Part shown: positions 1-47,333 of the stretch, piece by piece
Layout: the number at the start of each line of letters is the position of its first letter
Position numbering within the stretch: position 1 is the first letter of the stretch
Origin: Clostridia bacterium
Lineage (GTDB): Bacteria; Bacillota; Clostridia; UBA1381; UBA9506
Length of the DNA: 47,333 bases
Direction: 5' to 3'
Assembly: GCA_017407515.1 (NCBI GenBank)
Contig: JAFQWH010000093.1
Span: forward strand, 1-47,333
Notes under the pieces: model-generated
What the model was told of the DNA's origin: nothing
Database searches by the model: none
What the model saw: the letters and a program-made list of their open reading frames with translations, nothing else
Program-made: the position numbers and the translations under genes

Positions 1-2025
1 GTCGTTCCAGTTCTGAACCGGACGGTAGTAACCGGTAATACGGCTGTAAACCTCTGTGACTTGACCACATTCGGGACAGGTAAAGGCTTCACCGGAAATA
101 TAGCCGTGAGTCTTACATACGGAGTATGTGGGGGACATGGTGTAGTAAGGCAGTTTATAGTTTTCTGCAATCTTACGAACCAGGTCAGCCGCAGCACGCC
201 AATCGGGCAGTTTTTCGCCTAAGAATGCGTGGAATACGGTACCGGAGGTATACAGTGTCTGTAATTCGTCCTGAATATCCAGAGCTGTGAAAATATCCTC
301 GGTGTAACCAACAGGCAGGTGAGAGCTATTGGTGTAATAGGGCTTATCATCAGCATTTTTAGCCGCTGTGATAATGTCGGGATAATGCTTTAAGTCGTGC
401 TTAGCCAGACGGAAAGCAGTAGATTCAGCCGGTGTTGCTTCTAAGTTATAGAGGTCGCCGTACTGTTCCTGATAGTCAGACAGACGGTCACGCATATGAT
501 TTAAAACATTCTTGGTAAATGCCTGTGCACGTTCATTTGTCAGGTCAGCCTTGATCCATTTTGCATTCAGGCAAGCTTCGTTCATACCAACCAAGCCGAT
601 GGTTGAGAAATGGTTATCAAAGGTGCCCAGGTAACGCTTGGTATAAGGATAGAGGCCAGCATCTAACAGCTTGCTGATAACGGTACGTTTAACCTTTAAG
701 GAACGAGCCGCAATATCCATCATTTTATCAAGACGTGTATAGAAATCAGTCTCGTTTTCAGCTAAATAAGCAATTCGGGGAATGTTAATGGTAACAACGC
801 CCACAGAACCGGTAGACTCACCGCTACCAAAGAAACCGCCGGATTTCTTACGAAGTTCACGGAGGTCAAGACGCAGACGGCAGCACATAGAACGCACATC
901 GGAAGGCTCCATGTCGGAGTTGATGTAATTGGAGAAATACGGTGTGCCGTATTTTGCGGTCATCTCAAACAGCAGACGGTTGTTTTCGGTATCAGACCAG
1001 TCAAAGTTGCTGGTAATAGAATAAGTCGGAATGGGGTACTGGAAGCCACGGCCGTTGGCATCGCCCTCAATCATGATTTCGATGAACGCCTTGTTAACCA
1101 TATCCATTTCTTTCTGACAGTCTTTATACTTAAAGTCCATCTCTTTGCCGCCAACAATACAGTTGAGCTCGGATAAGTCGTTAGGAACAACCCAGTCAAG
1201 TGTAATATTGGAGAACGGTGCCTGGGTACACCAACGGGACGGGGTATTAACGCCGTAAACAAAGGACTGGATGCACTGTTTAACTTCTTTCTGGCTTAAG
1301 TTATCCACCTTAACAAAAGGAGCAAGATAGGTATCAAAAGAAGAGAACGCCTGAGCACCTGCCCATTCATTCTGCATAATACCTAAGAAGTTAACCATCT
1401 GATTACACAGGGTGGATAAGTGGCTTGCCGGAGCGGAGGTAATCTTGCCCGGAACGCCGCCTAAACCTTCCTGAATCAGCTGTTTTAAGGACCAACCGGC
1501 ACAGTAACCGGTCAGCATGGAAAGGTCATGCAGGTGAATATCAGCATTTCTGTGAGCATTGCCGATTTCATCATCATAAATTTCAGACAGCCAGTAGTTT
1601 GCTGTAACAGCACCGGAGTTGCTCAGAATTAAACCGCCCACAGAATAGGTTACGGTTGAATTTTCCTTAACACGCCAGTCGTTAATGTTTAAATAGTTGT
1701 CCACAATGGCTTTATAGTCCACCATGGTAGCATTTAAGTTACGGATTTTTTCTCTCTGGCGACGGTAAATGATGTAAGCTTTTGCAACATCACTATACCC
1801 TGCCTTAATCAGAACAGATTCCACGCTGTCCTGAATATGTTCAACCGAAATTTTGTCATTTTCAATCTTCGGTGCAAATTCTGCTGTAACTTTTAATGCT
1901 AAAAAATCAACAATGTCCGTATGGTATTGTATCTGACAAGCTTCAAAAGCCTGTGTAATCGCGGTGCTGATTTTGCTTAAATCAAAATCTACAATCTTTC
2001 CGTCACGTTTTACAACACTATACAT
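1..2025 (-). CDS. nrdD: Anaerobic (class III) ribonucleoside-triphosphate reductase, 3' end outside window
   Basis: Reduces ribonucleoside triphosphates to deoxyribonucleotides using an oxygen-sensitive glycyl radical. The reading frame is open from an ATG at 2025 to the left edge (675 codons visible). The N-terminus (VVKRDGKIVDFDLSKI) is an ATP-cone allosteric domain over roughly residues 1-90; the body follows as a glycyl-radical reductase. Near the edge lie Cys residues in VCKTHG and CPECGQ, the expected zinc-binding site, followed by SRITGYYRPVQNWND. In this family the radical Gly lies only a few residues further, so it falls just outside the window. A GAAAGGAGAG ribosome site precedes the ATG. 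Its activase gene nrdG lies directly upstream on the same strand, and a strong promoter with NrdR-type sites sits between them. Truncation is due to the window, not to mutation. Confidence 0.97.
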   Translation of the reverse strand, partial: MYSVVKRDGKIVDFDLSKISTAITQAFEACQIQYHTDIVDFLALKVTAEFAPKIENDKISVEHIQDSVESVLIKAGYSDVAKAYIIYRRQREKIRNLNATMVDYKAIVDNYLNINDWRVKENSTVTYSVGGLILSNSGAVTANYWLSEIYDDEIGNAHRNADIHLHDLSMLTGYCAGWSLKQLIQEGLGGVPGKITSAPASHLSTLCNQMVNFLGIMQNEWAGAQAFSSFDTYLAPFVKVDNLSQKEVKQCIQSFVYGVNTPSRWCTQAPFSNITLDWVVPNDLSELNCIVGGKEMDFKYKDCQKEMDMVNKAFIEIMIEGDANGRGFQYPIPTYSITSNFDWSDTENNRLLFEMTAKYGTPYFSNYINSDMEPSDVRSMCCRLRLDLRELRKKSGGFFGSGESTGSVGVVTINIPRIAYLAENETDFYTRLDKMMDIAARSLKVKRTVISKLLDAGLYPYTKRYLGTFDNHFSTIGLVGMNEACLNAKWIKADLTNERAQAFTKNVLNHMRDRLSDYQEQYGDLYNLEATPAESTAFRLAKHDLKHYPDIITAAKNADDKPYYTNSSHLPVGYTEDIFTALDIQDELQTLYTSGTVFHAFLGEKLPDWRAAADLVRKIAENYKLPYYTMSPTYSVCKTHGYISGEAFTCPECGQVTEVYSRITGYYRPVQNWND

Positions 2026-2054
2026 GAAATTCTCTCCTTTCAAATCGTTATATA

Positions 2055-2097
2055 ATAATAAATTACGCACTAAATCTTGCGGTGCGTAATTTATTAT
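2055..2097. repeat. Perfect 16-bp inverted repeat over the nrdD promoter -10 and start region
   Basis: Arms 2055-2070 and 2082-2097 are exact reverse complements (ATAATAAATTACGCAC) around an 11-nt spacer. The promoter-proximal arm overlaps the -10 box (2093-2098). The predicted transcription start, near 2086, falls inside that arm, so the nrdD mRNA could begin with an ACGCAC...GTGCGT stem. It could be an operator for another regulator or a 5' stabilising hairpin. Confidence 0.7.
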
Positions 2098-2121
2098 ATC
2101 GTATATATATGGCTTTGTCAA
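2093..2121 (-). promoter_or_regulatory. SigA-type promoter of nrdD
   Basis: On the minus strand, TTGACA (2121-2116) and TATAAT (2098-2093) are both perfect consensus boxes with a 17-bp spacer, about 70 bp upstream of the nrdD ATG. The spacer holds an AT-rich site (2100-2115) that weakly resembles an NrdR box. Confidence 0.85.
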
Positions 2122-2129
2122 TAGAAAAA

Positions 2130-2145
2130 ACACAATATATTGTGT
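2130..2145. promoter_or_regulatory. NrdR box upstream of nrdD
   Basis: The 16-bp palindrome ACACAATATATTGTGT fits the published NrdR-box consensus (acaCwAtATaTwGtgt) at every position. It lies just upstream of the nrdD -35 box. A weaker AT-rich match is centred 30 bp away inside the promoter spacer, close to the usual distance between paired NrdR boxes. The palindrome extends to 26 bp (2125-2150) with flanking A6/T6, so it may also act as a weak terminator after nrdG, whose stop codon it touches. Confidence 0.8.
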
Positions 2146-2149
2146 TTTT

Positions 2150-2842
2150 TTATAAACCTCGCAGAGAAACCGCTGAAAGGTGCTCCAGGGCTGCATTTTG
2201 CATCTCTTTCATCACGTTTTCGCCTACTGAGTGGAGATTTTCGCCGATTAAACAGCCAGAATCGACAAAATTTTGCAAGAAATATTTCTCTGCACCTTGT
2301 ATTCGCTTGGCAATCGCCACTATATCTTGTGGTGTATGAAATTCTGCTACAACGGTAGTACGAAATTCATAAGGCACATTTCCTTCTAAAAGAAAATCAA
2401 TGCTCTCCTCTACGGCTTCTGTGGAAAAATTCTGCAAATCAACGGTTTCACCATAACGCTCCATGGAATTTTTCACGTCCATGGCAACGTAATCTATAAG
2501 TCCTTCACAAGCCAGGGCTTTGAGCCTGTCGGGAAAGCTGCCGTTGGTATCAAGCTTAACTAAAAAGCCCAGTTCTTTGACCTTACGGATAAAGTCCGGC
2601 AGTTCCTTTTGCAGCAAGGGCTCACCACCGGTAATACAAACACCGTCTAAAATTCCGACTCTCTTTTTTAAATAGGAAAGAACGGTTTCGTCAGAGTATG
2701 TCTCCCCCTCCTGCTGTTCCGTTACCAAAAGGGCATTATGACAAAAGGGGCAGCGGAAATTACACCCTTTGGTAAAAAGGGTGCAGGCAACGTGTCCGGG
2801 GTAATCTAACAATGTCAGTTTTTGAAAGCCTGAAAAATTCAT
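2150..2842 (-). CDS. nrdG: Anaerobic ribonucleotide reductase activating protein (radical SAM)
   Basis: A radical-SAM activase that generates the glycyl radical on NrdD from S-adenosylmethionine. The protein has 230 residues. The [4Fe-4S] motif is in GCNFRCPFCHN near residues 27-37 (CxxxCxxC), and the SAM-binding GGEPLL follows near residue 96. The opening FSGFQKLTLLDYPGHVACTL is typical of the longer NrdG2-type activase rather than the short enterobacterial NrdG. AAAGGAG precedes the ATG. The gene sits between an EamA transporter 17 bp upstream and nrdD 124 bp downstream. It is probably co-transcribed with the transporters, while nrdD has its own promoter. Pairing with nrdD strongly supports the assignment over other pyruvate-formate-lyase-activase-like proteins. 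Confidence 0.93.
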   Translation of the reverse strand: MNFSGFQKLTLLDYPGHVACTLFTKGCNFRCPFCHNALLVTEQQEGETYSDETVLSYLKKRVGILDGVCITGGEPLLQKELPDFIRKVKELGFLVKLDTNGSFPDRLKALACEGLIDYVAMDVKNSMERYGETVDLQNFSTEAVEESIDFLLEGNVPYEFRTTVVAEFHTPQDIVAIAKRIQGAEKYFLQNFVDSGCLIGENLHSVGENVMKEMQNAALEHLSAVSLRGL

Positions 2843-2859
2843 AGATATGCTCCTTTGAT

Positions 2860-3798
2860 TTACTGTTTAATAGCAGCTGTCGCCATCTGTTTTTCTGCCT
2901 TTTTCTGTTCAGAAACACCACCCAGGCCGGACAGCACCACCGCCACAAAGATAAGGAACGCACCGATAATTAAAGACGATGTTAATGCATCCGTACCGCA
3001 GATAACGGAAAGCACTAAGGTAATCACCGCCGAAAGAGGCATAGCCACGGAAATAAAGGTTACGTCAAGCTTAGTGGTCGCAACGGTACGCAGAAGCCAG
3101 CAAAGGGTGCCACTGCCTAACGCGTTCAGTATTAAAAGGAACAGAACCGGTGCATCAAAGGTAACCTTAATTGCCTCTAAGGGAACAGAATCTACCTTTG
3201 TAAAATGTAATACCAGCATAACCGAAAAAGACATAACCGTATGTATCCAGCGTTGAATCATTAAAAACAGTGGTGCGTGCAGGTCTTTTCCGTAAGTACC
3301 CGTTCCTACAATGTTGCCGGCATACAGAACACCGGCTAAGCCGCAAAGAATTTCCCCAACGCCGAATTTTCCACCAGCACCGCCGCCGTTTAAAACAAAA
3401 CAGCCAGCAAGACAAACAAGGCAGGAAATGGCGGTAAGCCCGTTTGGTTTTTTCCGGAACAGAATCAGCATTAAAATAGGCACCACAATACAAGAGGTAT
3501 TCTCCAAAAAAGCATACATAGACGGGGTTGTATACTGCAGGCCGATTCTTTGGGAAAGCTCTGCTAAGGAATAGCAAAGGCCCGTAATGACAGCCACGGT
3601 GAAATACTTCTTATTTAAAAGCTTAAAGGATTTCCAGGAAATAAGCGTAAACGAAATAGCAATCATCAAAGAGCAAATTGCCGTAAACGCCGTTGCGGAA
3701 TAATAGTTATAAAAATAAACGGAGTTAATTAAAGGAATAACACCCCAGATAACAATAACCAGTGCCAGATATACATAATAAATGCTCTGTTTTTTCAT
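2860..3798 (-). CDS. DMT-superfamily (EamA) transporter
   Basis: A 312-residue integral membrane protein of the drug/metabolite transporter superfamily. Two EamA repeats of about 140 residues are visible, together giving around ten hydrophobic segments. The first begins VYLALVIVIWGVIPLIN and the second near GVGEILCGLAGVLYAGNIVG. The C-terminus is polar (EQKKAEKQMATAAIKQ), as usual for a cytosolic tail. The substrate cannot be predicted; characterised relatives export amino acids or metabolites. The gene follows the AEC transporter by 15 bp and precedes nrdG by 17 bp, so the three look like one transcript. Why transporters share a transcript with nrdG is unclear. Confidence 0.88.
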   Translation of the reverse strand: MKKQSIYYVYLALVIVIWGVIPLINSVYFYNYYSATAFTAICSLMIAISFTLISWKSFKLLNKKYFTVAVITGLCYSLAELSQRIGLQYTTPSMYAFLENTSCIVVPILMLILFRKKPNGLTAISCLVCLAGCFVLNGGGAGGKFGVGEILCGLAGVLYAGNIVGTGTYGKDLHAPLFLMIQRWIHTVMSFSVMLVLHFTKVDSVPLEAIKVTFDAPVLFLLILNALGSGTLCWLLRTVATTKLDVTFISVAMPLSAVITLVLSVICGTDALTSSLIIGAFLIFVAVVLSGLGGVSEQKKAEKQMATAAIKQ

Positions 3799-3813
3799 GT
3801 TTTTTCTCTTTTC

Positions 3814-4749
3814 TTATACCAAGTTTTGCAAAAGATAGCAAACAAGGGGCAAGGTTACAAGGCTTGCAATGGTTGTGATAAACAAGCCCACCGCTGTGTA
3901 TTCATAGTCAGCACCATGCTCATGAGCCAAAATAGTGAGAACGGTTTGAGCCGGCATTGCCGCCTCCAGCACTACAACACCCAAGATAATTTCAGGAATC
4001 CCAAAGGCCTTAAACAAAAACAGAAAGGCAACGGGCATAATCACCAATTTCAGCGGTGCAATCACAAAAATCCACCATTTTTTCAAGGTTTTTTTCACAT
4101 CAACCGTAGCTAAAGTCATACCGATAAAAATCATGGAAAGAGCTGTGGTTAAACCGCCTATACTGGTTGCTGCTTCATTTACCACCGGCGGCAATTTAAT
4201 TTGGAAGAAAAACATCAAAATAGCAATACCAAAGGAAATGGTGTTGGGATTTAAAAGCTTTTTAGCAAAGCTTTCTTTCTTATCTGAGCCGTTTTTGCTC
4301 ATCAAGAATACACCCACAGTCCACATAAACAGGTCGTTTAAAAGCCAATAGATGATGGCATAGAAAAAACCCTGATTGCCATAGGTAGCCACAATAATAG
4401 GATAGCCCATAAAAATAACGTTACCAAGGCAAGACATGAGCTGATGTGCCGCCTCTGTCGCACGGGGCACCCTTAAAAGCTTACCCGTTATAACGCCAAC
4501 GCCAAACATTGTGGCGATACAAACCAGTGACAACAGGCATACAAGCCCTAACTCACCTAATCTTGATGCTTCAAAATTTTCTTTTGAGATAGAAGAAATA
4601 ATCAGGCAGGGCAAAATAAGCTTTACTATCAGTTTGGAAATAGAATCTTTATGCTTTGCTTCCACATATCCCGTTTTCACGACTAAAAAACCCAAAAGCA
4701 TAATAATGGCAAGCATACCTACCTGTTTTACAACCGTAATAAATTCCAT
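3814..4749 (-). CDS. AEC-family (auxin efflux carrier-like) permease
   Basis: A 311-residue membrane protein with about ten transmembrane segments and the membrane-transporter (Mem_trans) layout of the AEC family. It opens with a hydrophobic helix (MLAIIMLLGFLVVKTGYVE), has a central ELGLVCLLSLVCIATMFGVG segment, and ends with the conserved-looking EAAMPAQTVLTILAHEHG. Bacterial members move malate, malonate or other small carboxylates, or are uncharacterised; 'auxin' is only the family name. It is the first gene of the minus-strand run that continues to the EamA transporter and nrdG, with a SigA-type promoter 55-85 bp upstream. The substrate is unknown. Confidence 0.88.
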   Translation of the reverse strand: MEFITVVKQVGMLAIIMLLGFLVVKTGYVEAKHKDSISKLIVKLILPCLIISSISKENFEASRLGELGLVCLLSLVCIATMFGVGVITGKLLRVPRATEAAHQLMSCLGNVIFMGYPIIVATYGNQGFFYAIIYWLLNDLFMWTVGVFLMSKNGSDKKESFAKKLLNPNTISFGIAILMFFFQIKLPPVVNEAATSIGGLTTALSMIFIGMTLATVDVKKTLKKWWIFVIAPLKLVIMPVAFLFLFKAFGIPEIILGVVVLEAAMPAQTVLTILAHEHGADYEYTAVGLFITTIASLVTLPLVCYLLQNLV

Positions 4750-4803
4750 GTCATAAACTCCATTCTTTTCTAAACCGTTATTTTCTTAAAATCATGTACA
4801 GTA

Positions 4804-4833
4804 ATTATATCATACCACGACTTCGACCGTCAA
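4804..4833 (-). promoter_or_regulatory. SigA-type promoter of the AEC-EamA-nrdG run
   Basis: On the minus strand, TTGACG (4833-4828), an 18-bp spacer and a perfect TATAAT (4809-4804) precede the AEC gene start at 4749. Confidence 0.65.
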
Positions 4834-4879
4834 TATTCTTCCCTTTTTATTCTGACAATTTTCGGACAGGAAATACGTT

Positions 4880-4907
4880 CACATTTTCTCAACCGAAGCA
4901 TATACTA
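4880..4907 (+). promoter_or_regulatory. Possible mother-cell (SigK-like) promoter of cwlJ-gerQ
   Basis: CACA (4880-4883) and CATATACTA (4899-4907) fit the SigK -35 (mACm) and -10 (CATAnnnTA) patterns, but the 15-bp spacer is one or two bases short of the usual 16-17. A mother-cell sigma factor would suit the two downstream spore-coat genes. The motifs are short, so chance is possible. Confidence 0.35.
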
Positions 4908-4967
4908 ATCATACAGAGCCCGATATTCCACGGAAAAAGTTTGGGCAGAAAGGCTGTGAAAATTGGA

Positions 4968-5408
4968 ATGGCTTTTTCAGACAGGGAGTTACTCGCACGG
5001 CTTGTACAATGCGAGGCAGGCGGCGAAGGTGACAACGGTATGCGTGCCGTGGCAAGTGTTGTTATGAACCGCGTCCGTGCCCCCGGCGGCGAATATGCCC
5101 GCATTGGTCGGGGTAGCGTTCGCAATATTATTTTTCAGGAGGGGCAGTTTACCTGCATCAAAGAAGTGGTTGCCGGACAGTATAACGCACAGAACATCTA
5201 TAATATGCGTCCTGAGGCTATCCACTATGAAATTGCTGACTGGGCAATCGCCGGCAACAGACTTCCTCCCTTAGGGCAGGCTTTGTGGTTTTTTAACCCT
5301 TACCGCCCTACCTGCCAGCAGAATTTTCCCAGTCGGGTGGGTTATTTTGTAACCCGTATTGTCAATCATTGTTTTTACAATCCAACAGATGCTTATTTTC
5401 AAACGTAA
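4968..5408 (+). CDS. cwlJ: Spore cortex-lytic cell wall hydrolase, CwlJ-like
   Basis: A SleB/CwlJ-type (Hydrolase_2) enzyme that cleaves modified cortex peptidoglycan during germination. From the ATG at 4968 it has 146 residues, close to the 142 of B. subtilis CwlJ, with no signal peptide or binding domain; SleB proteins carry both. The motif RLVQCEAGGEGDNGMRAVAS contains the family's catalytic Glu. The C-terminus has FFNPYRPTCQQNFP and NHCFYNPT, matching the CwlJ ending. An upstream in-frame ATG at 4794 would add 58 residues with no resemblance to the family, so it was not used. No clean ribosome site precedes 4968; a GTG at 4956 behind GAAAGG is a weak alternative. gerQ follows 26 bp later, the arrangement known from Bacillus, where GerQ is needed for CwlJ to localise in the coat. 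Confidence 0.88.
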   Translation: MAFSDRELLARLVQCEAGGEGDNGMRAVASVVMNRVRAPGGEYARIGRGSVRNIIFQEGQFTCIKEVVAGQYNAQNIYNMRPEAIHYEIADWAIAGNRLPPLGQALWFFNPYRPTCQQNFPSRVGYFVTRIVNHCFYNPTDAYFQT

Positions 5409-5434
5409 TTTAAATCGGAAAGGAATGTGAAAGC

Positions 5435-5950
5435 ATGCCAAATGACACCATGCAAACCACTCAAGAAACAGGCTGGATTGGAGCTACCTCGCCGGAAACC
5501 GGCGGACGCAGCATTCCGGGATATTTTTATGAAGCACCCTCTATGGCAGGAAATGCCGGAAGTGGTATGAACCGCCCCGAGCCTGTAACGTCGCCCAATC
5601 TATCACCCCAGGAATCGCCGGAGGCTGTAGGAAATCCCCAGAACACCCAGGAAGCATACGCCGGCTCATTCCAGGCAGCACTCCAGAACAATCTGGGCTA
5701 TTTTGTGGTCATCGAGTTTTTAATCGGCACCAACGGGCTCACGGAAAAAGAGGGGATTCTCTATGCCGTTGGCAACAATTTCGTGACTCTCTATGAGCAG
5801 GAAACCGACCGCTATATTGTCTGCGATTTATACTCCATTAAATTCGTTACCTTCTTCCGTCAAAGCCCGTCATACATAATCAGCCCTAACGCCGTTGGCA
5901 ATTCAAGAGCACCGAGAAATTACGGCGGCATGGTCCCCAGAGGATATTAA
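5435..5950 (+). CDS. gerQ: Spore coat protein GerQ
   Basis: A coat protein required for CwlJ function in germination. It has 171 residues (B. subtilis GerQ has 181). The first 90 or so are low-complexity, rich in Pro, Gly, Gln and Ser, and may be cross-linkable. The conserved domain starts near residue 85 (FQAALQNNLGYFVVIEFLIG) and runs through EGILYAVGNNFVTLYEQETD and CDLYSIKFVTFF, the Spore_GerQ signature. A GGAAAGGA ribosome site lies 10 nt before the ATG. It directly follows cwlJ, and a very strong terminator follows its stop codon, so the two form a compact bicistronic unit. The tail (PRNYGGMVPRGY) is Gly/Tyr-rich, as in many coat proteins. Confidence 0.93.
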   Translation: MPNDTMQTTQETGWIGATSPETGGRSIPGYFYEAPSMAGNAGSGMNRPEPVTSPNLSPQESPEAVGNPQNTQEAYAGSFQAALQNNLGYFVVIEFLIGTNGLTEKEGILYAVGNNFVTLYEQETDRYIVCDLYSIKFVTFFRQSPSYIISPNAVGNSRAPRNYGGMVPRGY

Positions 5951-5994
5951 AACAGTAAAAAGCAACCGAAATTTCGGTTGCTTTTTACTGTTTT
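5949..5994. terminator. Long perfect-palindrome terminator after gerQ
   Basis: 23-bp arms (5949-5971 and 5972-5994) are exact reverse complements with no spacer, starting two bases inside the gerQ stop codon. The core is AGCAACCGAAA/TTTCGGTTGCT and the arm ends in a T-run. It should stop transcription in both directions. Confidence 0.9.
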
Positions 5995-6109
5995 TTCTTC
6001 TGTTTCAGGTTATATCTTCCTGAAACGGATAATAACAATGAAAAAGGATATGCTTAGCATTGTAAAAGCTTGCAAATACCCATGCAGGGACTAAGAGAGG
6101 ACAAGTTAA

Positions 6110-7714
6110 ATGAGTAAACGTTGTGCCGTTTGGTTATTGCTGATTATTATGGTATTGGCAACCTGTAACTTTGTATACTGGTCGGAGCAAAAAGAGGGGT
6201 ATCATTGCGATGAAATTTATTCCCACGGTTTATCAAACTCCACCTTTCATTACGACATCTGTGATGAAAACGGTAATATTAGATGGAACACCGCTAAAGA
6301 TATTGACGCATACATGACCGTTTCTCCGGAAAATAGGTTTGACTATGCTAATGTATACTATAACCAAAAGATAGACGTGCACCCGCCGCTGTTTTACATG
6401 ATGATGCATAGCCTTGCCTCTTTTTTCCCGGGGACTGTCTCTATCTACTTTGTTATGTTGCCGAATATTGTATTCACATTAGGAACCTGCATTTTTGTAT
6501 ATTTAATCGCTATGGGTACCATAAAAAAGCGTTCTTTAGCACTTATAAGCGTTCTCTGCTTTGCTTTTTCTGTTAACTGCATTAACATGGTTCTCTATAT
6601 GAGAATGTACGCCCAACTAACATTTTTCACAACGGCTCTCGCTTACTTGTATATCTGTCTGCGGGACCGCCGATATGAATTAACTAAAAAAACAGCGTTT
6701 GCCTTAGGTGTTGTCATATTTTTAGGGGCTTATACGCACTATTATTTTTTCATTTTCCTCTTTAGTTTTGTTTTGTTAACCATCTATGCCCTGATTCGCA
6801 AGAAGGACAAAAAACTAACCCTACGGTATCTGAAGCTTACAGGTATCACCGCCGGGCTGTATCTACTTCTATGGCCTTTTGCCTTTAAACACATTTTCGG
6901 TACCGGCAGAGGCGGACAGGCTTTTACAAATGTTGTAACTGAATCCTGGTCTGAAAGCCTTAAAAGCTATCTTACAGTCTTTAAAACAGGAGTTGGCGAG
7001 GGTATTTTTTGGCTGTTCTTATTATCTATAATCATCGGTATTTTTTTAGCCATCAGAAACAACCGACTGGTTTTAAGCCACTTGACAGAATACCAGGGCA
7101 TCGGCGGCATTGCCTTGGCAATATGCTTTTACTTCCTGATGGTCGCTAACGTTGCCCCTTTTAAGGTTGACCGGTACATTGCCGTAGTCTTTCCCTTATT
7201 TGCTGTTATCTTCGTGGCTGTTTTATATCAGGTTTGGGTCAGATTGGCGGATATATCAGAAAACAAGCAACCATTTGTCTTAGCAGTGATTACTCTTATC
7301 GTCTTTACGGGGTTAGGAGCCAGCCAATATCAAAGTCTGCACCGGGCAGAAGCCAGCAACGAGGAGAAAAACTATCTGTTTCGGATTATGCCGGAAAATC
7401 AGGCGGTTTTTGATGCGTACGCCGATACGAAATGCATTATGGTGCCGGCGGACGAATGGCAATTTTTAAGAAATTTTCCGGACTATAAACATTTTTGCGA
7501 AACGGCATTTGTCCGCGACTATGATATTGAAAAATTAAAGGAAGACCCCCATTTAGCAGAAGAAGATGAGTGTATTCTCTACGTCAGTATGTTTCTGAAT
7601 GCAGACGAGATTGTAGAAAAGGTTAAAAACACCTGCGGCTTTGATTCCCACGGCTTATTAGCCGAAGCAAACTCACGGAATTGGGCAAAAATATACCGCA
7701 TTTATAAACAATAA
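6110..7714 (+). CDS. GT39/ArnT-like polytopic membrane glycosyltransferase
   Basis: A 534-residue protein with an N-terminal membrane helix (AVWLLLIIMVLATCNFVYW), then a first extracytoplasmic loop with YHCDEIYSHGLSN, the Asp-Glu typical of GT-C enzymes that use polyprenyl-phosphate sugar donors. KIDVHPPLFYMMMHS near residue 90 matches the 'hPPLyy' motif of the PMT/ArnT superfamily. About ten further hydrophobic segments follow, then a soluble C-terminal region of some 130 residues. It probably moves a sugar from a lipid carrier to a surface polymer, lipid or protein; acceptor and sugar are unknown. It is monocistronic between two terminators, facing mnaA-tagO, so a surface-polymer role fits but is not shown. 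A short hairpin with 8-bp arms (6002-6009/6019-6026) lies in its leader. Confidence 0.85.
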   Translation: MSKRCAVWLLLIIMVLATCNFVYWSEQKEGYHCDEIYSHGLSNSTFHYDICDENGNIRWNTAKDIDAYMTVSPENRFDYANVYYNQKIDVHPPLFYMMMHSLASFFPGTVSIYFVMLPNIVFTLGTCIFVYLIAMGTIKKRSLALISVLCFAFSVNCINMVLYMRMYAQLTFFTTALAYLYICLRDRRYELTKKTAFALGVVIFLGAYTHYYFFIFLFSFVLLTIYALIRKKDKKLTLRYLKLTGITAGLYLLLWPFAFKHIFGTGRGGQAFTNVVTESWSESLKSYLTVFKTGVGEGIFWLFLLSIIIGIFLAIRNNRLVLSHLTEYQGIGGIALAICFYFLMVANVAPFKVDRYIAVVFPLFAVIFVAVLYQVWVRLADISENKQPFVLAVITLIVFTGLGASQYQSLHRAEASNEEKNYLFRIMPENQAVFDAYADTKCIMVPADEWQFLRNFPDYKHFCETAFVRDYDIEKLKEDPHLAEEDECILYVSMFLNADEIVEKVKNTCGFDSHGLLAEANSRNWAKIYRIYKQ

Positions 7715-7722
7715 CAACAAAA

Positions 7723-7763
7723 AGGCTGTAGCAAAATAAAAAACTTTGCTACAGCCTATTTTT
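7723..7763. terminator. Bidirectional terminator between the GT39-like gene and mnaA
   Basis: 13-bp arms AGGCTGTAGCAAA (7723-7735) and TTTGCTACAGCCT (7745-7757), followed on the plus strand by ATTTTTA. It separates two convergent genes. Confidence 0.88.
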
Positions 7764-7768
7764 ATATG

Positions 7769-8917
7769 TTACAACCACTCCTGGGGTCTTTTTTCGGTTT
7801 TTCCAAAGGCATATAAAATTGCATCTGCAATTCTTTTAGACGCCTGCCCGTCACCATAGGGGTTAATGGCCCGGCTCATGGCATCATACGCCGATGTATC
7901 TGTCAGAAGTTCATGTGCCATCTGATAAATGGTTTCTTCATCCGTTCCGGCAATTTTAACAGTTCCTGCATAAACCGCTTCGGGACGTTCGGTTTCACTG
8001 CGAAGCACCAGCACCGGTTTTCCTAAAGAGGGAGCCTCTTCCTGCAAGCCGCCGGAATCCGTCATTACCAGATAACACCGATTCATCAGATTGTGCAGTT
8101 CATGAACGTCTACCGGGTCAATTAAGTGAATCCGGTCGTGGCCGCCTAAAATAGCTTGTGCCGGTTCTCTGACTGCCGGGTTTAAATGCATGGGGTAAAT
8201 CACCTGCACATCGGGGTGGTCATCAGCCATTCTCTTAACAGCCGTTAAAATATTAACCAGGGGCTGACCTAAATTTTCACGGCGATGAGCTGTTAACAGA
8301 ACGGTTCTGCCCTTTGAAAAATCTACATTTTTCAAGGCTTCTGTCTGAAATTCATAATGGTCTGCCACGGTGTGTCGTACCGCATCAATAACCGTATTGC
8401 CGGTAACAAAAATCTTTTCTTCGGGAACCAGTTCCTTTAAAAGGTTCTCCCGATTGTTCTTCGTAGGTGCAAAATATAAATCAGTAAGTGCCGTAGTCAG
8501 TTTGCGGTTCATTTCCTCCGGATAGGGAGAATACTTATCATAGGTTCTAAGACCCGCCTCCACATGGCCCACTTGAATCTTACAGTAAAACGCCGCCAAG
8601 GCTCCGGCAAAGGTTGTTGAGGTATCACCATGGACTAAAACAATGTCCGGCTTTGCCTCCTGCATAACCGCCTCAAGGCCGGTCAGTGCACGGGTGGTAA
8701 TGGAAGACAGCGTCTGCCGCTGCTGCATAATATCTAAATCATACTGAGGTACAATATGAAACCGCTCTAAAACCTGGTCAAGCATCTGGCGATGCTGAGC
8801 GGTTACGCAAACAATAGATTCTATTTCCTCTCTTGTTTCCAGTTCTTTAACTAAAGGTGCCATTTTAATAGCTTCCGGTCTGGTGCCGAAAACCGTCATA
8901 ACTTTAATTTTTTGCAT
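7769..8917 (-). CDS. mnaA: UDP-N-acetylglucosamine 2-epimerase (non-hydrolysing)
   Basis: Interconverts UDP-GlcNAc and UDP-ManNAc, the precursor for teichoic-acid linkage units and other ManNAc polymers. From the ATG at 8917 it has 382 residues, the normal family length. GTRPEAIKMAPLVKELE near the N-terminus, VHGDTSTTFAGALAAFY, GHVEAGLRT and DSGGLQEEAPSLGKPVLVLR with a following TERPE are all signature segments. The frame stays open upstream to 9013, but that part lies inside tagO and lacks similarity; TTTGGAGG 5 nt before the ATG at 8917 decides the start. tagO lies 19 bp upstream, so the two are co-transcribed and together suit the first steps of wall teichoic acid or related polymer synthesis. 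Confidence 0.94.
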   Translation of the reverse strand: MQKIKVMTVFGTRPEAIKMAPLVKELETREEIESIVCVTAQHRQMLDQVLERFHIVPQYDLDIMQQRQTLSSITTRALTGLEAVMQEAKPDIVLVHGDTSTTFAGALAAFYCKIQVGHVEAGLRTYDKYSPYPEEMNRKLTTALTDLYFAPTKNNRENLLKELVPEEKIFVTGNTVIDAVRHTVADHYEFQTEALKNVDFSKGRTVLLTAHRRENLGQPLVNILTAVKRMADDHPDVQVIYPMHLNPAVREPAQAILGGHDRIHLIDPVDVHELHNLMNRCYLVMTDSGGLQEEAPSLGKPVLVLRSETERPEAVYAGTVKIAGTDEETIYQMAHELLTDTSAYDAMSRAINPYGDGQASKRIADAILYAFGKTEKRPQEWL

Positions 8918-8936
8918 AAAAACCTCCAAAGTGGTT

Positions 8937-10025
8937 TTATTTTTGTTCTTCGGGCTCTTCCTTTTTCTCCTGTTCCTCATGATGTCTGCCGGCTTTGTTA
9001 AAAGCAAAAACACCCACTAAAACAAAAGCAATCATAACCAGTAACCCACGGAACATATCTGTCAGCAACATAATAATAGCACCAACGGCCAACACAGCTG
9101 ACAAAACATATAAAATGATAACCGTTTTCTTATGAGAAAAACCTTTATCAATTAACCGATGATGCAAATGACCTCTGTCCGGTGCCATAATCGGCTGACC
9201 TTTTAAAAAGCGGCGAAGAATCGCAAAGGTTGTATCGAAAATCGGTAATCCTAAAACTATCAGAGGCACAAACACCGCCACATAGGTTTTAAAGGGGCCC
9301 TGAATGGAAACGCAGGCCAGTACAAAACCTAAAAAGGTTGCACCCGTATCCCCCATAAAAAGCCTTGCCGGATTAAAATTATAGGGTAAAAATCCAAAGC
9401 AGGCACCCGCCAATGCTGCCGCCATAACTAAAAGCGTTACGGAACTGCTGTGTACCAATAATAAAATAGATAAAAGAGCAATGGCCGCAATAGAAGAAAC
9501 ACCAGCGGCTAACCCGTCAAGCCCGTCTAAGAGATTGACCGCATTGGTAACACCGGCAATCCAGAAAATGCTACCGGCAATAGAAAGCCAGGTAGGCAGC
9601 CGTAAGAGCTCGTCCGTAAAGGGGTTGGTAATAACAATCACCCGAACGCCCATGAAAACCGGAATTGCCGCTGCTACAAGCTGAATTAAAAACTTCAGCT
9701 TAGCGGAACGGGGTTTAACATCATCAAAAATACCTAAAATTACGATAATAAGCGTACCGAGCAGAATACCGATTAAGCCTTTGTTTAAAGAACCCGTTGG
9801 CAAAACAAACTCGGAAAAAGCCAGAACGCTGACTAAAAAGCCGCAAAAAATGGCAAGCCCACCAAGACGGGCTTTCGGCTCTTTATGCATACGGCGATTA
9901 TCTTTCGGAACATCAACCGCCCCCACTTTAAAGGCAAGCTTTTCTGCAAAGGGCGTTGTAATATATGAAATAATCAATGCAACAATAAACGAAAGGATAA
10001 TATAAACGCCACCGGTTTGACTCAT
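8937..10025 (-). CDS. tagO: Undecaprenyl-phosphate GlcNAc-1-phosphate transferase (TagO/WecA family)
   Basis: Transfers GlcNAc-1-phosphate from UDP-GlcNAc to undecaprenyl phosphate at the inner face of the membrane, the committing step of wall teichoic acid and several capsule pathways. It has 362 residues from the ATG at 10025, which follows GGAAAGGAAAG; the longer frame to 10169 crosses its own promoter and is rejected. Visible motifs are VPKDNRRMHKEPKARLGG, NAVNLLDGLDGLAAG with the catalytic Asp pair, FMGDTGATFLGF and PDRGHLHHRL. About eleven transmembrane helices are spread throughout, ending in a charged tail (HHEEQEKKEEPEEQK). Pairing with mnaA supports TagO over MraY, which would sit in a mur cluster. 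Confidence 0.93.
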   Translation of the reverse strand: MSQTGGVYIILSFIVALIISYITTPFAEKLAFKVGAVDVPKDNRRMHKEPKARLGGLAIFCGFLVSVLAFSEFVLPTGSLNKGLIGILLGTLIIVILGIFDDVKPRSAKLKFLIQLVAAAIPVFMGVRVIVITNPFTDELLRLPTWLSIAGSIFWIAGVTNAVNLLDGLDGLAAGVSSIAAIALLSILLLVHSSSVTLLVMAAALAGACFGFLPYNFNPARLFMGDTGATFLGFVLACVSIQGPFKTYVAVFVPLIVLGLPIFDTTFAILRRFLKGQPIMAPDRGHLHHRLIDKGFSHKKTVIILYVLSAVLAVGAIIMLLTDMFRGLLVMIAFVLVGVFAFNKAGRHHEEQEKKEEPEEQK

Positions 10026-10083
10026 AATAACACTTTCCTTTCCGGCTCTCGTGTCAGTTTTTTGTGGATAAATACACATAAAA

Positions 10084-10112
10084 ATTATATAACGGTTTTC
10101 GCTATTTGTCAA
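10084..10112 (-). promoter_or_regulatory. SigA-type promoter of tagO-mnaA
   Basis: On the minus strand, perfect TTGACA (10112-10107), 17-bp spacer and perfect TATAAT (10089-10084), about 60 bp before the tagO ATG. Confidence 0.85.
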
Positions 10113-10148
10113 GGTTTTCCGTGTTTTTAGGTAAGGTAAATACATAAG

Positions 10149-10190
10149 AAAAAACCGTCTGCGCAACAAGATTGTGTACAGGCGGTTTTA
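10149..10190 (-). terminator. Terminator after gyrB-gyrA-XRE operon
   Basis: In the minus-strand transcript AAAACCG(C)CUG pairs with CAG(A)CGGUUUU, one mismatch, followed by a U-run. It starts just after the XRE gene's stop codon. Confidence 0.7.
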
Positions 10191-10193
10191 AAT

Positions 10194-10406
10194 TTATTCT
10201 TCAGTTTCCGATAGGCCTAAAATCCAGTCTGCCGAAGCGTTATAATACTTACAAAGCTTAATCAAATGCTCTAAGGGCAGGCTGCGTACACCCAGTTCAT
10301 ACTTAGAGTATACCTGCTGTCTGATACCCAACACATCAGATATTTGCTTTTGCGTCAGCTTTTTTGCTTCCCGCAAATCTCTCATTCTATCGTTGTAATG
10401 CTTCAT
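10194..10406 (-). CDS. Small XRE-family DNA-binding protein
   Basis: A 70-residue protein consisting almost only of one helix-turn-helix domain: RMRDLREAKKLTQKQISDVL, then GIRQQVYSKYELGVRSLPLE as turn and recognition helix. No sensor or oligomerisation domain is visible beyond the last 15 residues (YNASADWILGLSETEE), a common ending for short Cro/C.1-like regulators of Firmicutes. It starts 3 bp after the gyrA stop codon, and its only ribosome site (CCGGAGGCG) lies inside the last gyrA codons, so translation is probably coupled to gyrA. No other promoter is evident. Its target is unknown; regulation linked to gyrase expression is possible but speculative. Confidence 0.88.
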   Translation of the reverse strand: MKHYNDRMRDLREAKKLTQKQISDVLGIRQQVYSKYELGVRSLPLEHLIKLCKYYNASADWILGLSETEE

Positions 10407-10409
10407 AGC

Positions 10410-12908
10410 TTACGCCTCCGGTACGGGTTCTTCGGAAACAGTTTCAACGGTTGTACCCTCTACCGTTTCTTCAAACTCGTCAGTTTCCTCCTGCTCGTCA
10501 GTACGGGCAATGCTCACAACGTGAACATCGTCAAGACGCATCAGGCGAACACCCTTGGTAAGTCTACCAATGCGGCTGATTTCACGGGTCTTCATACGGA
10601 TAATCGTACCGTCTGAGGTAATCAGCATAATATCGTCGGTTTCTGTAACCATACGAATGCCGGCAATGTTACCGGTGGACTCAGACAGACGGTAGGTATT
10701 AACACCCTGACCGCCACGGTTCTGGGTCTTGTATTCAGACAGGGCTGTCTTTTTGCCGTAGCCCTTTTCGGTTACGACCAAAAGGTCAGCTTCTTCTGTT
10801 ACGATACCCATGCCTACAACGTAATCACTGTCAGACGCCAGGCGAATACCGCGAACACCGTGAGACACACGACCCAAGGGACGGGCATCGGTTTCGTTAA
10901 AGCGGATACACATACCATTATGGGTGGCAAGGAGAACATCCTGCTTGCCGTCCGTTAAGGCTACGTTAATGAGCTCATCGTCCTCGTCAAGCACGATGGC
11001 TGCAAGGCCGCTCTTTCTTGCTGTGTTATACGCCATAAAGTCTGTCTTTTTAACGATACCCTTGCGTGTTGCAAAGAACAGATATTTATCAGCCTCAAAT
11101 TCACGGACGCAGATGGTTGCCGTAACCTTTTCCTCAGGGTCAAGCTGCAGCAGGTTTACGATTGCCGTACCCTTTGCCTGGCGGCCTGCTTCGGGAATTT
11201 CGTAGGCCTTTAAGCGATACATCTTACCCTTGTTGGTGAAGAACAGAACGTGGTTATGAGTGCTGGTAACAAAGAGATTTTCCACAAAGTCCTCTTCACG
11301 GGTGGTCATACCCATAATACCCTTACCGCCGCGGCGTTGTGCCTTATAAGTATCAACCGGCATACGTTTTACATAGCCAAAATGCGTCAGGGTTACAACA
11401 ACATCTTCTTCTTCAATTAAGTCTTCAATGTTGATTTCATCATCATGAGCTGTAATTTCAGACTTACGGTCGTCGCCATATTTGTCACGGATTGCTGTCA
11501 GCTCTTCCTTGATAATATCCAGTACCATAAACTCGTTATTTAAAACGTCAGTCAGGTACTTAATGGTCTTCATCAGTTCTTCGTACTCAGCGTCAATCTT
11601 TTCACGCTCGAGGCCCTGCAAGCGAGCCAGACGCATATCCAAAATCGCCTGAGCCTGAACATCAGACAGGTTGAACTGTTCCATCAGTTTGGGTTTCGCA
11701 TCGTCATAGCTGGAACGAATGACTTTAATAATTTCGTCAATATGGTCTAAAGCAATTCTGAGGCCCTCTAAAATATGAGCACGGGCTTCGGCTTTCTTTA
11801 AGTCAAACCGGGTTCTTCTGACGATAACGTCCTTCTGGAACTCTAAATAGTGATAGAGCATTTCCTTCAGGTTTAAAACCTTCGGCTCCTTGCCAACAAT
11901 CGCCAGCATAATAATACTGAAGGTTTCCTGAAGCTGGGTGTATTTATACAGCTGATTTAAAATAACGTTTGCGTTGGCATCACGTTTTAATTCAATGACC
12001 ATACGCATACCATCACGGTCAGACTCATCTCTGAGGCCGGAAATGCCTTCAACACGTTTATCTTTAACCAGTTCAGCAATCTTCTCGATAAGGCGAGCCT
12101 TGTTAACCTGGTACGGCAGTTCGGTGACAACAATTCGCTGTCTGTCCCCTGCCATCTGTTCAATTTCACTTCTGGCACGCATTACAATTTTGCCGCGGCC
12201 GGTTTCATAGGCACTACGGATACCGGAAAGACCCATAATAATGCCCGCCGTCGGGAAGTCAGGGCCCTTAATGTGCTCACACAGACCTTCAATGGAAATA
12301 TCCGGGTCATCAATCAGGGCAACAATACCGTCAATGACCTCACGGAGGTTATGGGGCGGAATGTTAGTCGCCATACCAACGGCGATACCGGAAGAACCGT
12401 TAACCAAAAGGTTAGGAAAACGTGAGGGAAGAACTGTAGGCTCTTCTCTGTCTTCGTTATAGTTCGGCATGAAATCTACGGTCTGCTTTTCGATTTCCGT
12501 CAGCATGTCCATGGAGATTTTTGACATTCTTGCCTCGGTATAACGGTAAGCAGCCGGTGGGTCACCGTCAACAGAACCGAAGTTACCATGACCGTCAACC
12601 AAGGGGTAACGCATGGAAAAGTCCTGTGCTAAACGAACCAGGGCATCATAAACGGAAGCATCACCGTGGGGATGATATTTACCCAGCACATCACCGACGG
12701 TGGTCGCACATTTTTTGTACGGGCGGTCGGGGTACAGGTTTGCTTCATACATAGCGTACAGAATACGGCGGTGAACGGGTTTTAAACCGTCACGCACGTC
12801 AGGCAGTGCACGACCTACAATAACGCTCATAGCGTAGTTAATGTAGGATTTTTTCATTTCTTTGGTTATTTCAACAGGTATAACTGTTTGATTTTCAAAT
12901 TCTTGCAT
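10410..12908 (-). CDS. gyrA: DNA gyrase subunit A
   Basis: Breakage-rejoining subunit of gyrase, which introduces negative supercoils as A2B2. It has 832 residues. The catalytic Tyr is Tyr123 in [12 protein letters not shown]. The C-terminal beta-pinwheel starts near residue 500 and carries the GyrA box QRRGGKG (in [14 protein letters not shown]), which separates GyrA from ParC. The tail is acidic ([15 protein letters not shown]). The quinolone-determining segment reads [13 protein letters not shown], with Ala84 where E. coli has Ser83 and Asp88 conserved. AAAGGAG precedes the ATG; gyrB ends 33 bp upstream and the small XRE gene follows after 3 bp. No separate ParC/ParE pair is in this window. 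Confidence 0.98.
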
Positions 12909-12941
12909 ACAGATGCTCCTTTAACAGACGTAATACCGGAA

Positions 12942-14888
<1,947 letters not shown>

Positions 14889-14909
14889 TCAAAAATAGCC
14901 TTTTTATAT

Positions 14910-14938
14910 ATTATAGCACAAAACAATATAAAAAGCAA
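14910..14938 (-). promoter_or_regulatory. SigA-type promoter of gyrB-gyrA
   Basis: On the minus strand, TTGCTT (14938-14933), 17-bp spacer with a TG one base before the -10 (extended -10), and perfect TATAAT (14915-14910), 55-85 bp before the gyrB ATG. Confidence 0.75.
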
Positions 14939-15010
14939 GGTTTTTATCTAAAAAAGATTTTAGGGGCATTTTTGAAAGAGCAACTATTTTTTGTCTTTTT
15001 TTCGCACATA

Positions 15011-15051
15011 AAAAAAGGACTGTAAAAAACTCTTTTTTACAGTCCTTTTTT
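15011..15051 (-). terminator. Terminator after topA
   Basis: 19-bp perfect arms (15011-15029 and 15033-15051) with a 3-nt loop; core AGGACTGTAAAAAA, with A/T tracts at both ends. Confidence 0.9.
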
Positions 15052-15072
15052 CGAGGAATTAGAAAAATCCCT

Positions 15073-17151
15073 TTATATTTTTCTCTCGTAATCACACTCT
15101 TCATTGTAGCACACAATTTTCTGTGCTCTGCCGTTTTTCTGCAAAAGCAAACCACCGCATTTGGGGCAGGTTTCTTTCGCCAGGGGCATATCCCAGCTCA
15201 TAAAGTCGCAAGTGGGGTTTTTCTCGCAGCCATAATATTTTTTGCCACGCTGAGATTTTTTCTCTAAAATCTTACCGCCGCACTTGGGGCAGGCCGCACC
15301 GGTTTCTTTCACGATGGGTTTAGCATTCCGACATTCCGGGAATCCGGGGCAAGCTAAAAACTTTCCGAAACGACCCATTTTATAGACCATGTTTCTGCCG
15401 CATTTTTCACAGATAACATCGGAAACCTCATCGGCAACCTTAATCTTCTCCACTTCTTTTTCCGCTTTCTTAATTTCTTCAGAGAACGGACCATAGAAGT
15501 CCCGAAGAATTTTAACCCAATTGGCAGAACCCTCCTCGATGGAGTCTAATTCTTTTTCCATGTTCGCCGTAAATGCCACGTCTACAATATCGGCAAAATG
15601 CTGGGTCATAATCTCTGTTACCACCTTGCCAAGCTCGGTGGGTACAAACTGCTTTTTCTCACGGCCCACATAGCCGCGGGCGGTAATGGTGGTAATGGTC
15701 GGAGCATAGGTAGACGGACGACCAATACCCTTTTCCTCTAAGGTTTTAATCAGGGTTGCTTCTGTGTAACGGGCAGGCGGCTGGGTAAAGTGCTGGGTTG
15801 TATCCAGCTTTTCACGAATCAGCGTATCCCCGTCAGACAGCGGCGGCAGCTTGGTGTTCTTTTCTTCCTCTGCTTCATCGCTACCCTCAACATACAGCGT
15901 CATAAAGCCTTTAAACTTCATCTGGTGGCCGTTTGCCTTAAAGAGATAATCCCCTGCTGTAATGTCAACATTAACGGTATTATACACAGCAGATTCCATC
16001 TGGCAAGCCACAAAGCGTTCCCAGATCAGCTTATAAAGCTTATATAAATCCGCAGGCAGAACGCCTTTTAAAGAAGCAGGTGTCAGTTCCAAAACCGTAG
16101 GACGGATCGCTTCATGAGCGTCCTGAGCCGTGTTTTTGGTTTTATAAATTCTGGGTGATGTCGGCAGATATTCTTTGCCGTACTGATTCTCAATATAGGT
16201 ACGGGCATCTGCCAGTGCTTCTTTTGCTATACGCAGAGAGTCCGTTCTCATATAAGTAATTAAGCCCACGGTGCCGTGACCGGGAACAGCCACACCTTCA
16301 TAAAGGCCCTGTGCCGCCATCATGGTTCTCTTAACGGTAAAGCCCAGTTTACGGGAAGCCTCCTGCTGCAAAGTACTGGTGATAAAGGGCGGTGCCGGGT
16401 TCCGTTTTTTCTGTCCGTATTTAACAGACTCCACAGAAAATTCAGCACCCTCTAAATCTTTAACAACCGCTTCAACAGCCTTGCTGTCAGCAAGTTTCAT
16501 TTTCTTGCCCTTTTTGCCGTAAAATTCAGCAACAAACTTAGAACCTGTTTTTTCTTCTTGCAAAACAGCGTCCAAAAGCCAGTATTCTTCCGGAACAAAG
16601 GCTTCGATTTCCTTTTCACGGTCGCAAATCAGCTTACAGGTTACAGACTGAACACGGCCGGCGGAAAGGCCTTTTTTTACTTTTTTCCATAAAATCGGGC
16701 TGATGGAATAGCCAACAATACGGTCTAAAACTCGTCTTGCCTGCTGAGCATCAACCAAATCCTTATCAATGACTCTGGGCTCCGTGATAGAATTTTTAAC
16801 CGCCGTTTTGGTAATTTCGTTAAAGGTAATACGGCATTTTTCCTGCTCATCAATATCAAGCAGCGTCGCTAAGTGCCAGCTGATTGCCTCACCCTCACGG
16901 TCCGGGTCAGTTGCGAGGTAAATCTTTTTGGCGTCCTTTGCCGCTTTTTTCAATTTGGATAAAAGCTCGCCCTTACCTCGAATGGTAATATATTTCGGTT
17001 GAAAATTATCTTCTATATCAATACTCATCTGACTTTTGGGTAAATCCCTCACGTGGCCGAAGGAAGCCATTACCGTATAAGATTTTCCCAAGTATTGTTT
17101 AATAGTTTTTGCCTTGGCAGGCGATTCCACAATAACCAGATTTGTCGCCAT
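15073..17151 (-). CDS. topA: DNA topoisomerase I
   Basis: Type IA topoisomerase that relaxes negative supercoils, balancing gyrase. It has 692 residues. The TOPRIM domain starts at once (LVIVESPAKAKTIKQYLG) and contains ATDPDREGEAISWHL; the active-site Tyr is in LITYMRTDSLRIAKEAL near residue 300. Three C-terminal zinc ribbons follow from about residue 580: CEKCG...CPGFPEC, CPKCGG...CEKNPTC and CPKCGG...CYNEEC, the usual set for Firmicutes. GGAGG lies a few bases before the ATG, and dprA ends 11 bp upstream, so dprA-topA form an operon. The tandem of topA and gyrase units on one strand puts both supercoiling activities side by side. Confidence 0.97.
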   Translation of the reverse strand: MATNLVIVESPAKAKTIKQYLGKSYTVMASFGHVRDLPKSQMSIDIEDNFQPKYITIRGKGELLSKLKKAAKDAKKIYLATDPDREGEAISWHLATLLDIDEQEKCRITFNEITKTAVKNSITEPRVIDKDLVDAQQARRVLDRIVGYSISPILWKKVKKGLSAGRVQSVTCKLICDREKEIEAFVPEEYWLLDAVLQEEKTGSKFVAEFYGKKGKKMKLADSKAVEAVVKDLEGAEFSVESVKYGQKKRNPAPPFITSTLQQEASRKLGFTVKRTMMAAQGLYEGVAVPGHGTVGLITYMRTDSLRIAKEALADARTYIENQYGKEYLPTSPRIYKTKNTAQDAHEAIRPTVLELTPASLKGVLPADLYKLYKLIWERFVACQMESAVYNTVNVDITAGDYLFKANGHQMKFKGFMTLYVEGSDEAEEEKNTKLPPLSDGDTLIREKLDTTQHFTQPPARYTEATLIKTLEEKGIGRPSTYAPTITTITARGYVGREKKQFVPTELGKVVTEIMTQHFADIVDVAFTANMEKELDSIEEGSANWVKILRDFYGPFSEEIKKAEKEVEKIKVADEVSDVICEKCGRNMVYKMGRFGKFLACPGFPECRNAKPIVKETGAACPKCGGKILEKKSQRGKKYYGCEKNPTCDFMSWDMPLAKETCPKCGGLLLQKNGRAQKIVCYNEECDYERKI

Positions 17152-17162
17152 TTTGTTCCTCC

Positions 17163-18299
17163 TTACAGGGTTAAGATATATTGTTTGCCCGGCAGTTGCC
17201 GGACAAGACCTTTCATTTCAAGAAGTGTCAGCGTTGCATTTACCTCCGCCAGGGAAAGTCCCTGATGAGCCAGCTGGTCAATATGCTTCGGTTCATCTGA
17301 CAAAAGGCTCATAACCTTTCGCTCCGCATCATCAAGCGGAATGGTAACCGGCATAGGCTGTCCTTTCGGCTGAGCCGGCTCTTCTACCTGCAGAATCGGT
17401 CGATTCTGTTTAAGTTCCTCACGATAACGGTCCTCAAACTCACAAAGAATGTCTTTAAAATCCAGGACCGGCTTTGCACCCTCCTGCAAAAGACCGTTAG
17501 ACCCACGGGATTTTGCTCTTGTTATATCTGCCGGTACAACAAACACCTCACGGTTCTGCTCGCCTGCATTCCGTGCCGTTATTAAAGCACCGCTACGCAC
17601 AGGTGCCTCCACAACAACGGTTCCCAAGGAAAGACCGCTAATAATTCGGTTCCTCTTAGGAAAATTTCCGGGAAACGGCGGCGTTCCCGGCGGGTATTCC
17701 GATAACACCAAACCATTATCAATAATTTTCCGCATCAGTTTTTTGTTGCTCGGCGGATAACAAATATCAACGCCGCAGCCCAGCACCGCCACGGTTTTAC
17801 CGCCGGCAGACAGAGCCCCCTCTGCCGCACAGGCGTCAATGCCCGAGGCCATGCCGCTGACAACGGTCATGCCACTTTCTGCTAAAGCCGAAGCCAGCGA
17901 GGTCGCCGTGGTTTTTCCGTAACTTGAGGCCCTTCTTGTGCCCACAACAGCAAGGGTGGCATGGGTATTTAAGTCTATTCTCTCCCTGCATCTTGCGTAT
18001 AATACATAGGGCGGGTCGTAAATAGATGCAAGCAGTTTCGGATAATACGGACTGTCAAAGGCAAGAATCTTAATATTCTTTTTCTTGCAAACCTCAATCA
18101 CCCGGTAAACCCTTTGTAAATTTTTATCCTCTGCCGCTTTTCGCTCCACCTTTGTAAGCCCGGGAACGGAGGCTAAGGTTTCAGCCGTTGCATAAAAGAC
18201 CTTTTCCGGTGTTCCGAAATAGTCTAAAAGCACCGTCATCTTACGGATAGACAGCTCTTTTTTCAGGGTTAACCAAAGCCAATACTTTAATTCCGACAA
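17163..18299 (-). CDS. dprA: DNA-processing protein DprA/Smf
   Basis: Protects incoming single-stranded DNA and loads RecA during natural transformation; widely conserved even where competence is unknown. It has 378 residues. An N-terminal helical region with a helix-hairpin-helix (ETLASVPGLTKVERKAAEDK) precedes the Rossmann core near residues 110-310, with VGTRRASSYG, VVSGMASGIDACA, TVAVLGCGVDICYPP and RNRIISGLSLGTVVVEA. A winged-helix DprA C-terminal domain is present (ERKVMSLLSDEPKHIDQL). The start is a TTG at 18299 behind GGAAAGGATG. It precedes topA by 11 bp, a pairing common in Firmicutes. Confidence 0.95.
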   Translation of the reverse strand: MSELKYWLWLTLKKELSIRKMTVLLDYFGTPEKVFYATAETLASVPGLTKVERKAAEDKNLQRVYRVIEVCKKKNIKILAFDSPYYPKLLASIYDPPYVLYARCRERIDLNTHATLAVVGTRRASSYGKTTATSLASALAESGMTVVSGMASGIDACAAEGALSAGGKTVAVLGCGVDICYPPSNKKLMRKIIDNGLVLSEYPPGTPPFPGNFPKRNRIISGLSLGTVVVEAPVRSGALITARNAGEQNREVFVVPADITRAKSRGSNGLLQEGAKPVLDFKDILCEFEDRYREELKQNRPILQVEEPAQPKGQPMPVTIPLDDAERKVMSLLSDEPKHIDQLAHQGLSLAEVNATLTLLEMKGLVRQLPGKQYILTL

Positions 18300-18610
18300 G
18301 AACCGACATCCTTTCCTTATTAAATGACATTTGAAAAAACTTACGATTATTACACTACTACAAATTCTAAAAATTGTAAAGATTTTTTTTAGAAACTTTT
18401 AAAATACAAGCGTATGGTTGTATTTTTGCGGTTTTCATTCGGATTTCACAATTTTGTCATAAAAAAACTGTTGAATCTTCTTAATATATATGGTATACTT
18501 ATATAAAATAAACTCATAAAGCATTTATTCTATCAAACACTTATAATATGATATTATAAATGCGGAATTTTCGTTTATAATAATTTAGCGTTCAATGCGA
18601 AAGCGTTGTC
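18300..18610. other. AT-rich divergent intergenic region between dprA and the SRP RNA
   Basis: No supported gene. It holds the putative SRP/dnaX promoter (18471-18499), an inverted repeat with 9-bp arms AAAATACAA/TTGTATTTT (18401-18409 and 18418-18426) that could be an operator, and a second TATAAT (18576-18581) close to the SRP core. From 18593 a CAATGC-GAAA-GCGTTG hairpin with a GNRA-type loop leads into the SRP RNA. I find no convincing dprA promoter. Confidence 0.6.
18471..18499 (+). promoter_or_regulatory. Promoter for SRP RNA and dnaX
   Basis: TTGAAT (18471-18476), 17-bp spacer, TATACT (18494-18499). It would start transcription about 100 nt before the SRP core. The alternative TATAAT at 18576-18581 lacks a good -35 but would give a start nearer the mature 5' end. 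Confidence 0.55.
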
Positions 18611-18707
18611 GGCCGGGTCCTGCGCAATCTGAGCCTGTGAACCTCGTCAGATGGGGAACCAAGCAGCGATAAGCAGAATCTTGGATGTGATGCAGGATCA
18701 CCCGGTG
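18611..18707 (+). ncRNA. ffs: Signal recognition particle RNA, small bacterial type (4.5S-like)
   Basis: RNA scaffold of the signal recognition particle; with Ffh it targets membrane and secreted proteins. The ends pair: GCCGGGT-CCTGC (from 18612) with GCAGGATCACCCGGT (to 18706). The apical Ffh-binding hairpin is recognisable as CAGATGG, tetraloop GGAA, then CCAAGCAG, preceded by GTGAACCTCGT and followed by GATAAG, all characteristic SRP segments. The core is about 97 nt; no Alu-domain arms of the long Bacillus type are apparent, although a GAAA-capped hairpin lies just 5'. It lies directly upstream of dnaX, as in many Firmicutes. Exact processed ends are uncertain by several bases. Confidence 0.88.
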
Positions 18708-18725
18708 TGAAACAGGTAACAAATT

Positions 18726-18747
18726 CCGCCGAAAGTGCGGTTTTTTT
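18726..18747 (+). terminator. Terminator after SRP RNA
   Basis: Short CCGC/GCGG stem (18726-18729, 18737-18740) followed by seven T. It separates the stable RNA from dnaX; partial read-through would feed dnaX, for which no separate promoter is seen. Confidence 0.6.
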
Positions 18748-18780
18748 CGTATATACCCAAAACTCAGAGGAGGTGCCGGG

Positions 18781-20412
18781 TTGGCATACCAAGCATTATA
18801 CAGAACCTGGCGTCCCATGGTGTTTGACGATGTGGCAGGCCAGGAGCATATTACAAAAACCTTAAAAAACGAAATCAAAACCGGCAATCTGGCACATGCT
18901 TATTTGTTCTGCGGCACCCGTGGTACCGGTAAAACCTCTACGGCAAAAATTCTTGCCCGTGCGGTTAACTGCCTAAACCCCAAAGACGGGAACCCCTGCA
19001 ACGAATGTGAAATCTGTAAAGGTATTTTAGACGACTCGATTTTAGACGTTGTGGAAATGGACGGTGCGTCCCGGAACAAGGTTGAAAACATTCGTGAGCT
19101 GATTGACGATGTAGCGTTCCTGCCCACCCGCACCAAGAAAAAAGTGTATATCATTGACGAGGTGCATATGGTCACCACCCAGGCGTTTAATGCACTCCTG
19201 AAAACCCTGGAAGAGCCGCCTGAGCACGTGTTGTTTATTTTAGCAACCACTGAGCTTAACAAAATTCCGCCAACGGTTCTGTCCCGCTGCCAGCGGTTTG
19301 ACTTTAAGCGGATTACCCAGAATGCCATTTGTGACCGTTTGCAAAAAATCGCCAACGCCTCCGACAGAAAGATTACTCCTGAGGCACTGCGAATGGTTGC
19401 CGAGCTGGGCGACGGTTCCATGCGTGACTCTCTCAGCATTTTAGAACAGGTGTTAGGCTATACCGATGAAGAAATCGGCTACAATGAGCTTTTGACCATC
19501 ATGGGTATTGCTGACCACGAGGCTCTCTTTAGCATTTGTCAGGCAATTGCTGAAAACGACAGTGGTCAGGCATTGTCTGTCTTTGATACCGTAATTGAAA
19601 ACGGAAAAGAGCCTGAGGTATTTATTGACAGGCTCACCCACTTTCTCCGTGATGTATTAGTGACAAAAATTACCCGTCAGCCCGAACAGATTGTTAATAC
19701 TTCTCAAGAACATTTAGCAAAAATGAAAACTCTGGCTGACGCTTTCAGCCGCGAAAAACTGATTTTTGCTTTAAAAACCTTAAATGAGGCCGTTGTCAGT
19801 GCCAAAGCCTCCGGCTATGGCAGAACCGTATACGAACTGGCACTGGTAAAGCTCGCAGAGCCCGCTTATGACAGCAGCTTCGAAGCGTTATTTGCCCGTG
19901 TGGCAGACCTGGAAACAAAGCTTGCCGGCGGCACCTTGGTTGCGGCACCAAAAGAAACACACAAAGCTTCTGATGCACCCCCATGGGAGGCACCGGCAGC
20001 AGCCGACCCTGCCGCAAAGAAACCTGCGGCCACCCCGGCACCAAAGCCGGAGGTTCCGGAGAAAAAAGCAGAATCCGGTTCAATTCTTGACCGTTTTGAT
20101 GAAATTAAAGAGTATGTCCGTGCTCACGGCGGTGCTCCGGTACTGCCCCATATTAACCGGGCAACACCTATGATGCTGCAAAACCAGCTTTCTTTAGTGT
20201 TTCCTAAAGATGCCATGATGAATAAAACCGTTGTGGCAAGAGCCGGAAATCTTGAACTAATTCAAATTGCCGTTCAGGCAATTACCGGTGAAGAGGTTAA
20301 GGTTCAATGCCTTTCCGAAAAGGAAGCCGGTATTAACAGTGCCGGCGAGAATGACGCCTTTGACCGCTTACTGGAGCTGGGCAAAGAGCACAGCGAAATT
20401 GAAATTATCTGA
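18781..20412 (+). CDS. dnaX: DNA polymerase III subunit gamma/tau
   Basis: Clamp-loader ATPase that loads the sliding clamp and couples polymerases. It has 543 residues. The AAA+ domain shows LFCGTRGTGKTSTAKILA (Walker A near residue 45), a zinc-binding Cys set (CLNPKDGNPCNECEICKG), VYIIDEVHMVTTQAFNALLK (Walker B) and LSRCQRFDF (sensor). Residues 375-435 are a Pro/Ala/Lys-rich linker, and a C-terminal domain of about 110 residues follows. The start is a TTG at 18781 after GAGGAGGTG; no upstream ATG is in frame. An A6G run at codons 428-430 with an SD-like GGAGG just upstream may allow a shorter product (see findings). ybaB follows 38 bp later, the standard dnaX-ybaB pairing. Confidence 0.97.
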   Translation: MAYQALYRTWRPMVFDDVAGQEHITKTLKNEIKTGNLAHAYLFCGTRGTGKTSTAKILARAVNCLNPKDGNPCNECEICKGILDDSILDVVEMDGASRNKVENIRELIDDVAFLPTRTKKKVYIIDEVHMVTTQAFNALLKTLEEPPEHVLFILATTELNKIPPTVLSRCQRFDFKRITQNAICDRLQKIANASDRKITPEALRMVAELGDGSMRDSLSILEQVLGYTDEEIGYNELLTIMGIADHEALFSICQAIAENDSGQALSVFDTVIENGKEPEVFIDRLTHFLRDVLVTKITRQPEQIVNTSQEHLAKMKTLADAFSREKLIFALKTLNEAVVSAKASGYGRTVYELALVKLAEPAYDSSFEALFARVADLETKLAGGTLVAAPKETHKASDAPPWEAPAAADPAAKKPAATPAPKPEVPEKKAESGSILDRFDEIKEYVRAHGGAPVLPHINRATPMMLQNQLSLVFPKDAMMNKTVVARAGNLELIQIAVQAITGEEVKVQCLSEKEAGINSAGENDAFDRLLELGKEHSEIEII

Positions 20413-20450
20413 TGTTATAAAAACAGACTTAACAAATGGAGGAACAAACT

Positions 20451-20798
20451 ATGGCAAAAGGAAATAAATTCACCGGCGGCGGTGTGAACCAGAATAAAGC
20501 GGCTATGATGCAGCGTGTTCAGCAAATGCAGGCTGATATGGAACGTATGCAGGAAGAAATCAGCGAAAAAACCGTTGAGGCAACAGCCGGCGGCGGTGCT
20601 GTAACCGTTACCATGAAAGGCAGCCACGAACTGGTTTCCGTAAAACTTAAGCCGGAAATTGTTGACCCTGATGATATTGAAATGTTAGAAGACTTAATTG
20701 TTGCCGCTGTAAATGAAGCCGGTACAAAAGCTTCTCAGATGATGGAAGAAGGCATGGCAAGCATTACCGGCGGTCTTAACATCCCCGGTCTGTTTTAA
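20451..20798 (+). CDS. ybaB: Nucleoid-associated protein YbaB/EbfC
   Basis: A small dimeric DNA-binding protein of the YbaB/EbfC family. It has 115 residues. The N-terminus is Gly/Asn-rich (AKGNKFTGGGVNQNKAAMMQ), then comes a long helix (RVQQMQADMERMQEEISEKT), the strand region VEATAGGGAVTVTMKGSHEL and the typical end GLNIPGLF. A start at 20436 is possible, but GGAGG (about 20437-20441) lies inside that extension and serves the ATG at 20451. It follows dnaX as usual; recR, normally next, is absent here and replaced by a glycosyltransferase gene. Confidence 0.95.
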   Translation: MAKGNKFTGGGVNQNKAAMMQRVQQMQADMERMQEEISEKTVEATAGGGAVTVTMKGSHELVSVKLKPEIVDPDDIEMLEDLIVAAVNEAGTKASQMMEEGMASITGGLNIPGLF

Positions 20799-20836
20799 GC
20801 AATGCCGATTGGCGATAGACAAAGGGAGGCAAAGTA

Positions 20837-21961
20837 GTGAAAGTACTTTTCTTATCAGTCCCCACCGGTCACGGACATCACCAGACTGCCAAAGCAGTAT
20901 TAGAATATTTCCAAGGGAACGAAAATGTTGAATGTCGTTTTTTAGATGTTCTGGATAACACAAGCCCTGTTCTTGCCGATTCCATGCAGCAGGGATACTT
21001 ATTATCCACCAAGGTAACACCTCGTATGTTCGGCCGTTTTTACAACTTAGCTGACCGGCGAAACACGGAGAAGGATTCCGGCGTTGGCAAACTCCTTAAC
21101 ACCGTTCTCCATAAAAAACTCCTGGCTTACCTGCGGCAGTATGATCCGGATATTATCGTGGCGACCCATGTGTTTGCTGCTATTGCGTTGACCTATCTTC
21201 GCAACAAATATCCTATCCGTGCCAAGGTTTTAACCATTGTAACGGACTACACCATTCACCCCTATTGGGAAGAAGTCGAAGCCGACTATTACATTACCGC
21301 TTCTGAGCTTTTAAACTTCCAGGCAACCAAAAAAGGCTTGTCCCTTGAAAAGGTTAAACCTTTTGGCATTCCGGTACACCCCCGCTTTTCTCAGAAAGTG
21401 CCCCAAAAGGAAGCACGGGAACAGCTTGGTCTGGAAGATAAATTCACAGTACTTTTAATGATGGGTTCTATGGGCTACGGCCATAATACCCTTTCAACTG
21501 TTCGCAGCTTAGACCGCATGGACGAAGATTTTCAGCTGGTAACCGTTTGTGGCAACAACAAAAAGCTAAAAGCCCGTATTGATGCTATGATTAAACATAA
21601 AAATATTGTCAATTACGGTTTTACAGATGAAGTTTCTCTTTTAATGGATGCGGCAGACTGTATTATTACAAAGCCCGGCGGACTTTCCACCTCGGAAGCC
21701 CTGGCAAAGAAGTTGCCCATTATTCTGTTAGACCCTATCCCGGGTCAGGAGGACAGAAACAAAGAATTCATGCTAAACAACGGTCTAGCACTGTACCTCA
21801 GTCCTACCTTCCCGGCTACAGAAGCAATTTACCAGTTAATGCATTTTGACTATAAAATGAATTTACTGAAACAAAACATGGAACACATTGCCAAGCCTGA
21901 TGCGGTCTCCGCTTTGGGAGAGTTTATGTTAGAACTTGCAGGCGAGGGCAATCAATCATAA
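20837..21961 (+). CDS. MGDG-synthase/UgtP-type glycosyltransferase
   Basis: A GT28 (GT-B) enzyme of 374 residues. It starts with VLFLSVPTGHGHHQTAKAVLEYF, the His/Gly-rich N-terminus of the MGDG_synth domain that binds the lipid acceptor. The C-terminal half carries LLMMGSMGYGHN and DCIITKPGGLSTSEALAKKLP, the nucleotide-sugar (donor) site shared with MurG, then DPIPGQEDRN. Characterised relatives (UgtP/YpfP, MGDG synthases) add Glc or Gal to diacylglycerol at the membrane; donor and acceptor here are not known. The start is a GTG behind GGGAGG. It lies between ybaB and darA, where recR is usual. Because it lacks MurG's mur-cluster context and has the MGDG_synth N-terminus, MurG is unlikely. 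Confidence 0.88.
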   Translation: MKVLFLSVPTGHGHHQTAKAVLEYFQGNENVECRFLDVLDNTSPVLADSMQQGYLLSTKVTPRMFGRFYNLADRRNTEKDSGVGKLLNTVLHKKLLAYLRQYDPDIIVATHVFAAIALTYLRNKYPIRAKVLTIVTDYTIHPYWEEVEADYYITASELLNFQATKKGLSLEKVKPFGIPVHPRFSQKVPQKEAREQLGLEDKFTVLLMMGSMGYGHNTLSTVRSLDRMDEDFQLVTVCGNNKKLKARIDAMIKHKNIVNYGFTDEVSLLMDAADCIITKPGGLSTSEALAKKLPIILLDPIPGQEDRNKEFMLNNGLALYLSPTFPATEAIYQLMHFDYKMNLLKQNMEHIAKPDAVSALGEFMLELAGEGNQS

Positions 21962-21998
21962 ATTTAATGCTGCCAAAGCAGCGGAACGGAGGTCAATT

Positions 21999-22331
21999 AT
22001 GAAACTTATACTTGCAATTGTCAGCAACGATGACGGTAATCTCGTTATGAGAGAACTGAACAAAGCCGGTTTTTCCGTAACCAAGATGGCTTCAACCGGT
22101 GGTTTTCTGCGTGCCGGTAATACTACATTATTAGTCGGTACCGATGAAGAAAAGGTTCAAAACGTTGTAGACATCATCGGAAAACATTGTATGAAGAGAA
22201 AACAGATTGTATTTACGCCGGAACCGTTTATCGGTGCTGTCGGCAGTAACTATGCTTCTTACCCCGAAGAAATTGAAACCGGTGGTGCAACCGTTTTCGT
22301 AGTGGATGTGGAGCGTTTTGAAAAAGTTTGA
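21999..22331 (+). CDS. darA: Cyclic-di-AMP receptor, PII-like (DarA/PstA, YaaQ)
   Basis: A trimeric PII-like protein that binds cyclic-di-AMP; its downstream partners are largely unknown. It has 110 residues from the ATG at 21999, decided by GGAACGGAGGT just before it (the frame is open from 21936 inside the preceding gene). MKLILAIVSNDDGNLVMREL, the glycine loop FSVTKMASTGGFLRAGNTTL, and the C-terminal GGATVFVVDVERFEKV match the family throughout. It overlaps the start of holB, and the order darA-holB-ricT is the conserved yaaQ-holB-yaaT block of Firmicutes, here without tmk. Confidence 0.93.
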   Translation: MKLILAIVSNDDGNLVMRELNKAGFSVTKMASTGGFLRAGNTTLLVGTDEEKVQNVVDIIGKHCMKRKQIVFTPEPFIGAVGSNYASYPEEIETGGATVFVVDVERFEKV

Positions 22332-23322
22332 TTACGAAGAAATCGTCGGTCACAGCCTGATTCAGAAAAAACTGCGTCAGGCTGTTGCCACTGACCATGT
22401 CGTCAGTGCTTATTTGCTTTGTGGGAGCCGCGGCATCGGTAAAAAAACCATTATGTCTGCTTTTGCAGCGGCACTTTTATGCCAAAATCCAAACGAGGGA
22501 AAGCCTTGCCTTTCCTGCCCTGCCTGCCGTCTGCTATTGTCCGGCAACCACCCCGATTTAATTCGCCTGGAGCTTCCCGCTGACAAGAAAACCATTGGTG
22601 TTGAGCTTGTCCGAGAACAACTGATTAAAGAGGCTTATATCCGCCCTTTCCACGCCGGGCGAAAGGTTTTTATTATTGAAGACGGTGAGCTAATGACTGC
22701 CGAAGCACAGAACGCTCTTCTGAAAATTTTGGAAGAGCCTCCTGCTTATGCAGTTTTTCTGATTCTTTCAACTGCACCGGATCAACTTCTGGAAACGGTA
22801 CGCTCCCGTTGTCTGAAATTGCAGCTTTTACCCCTGTCTGACAGCGTTTGTCGCCAATACTTTGAAAATCTTCCGGCAGAATATAACGACCGCAAGGAGC
22901 TGGCTGCTTCTTTTTCACAAGGGGTTATCGGCAGAGGTCTTTTGATGCTGGAGAACGAAGCCTATTACCAGCTGTATCAAAAAACCATGTCACAGCTTGC
23001 TGCTTTTGCAGAATCCCGTTCTGCTTTGACAGACTTTTCGCAATTCCTGACACAAAACAAGGAATATATTCAAGACATTATTGATTTTATGCTGATTTTC
23101 CTGCGAGATTGTTTACGCAGTAAAATCTCAGAACACCCAAAATTGATTTGTACAGACCAAAAAGCGACCCTACAACGCTTTTTATCTGTTTACAGCACCG
23201 GCGGATTGGTACACTCCACAGAAGCCCTTATTCATTTCCGGGAACGGCTTTCTAAAAATGCAAGCTTTACCGCTGCTGTGCTTGAACTTTTAACTAAGAT
23301 GCAGGAGGAAACTCATGGTTAA
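22306..23322 (+). CDS. holB: DNA polymerase III subunit delta'
   Basis: Clamp-loader subunit. It has 338 residues. FDYEEIVGHSLIQKKLRQAV and SAYLLCGSRGIGKKTIMSAF resemble the gamma/tau N-terminus, including a P-loop-like GSRGIGKKT; the zinc Cys set is CQNPNEGKPCLSCPAC; Walker-B-like VFIIEDGELM and the SRC motif in VRSRCLKL follow. The C-terminal part is diverged, as normal for delta'. The ATG at 22306 overlaps darA by 26 bp and has no good ribosome site; a TTG at 22318 behind GGAG is an alternative four codons in. It overlaps ricT by 8 bp. Retention of the P-loop is common in Firmicutes delta' subunits. Confidence 0.92.
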   Translation: MWSVLKKFDYEEIVGHSLIQKKLRQAVATDHVVSAYLLCGSRGIGKKTIMSAFAAALLCQNPNEGKPCLSCPACRLLLSGNHPDLIRLELPADKKTIGVELVREQLIKEAYIRPFHAGRKVFIIEDGELMTAEAQNALLKILEEPPAYAVFLILSTAPDQLLETVRSRCLKLQLLPLSDSVCRQYFENLPAEYNDRKELAASFSQGVIGRGLLMLENEAYYQLYQKTMSQLAAFAESRSALTDFSQFLTQNKEYIQDIIDFMLIFLRDCLRSKISEHPKLICTDQKATLQRFLSVYSTGGLVHSTEALIHFRERLSKNASFTAAVLELLTKMQEETHG

Positions 23323-24187
23323 GGTAATCGGAATCCGATTTAAATCCGTAGGTAAAATATATTATTTTGATCCTGATGGGCAAAGCTTTAACACCGGTGA
23401 CGGTGTTATTGTAGAAACCGCCCGTGGAACCGAATTTGGTCATGTTGCCATGACAGAAAAGGAAATTGACGAAACCCGCTTTTCCATTCCCATTAAAAAA
23501 ATTCTTCGCAAGGCTACAGACGCTGATAAAAAAACCTTGGAAGAAAACAAAAAGAAGGAAAAAGAAGCTTACGATATTTGTTTATCAAAAATCCGTGCCA
23601 ACAAGCTGGATATGAACTTAATCGACGTTGAATATACTTTTGACAGCAGTAAAATTTTGTTTTACTTTACTGCAGACGGACGTGTGGACTTCCGCCAGTT
23701 GGTAAAAGACCTTGCGTCTGTGTTCCGCACCCGTATTGAACTCAGACAAATCGGCGTGCGTGACGAAGCCAAGATGCGTGGCGGCCTGGGTATCTGCGGA
23801 CGGCCTTTATGCTGTTCTCTGTTTTTAGGGGATTTTGAGCCTGTGTCTATTAAAATGGCAAAGGAACAGTCCTTATCCTTAAACCCCACAAAAATTTCCG
23901 GCACCTGCGGAAGACTGATGTGCTGCTTAAAATACGAGCAGGACGCTTATGAGGCTCTGCTAAAGGAAACACCTAACGTCGGAGCTATTGTTCAGTCCCC
24001 TGCCGGCAAAGGCACCGTTGTTTCTACAAACCTTTTAAAGGGGCTTGCTCAAGTTAAGTTAGAGGAAGGCCCGGAAAACACTGTTAGTGAATTTAAGGTT
24101 TCTGAGCTTACGGTTATTAAGGACAGCATGAAGCGAAACCAAGATGCTGAAATCGATTTATCAACTCTTAAGGAACTGGAAGAATAA
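23315..24187 (+). CDS. ricT: PSP1-domain protein RicT (YaaT)
   Basis: A member of the Y-complex (RicT/RicA/RicF), which binds iron-sulphur clusters and, in B. subtilis, stimulates RNase Y processing of mRNAs and affects sporulation. It has 290 residues. The N-terminal part (GIRFKSVGKIYYFDPDG) leads to the PSP1 domain near residues 100-190, with GVRDEAKMRGGLGICGRPLC and SGTCGRLMCCLKYEQDAY carrying the conserved Cys residues. AGGAGGA precedes the ATG, inside the end of holB. rny itself lies 6 kb away in this window, but ricA and ricF are not here. Confidence 0.94.
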   Translation: MVKVIGIRFKSVGKIYYFDPDGQSFNTGDGVIVETARGTEFGHVAMTEKEIDETRFSIPIKKILRKATDADKKTLEENKKKEKEAYDICLSKIRANKLDMNLIDVEYTFDSSKILFYFTADGRVDFRQLVKDLASVFRTRIELRQIGVRDEAKMRGGLGICGRPLCCSLFLGDFEPVSIKMAKEQSLSLNPTKISGTCGRLMCCLKYEQDAYEALLKETPNVGAIVQSPAGKGTVVSTNLLKGLAQVKLEEGPENTVSEFKVSELTVIKDSMKRNQDAEIDLSTLKELEE

Positions 24188-24231
24188 CTTAAATATAAGC
24201 CGTCCACATTGCGGCAGATAGGAGACATAAC

Positions 24232-24552
24232 ATGGCAAAAAAAGCAAAGGAATATTTATTATATGAAGGAAAACCCCTGTTAAGAGACGGAAACGTTCTC
24301 TATTACGGAGATTTCAGCGAAAACTTCATTACACGTTTCACCATCACCGAAACAAAAAAAGTACAGGATTTAGAGGTTGCTTCAAAAGTTACCATTGAGC
24401 TTTTAGAAAAGCACGGCAATGACATCAGCACGGCACGGTTAACAAAAAAAGCTGAACGTGACAGCTTGTTTGCCGCTTTGGATATTGGCGTTTATTGGCT
24501 GGAAGATATTTTAGAAATGGAAAAAGATTTTCTCCAGAAAGCAGCTCAGTAA
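24232..24552 (+). CDS. Hypothetical protein, end of the dnaX-ricT run
   Basis: A 106-residue soluble protein that I do not recognise. It opens AKKAKEYLLYEGKPLLRDGN, then has a beta-rich first half (VLYYGDFSENFITRFTITET) and a helical second half rich in Glu and Lys ending MEKDFLQKAAQ. There are no Cys, no signal peptide and no membrane segment. ATAGGAGACATAAC before the ATG holds a good ribosome site. It lies 44 bp after ricT and just before a strong terminator, so it is the last gene of the dnaX operon and likely co-expressed with ricT and holB. Codon use looks like its neighbours. Confidence 0.8.
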   Translation: MAKKAKEYLLYEGKPLLRDGNVLYYGDFSENFITRFTITETKKVQDLEVASKVTIELLEKHGNDISTARLTKKAERDSLFAALDIGVYWLEDILEMEKDFLQKAAQ

Positions 24553-24565
24553 CATACTGTAAATC

Positions 24566-24606
24566 AAAAGACTGCAACAAAGTTTTCTTTTGTTGCAGTC
24601 TTTTTT
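24566..24606. terminator. Terminator of the dnaX-ricT operon
   Basis: Arms AAAAGACTGCAACAAA (24566-24581) and TTTGTTGCAGTCTTTT (24588-24603) with a 6-nt loop, followed by further T. Confidence 0.9.
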
Positions 24607-24672
24607 ATCCACTTTAACTGTACTTTTTTCGACAAAATATTTGTATTTTTGATATTTTATTACATTTTTCGC

Positions 24673-24701
24673 TTGACTTTTTAGTATTTTAGTTGTATAA
24701 T
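24673..24701 (+). promoter_or_regulatory. SigA-type promoter of the XRE regulator
   Basis: TTGACT (24673-24678), 17-bp spacer, perfect TATAAT (24696-24701), about 40 bp before the ATG at 24742. Confidence 0.82.
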
Positions 24702-24741
24702 TGAGATAACACAATGAAAAAGTTGAACGGAGGTGTCTTCC

Positions 24742-25128
24742 ATGAACAAAAGTTTTGCAAGTCCTTTTGGAAGAAAATTAAAAAAATTACGTCTTGAGCA
24801 CGGTATTGCTCAAAAAGATCTGGCAGAGGAACTCGGCATCTCGAGAAGCTGTCTGGCAAATTATGAAAACGGCAACCGTCAGCCAGATAACGATATGTTA
24901 GTCCGTATTGCCGATCGGTTTCACGTTTTAATTGATTATCTTGTCGACAGAACGGAAGCACGGAATCTTTCTTTAAGTATGCGGGAAATCGACGAATTCA
25001 ACCGAATTAAGCATAAATATCAAGACCGCGACTGCACGCTGGATTTATCCGACTTAGAATTGGAAGGAAAAATTGCTGTTATCAGATACTATCATTTTAT
25101 TGAAGACGTTGAAAGAATAAAGTCTTAA
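24742..25128 (+). CDS. XRE-family transcriptional regulator
   Basis: A 128-residue DNA-binding protein. The HTH_3 domain spans about residues 8-65 (FGRKLKKLRLEHGIAQKDLA, then LGISRSCLANYENGNRQPDN). The remaining 60 residues are charged and helical (REIDEFNRIKHKYQDRDCTL) with no recognised ligand domain, so it is probably a repressor of the SinR/phage-Cro type with an oligomerisation tail. ATG 24742 lies 7 nt after CGGAGG; a GTG nine bases upstream would bury that site. It has its own strong promoter and terminator, so it is monocistronic and convergent to galE. Targets are unknown, and no mobile element is attached. Confidence 0.88.
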   Translation: MNKSFASPFGRKLKKLRLEHGIAQKDLAEELGISRSCLANYENGNRQPDNDMLVRIADRFHVLIDYLVDRTEARNLSLSMREIDEFNRIKHKYQDRDCTLDLSDLELEGKIAVIRYYHFIEDVERIKS

Positions 25129-25129
25129 A

Positions 25130-25163
25130 AAAAGCTCACAATCCAATCGGATTGTGAGCTTTT
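25130..25163. terminator. Bidirectional terminator between XRE gene and galE
   Basis: 15-bp perfect arms AAAAGCTCACAATCC (25130-25144) and its complement (25149-25163), loop AATC, with A/T tracts at both ends. It serves both convergent genes. Confidence 0.9.
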
Positions 25164-25170
25164 CTATTGT

Positions 25171-26178
25171 TTACAGCCCCTGAGGGTTTTGTACCATGAA
25201 TTTCCACGCATCCTGGCACATTCTCTTTAAATCAAACTGTGCTTCCCAGCCTAAGAGTTCTTTTGCTTTTTGAGGGTTTGCATAACATTCTGCAATATCG
25301 CCGGGGCGTCTGGGTGCAATTTTATAGTTCACCGCAACGCCGTTAACCTCTGAAAAGGTCTTCACAAGGTCTAAAACGCTGTACCCGTGGCCTGTGCCTA
25401 AATTATAGGCGTCAACCCCCGCCGTGTTCATAACACGCTGAACAGCCTTAATATGCCCCCGTGCCAGGTCAACAACGTGAATATAATCACGGACGCCGGT
25501 TCCGTCATGAGTGGGATAATCATTGCCAAAAACGCTCAACACAGGAAGCTTACCTGCCGCTACCTGAGCCACATAGGGCATCAGGTTATTGGGAATATCG
25601 TTGGGGTCTTCGCCAATCAAGCCGGACTCGTGAGCACCAATGGGATTAAAGTACCGCAGCAGGGCAATACTCCAGGTTTCATCTGCCACTACTAAGTCCC
25701 GTAAAATGTTTTCTATCATCAGCTTTGTGCTACCGTAAGGATTGGTGGTAGACAGAGGAAAATCTTCAGAAATGGGAACGGATTTCGGGCTTCCGTAAAC
25801 CGTTGCAGAAGAACTGAATACCAGCTTTTTAACATTGTGCTTCGCCATAATCTCACACAGGATAAGAGTGCCCGTAATGTTATTATGGTAATACCAAAGA
25901 GGTTTTTTAACGGACTCGCCTACTGCCTTTAAACCGGCGAAATGGATTACAGCCTCAATATCATTTTCGCAGAAAATCTTTTCAATTGCTTCCCGGTCTA
26001 GCAAATCCGCTTCGTAAAACTTAAAATCACGGCCGGTAATTTTTTTAATACGATTCAAAGACTCCGGCTTTGAATTGATAAAATTATCTAAAACAACAAT
26101 ATCATATCCGTTTTCCAGTAATTCAACGCAGGTGTGAGAACCGATGTATCCCGCACCGCCGGTAACTAAAATTGACAT
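25171..26178 (-). CDS. galE: UDP-glucose 4-epimerase
   Basis: Interconverts UDP-glucose and UDP-galactose (some relatives also the GlcNAc/GalNAc pair) with tightly bound NAD. It has 335 residues. [20 protein letters not shown] is the Rossmann glycine motif; the catalytic Ser/Tyr-Lys lie in [16 protein letters not shown] and [16 protein letters not shown] (YxxxK). [19 protein letters not shown] and [13 protein letters not shown] are GalE signatures. The start is the ATG at 26178 after AAGGAG; a TTG two codons upstream was rejected. It is monocistronic with a consensus promoter. It probably feeds galactose into surface polymers or catabolism. Confidence 0.95.
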
Positions 26179-26214
26179 AACCAAAACTCCTTACATGATG
26201 AAATCTTTTAAAAT

Positions 26215-26243
26215 ATTATATCCCATTTAATAAAGACTGTCAA
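26215..26243 (-). promoter_or_regulatory. SigA-type promoter of galE
   Basis: On the minus strand, perfect TTGACA (26243-26238), 17-bp spacer and perfect TATAAT (26220-26215), squeezed between the end of the WG-repeat gene and galE. Confidence 0.87.
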
Positions 26244-26247
26244 CCGC

Positions 26248-27744
26248 TTAGTATGTAATCAAAATCTCCTGTGTCTCAGGAATCCACCGGACTTCACAGC
26301 CCAAGGACTCTACGCCGAACCGCAACGGCACGAGGGTTCTGTCGTTTTGTATCATTGGCGGTGAACTTAGCAGGGTAAAACGGCCGTCAACCATCGCCCC
26401 GGATTCCCCTAAAACCATAACAACAGAATGGGATTCATAGAAAAGAGAAATTTTTCTTTCTTCAGGGTCCCAGTCAACCTGACCGCCAATGGCCTCCACC
26501 ACCTGACGAATAGGCAACATGGTATACCCCTGGTGGAGAATGGGCGATGCATCAAGTATGATTTCCTCATTGCCCACTTTCATTATGTCATGATCAATCT
26601 GAAGATGCAAGGTGTTTGCCGGAAGCTCCGGTTCTTTGGGCACATCCGGTTCTTCCTCCACCGGCTCCATTTCGTCGGGGCGAATAAAAACGTAGCCTGT
26701 TTCCGGCTCTAAAACCCCGGCATAGCCTGCTGATACTGAAATCGCATCCGTATACATTAGTTTAGTTACCAAATCGCCGTTTGTATCAATATAGCCATAG
26801 AGTCCGTCCTTTGCGACCGCCGCATAGCCTTCAGAGAAAGCACCAACGCTGTCATACTGCCCTGAAATCGCCAACTGAAAGGACTGGTTTAAGTATCCGT
26901 AGCCCTCCTCGGTCTTCACAGGACAAAAACCGTCGGAAAATTCGCCTAAATCAGCATACGCATCGGATAAAGCCTGCCCGCCGGAATCTAAAAACAGCCA
27001 TTTCCCGTTCTTTTTTCCTTTTATAGCTCCGTTTACAAGCTGGGGGGAAAGCTGTTCCCAAACCGGCTTAATTAAGAAGTCACCGGAAGCATCAATCATG
27101 CCGTAGCCACCGTCCTGCTTCACCACAGCACCGCCACCGCAAAAATCAAAGGCAAGCTCATAGGTTGCAGGAATTACAACAGAACCCGAAAGGTCAATAT
27201 AACCATAATGTTCATCAATTCTGACGCAGGCACGGTTTTCATAAAAAGGATAGGCCTCTTCATACGTCGTCGAAATGACAAACTGATTCTTTTCGTCTAT
27301 GTAACCGTAAAATCCCTCAGTTTTAACCAGGGCAAGACCGCAGGAAAAATCACTCACTTCATCATAGGTAAAAGGAATCACTACTTTGCCCGAAGGGTTA
27401 ATATATCCCCATTTTCCCTCAGCATTTTTCACGCAGCAAAGGCCCTCGGAAAAATTGCCTGCCTGCACATACGCCGGAGAAATTACCGTTTTATGTGCTT
27501 CATTTAAAAACCCGTACAACTCCCCTTTTTTCACAAGACGACGGTTTTCCGAAAGAATTCCGATATAATCCCAGGTGAAATCAACCGCTATGTCCAAATC
27601 CTCGTCTAGCAGACCCCACTTAAGGTCAGAAACCGCCCTGGCATAGCCGTCAACATGGGAATACAGCAAATCATAGCTTTCTTCTGCCGATACGGAGACT
27701 GTCAGCAGCAGACAAAATAAAATTGTACATAAAAATTTTTTCAT
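26248..27744 (-). CDS. Secreted WG-repeat protein with C-terminal copper-amine-oxidase-N-like domain
   Basis: A 498-residue exported protein. The start is the ATG at 27744 (CCGGAGAAATAAT before it), giving a clear signal peptide, MKKFLCTILFCLLLTVSVSA, cleaved before EE; the longer frame to 27972 runs into the neighbouring gene. Residues 30-375 hold about nine WG-type repeats of the pattern (K)WGYI-(D/N)xxGxxVIPxxYDxxxxFxxGLAxV, e.g. GYIDEKNQFVISTTYEE and GYIDTNGDLVTKLMYTD. A Glu/Pro-rich hinge (EPVEEEPDVPKEPELP) leads to a C-terminal Cu_amine_oxidN1-type module (GYTMLPIRQVVEAIGGQVDW, NDRTLVPLRFGVESLGCEVRW), common in secreted clostridial proteins and not itself an oxidase. The role is unknown; a cell-surface binding protein is likely. 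Confidence 0.88.
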   Translation of the reverse strand: MKKFLCTILFCLLLTVSVSAEESYDLLYSHVDGYARAVSDLKWGLLDEDLDIAVDFTWDYIGILSENRRLVKKGELYGFLNEAHKTVISPAYVQAGNFSEGLCCVKNAEGKWGYINPSGKVVIPFTYDEVSDFSCGLALVKTEGFYGYIDEKNQFVISTTYEEAYPFYENRACVRIDEHYGYIDLSGSVVIPATYELAFDFCGGGAVVKQDGGYGMIDASGDFLIKPVWEQLSPQLVNGAIKGKKNGKWLFLDSGGQALSDAYADLGEFSDGFCPVKTEEGYGYLNQSFQLAISGQYDSVGAFSEGYAAVAKDGLYGYIDTNGDLVTKLMYTDAISVSAGYAGVLEPETGYVFIRPDEMEPVEEEPDVPKEPELPANTLHLQIDHDIMKVGNEEIILDASPILHQGYTMLPIRQVVEAIGGQVDWDPEERKISLFYESHSVVMVLGESGAMVDGRFTLLSSPPMIQNDRTLVPLRFGVESLGCEVRWIPETQEILITY

Positions 27745-27769
27745 ATTATTTCTCCGGTTTTTTATTTTT

Positions 27770-28306
27770 TCAGTCTCTTCTTTTTGCGTAATATACTGTG
27801 TCAATCCCCTCGCCTCTGTGATTAGGAATTCGTGCCAGCTCAACAAAATTATAATATCCCAAAATTTTAATATGGGGCACGTTGGTCGACCAGGTTCTTG
27901 TGAAAATATGCCTGTCTGCATACAAATCGTTAAACAAGTGACCATACATCTGCTTAGTAATGCCCCGTCCACGTGCTTCGGGGTTTAAAATCAGAGTAGA
28001 AAGGTAAATATTCGGCAAATCCGCTTCTGTTATGTAATCTGTTGTATAATCCTTAATAAAAGAAACAAAACCAAGCAGTTTCCCGTCCTCTATGCAAGCA
28101 AGAATCTCCTGATTCATCATTGTATTCAGGTAGGAGGAAAGCCCGGCGTGTACATCTGTCGATGCGGTGCCGGTCAATGTTTTTTGAGTCGTAGAGCTTC
28201 TTTGTGACAGTGGCGGAACAAAATCCTGATCGCTTATCTCCATCATACACAGCATAGTTTGATAATACTGTTCTTTTTCCTCTTGTGTAAGCAACTTAAA
28301 TTCCAT
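27770..28306 (-). CDS. GNAT-family N-acetyltransferase
   Basis: A 178-residue acetyl-CoA-dependent acetyltransferase-like protein. The core lies near residues 75-165: EDGKLLGFVSFIKDYTTDYI, then STLILNPEARGRGITKQMYG with the acetyl-CoA-binding RGRG pattern, and the final strand in VPHIKILGYYNFVELARI and DTVYYAKRRD. The N-terminal 70 residues are less typical. The ATG at 28306 lies 6 nt after GAGGG; a TTG two codons upstream is less likely. It lies 25 bp upstream of the WG-repeat gene on the same strand and may share its transcript. The substrate (amine, amino acid or protein N-terminus) cannot be told. Confidence 0.85.
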   Translation of the reverse strand: MEFKLLTQEEKEQYYQTMLCMMEISDQDFVPPLSQRSSTTQKTLTGTASTDVHAGLSSYLNTMMNQEILACIEDGKLLGFVSFIKDYTTDYITEADLPNIYLSTLILNPEARGRGITKQMYGHLFNDLYADRHIFTRTWSTNVPHIKILGYYNFVELARIPNHRGEGIDTVYYAKRRD

Positions 28307-28384
28307 GTACAAACCCTCATTTCACATAATCCTTCCACTACATTGTACCTTAAAACACTTCTTTTTTCAATATATTCTGACAAA

Positions 28385-28412
28385 AAAAGAATCGGCATAT
28401 GCCGATTCTTTT
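28385..28412. terminator. Terminator after the BofC-like gene
   Basis: 28-bp perfect palindrome, AAAAGAATCGGCAT and its complement, starting within the stop codon of the 28411-28851 gene. Confidence 0.88.
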
Positions 28413-28851
28413 ACGAACTAAAATCTTCTACCAAAGATGAGAGCTCCTCTTTCGAATAAACCGTAATGCCCTCGCTGAAAAGCTTTCTATCCTCCGCTCT
28501 TAGGGCATCTAACTCAATGGAAAGATTATGACTGAATTTCCGTTTCCCATCGTTATCAACCAAAAAAACACGAACCCGTCCTGACTGTTCAACAACAAAA
28601 TAGATTTGTTCCTCGGGTTCTGAAACTTCTTCCGTGGTTGTCACCGTGGTCGATGCAGCACGGCCCGGCTCTGGGCTTTCTTTTGCCTCCCGAAAAATTG
28701 GGTTTGTCAAGGTCTCCGGTTTAGTAGCCTGTTGTTGTTTAAAATTCAAGCGTACTGCAGCATACCCAATCCCCAAACCAACTGCAAAGGCACTGGCAAA
28801 CAAAAATATATAAAACCAAACGCTTCTTCGTCTCTTTTGTACCTGATACAT
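28411..28851 (-). CDS. Membrane-anchored protein with BofC-C-like domain
   Basis: A 146-residue protein with a short basic N-terminus (YQVQKRRRS), one membrane helix (VWFYIFLFASAFAVGLGIGYAAV) and an outside part. Residues 40-80 are a Pro/Thr/Glu-rich linker. The C-terminal 65 residues (YFVVEQSGRVRVFLVDNDG, EDRKLFSEGITVYSKEEL, ending SSLVEDFSS) resemble the 'LxxGIxVxSxEELxxLIEDF' end of proteins annotated as carrying a BofC C-terminal domain in Clostridia. In B. subtilis, BofC restrains SpoIVB signalling between forespore and mother cell; such a role here is inferred. It lies 71 bp after dacF, also sporulation-linked, and ends at a terminator, so the two may be co-transcribed. Confidence 0.75.
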   Translation of the reverse strand: MYQVQKRRRSVWFYIFLFASAFAVGLGIGYAAVRLNFKQQQATKPETLTNPIFREAKESPEPGRAASTTVTTTEEVSEPEEQIYFVVEQSGRVRVFLVDNDGKRKFSHNLSIELDALRAEDRKLFSEGITVYSKEELSSLVEDFSS

Positions 28852-28922
28852 ATTTATCCTCCTGCTGTTGCTTTACGCCTATTGTTTCCAATTTTGCAAA
28901 CTTTTATGCAGGAGGACATAGT

Positions 28923-30095
28923 TTACGCCATAGTTTCCGGAATTTCCGTCTGGCAGTTGCCAAACAAAAGCTGTTTCGACAGCTTTTTCATCATATCCCA
29001 GGGACTGACCCGTTTGACCTCAGTTTTTGCTACAATATCCGTACCGCCAATGCGGTTTCCGTCAATGATAAATTCTACCTCACCCAGCTTATCACCTACA
29101 TGAACAGGGCCTTCTACCGTGTCAGGCAGGGTAATATGTTTTTCAATGCTGTTGAGTTTTGCCTTGCTGACCAAAACATGAAAATCATCAGAAACACCAA
29201 TTTCCACCTGAGGTGTTTTGCCTTTTACAACAGTTAGAGGCTGGAGTTCCTCCTGCGTCAACAAACTGCCGGCAATGGCATAGTTGGCGAACCCGTAATC
29301 TAAGAGCTTGCTGGCATCTGCAAAACGCTCTTTTGAAGTTTCAGCACCTAGCACAACAGCAATCAGGTTCATGCCGTCCCGTGTTGCGGACGCGGAAAGG
29401 CAGTATTTTGCAACGCTGGTAGAGCCGGTCTTAAGCCCGTTCGCACCTTCGTAAAAACGAATAAGCTTGTTGGTGTTAACAAGCCCAAAGGCACCGTCTC
29501 GCAAACTATCCATCCAGATACCGGTAAACTCAAAAATTAAGGGGTGCTTCACCAGTTCACGGCTCATTAAGGCAATATCATAAGCACTGGTTAAATGCTC
29601 CGGGTCGTCAAGACCGTTGCAGTTGACAAAATGGGTGTCTGCCATGCCCAGTTCTTCTGCACGCTGGTTCATTTTGGCCACAAACCCCTCCATACTGCCG
29701 GCAATGTGTTCACCGAGTGCCACTGCCGCGTCGTTACCTGATGCCACCGCTACGGCTTTTAACATATCCCGAACGCTCATTTCCTCGCCGGGCTCTAAGT
29801 ATACCTGAGAGCCGCCCATGGAAGCGGCATTTTCAGAGCAACGAACCATGTCTTCTAACTGAATTTGACCGCCGGCTATCGCCTCCATGGCAAGGAGCAT
29901 TGTCATAATTTTCGTAACGGACGCCGGGTGACGGCGTTCATGGCTATTCTTTTCAAACAGAACCTGCCCGGTCCCTGCTTCAATTAAAATGGCAGCCGGG
30001 GCTGAAACCGTGACCGGAGGTGCCTCTTCCGCATAAGCGGGCAAACTCCCTATCATAAAACAGACACAAAGACATAACGCCAGAATTCTCTTCAT
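28923..30095 (-). CDS. dacF: D-alanyl-D-alanine carboxypeptidase (DacF-like low-molecular-weight PBP)
   Basis: A serine DD-carboxypeptidase that trims peptidoglycan stem peptides outside the membrane. It has 390 residues. The signal peptide is RILALCLCVCFMIGSLPAYA. The three penicillin-binding motifs are visible: SxxK in PASVTKIMTMLLAMEA (near residue 59), SxN in AVASGNDAAVALGEH and KTG in ANGLKTGSTSVAKYC. A C-terminal beta domain follows from about residue 280 (PQVEIGVSDDFHVLVSK), and a last helix (PWDMMKKLSKQLLFG) may dock on the membrane. Related B. subtilis enzymes are DacA, DacB and DacF; the sporulation-linked DacF is my preferred match because a BofC-like gene follows, but the motifs alone do not separate them. 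Confidence 0.9.
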   Translation of the reverse strand: MKRILALCLCVCFMIGSLPAYAEEAPPVTVSAPAAILIEAGTGQVLFEKNSHERRHPASVTKIMTMLLAMEAIAGGQIQLEDMVRCSENAASMGGSQVYLEPGEEMSVRDMLKAVAVASGNDAAVALGEHIAGSMEGFVAKMNQRAEELGMADTHFVNCNGLDDPEHLTSAYDIALMSRELVKHPLIFEFTGIWMDSLRDGAFGLVNTNKLIRFYEGANGLKTGSTSVAKYCLSASATRDGMNLIAVVLGAETSKERFADASKLLDYGFANYAIAGSLLTQEELQPLTVVKGKTPQVEIGVSDDFHVLVSKAKLNSIEKHITLPDTVEGPVHVGDKLGEVEFIIDGNRIGGTDIVAKTEVKRVSPWDMMKKLSKQLLFGNCQTEIPETMA

Positions 30096-30178
30096 ATTTT
30101 ACTTCCTTTCTGATTCCAATGTCATTATCCATCTTATGCGGTATGCCTTTTTCTTATGCCCCATCACCGTGCACAAAA

Positions 30179-30206
30179 AAAGACTGCGAATTTCTTCGCA
30201 GTCTTT
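30179..30206 (-). terminator. Terminator after rny
   Basis: 12-bp arms AAAGACTGCGAA/TTCGCAGTCTTT with loop TTTC. On the plus strand an A-run precedes the hairpin, giving U-run in the minus transcript. Confidence 0.87.
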
Positions 30207-30221
30207 AAAGTTTCATTTAAA

Positions 30222-31772
30222 TTACTTTGCGTATTCAATAGCACGAGTCTCACGGATAACGTTAACCTTGATCTGACCGGGATATTCCAGTTCATTCTCA
30301 ATACGCTTCACGATATCTCTTGCTACCATTACGATGCTTTCGTCTTTAACGTCTTCGGGCTTAACCATAATTCTGATTTCGCGGCCAGCCTGAATTGCAA
30401 AGGAACGTTCAACCCCTTCAAAGGAGTTTGCAATTTCCTCAAGCTTTTCAAGACGCTTAATGTAAGACTCAATATTTTCGCGGCGAGCACCGGGACGTGC
30501 TGCGGAAATTGCATCTGCAGCCTGAACGATAACAGCCACTAAAGTGTTAGCCTCAACATCGCCATGGTGAGCCATGATAGCATGCACAACATCCTGACCT
30601 TCTTTATACTTCTTAGCAAGGTCAGCACCAATCATAACGTGAGAACCTTCCATCTCGTGGTCAGCAGCTTTGCCTAAGTCATGAAGCAGACCGGCACGCT
30701 TAGCAATGGTAATATCAGCACCCAATTCGCCGGCAATTAAACCGGAAAGGTGAGATACTTCGATAGAATGTTTTAAAACGTTCTGACCGTAGCTGGTTCT
30801 GTACTTAAGCTTACCTAAGAGGCGGATAATTTCGGGATGCAGGCCGTGAACGCCGGTTTCAAATACAGCGTTTTCGCCTTCCTGCTTAATCTCGGTTTCA
30901 ACCTCTTTTTTAGCTTTTTCATACATTTCTTCAATCCGGGCGGGGTGAATTCTGCCGTCAACAATCAGCTTTTCAAGTGACAGACGGGCAATTTCACGTC
31001 TTACCGGGTCAAAACCGGACAGAATAACTGCCTCGGGTGTGTCGTCAATAATCAGGTCAATACCGGTCAGGGTTTCCAGCGTACGGATATTTCTACCCTC
31101 ACGGCCGATAATTCTACCCTTCATTTCATCACTGGGGAGATTTACCACGCTGACTGTGGTTTCTGCCACATGGTCAGCCGCACATTTCTGAATCGCACCG
31201 GCAATAATGTTCTTAGCGTTCTTTTCAGCATTTTCTTTTGCCTGGGTTTCAATTTCCTTAACCATTAAAGCTGCCTCATGGCGAACTTCGCTTTCAACGC
31301 TCTTTAAAAGATACTGCTTAGCATCTTCCGCGGAAAGGCCGGAAATCTGCTCCAAAACGCCTAACTCTTTTTTCTTGATTTCTTCAATTTCACCCTTGAG
31401 CTGCTCTAAGTCTTTTTCCTTTAAAGCAAGCTTTTCTTCTTTCTGCTCAATGGATTCTGTTTTCTTATCAAGGTTCTCTTCTTTTTGCTGGATTCTTCTT
31501 TCCTGTCTGGAAATTTCACCTCTGCGTTCTTTGATCTCGCGATCAAATTCTTGTCTTTGTTTATGGTTTTCTTCTTTGGCTTCTAAAAGCAATTCACGCT
31601 TTTTGCTTTCGCCTTCTTTTTTAGCACGCTGAATGATTTCCTTTGCTTCTGCCTCGGCACTGCCAAACTCGGCTTCTGCTACTTTTTTTCTATAGGAAAT
31701 GCCCAAGCGGAAAAAAACAAACGATGCCAGGGCAATCAAAGCAACTGCTACGCAAATAATAATTATTTCCAT
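30222..31772 (-). CDS. rny: Ribonuclease Y
   Basis: Membrane-anchored endoribonuclease that starts bulk mRNA decay. It has 516 residues, the family norm. An N-terminal membrane helix ([21 protein letters not shown]) is followed by a long coiled coil over residues 30-190, extremely rich in Glu, Lys and Gln. The KH domain contains [20 protein letters not shown], and the HD phosphohydrolase domain has [15 protein letters not shown] with the metal-binding His-Asp pair, then [10 protein letters not shown]. The only clear ribosome site, AGGAGG, lies about 17 nt before the ATG, unusually far. The promoter and terminator mark a monocistronic unit. RicT, a known modulator of RNase Y in Bacillus, is encoded in this window at 23315. 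Confidence 0.97.
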
Positions 31773-31843
31773 TATAGTCTCTTCGGTTCCTCCTTTTAAA
31801 AATTTATATATTCTACCTAATTATAAGTAAAACTACACCTTTT

Positions 31844-31872
31844 ATTTTACCTTTTTTTCGTCTCGCTGTCAA
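31844..31872 (-). promoter_or_regulatory. SigA-type promoter of rny
   Basis: On the minus strand, perfect TTGACA (31872-31867), 17-bp spacer, TAAAAT (31849-31844), 70-100 bp before the rny ATG. Confidence 0.78.
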
Positions 31873-31930
31873 TGATATTTTCCGTTTTTTGCAAAAAAAT
31901 CAGCATAAATTTTACGTCTTGAAGCAAAAA

Positions 31931-31960
31931 GAGAGTGCATTTATATAAACGCACTCTCTC
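31931..31960 (-). terminator. Terminator after the ornithine-cyclodeaminase-family gene
   Basis: GAGAGTGC (31931-31938) pairs with GCACTCTC (31951-31958); an A-run just left of it gives U-run in the minus transcript. Confidence 0.8.
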
Positions 31961-31976
31961 AGTTATCTATATTCTA

Positions 31977-33011
31977 TTATTCTTCCCAGAAAGAAAGCTC
32001 CGTTCCCAAGCCTTTTTCCATTGCACGGCGATAACAACGAACGGTTACGGCAATGTCTAAAATACCGGCACCAACGGCATTGAAATAAATAATTTCATCG
32101 TCATTTTCACGAGGTGCTTTCTTGCCAACCAGAATTTCACCCAAATCTGCATGAATATCTTCATCTTTCACAAGACCGTCACGCCACATAAGAGCAACGG
32201 TGCTGATCATACGGTGCTTAACGCTTTCCCAATAGTCGCAAACCAGTTTATCGGCTCTCTTAACGCAGTCATGATCCACTTCGTAATCTGCCATGTTCAT
32301 AACCAGGCTGCCCTTTTTCAGCCACTCGCCGCGGATAAAGGGCTCTGATGCCAAGGTAACACAGTCAATAATATCACTGTTGCGAACCGCTTCTTCAATG
32401 TTTTCCGTAGGAATTGCCTTAACGTCCGGATAGGTCTTGGTTACGTAATCCGCAAAACGCTGTGCATTTTCCATGCGAATATCATAAATATACAGGGTAC
32501 GAATACCGGGACGTGCAATACGTGCCGCTTCAAACTGAGTAGGAGCCTGAGCACCGGCACCGCAGATCGTCATAACGGAAGCATCGCTTTTAGCAAGCAA
32601 CTTAATGGCAACACCGCCTGATGCACCGGTACGAATCGTGCTGACCCGGGTACCGTCTGCAATACAAACGGGAAGCTTTGTATCGGGGTCGTTTAAAATA
32701 ACGGTAACGCTGGCACGGGGCAGACCTTTTTTAAAATTCATTGGTCCACTGCCAATCCACTTAATACCTGCCATGTCATATTCACCGCCGATATAACCCG
32801 GCATGGCGTTAATGCGGCCGAGAACGTTTTCGTCCTCAACGGTTTTGCCCCAACGCAAAACGCATTTACCCGGAGAGATAACATCTCCCTCCTGGGTTAA
32901 AACATAGGCACGCTCTACGTCATGAATGGCTTCTGCCATATCGGAAACACCTACGGTTTCCATCGCTTTGTTATTCAAAAATAAAAGATTTGCCTGACTC
33001 ATTTTTTTCAC
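31977..33011 (-). CDS. Ornithine cyclodeaminase/mu-crystallin family protein
   Basis: A 344-residue NAD(P)-binding protein. Family segments are GRINAMPGYIGGEYDMAGIK, ADGTRVSTIRTGASGGVAIK (substrate and cofactor contact region), the Rossmann motif VMTICGAGAQAPTQFEAARI and the following IYDIRMENAQRFADYV. Members include ornithine and lysine cyclodeaminases, alanine dehydrogenases, ketimine reductases and proteins annotated as tyramine oxidase subunit B; the sequence does not tell which applies. It is divergent from a LysR-type gene, with promoter and inverted repeat in between, so the regulator probably controls it. A terminator follows, so it is monocistronic. Amino-acid or imine metabolism is the likely sphere. 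Confidence 0.87.
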   Translation of the reverse strand: MKKMSQANLLFLNNKAMETVGVSDMAEAIHDVERAYVLTQEGDVISPGKCVLRWGKTVEDENVLGRINAMPGYIGGEYDMAGIKWIGSGPMNFKKGLPRASVTVILNDPDTKLPVCIADGTRVSTIRTGASGGVAIKLLAKSDASVMTICGAGAQAPTQFEAARIARPGIRTLYIYDIRMENAQRFADYVTKTYPDVKAIPTENIEEAVRNSDIIDCVTLASEPFIRGEWLKKGSLVMNMADYEVDHDCVKRADKLVCDYWESVKHRMISTVALMWRDGLVKDEDIHADLGEILVGKKAPRENDDEIIYFNAVGAGILDIAVTVRCYRRAMEKGLGTELSFWEE

Positions 33012-33034
33012 CTGCTTTTTAATTTTACAATCTT

Positions 33035-33102
33035 ATTATAGTCCCTTATTACACAATTGTACAGAATACAACACAACGCTGTTGCAATATCGTCTGCGAT
33101 AT
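33035..33102 (-). promoter_or_regulatory. Divergent control region: promoter of the OCD-family gene and putative LysR site
   Basis: On the minus strand, a perfect TATAAT (33040-33035) with a poor -35 (TGTACA, 33063-33058) at 17 bp, as expected for an activator-dependent promoter. The inverted repeat ATATCG-TCTG-CGATAT (33087-33102) is centred about 66 bp upstream of the predicted start, the usual place of a LysR recognition site. CAAC-GCT-GTTG (33074-33084) lies between. Confidence 0.55.
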
Positions 33103-33143
33103 AGTAAAATAAAAACATAATACAGCATCAGGAGTGGATTGCT

Positions 33144-33989
33144 ATGGAAATTTTACAACTGAGATATTTTTATGAAAGCTCAAAAAACGAGAATTTTGCC
33201 AGAACAGCTGAAAAGTTTATGGTGCCAACGTCTTCGGTTTCCGCCTCGGTGAAGCGTTTAGAGCAAGAACTGGGTTGTTCCCTGTTTGACCGCTTTTCAA
33301 ATCGCATTATGTTAAACAAAAACGGCAAGCGATTGCAACAATCCCTTTGCGTCATTTTAAACGAGCTTGACCAGGTTGTGGAGGATTTATCGACAGGCTC
33401 CGACGACAACCGTGAAATTAAAATGTTGGTGCGTTCCATGCGTAGCAAGATTACGGATTGCATTATTGTTTACAGCACAAAATATCCCCATGCCGCCTTT
33501 AAAACCGCTTTTGACTTCCGGGAAACCAATTTTGAGAACTATGACATCATTATTGATGAGAAAACAGACCGCTATCCGGAGTATGAAAGCTTTGAATTCT
33601 GTAATCTCCGTCTGCGTTTAACGGTAGCTGCCAACAGTCCTCTGTGCGGCAGGAAACTAACCCTGAAACAGCTTTGTAATCAGCCTTTTATCACCATCGG
33701 CGAACAGAGCAATATGCAGAATATTTTGCTCCGTGCCTGCCGCCAAGCCGGATTTACACCAAACATTGCCGTGCAAAGTAATGATATAAAATGTCTGGAT
33801 AAGCTGATTGCCTCCGGTATCGGCATCGGTCTGAGCCGGGAATTCCCTTTGGAAAAAAACAGCGACATTGCCTTTTTGGACGTTACGGATTTTAACGAAC
33901 GCTACACTGTGTACAGCTACTATAAAAAGAAGGCTGCTTACGGCAATGTACAACACTTTTTGAATTTTTTAAAAAACAACGCTATATAA
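33144..33989 (+). CDS. LysR-family transcriptional regulator
   Basis: A 281-residue regulator. The N-terminal winged helix reads LQLRYFYESSKNENFARTAE, VPTSSVSASVKRLEQELGCS and LFDRFSNRIMLNKNGKRL, the LysR pattern. The substrate-binding part, from about residue 90, has two lobes (LRLTVAANSPLCGRKLTLKQ; ASGIGIGLSREFPLEKN). It is slightly shorter than the usual 290-310 residues. TCAGGAGTGG precedes the ATG. It is transcribed away from the OCD-family gene, the classic LysR arrangement, and probably activates it in response to an amino acid or related compound and represses itself. A bidirectional terminator separates it from the acyl-CoA synthetase fusion. Confidence 0.92.
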   Translation: MEILQLRYFYESSKNENFARTAEKFMVPTSSVSASVKRLEQELGCSLFDRFSNRIMLNKNGKRLQQSLCVILNELDQVVEDLSTGSDDNREIKMLVRSMRSKITDCIIVYSTKYPHAAFKTAFDFRETNFENYDIIIDEKTDRYPEYESFEFCNLRLRLTVAANSPLCGRKLTLKQLCNQPFITIGEQSNMQNILLRACRQAGFTPNIAVQSNDIKCLDKLIASGIGIGLSREFPLEKNSDIAFLDVTDFNERYTVYSYYKKKAAYGNVQHFLNFLKNNAI

Positions 33990-34028
33990 AAAAGGTTCTG
34001 AAATCCAATGGATTTCAGAACCTTTTTT
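33988..34028. terminator. Bidirectional terminator between LysR gene and synthetase fusion
   Basis: 19-bp perfect arms (33988-34006 and 34010-34028), core GGTTCTGAAATCC, loop AAT, with A/T tracts at both ends. It begins within the LysR stop region and touches the stop codon of the convergent gene. Confidence 0.92.
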
Positions 34029-36325
34029 TACTGATTCTTCTTAAGGTCATTATTGCGGATTTCCACACGCCGTACCTTACCGCTGATGGTTTTGGGAAGT
34101 TCATCAACAAAATCCACAATTCTGGGATATTTGTAAGGTGCCGTATGGGTTTTAACGTATTCCTGAATTTCTTTCTTGAGTTCATCAGTACCTTGGGTTC
34201 CCTTTGTCAGCACAATTGTCGCCTTAACAATCTGTCCGCGAACCTCATCAGGAACGGGGGTGATGGCACATTCTAAAACATAGGGCAGTTCCATGATAAC
34301 GCTTTCAATTTCAAAAGGTCCGATACGATAGCCGGAGGATTTGATAACGTCATCAATACGGCCTACATACCAAAGATAACCATCTTCGTCCATGGTTGCC
34401 TGGTCGCCGGTATGATAGAACCCGTCGTGCCATACTTCCTTGGTTTTTTCATCGTCTAAATAGTAACCGATGAAGAGACCACAAGGAGCCCCGTCTTTAG
34501 TACGGATACAGATTTCACCTGTGTCGCCGGTTTTACATTCGTTGCCGTCCGGGTCTAAGATAACAACGTCATAGAGAGGGCTGGGTCTACCCATAGAACC
34601 GATTCTCGGCGTTGAACCAACGAAGTTAGCGATAGAAAGGGTGGTTTCGGTCTGGCCGAAGCCCTCCATAATGGTAAGCCCTGTTGCCTTTTTAAACTGG
34701 TTAAATACCTCAGGGTTTAATGCTTCACCGGCTGTAGTTGCGTATTCAATAGAAGACAGGTCATATTTTGACAAATCTTCTTTAATAAAGAACCGGTACA
34801 TTGTGGGCGGTGCACAGAAAGTTGTGATGTTATACTTTTTAAAGAGGGGCAGAATGTCATCAGAATGGAATCTGTCAAAGTCATAGGTGAAGACGCCGGC
34901 TTCGCAGAGCCACTGACCGTAGAGCTTGCCCCAAAGTGCCTTACCCCAGCCGGTATCGGAAATGGTAAAGTGTAAACCGTTGGGGTTTACGTTGTGCCAA
35001 TGCTTTGCCGTGGGGTAATGACCCAGTGCATACTTATATGAATGGGTTGCAATTCTGGGATAGCCTGTTGTACCGGAGGTAAACAGCATCAGCATGGGGT
35101 CGTTGCCGCAGGGGGAATCTGCTTTTCTGTCAAAATGGGTGCTGAAACGTTCCATCTCCAGATTAAAATCATGCCAGCCCTCTTTCTGACCGCCAACCAG
35201 AATTTTCTTCATACCCGGAAATTCTGCAGCCGCTTTTTCAGCCTCAGCCGATACGTCTCCGTCAGCGGTACAAACAATAGCTTTTACGCCGGCAGCTTTA
35301 TATCTGTATGTAAAGTCGTGCTCAACCAGCTGATTGGTGGCAGGAATCGCAATCGCACCGATTTTATGCAGTGCCAGCATACAGAACCAGAACTGATAAT
35401 GACGCTTCAGCACAAGCATAACCGTGTCGCCCCGTTTGATGCCTAAGGATTCAAAGTAGTTAGCGGTTTTTGCAGAATACTTTTTCATATCGCTAAAGGT
35501 AAATCTACGTTCGGATTTATCGTTACCTACCCACATCATAGCAAGCTTGTCAGGGTTCTTCTCTGCAATGGCATCTACACAGTCAAAAGCAAAGTTGAAT
35601 TTGTCATCATTTTTAAAGGTGATGCCGCTAAACACGCCGTTTTCATCGTAGCTTGATTCAATAAAGTTATCAGCAACGGTTTTTGAAGTATCTTTAACTG
35701 TGGCCGTGGTTTTGTTCACAACCGGGCCTTCGGGATATTCATCGCTGAAGTGGCCGTCTTTGGGGTTTAAAACAATGGCGTGGAATTCGCAGCCGCCCTC
35801 TGAGACAGCAATCATACCGTGGGGGATAATACTGTTATAAAAAATGGAATCGCCCTCGTTTAAAACCTCGATGTGGCTTCCTACCTGAACTTTTAAAGAG
35901 CCTTTTACAATGACATCAAATTCCTGACCGTTATGGGAAGCCAGCTTGATGGGTGCATCCTGCTCCTCTGCAAGATAGGGGAACTTAACCAAGAAGGGCT
36001 CCGCCAGCTTACCTTTAAATTTAGGTGCAAGGTTGTTATAAACATAGCCCTGCTTCTTTACAATCTTCATACCGTCACCTTTTCTGGTGATGTTAAAAGA
36101 TGTAAGAGTAGAGCTTGTGCCTTCCAATAAATCAACAACCTCAACACCGCAAGCCTTAGCACATTTGTAAATGAATGTAAAGCTAAAGTCGGTTTCGCCC
36201 TCTTCCAAAAGCTTATAATCCTCTGCCGTAACGCCGGTGAGTTTAGCAAGCTCTTCAGGGGAATAGCCCTTTGCTTCACGCAGGTCTTTAATTCTGCCTG
36301 CAACCTCTTTTAAACTGAATTCCAT
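34028..36325 (-). CDS. XRE-cupin-acyl-CoA synthetase fusion under T-box control
   Basis: A 765-residue three-domain protein. Residues 5-66 are an XRE helix-turn-helix (RIKDLREAKGYSPEELAKLT); about 115-190 are a cupin (GQEFDVIVKGSLKVQVGSHI, EGDSIFYNSIIPHGMIAV), together like HTH-cupin repressors. Residues 225-760 are an adenylate-forming acyl-CoA synthetase: LFTSGTTGYPRIATHSYKYA (P-loop), EGFGQTETTLSIANF, YHTGDQATMDEDGYLWYVGR, IKSSGYRIGPFEIE and the C-terminal catalytic Lys in PKTISGKVRRVE. It resembles medium-chain/branched-chain acyl-CoA synthetases (ACSM-like). AAAGGAG precedes the ATG. A T-box leader with specifier AUC precedes the gene, so expression should rise on isoleucine starvation; activation of a 2-methylbutyrate-like acid for isoleucine synthesis is my inference. 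The acid substrate is not shown. Confidence 0.9.
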   Translation of the reverse strand: MEFSLKEVAGRIKDLREAKGYSPEELAKLTGVTAEDYKLLEEGETDFSFTFIYKCAKACGVEVVDLLEGTSSTLTSFNITRKGDGMKIVKKQGYVYNNLAPKFKGKLAEPFLVKFPYLAEEQDAPIKLASHNGQEFDVIVKGSLKVQVGSHIEVLNEGDSIFYNSIIPHGMIAVSEGGCEFHAIVLNPKDGHFSDEYPEGPVVNKTTATVKDTSKTVADNFIESSYDENGVFSGITFKNDDKFNFAFDCVDAIAEKNPDKLAMMWVGNDKSERRFTFSDMKKYSAKTANYFESLGIKRGDTVMLVLKRHYQFWFCMLALHKIGAIAIPATNQLVEHDFTYRYKAAGVKAIVCTADGDVSAEAEKAAAEFPGMKKILVGGQKEGWHDFNLEMERFSTHFDRKADSPCGNDPMLMLFTSGTTGYPRIATHSYKYALGHYPTAKHWHNVNPNGLHFTISDTGWGKALWGKLYGQWLCEAGVFTYDFDRFHSDDILPLFKKYNITTFCAPPTMYRFFIKEDLSKYDLSSIEYATTAGEALNPEVFNQFKKATGLTIMEGFGQTETTLSIANFVGSTPRIGSMGRPSPLYDVVILDPDGNECKTGDTGEICIRTKDGAPCGLFIGYYLDDEKTKEVWHDGFYHTGDQATMDEDGYLWYVGRIDDVIKSSGYRIGPFEIESVIMELPYVLECAITPVPDEVRGQIVKATIVLTKGTQGTDELKKEIQEYVKTHTAPYKYPRIVDFVDELPKTISGKVRRVEIRNNDLKKNQ

Positions 36326-36383
36326 TTTTTTTGCTCCTTTCTTTTCCGTTACTTTTCAGATTTTACGGATTTGAATAAAACAA

Positions 36384-36660
36384 AAAAACCCGTCTCAAAA
36401 TTTCTTTTGAGACTATTTGTGCAACCCGCGGTACCACTCAAATTGCGGAAACAATTCCGCCACTTACCAGGCTCTAACAAGCCTTTTGCCTTAACGCAGC
36501 ATTACGGAAGGAGTCTACTCAGCTTTGCCTTTCGGTCCTCCAACTCAGAAGTGATGGGTCATTGGAAAGCGTTACCATTGGCTCGCAGCAACCGCCAACT
36601 CTCTCCAGGCTCGGCAATCCGACCGTCTTCGTCATAGTTGTTTTGTGATATTCAAATTTA
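36384..36660 (-). promoter_or_regulatory. T-box riboswitch leader, predicted specifier AUC (isoleucine)
   Basis: The minus transcript carries every T-box landmark. The T-box itself is UGGUACCGCGG (plus 36427-36437). A terminator stem of UCUCAAAA/UUUUGAGA type followed by GGGUUUUUUU lies at 36384-36413. Stem I starts CAACUAUGACGAAG and closes with CUUCUGAGUUG (kink-turn plus GAAG/CUUC helix), with a distal arm UUGGC...GCCAA holding GGUUGCUGCGA. The 3' side of the specifier loop reads C-AUC-A directly before CUUC, so the specifier is AUC. UCA or CAU would need a shifted register. Confidence 0.9.
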
Positions 36661-36665
36661 AGTGT

Positions 36666-36694
36666 ATTATACTCCCTGAAAAAGAAGTTGTCAA
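36666..36694 (-). promoter_or_regulatory. SigA-type promoter of the T-box transcript
   Basis: On the minus strand, perfect TTGACA (36694-36689), 17-bp spacer, perfect TATAAT (36671-36666). The start would be near 36659, at the 5' end of the T-box leader. Confidence 0.9.
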
Positions 36695-36741
36695 TAGTTT
36701 TTTTAAAATTTTTCCGGCGACAACAAAAAATATACAAAAAA

Positions 36742-36779
36742 GCTGCCCTATAAAGCATATTTCATGTTTATAGGGCAGC
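36742..36779 (-). terminator. Terminator of the EamA-M20-CapA-ceramidase-like operon
   Basis: 13-bp perfect arms GCTGCCCTATAAA (36742-36754) and complement (36767-36779), with a U-run in the minus transcript. Confidence 0.88.
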
Positions 36780-36792
36780 CCGTTTTATATGA

Positions 36793-38121
36793 TTAAAAGA
36801 TAGAATTTGCCAGGTCTTGCAAGGTGTCCACCAAAATGTGGCCTGCATCGCGACAAAGGCTGTTAGCACCAAACCGTGCGGAGTAAATTGTGTCATACTC
36901 TAAAACATCTACGGTGGGAATATAGCCCACGGAACGGTTTGTATAGGTGGTAATGAAGCACTTCTCCGTAGGAGATTTAACTTTCAGTTCCAAACCGTAC
37001 TGCAAATAGGGTTCACCGGGCATGGAATAGAGCACCACGTCACCCATACGGACCGCCTGAACTAAAACCTCATAGCTCTTGGGACCCTCTGCAGCACGGA
37101 GCAAAGATTTTGCCATTGCCAGGTTGTACTGGTCCTGATTGGTAGAGCCGGATGCATCAATTTTAACACCCTCAATGGGCTTAACGGTATCTACTATATG
37201 CTGAGCGTTAGCAATTGCTTCCTCGGAAATTTCACGGCTGGGAAGATCTAACCACTTGCCGGCAACCGCTAAAACATCACCGGTAACCGGCTTTGCCTGT
37301 GCAATTGTCTTAATCGCCTCGCCGGCTAAGGTTTTACCCATCATAATATAGTGGTCAGCCGGGTCGGACTCACGGGTAACATCAAAGTGGTTAACATTAC
37401 CGGCAGGACCCATGATGAACACGGTTACAAACTCATCGCCGTACTGTTTTTTCAGTTCCTTTGCCATGATGGCAGAAAAGTCACCGGTATATTCTGTGCC
37501 GCTGACGCAGTCAGAATGGCAACCGAAGTTAATTAAAGCACCCTTAGGCTGACCGTCCTTATCCCGAACAAACAGAACAGGAAGTGACGGGTCAATTTCA
37601 GCCAAGGGACCTACAATATCGCTACTGCCTCTTTCCGGGTTGGTTCTGGGAGTGCCGTTTTTCATGTAATAATCACGGCAGAAAGAAATCCCGTAAACCT
37701 CGCCCTGGCCGTAGTACAGCGTGGTTTCCTCTAACCGTTTATAAGCCAGGGTAACACAGTCTGCAATCAGACGGGTAACAACGTCAAAATACCCTTTTTC
37801 CGCGTCCTGTGCTATTTCGCTTTTCGGCGGTGCGGTCATTCTGGGGATACCGGTATGGGTGTGAACATAAGAAACCATCAGATTTTCTTTTTGAATACCG
37901 GTAAAAGCTGTTACACGGTCTGCTACTGCGTTGTGAACCGCGGTGTTAATCCCGCAACCCTCAACGGAAACAATCGCAAAGGTCTCGCCGCCCTGCTCTA
38001 CCACCATGCTTTTTGCATAGAGTCTGTCTTTTACATCTGAGCCTAAACGTTCGTTAAAATAGCCGGGAATAGAACAGCCAAGGGGCGGTGTAATTTCTCT
38101 TTCATAAAATGCAACTCTCAT
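36793..38121 (-). CDS. Neutral/alkaline ceramidase-like hydrolase
   Basis: A 442-residue protein resembling the N-terminal domain of neutral ceramidases (zinc amidases that split N-acyl sphingosine). It opens VAFYEREITPPLGCSIPGY; YVHTHTGIPRM near residues 86-94 is the His-x-His zinc motif; INFGCHSDCVSGTEYTGDFS and FIMGPAGNVNHFD match further conserved blocks. No signal peptide is visible and the C-terminal domain of true ceramidases is missing, so it is probably cytosolic, acting on another amide or ester. It is the last gene of an operon with an EamA transporter, an M20 peptidase and a CapA-like protein, 18 bp after the last. The substrate is unknown. Confidence 0.75.
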   Translation of the reverse strand: MRVAFYEREITPPLGCSIPGYFNERLGSDVKDRLYAKSMVVEQGGETFAIVSVEGCGINTAVHNAVADRVTAFTGIQKENLMVSYVHTHTGIPRMTAPPKSEIAQDAEKGYFDVVTRLIADCVTLAYKRLEETTLYYGQGEVYGISFCRDYYMKNGTPRTNPERGSSDIVGPLAEIDPSLPVLFVRDKDGQPKGALINFGCHSDCVSGTEYTGDFSAIMAKELKKQYGDEFVTVFIMGPAGNVNHFDVTRESDPADHYIMMGKTLAGEAIKTIAQAKPVTGDVLAVAGKWLDLPSREISEEAIANAQHIVDTVKPIEGVKIDASGSTNQDQYNLAMAKSLLRAAEGPKSYEVLVQAVRMGDVVLYSMPGEPYLQYGLELKVKSPTEKCFITTYTNRSVGYIPTVDVLEYDTIYSARFGANSLCRDAGHILVDTLQDLANSIF

Positions 38122-38139
38122 TTTGTCACCTTTTTCTTT

Positions 38140-39432
38140 CTACCAAGTGCAGCTGATTAAGCCGTCAGCCTCCAAGGTCATTTTTGTGCCGAAAGGTTCA
38201 CTCATATTCTTGATATATTCAAAAATTTCAGGGTTATAGCTGCGACGGGGCAAGCCGTTTTCAGACTTATGACCGTCCATCTTCATTTCAACGGGCATTA
38301 AAGTCAGCTTGGTCAGCTTATTGTTTTCGTCAGTTTCCCAGTAAGGAATTACGCTGCGGAACATTTTCGGGTCTGTCATTAAGCCAACGGTAAAGTTCTT
38401 GGAGCGTTTCTTTAAAAGCTCGTGAACCGTTGACTGGCTGGTTAAACCATGTTTAATGAAAAAGTCGTCCGGTGCAAGCTCAATGCTGTAAAGCTGCAGA
38501 ACAAAATCGCCCAGAGAGTAGAAAATCGGACAATCTTTATAGATTTCAACAGGACGCAAGAGGTGAGGACCGTGACCCACAACGGCGTGAGCACCGGCGT
38601 CGATACAATGACGGGCAAAATCCTGCAGGAATTCTGAGGGGTTTTCCTTAGCATCGCCGGACAGCTGATGGGAATGAACAGAAACCATAATGTAATCTGC
38701 CTGCAGCTGTGCTTCGTAAATAGCTTTATCCACCCGGGCAATATCGGCAGGGTTTACTTCCATAATGTATTTTGCTTTTTCGCCCTCAGTAAATTTTAAC
38801 GGACCAAATTCTGCCTCGTTGTCTGCAAGGTCGGCATAATAGCCTTCTTTGCGGACGATTTCACGGGAGGCGTTAATGTTGGTTTCTTTTGCAATTCTCT
38901 TAATAATCTCAAGGTCTTCTTTAGGAAGCTCTACACGGCTCGAAACTCTGAGGCCGTTAATACCCGGTCTGCCGGGTACACGGGGGCTCTGTTCCCCTGC
39001 CATCATGGCAGCATCAAAGGTGGAGTTAACGGCAATCAGTGCCACACGGCCGTTTGCGGTTTCCAAATATCTGGGAGCGGAAGCTTCTGCCAGGTTTCTG
39101 CCTACGCCGGCGTGGACAAGGCCGCTGTTATTCACAGCCTCTAAGGTCTTTTCAAGGCCGCCGTAAGAAAAGTCAAGCACATGGTTGTTGTTAAAGCTTG
39201 TCATGTTAAAGCCATAGTTCTTAACATCGTCAAGCACCTCAGGATTGGTACGGATATACGTACCGCCGGAGAACTGAGACGCACAGGTTTCGCCCTCGTG
39301 GTTCAGCGTTGTTTCTAAGTTAAAGAAACGGGCATCACCCTGGCGGATAAAGTCACCTAATTCCTCAAAGCCCTTGTACTCCGGAAAAATTCTCTGCTGG
39401 ATAATCATATCCCCTGCTGCTGTAAATTTCAT
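38140..39432 (-). CDS. CapA-family (PGA_cap) metallophosphatase-like protein
   Basis: A 430-residue protein of the poly-gamma-glutamate CapA family, a calcineurin-like fold of unclear chemistry. Metal-ligand segments in order are FTAAGDMIIQQRIF (GD), RFFNLETTLNHEG (NxE), FNNNHVLDFSYGGLEKTL (N-H-D), VHSHQLSGDAKENP (HxH), GAHAVVGHGPHLLRPVEI and PIFYSLGDFVLQ (GDF). Unlike B. subtilis CapA it has no membrane anchor, so it probably acts in the cytosol. Its start overlaps the M20 peptidase stop by one base. CapA homologues next to peptidases suggest handling of glutamyl or peptide-like conjugates, not capsule synthesis; no capBC genes are here. Confidence 0.85.
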   Translation of the reverse strand: MKFTAAGDMIIQQRIFPEYKGFEELGDFIRQGDARFFNLETTLNHEGETCASQFSGGTYIRTNPEVLDDVKNYGFNMTSFNNNHVLDFSYGGLEKTLEAVNNSGLVHAGVGRNLAEASAPRYLETANGRVALIAVNSTFDAAMMAGEQSPRVPGRPGINGLRVSSRVELPKEDLEIIKRIAKETNINASREIVRKEGYYADLADNEAEFGPLKFTEGEKAKYIMEVNPADIARVDKAIYEAQLQADYIMVSVHSHQLSGDAKENPSEFLQDFARHCIDAGAHAVVGHGPHLLRPVEIYKDCPIFYSLGDFVLQLYSIELAPDDFFIKHGLTSQSTVHELLKKRSKNFTVGLMTDPKMFRSVIPYWETDENNKLTKLTLMPVEMKMDGHKSENGLPRRSYNPEIFEYIKNMSEPFGTKMTLEADGLISCTW

Positions 39433-40586
39433 TACTTAATTACCTCCCCTAATGTTGTAGATACCCGAATGGCAACTTCTAAGCCAACGGGAACAGACCA
39501 TTTTTCTAAGTATTCTTCTCTTCTATGTGAACCAGTGTGTATATTAACACCGACATTTAACCCGGGAATGCCGATGGACATAGGAATGTTACAATCGGTT
39601 GATGAACAGCCGTATCTAACCGGTTCCCCGATTACGCTCTCAACAATAGGCCCTACCACTGCCTTTAAGGCTTCCTGCTTGGCAGGATCAAGGTTGCTGC
39701 AAGGTCTGTCACCAACTTTTGTCACATTGACAGTAACGCCTTCTGTACGAGCTTCCTCAAAGATTTTTTCAAAATGCTCCTGCATTTCCGCCAGACACTC
39801 TCTGTCATTAGAACGGTACTCACAAAGCATTTGTGCGTTCTGTGAAATGGTATTAACAGAAGTACCGCCGGAAATGGTACCAACATTATAAGTGGTTTTG
39901 CTACCCTCTCGAACAGGCACTTCAATTTCATAAATTTTTGCTATCATCTGTCCTAAAACCGCATTAGCATTAGGCTTTCCGAACATCTGGTAGGAATGGC
40001 CACCCTCGGTGGTTACCGAAACTTCATACCGATGTGAACCGGCACAACGGTCGCTGATAGTATGTAAATTGCTGTCAAAGGTAATAAACTGTTTTACCCT
40101 GCCTTCAAAATCATGGAACAACTGACGGGTACCCTTTAAGTTCCCCAATCCCTCTTCGCAGGAGTTGCAAACAAACAGAATCCCTTTTTCCGGCACAAGG
40201 TTCTTTTCCACAAAGAATTTTGCCATGAACAAAAGTGCCACAACGCTGATGGTGTCATCACCCACACCGGGGTTATGAATCTTTTCCCCATCGTCATAAT
40301 AAGGCATGGGCTCTAAGTCGGGAAACACCGTATCTGTATGAGCGGCAAAAACTGTTAGTTCATTGCTTGTTTCACAGTTCAGCGGGAAAATAACGTTTAA
40401 GGCTTCGTCAATGTAAACACCCTTTGCACCGGCATTTGTCAGCCAGTTTTTGCAATACTCCGCACGCTTGTGCTCGTGGTGGGACGGTGCCGGAATCAGA
40501 CAAAGATCCTTTAGCACAGCAAACATATCCGCTGTGTTTTCTTCAACGTACTGCTTCAGTTCTGCCTCAAAGCTTTTCCTGTCCAT
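39432..40586 (-). CDS. M20-family metallopeptidase
   Basis: A 384-residue zinc amidohydrolase related to peptidase T, ArgE and DapE. FAAHTDTVFPDLEP gives the first metal His and catalytic Asp, NPGVGDDTISVVALLFMAKF the bridging Asp, and FVCNSCEEGLGNLKGTRQ the catalytic Glu pair. The dimerisation insert lies near residues 180-290 (GGHSYQMFGKPNANAVLGQM), and a last His is in GVNIHTGSHRREEYLEK. No signal peptide. The ATG at 40586 lies inside the end of the EamA gene (20-bp overlap), and CapA overlaps its stop, so translation is tightly coupled. The substrate is a peptide or N-acyl amino acid, not identifiable from sequence. Confidence 0.9.
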   Translation of the reverse strand: MDRKSFEAELKQYVEENTADMFAVLKDLCLIPAPSHHEHKRAEYCKNWLTNAGAKGVYIDEALNVIFPLNCETSNELTVFAAHTDTVFPDLEPMPYYDDGEKIHNPGVGDDTISVVALLFMAKFFVEKNLVPEKGILFVCNSCEEGLGNLKGTRQLFHDFEGRVKQFITFDSNLHTISDRCAGSHRYEVSVTTEGGHSYQMFGKPNANAVLGQMIAKIYEIEVPVREGSKTTYNVGTISGGTSVNTISQNAQMLCEYRSNDRECLAEMQEHFEKIFEEARTEGVTVNVTKVGDRPCSNLDPAKQEALKAVVGPIVESVIGEPVRYGCSSTDCNIPMSIGIPGLNVGVNIHTGSHRREEYLEKWSVPVGLEVAIRVSTTLGEVIK

Positions 40587-41520
40587 GTGTCTTCTCCTCT
40601 TTTTTAAAGTTTAATAAAATGATCCCTGCACAAACCAGCAGGAGAGTCAGCAATAAATTTAGGGTAGATACCCGGCTCTGCTCCGTCAGCATAATTTTAG
40701 ACAGAATGACGCCGAACACAGGCACCGTGAAGTGATAAATCGTGACCTTAGAAACGGGGTTATGGGTCAGCAGAACGCCCCAAAGAGCAAAAGCAATGGC
40801 AGAAAGCAGAGCAAGGTAAACCAAAACACCGACACCTGCCAAACTGTCAAAAGACATCGTTCCTCCGAAGAGCAAGCCTGCTGCAATCAGCACAAGGCCA
40901 CCCAGCATAAACTGATAGCCGCTCAAAACAACGGAGTCTTCGTCTTTTCCGTAACGCTTAATAAGAACAGATGCTGCTGCCGCACTGATGGCAGAGAAAA
41001 TAACAAACCCATCGCCTAAGAAATTCATGTTAAAATCAAGGCCGTTCAGGTTTACTAAAATAATACCGCCAAAACCTAAAATGCAGGCAAAAATCTTTTT
41101 AAAGCTCAGCTTTTCCTGGCGGAACAAAAGGCTTGCAATTAAAAGGCAGAAAAAGGCGTTAGAAGCAGAAAGAACCGTTCCTTTAACACCGGAGGTGTTG
41201 GCAAGACCTATGTAGAAAAACGTGTACTGCAAGGTAGTCTGAAACACGCTCATAATTGCTACTTTGCCAAGATTTTCTTTCTTGGGAAACAGAAACTTTC
41301 TCCGGGCTATACTGTAAATTAAAATGGTTAAAAAACCCGCCAATAAAAACCGACAGCCTGCAAACAAAATAGTCGAAGGTACATTCGGTGACGGGGTCTT
41401 TAAAATCAGCTGATAGCCGGTTTTAATAAAGGGCGTGGCACTGCCCCACAGTGCACAGCACAAAAGGGCACCGATTGCCACAAAAAAGGGATTTTGAAAC
41501 AACTTTGTCTTCTTGTTCAT
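40567..41520 (-). CDS. EamA/DMT-superfamily transporter
   Basis: A 317-residue membrane protein with two EamA repeats and ten hydrophobic segments, e.g. VAIGALLCCALWGSATPFIK at the start, GVKGTVLSASNAFFCLLIAS, and GVLVYLALLSAIAFALWGVL in the second repeat. The C-terminus is basic (NFKKEEKTHGQEKL). It heads the four-gene operon with M20, CapA and ceramidase-like genes, with a strong promoter and an upstream inverted repeat, and overlaps the M20 gene by 20 bp. It likely moves the substrate or product of those hydrolases; direction and substrate are unknown. It differs from the other EamA gene in this window at 2860. Confidence 0.88.
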   Translation of the reverse strand: MNKKTKLFQNPFFVAIGALLCCALWGSATPFIKTGYQLILKTPSPNVPSTILFAGCRFLLAGFLTILIYSIARRKFLFPKKENLGKVAIMSVFQTTLQYTFFYIGLANTSGVKGTVLSASNAFFCLLIASLLFRQEKLSFKKIFACILGFGGIILVNLNGLDFNMNFLGDGFVIFSAISAAAASVLIKRYGKDEDSVVLSGYQFMLGGLVLIAAGLLFGGTMSFDSLAGVGVLVYLALLSAIAFALWGVLLTHNPVSKVTIYHFTVPVFGVILSKIMLTEQSRVSTLNLLLTLLLVCAGIILLNFKKEEKTHGQEKL

Positions 41521-41563
41521 ATTGATTCTCCGTCATCATAAAAAGTTTCACAGTAACACTCTC

Positions 41564-41592
41564 ATTATAGCCTTTTTTAGGTTTTTTGTAAA
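41564..41592 (-). promoter_or_regulatory. SigA-type promoter of the EamA-M20-CapA-ceramidase-like operon
   Basis: On the minus strand, TTTACA (41592-41587), 17-bp spacer, perfect TATAAT (41569-41564), 45-70 bp before the EamA ATG. Confidence 0.78.
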
Positions 41593-41613
41593 GTATTTTA
41601 TGCATTATAATGA

Positions 41614-41633
41614 CCATAATGTTGAAATTATGG
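41614..41633. promoter_or_regulatory. Putative operator: inverted repeat upstream of the operon promoter
   Basis: CCATAAT (41614-41620) and ATTATGG (41627-41633) are perfect complements around a 6-nt spacer, centred about 66 bp upstream of the predicted start. That spacing is typical of activator sites such as those of LysR regulators. The local regulator is unknown. Confidence 0.45.
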
Positions 41634-41722
41634 CAGGTTTTTTCTCCCATATATCTTAAACACTTTTTTCTCTCGGATTTTGGTAAAAACCAACAGATTT
41701 TTTCTTAATCTTTGGCGGACTA

Positions 41723-41751
41723 TTGACAGCCATTTTAAAAAAAATTATAAT
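41723..41751 (+). promoter_or_regulatory. SigA-type promoter of cca
   Basis: Perfect TTGACA (41723-41728), 17-bp spacer, perfect TATAAT (41746-41751), followed 9 bp later by the AGGAGG ribosome site, so the leader is very short. Confidence 0.85.
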
Positions 41752-41773
41752 TAAATATGTAGGAGGCGTATCT

Positions 41774-43099
41774 ATGAACTGGAAGCTGCCGCAAGACGTT
41801 TTGTATATTATAAATACATTAAATCAAAAGGGATATAAAGCCTATGCCGTTGGCGGCTGTGTCCGGGATATGTTTTTAAAAAAAACGCCCCAGGACTGGG
41901 ATATTACCACCTCCGCTCCGCCGGAAGCCATAATAGATTCTTTCCCGAAAACAATTCCCACCGGCATAAAGCACGGCACCGTTACGGTGCTTTGCGGTAA
42001 AACCCCTTACGAGGTGACCACCTTTCGGGTAGACGGGGCTTATGAAGACCACAGAAAGCCGGAAACCGTTACCTTTACCGAGGATATTCGGGAAGATTTG
42101 TCCCGCCGTGATTTTACCATGAATGCTATGGCATATCACCCGGAAACCGGGCTCCGCGACCCCTTTGGCGGCAGGGAAGATATTGAAAGAAAGTTGATTC
42201 GTTGCGTAGGCGACCCCTTGGTTCGTTTTGACGAAGACGCCCTCAGAATGCTTCGTGCCGTGCGGTTTTCCGCCCAAACCGGCTTTAGCATTGACGAAGA
42301 TATTCTTGCCGCTATGAAAACCCTGGCTCCCCTGCTCTCCGCTATCAGTGGCGAACGGGTTCGAGATGAGCTTGTAAAAACCCTGCTCTCTGACCGCCCG
42401 GCAAAGGTTCGCGTGTTGCACGAAACCGGCCTCTTAGCCGTCATTCTGCCGGAGCTTGACCGTTGTTTTTATACGCATCAGAACCACCCCTACCATATTT
42501 TGAACGTAGGAGACCACAGCCTGAGGGTTTTGGAAAATACTCCTAAGTCGCTCTCTCTGCGGCTGGCGGCTCTTTTACACGATATTGGAAAACCGGATAT
42601 GAAAACAACCGATGAGGCAGGCATTGACCATTTTAAAGGTCACGGCAGCGTCAGCACCAAGCTGGCAGAGGAGATTATCGCCCGACTGCGGCTGGATAAC
42701 AAAACAAAAGATGCCGTTCTGTTGTTGGTTCGTGAGCACGACAGGCAGTTTGCCGTCACCAAAAAAAGTATCCGGCGTGCTGCAAGCATCGTTGGAAAAG
42801 ATATGTTTTTTGACCTTTTGTCCCTGCAAGTAGCTGATGCTCTCGGTCAGAATCCGACAATGGTAACAGAACGCCTTGCCCGGCTTGAGGCGGCAAAGGC
42901 ATTGTATAACGAAATTCTGGCAGATGAAGATGCTCTGTCTGTCTCTGATCTTGCCATCGGCGGCAGAGACTTACTAGAATTAGGTTACTGCGGCAAAGAA
43001 ATCGGTGCCGCACTGTCTAAGGCGTTAGAACTCGTGCTGGATGACCCCTCAGCAAACCAAAAAGAAATTCTTTTGAAAAAAATTCAAAATACTGATTGA
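41774..43099 (+). CDS. cca: CCA tRNA nucleotidyltransferase with HD domain
   Basis: Adds or repairs the 3'-CCA of tRNAs. It has 441 residues. The catalytic head has AYAVGGCVRDMFLKKTPQDW (GGxVRD and DxD) and GIKHGTVTVLCGKTPYEVTT; the neck has RRDFTMNAMAYHPETGLRDP and RFDEDALRMLRAVRFSAQTG with the EDxxR base-selecting motif. A central HD domain (ALLHDIGKPDMKTTDEAGID) links it to the HD-containing bacterial class. Translation starts at 41774 after AGGAGG; the frame to 41723 is upstream of the promoter's own transcript start and is excluded. It is monocistronic. No tRNA gene is present in this window, and whether any in this genome lack an encoded CCA cannot be judged. Confidence 0.95.
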   Translation: MNWKLPQDVLYIINTLNQKGYKAYAVGGCVRDMFLKKTPQDWDITTSAPPEAIIDSFPKTIPTGIKHGTVTVLCGKTPYEVTTFRVDGAYEDHRKPETVTFTEDIREDLSRRDFTMNAMAYHPETGLRDPFGGREDIERKLIRCVGDPLVRFDEDALRMLRAVRFSAQTGFSIDEDILAAMKTLAPLLSAISGERVRDELVKTLLSDRPAKVRVLHETGLLAVILPELDRCFYTHQNHPYHILNVGDHSLRVLENTPKSLSLRLAALLHDIGKPDMKTTDEAGIDHFKGHGSVSTKLAEEIIARLRLDNKTKDAVLLLVREHDRQFAVTKKSIRRAASIVGKDMFFDLLSLQVADALGQNPTMVTERLARLEAAKALYNEILADEDALSVSDLAIGGRDLLELGYCGKEIGAALSKALELVLDDPSANQKEILLKKIQNTD

Positions 43100-43319
43100 A
43101 ATAATGATTTAGGTGGTATATATAGTATAAGTTTTATATAAATGTAGCTTTTATAATTAAATATTCGCACCAGTAGACCCAATTTCCAGAAATTCTCCGC
43201 CGAGCGTCGGCTTCTTCATCAGATTTGGCTATGTAAATTTGCTTGCCGTTTCTTGATAAGTGGCAAGCATGAAATAAAATTTTTGTGCTTTTTTGCATGA
43301 GAACATGGAGGGAAATTGA
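43100..43319 (+). other. Leader region of the EF-G-like gene with two hairpins
   Basis: No gene seen in these 220 bp. A TATAAT (43152-43157) lacks a clear -35. Two compact inverted repeats follow: GCCGA-GCG-TCGGC (43199-43211), followed by TTCTTC, and GCTTGCC/GGCAAGC (43241-43247, 43262-43268), with T-rich stretches after. They may form a structured 5' leader or attenuator. The ribosome site is ATGGAGGGAAATTG. Confidence 0.45.
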
Positions 43320-45386
43320 ATGAAAGACTATCCGGTAGCAAAACTCAGAAACATTGTGCTTTTAGGGCATGGACGTGCAGGTAAAACTTCACTGGCTGAA
43401 GCGTTACTGTTCGCCTCCGGTGCCACTGACAGATTAGGAAACATCGCCTCCGGTAACACCGTCAGCGATTACGATCCTGAGGAAATTAAACGTCTTTGCT
43501 CCATTAGTGCGTCTACTTTGCCCTTAGAATGGCGTGAAGTGAAAATTAACTTAATTGATACGCCGGGATATTTTGACTTTGTCGGCGAACAAATTGAAGC
43601 ACTGTCTGCGGCAGACTGTGCCGTGCTGGTTATCAGCGGCAAGTCCGGCGTGAGTGTCGGTGCTGAAAAAGCATGGGCAATGTGTGCAAAAAAAGGCATT
43701 CCTATGATGATTTTCATCAATAAATTAGATGATGAAAAGTCTGACTATCAAAAAGTTTTAACTGAACTTAAAGATACATTCGGCAAGTGCATCGCTCCTT
43801 GCCTGGTTCCCATTAAAAACGGCGAAAAAATTGACGGTTTCGTTAACGTTGTTGACATGACATCAAGACGTTGGGAAGGCGACAAACGTATTGACGGCCC
43901 TGTTCCCGACGGTATGGACGACGAAATTGCTCCCGTTCGCGAAATGATTATGGAAGCCGTTGCCGAAACTGACGATGAGCTTATGACAAAATACTTTGAC
44001 GGCATCGAGTTCACCCCGGAAGAAATTTATGACGGCTTAAAATATGGTACCCGTAACCGCCAGATTGTTCCTGTTCTCTGCGGTAGTGCTATTAAAAATC
44101 AAGGCACACAGCTACTGATGGACGCGATTATGAAATATACTGCAGGACCCCATAAGGTGACAAAGCTTGCAGAAAACGCTGCAGGCGAACCTGTTGAAAT
44201 TGAGTGCGAACCCGATGCACCCCTGGCTGCACAGTGCTTTAAGACCATTGCTGACCCCTTTATCGGCAGACTGTCTTTTGTGCGTGTGTATCGCGGTACT
44301 TTAACAAAAGATACAACTGTTTACAACGCAAATAAAAAAGCCGAAGAAAAAATAGGCCGTATTTACATGATGCGGGGCAAAAAGCAGATTGAGGTTGATA
44401 AGCTCATTGCCGGTGACATTGGTGCCATTCCCAAGCTGACCATCACCGCAACCGGCGACTCCCTGTGCGATAAAGCTAACCAGGTTCTCTTTGAAGCCTT
44501 AGAGTTCCCCGAACCCGTTGCCAGCATGGCAATTATGCCTAAGGCAAAAGGCGATGAAGAAAAAATCAGTGCAAGCCTTGCGAAGATGATGGAAGAAGAT
44601 AAGACCATCAGCTTAAAGCACGATACCGAAACCAAAGAGCAAATCCTCTCCGGTGTTGGCGAACAACATATTGAGGTTATCATCAGCAAATTAAAAGCTA
44701 AATACAACATTGACGTTGACTTAAAAGAGCCTAAAGTGCCCTACCGCGAAACTATCCGCAAAGCTGTTAAGGCTGAAGGTAAACATAAAAAACAGTCCGG
44801 CGGTCACGGTCAGTACGGTCACGTTTGGATTGAGTTTGAACCCACCGATTCTTTAGAGCTTGTCTTTGAAGAAAAGGTATTCGGCGGTGCCGTTCCTAAG
44901 AACTTCTTCCCTGCGGTTGAAAAGGGCTTAAAAGAAAGTATGGCACACGGTGTCCTGGCCGGCTACCCCGTTGTTGGCTTAAAAGCCACCTTGTATGACG
45001 GTTCTTATCACAGTGTTGACTCTTCTGAAATGGCGTTTAAAATGGCGGCAAACCTTGCTTACAAAGCAGGTCTGGCTCAGGCTTCTCCCGTACTGCTCGA
45101 GCCCATCGGCACGCTGACGGTTAACCTGCCCAACGCTGATATGGGTGACGTGATGGGTGACATTAACAAACGCCGCGGCAGAGTTTTAGGCAGCGACCCA
45201 CAGCCTGACGGTACTGTTACCATCACAGCTGATGTGCCCATGGCAGAAATGGCGAAGTTCTCAACAGACCTTCGTTCCATTACCCAGGGCCGCGGCAGCT
45301 ATTCTTTAGTCTTCCGTGCTTACGAGCAGGCACCGGAGCACGTTGCCAAGAAGAGTATTGAAGAGAGTGCTAAAGAAAAGGAATAA
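43320..45386 (+). CDS. EF-G-like translation GTPase (paralogue of FusA)
   Basis: A 688-residue protein colinear with elongation factor G. The GTPase domain has GHGRAGKTSLAEALLF (P-loop; canonical EF-G has GHIDAGKTT), LIDTPGYFDFVGEQ (G3) and IFINKLDDEKSD (G4). Domain II (PLAAQCFKTIADPFIGRLSF), domain III, domain IV (YRETIRKAVKAEGKHKKQSG, GGHGQYGHVWIEFEP) and domain V (KRRGRVLGSDPQPDGTVTIT) all follow. The GHGxAGKT P-loop and lack of an rpsL-rpsG-tuf context mark the second EF-G-like group common in Firmicutes, not the housekeeping fusA. Its exact role (recycling, stress or antibiotic response) is not known. A long leader with hairpins and a strong terminator make it monocistronic. Confidence 0.9.
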   Translation: MKDYPVAKLRNIVLLGHGRAGKTSLAEALLFASGATDRLGNIASGNTVSDYDPEEIKRLCSISASTLPLEWREVKINLIDTPGYFDFVGEQIEALSAADCAVLVISGKSGVSVGAEKAWAMCAKKGIPMMIFINKLDDEKSDYQKVLTELKDTFGKCIAPCLVPIKNGEKIDGFVNVVDMTSRRWEGDKRIDGPVPDGMDDEIAPVREMIMEAVAETDDELMTKYFDGIEFTPEEIYDGLKYGTRNRQIVPVLCGSAIKNQGTQLLMDAIMKYTAGPHKVTKLAENAAGEPVEIECEPDAPLAAQCFKTIADPFIGRLSFVRVYRGTLTKDTTVYNANKKAEEKIGRIYMMRGKKQIEVDKLIAGDIGAIPKLTITATGDSLCDKANQVLFEALEFPEPVASMAIMPKAKGDEEKISASLAKMMEEDKTISLKHDTETKEQILSGVGEQHIEVIISKLKAKYNIDVDLKEPKVPYRETIRKAVKAEGKHKKQSGGHGQYGHVWIEFEPTDSLELVFEEKVFGGAVPKNFFPAVEKGLKESMAHGVLAGYPVVGLKATLYDGSYHSVDSSEMAFKMAANLAYKAGLAQASPVLLEPIGTLTVNLPNADMGDVMGDINKRRGRVLGSDPQPDGTVTITADVPMAEMAKFSTDLRSITQGRGSYSLVFRAYEQAPEHVAKKSIEESAKEKE

Positions 45387-46598
<1,212 letters not shown>

Positions 46599-46613
46599 TC
46601 AGGCGGTGAAACC

Positions 46614-46787
46614 ATGGCAAGCTGTGAAACCTGTGCTAATTATCAATACGACGAACTGTGCGACTGCTATTTCTGCACCATCAATTTAGACGAAGACGAA
46701 ATGATGCGGTTTTTAACCGGCAACAGCTCCGACTGTGCCTACTGGCGAAACGGCGATGACTATGCCGTTGTCAGAAAACAAAACTAA
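46614..46787 (+). CDS. Small cysteine-rich protein, DUF6472-type
   Basis: A 57-residue gene. The protein has six Cys, five of them early (MASCETCANYQYDELCDCYF then C), then acidic INLDEDEMMRFLTGN, a last Cys in SSDCAYWRNGDDYAVVRKQ. This CxxC...CxCxxC...C pattern, the DEDEM block and the KQN-like ending match the short DUF6472 family that I recall from Clostridia near tgt. Zinc binding is probable; the function is unknown. CAGGCGG precedes the ATG, 15 bp after tgt, and another gene follows after 14 bp, so it is the middle of a three-gene operon. Codon use resembles its neighbours. Confidence 0.8.
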   Translation: MASCETCANYQYDELCDCYFCTINLDEDEMMRFLTGNSSDCAYWRNGDDYAVVRKQN

Positions 46788-46801
46788 GGGAGGGAGAAAA
46801 G

Positions 46802-47206
46802 GTGAAAAAGCGAAAACTGTGGCTTTCCTGTATTTTACTTTTGTTTCGCACCTTAAAAAAGCTGACCCGTAAAAAAGACCAGACAGAAACCGTGTATGCT
46901 ATCACCTTTCCCTTAACAGACGAAGAAACAAAAAAGCAAATTCTCCCGGCAGAGAAAGCCTCAAGGGAAATCAGTGCTCTGTTGCAAGAATTCGGTTGTC
47001 CCTTTACGGAATACAAAACCTACCAAACGGACGGCAAAACGCAAGAGGATTCCCGAGACGCCGTAACCTTTTTCCTGATGATGCTGACTGATGATAAAGC
47101 AGAAGAAATTATTGAGGCCGTTAAAGAAAAACTCAATTTAAAAATCGCCTTTTGCACAAAAGAAGAACATTCATACAGAGAATTAAAAAAACGACTTGTC
47201 GATTGA
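46802..47206 (+). CDS. Hypothetical protein downstream of tgt
   Basis: A 134-residue protein that I do not recognise. The start is a GTG after GGGAGGGAG. A basic N-terminus and short hydrophobic stretch (KKRKLWLSCILLLFRTLKKL) may be a weak membrane anchor or signal; the rest is soluble, with an alpha/beta pattern (TETVYAITFPLTDEETKKQI, EDSRDAVTFFLMMLTDDKAE, EEIIEAVKEKLNLKIAFCTK). It looks like a compact domain of two similar halves, but no family motif is evident. It is the last gene of the tgt operon, and the terminator hairpin overlaps its stop codon. Confidence 0.78.
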   Translation: MKKRKLWLSCILLLFRTLKKLTRKKDQTETVYAITFPLTDEETKKQILPAEKASREISALLQEFGCPFTEYKTYQTDGKTQEDSRDAVTFFLMMLTDDKAEEIIEAVKEKLNLKIAFCTKEEHSYRELKKRLVD

Positions 47207-47220
47207 CAAGTCGTTTTTTT
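47185..47220 (+). terminator. Terminator of the tgt operon
   Basis: 16-bp perfect arms, AAAAAAACGACTTGTC (47185-47200) and complement (47205-47220), loop GATT. The left arm and loop are coding, as the preceding gene's stop codon is at 47204-47206. Confidence 0.9.
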
Positions 47221-47333
47221 GACAATGCAGAACAATAAAGATGCAGACATAAAATTTAGCTTTGCGAAAGCAAAGCCACCTCAACTTCTTCCTTATTCAC
47301 TATTACTTATTACTTTCCAAAAATCGACAAGTA
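47221..47333. other. Non-coding right end of the window with a GAAA-capped hairpin
   Basis: No gene is seen in the last 113 bp. GCTTTGC-GAAA-GCAAAGC (47259-47276) forms a perfect 7-bp stem with a tetraloop, followed by a pyrimidine-rich stretch containing CTATTACTTATTACTT. The last bases (ATCGACAAGT) echo the preceding terminator arm in opposite orientation (ACGACTTGTCGAT), so the region may be part of a dispersed intergenic repeat. Confidence 0.4.

Follow-up and report, generated by a model that had tools for sequence, protein, structure and literature searches.

A recurrent M20 peptidase–CapA gene pair within a predicted epimerize-then-hydrolyze operon of a Clostridia bacterium

Why would a transporter of the EamA family, an M20 peptidase, a "capsule synthesis" protein and a relative of neutral ceramidase be encoded side by side? 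The 4 genes lie in a contig of 47,333 nucleotides from a Clostridia bacterium (the window, by which we mean the whole stretch of DNA analyzed). The first-pass annotation, made from the sequence, considered them to be an operon in which 3 hydrolases and a transporter form a cytosolic pathway for an amide-linked or conjugated compound. Here, we asked whether the genes belong together, what the CapA-family protein is likely to do and which pathway the set could constitute.

Operon structure and recurrence of its gene pairs

The 4 open reading frames follow one another on the minus strand in the order EamA, M20, CapA (PF09587) and PF04734, and all 4 families score above the Pfam gathering thresholds (Table 1). 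A promoter-like site is located approximately 43 bp upstream of the first ATG, that of the EamA gene, which is itself preceded by a GGAG motif, and none of 200 shuffled sequences was as stable as the stem of the terminator downstream of the last gene. The coordinates thus confirm the proposed operon of overlapping or closely spaced genes with a single promoter and a single terminator. As had also been remarked, no signal peptide is visible in any of the 4 proteins when the sequences are inspected by eye rather than with a predictor. The host genome is fragmentary (1.42 Mb, 80.5% complete); its nearest named relative is an Oscillospiraceae metagenome-assembled genome (MAG), the CapA protein of which is 97% identical, and the other relatives are mostly MAGs from the ruminant gut or rumen.

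Table 1. Features of the operon and of other parts of the window.
Feature	Position	Strand	Details
Small SRP RNA, bacterial	18611-18710	+	67.4 bits
Ornithine cyclodeaminase-family gene	31977-33011	-	Divergent from the LysR regulator gene
LysR regulator gene	33144-33989	+
XRE/cupin/acyl-CoA synthetase fusion gene	34028-36325	-	MbcS model, 449 bits (cut-off 850)
T-box leader	36405-36644	-	Upstream of the fusion gene; 84.5 bits (cut-off 93)
Intrinsic terminator of the operon	36735-36778	-	Stem and U run; -29.1 kcal/mol, z -6.7
PF04734 protein (neutral ceramidase catalytic fold), 442 aa	36793-38121	-	6.4e-15; 18 bp after CapA
CapA-family protein (PF09587), predicted MslH-type C-alpha epimerase, 430 aa	38140-39432	-	1 bp overlap with M20
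M20 exopeptidase/deacylase, 384 aa	39432-40586	-	PF01546/PF07687; 20 bp overlap with EamA
EamA (DMT) transporter, 317 aa	40567-41520	-	PF00892, 1.2e-28
Promoter-like TTTACA-17-TATAAT	41564-41592	-	11/12 consensus positions; consensus match alone

Outside the operon, the T-box leader has a perfect promoter and a score under the cut-off exceeded by most of its relatives. It precedes the fused XRE/cupin/acyl-CoA synthetase gene in all 12 loci tested, with the isoleucine specifier AUC in the window and in 8 aligned relatives. The best NCBIfam match of the fusion protein is the branched-chain acyl-CoA synthetase MbcS, and the sequences suggest that 2-methylbutyrate activation could be controlled by isoleucine starvation.

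Relatives of the CapA protein were gathered from genome collections and their neighborhoods compared, with the loci collapsed at 90% identity to 61. In 40 of these 61 non-redundant loci, the CapA gene has an M20 gene on its own strand no more than 250 bp away, and in 45 there is one within 6 kb, compared to 16 of 616 other genes of the same loci with an M20 neighbor of the former kind, a yardstick that is, if anything, inflated because the loci were picked for CapA. Chance association of the 2 genes is thereby ruled out, and so is the condition under which the first-pass annotation would have been set aside, namely, a merely accidental joining in this genome; the neighborhood search that it called for instead revealed pairs that recur. 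The M20 partner is mostly of the type found in the window, a different M20 subfamily (c11) being present in some loci, and in some the order of the pair is reversed, suggesting that the linkage arose or was rebuilt more than once. The host genome itself carries a second M20–CapA pair (locus L041). The pairwise distances of CapA and M20 are correlated (Spearman 0.83, 38 pairs), a result that shared descent alone could also yield.

The remaining links are rarer. EamA adjoins M20 in 7 of the 16 M20 loci of the order, including the window operon and its near-identical relative, and EamA and PF04734-type genes likewise recur with partners less often than M20 with CapA, the links of EamA and of window-type PF04734 representing few independent lineages. 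Our initial ceramidase-like cluster proved too broad, as it united 440-aa PF04734 proteins with more distantly related ones of 500 aa and with a family of 450 aa that matches fucose isomerases weakly, so that its occurrence near CapA in 11 of 61 loci is an upper bound; PF04734 proteins of the window type adjoin CapA only in the window, in the near-identical relative and in 1 other lineage (G012). The complete set of 4 genes occurs only in the window genome and this relative. Thus, the conserved unit is the M20–CapA pair and the four-gene set is narrow. No description of an M20–CapA unit was found in a literature search covering papers outside subscription access.

CapA is patchily distributed: of 121 relatives, 15 carry it, as do 12 of the 398 genomes from the phylum. 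The protein is 72% identical in another family of the class compared to 55% within the genus, suggesting horizontal transfer. M20 relatives are found in the absence of CapA in several close genomes; the coupling is therefore optional, and CapA may extend what a pre-existing peptidase can act on.

Relationship of the CapA-family protein to the peptide epimerase MslH

The window CapA matches PF09587 with 175.5 bits (gathering cut-off 27), and its best curated family and sole convincing solved relative is MslH, to which it aligns over the full length with 200 bits and approximately 30% identity. The score against the NCBIfam model of MslH (NF038314), 222.6 bits, falls far under the equivalog cut-off of 700, so the window protein is no orthologue of MslH. 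A predicted structural model (pLDDT 89.6) nevertheless superimposes on MslH with a Z score of 49.2, with 423 of 430 residues aligned, an rmsd of 2.5 and a TM score of 0.90.

The substrate of MslH is a lasso peptide precursor, of which it epimerizes the C-terminal Trp; the enzyme binds a single Ca(II) through E44, N87, H259 and H261 and uses the dyads H88/D91 and H295/D11, and mutation of each of these residues abolished or reduced activity (PMC10406935). Residues D8, E40, N83, H84, D87, H253, H255 and H290 of the window protein correspond to MslH D11, E44, N87, H88, D91, H259, H261 and H295, respectively, the pairing of D8 with D11 being judged from the alignment offset and the structure range. 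The counterparts of the latter 7 MslH residues are practically invariant in 96 homologues, and D8 is present in 94 of 97 alignment rows, the remainder being mostly gaps. Since these are largely the residues of calcineurin-fold phosphoesterases too, with metal ligands common to both (PMC10406935), they are by themselves no proof of epimerase chemistry, and the assignment leans on the fold as a whole and on the neighboring genes.

Another member of the family, PgsA, is reported to epimerize poly-gamma-glutamate during growth of the chain (PMC7168211, citing Ogasawara 2019). In Bacillus subtilis lacking pgsA, the D/L ratio of the polymer was 5/95 versus 75/25, for which the authors gave other explanations (PMC6029982). 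The capB/capC (pgsB/pgsC) partners are absent from the window operon, where the partners are EamA, M20 and PF04734, and a role in capsule or poly-gamma-glutamate synthesis was accordingly rejected. Sequence, structural model and gene context together make a metal-dependent C-alpha epimerase like MslH the most likely identity of the window CapA, in preference to a capsule or phosphoester function. The gene name "capsule protein CapA" is misleading and had hidden a pairing, widespread among bacteria, of a probable epimerase with a peptidase.

This assignment does not extend to all CapA homologues, given that some plasmid relatives (L153, L157 and L158) lack counterparts of D8 and H290. They form a subgroup encoded next to ABC transporters and marked by HHHHHW and HGAP motifs, and their chemistry may differ.

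Partner enzymes, proposed pathway and alternatives

The M20 protein is a metallopeptidase of its family, with PF01546 and the dimerization domain PF07687, the metal ligands and the catalytic Glu. Its closest solved relative is a poly(aspartic acid) hydrolase (7ljh, 163 bits), and the metal-binding and catalytic residues H83, D85, D110, E144, E145, H197 and H354 are conserved in that protein and in 45 homologues; N245 and R258 are conserved as well. We take it that residues at positions such as H197, N245 and R258 bind the substrate carboxylate in DapE and carboxypeptidase G2. Given their conservation, the window M20 is expected to work on the free C-terminus, the very end at which an enzyme of the MslH type performs its inversion.

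The model of the PF04734 protein (pLDDT 78.5) matches the neutral ceramidase 2zws with a Z score of 33.6 over 380 residues. Residues H87, H89, R149, E370, Y400 and Y413 are invariant in the alignment, and the HTH motif, Arg257, the PGE Glu, Tyr579 and Tyr591 of neutral ceramidase have retained counterparts, zinc-site residues among them. The GDVSPN motif, which is crucial for neutral ceramidase activity (PMC5874051), has become GNVNHF, with Asn in place of Ser, and the C-terminal domain is missing. Thus, the "ceramidase-like" label is supported by the fold but not by the motif, nor is a secretion signal visible; ceramide metabolism was rejected, and we regard the protein as a probable cytosolic zinc amidase rather than a ceramidase. 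Further PF04734-type paralogues are encoded in the same small genome (G000; contigs C33, C64, C14 and C27).

From the gene order, the families, the recurrent linkage, the conserved residues and the structural match, we infer an epimerase reaction, an order of steps and a class of substrate. We consider it fairly probable that the operon is a cytosolic "epimerize, then hydrolyze" unit acting on D-residue-containing peptides or N-acyl amino acids. EamA would move the substrate or a product through the membrane, whether inward or outward. CapA would act on a peptide, isopeptide or N-acyl amino acid and invert the residue whose C-terminal carboxylate is free; catalysis would fall to the pairs H84/D87 and H290/D8, arranged around a single metal with E40, N83, H253 and H255 as ligands. 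M20, recognizing the same end, would hydrolyze the amide bond of the accepted configuration and thereby pull the reversible epimerization forward, and the PF04734 protein would trim another amide of the same class of compound. Of the original proposal of a cytosolic pathway, the operon, the cytosolic enzymes with their transporter and, very probably, the amide are retained, and the chemistry is revised, CapA being epimerase-like.

The company kept by CapA elsewhere is often that of peptide breakdown. Its direct neighbor is an M24 peptidase in 3 loci of the phylum and an M55 D-aminopeptidase in 1. Oligopeptide ABC ATPases are found nearby in 9 of the 61 non-redundant loci, and some loci have no recognizable peptidase. 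We also examined 20 annotated plasmid loci from bacteria and archaea with a related CapA, chosen from a ranked list and many of them rhizobial; 15 contain at least 1 of the following: a dipeptide/peptide or similar ABC transporter, M20/DapE, PepT, M24, M55, a D-aminoacylase or an alanine racemase. For instance, LysR, ABC transporter, DapE-like and CapA genes stand in a row in Ruegeria and Sulfitobacter, an ABC transporter, CapA and PepT are found in Shinella, a methionine-type ABC transporter, ArgE/DapE and CapA in Ligilactobacillus, and an alanine racemase lies near CapA in 2 Haladaptatus archaea and 1 Roseateles. Such neighbors fit a racemizing partner for peptide breakdown better than capsule synthesis.

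The compound might also be a sugar- or cell-wall-linked amide, such as a muropeptide-like molecule or a sugar-amino acid conjugate, in whose salvage the epimerase-peptidase pair would perform 1 step. Wall peptides contain D-residues, and in several relatives (L085, L091, L083, L108 and L043/L063) CapA or M20–CapA is clustered with an FGGY kinase, a fucose-isomerase-like protein, a 500-aa PF04734-related protein and an MFS transporter, which may indicate a sugar-linked substrate. The window operon, however, contains no sugar gene, making salvage of this kind somewhat unlikely, and it refines the epimerize-then-hydrolyze reading more than it opposes it. The 500-aa proteins of the sugar-gene cluster often carry GD-x-CPRD where GDVSPN stands.

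It is unlikely that CapA is instead a metallophosphoesterase acting on a phosphorylated conjugate (e.g., a phospho-sugar or a phospholipid-like amide), the amides of which are cleaved by M20 and PF04734. Its calcineurin-like fold, the shared ligand residues and the FGGY kinases encoded in the vicinity of some CapA genes would suit such an enzyme, and YmdB-type phosphodiesterases are the next structural class, but with a Z score of 17.1 over 236 residues they are far weaker matches than MslH, which covers the whole chain. Following the metal-binding Glu stands Thr or a similar residue, corresponding to Val45 in MslH; YmdB Asn40 has no equivalent in MslH, an absence that accompanies the loss of the second metal (PMC10406935). 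Moreover, the neighbors are peptidases, peptide transporters and racemases, not phosphate genes. The notion of 3 hydrolases is thus not supported for the CapA member, which resembles an epimerase over its full length.

An operon that makes a D-residue product, epimerized by CapA, released or trimmed by M20 and exported by EamA for biosynthesis or signaling, appears improbable. The characterized relatives MslH and PgsA are biosynthetic. Many EamA proteins are exporters. Yet we noticed in the operon no gene for a ligase, a precursor peptide or an NRPS, and the genes that recur alongside encode importers and exopeptidases of catabolic function. Finally, chance assembly of the 4 genes is barely credible, for although the exact set is confined to 2 near-identical genomes, its pairwise links recur with altered order and partners.

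Significance and comparison with known systems

Beyond the window, many bacterial and archaeal proteins that carry the label "capsule synthesis protein CapA" are quite possibly, as we tentatively propose, not capsule proteins but calcineurin-fold epimerases. Together with exopeptidases (M20, M24, M55 or PepT) and transporters for peptides, they would serve in the consumption of peptides or acyl amino acids containing D-residues. Calcineurin-fold peptide epimerization is already known from lasso-peptide and poly-gamma-glutamate synthesis. Its widespread catabolic use, if true, would add a further, unrelated enzyme solution to the enolase-superfamily dipeptide epimerases and PLP racemases, cause a large "capsule synthesis" family to be renamed, make D-residue peptides accessible to gut bacteria and provide small, testable epimerase-peptidase pairs.

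The logic of inverting a residue and then hydrolyzing the amide is that of the YcjG/YkfB-type dipeptide epimerases with their peptidases, which act on murein peptides, and of N-acylamino acid racemase with aminoacylase. Those epimerases belong to the enolase superfamily, whereas the window candidate has the calcineurin fold. Compared to MslH, the epimerase of the lasso peptide MS-271 (PDB 8gq9 and 8itg), the window CapA has the same full-length fold and mapped metal and catalytic residues, but it is divergent in sequence, is partnered with M20 and stands in a catabolic setting. PgsA of the PgsBCA synthetase also has PF09587 and is reported to epimerize residues within a peptide chain (PMC7168211); it is part of a membrane-bound polymer synthetase, whereas in the window CapA no membrane anchor can be seen, and its gene neighbors that of a peptidase. 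The window M20 has its metal and catalytic residues in common with the poly(aspartic acid) hydrolase 7ljh, in which N234 is replaced by Ala. The PF04734 protein, in turn, shares the catalytic-domain fold of neutral ceramidase (2zws and 4wgk) and differs from it in the altered motif, the lack of a discernible signal peptide and the missing C-terminal domain.
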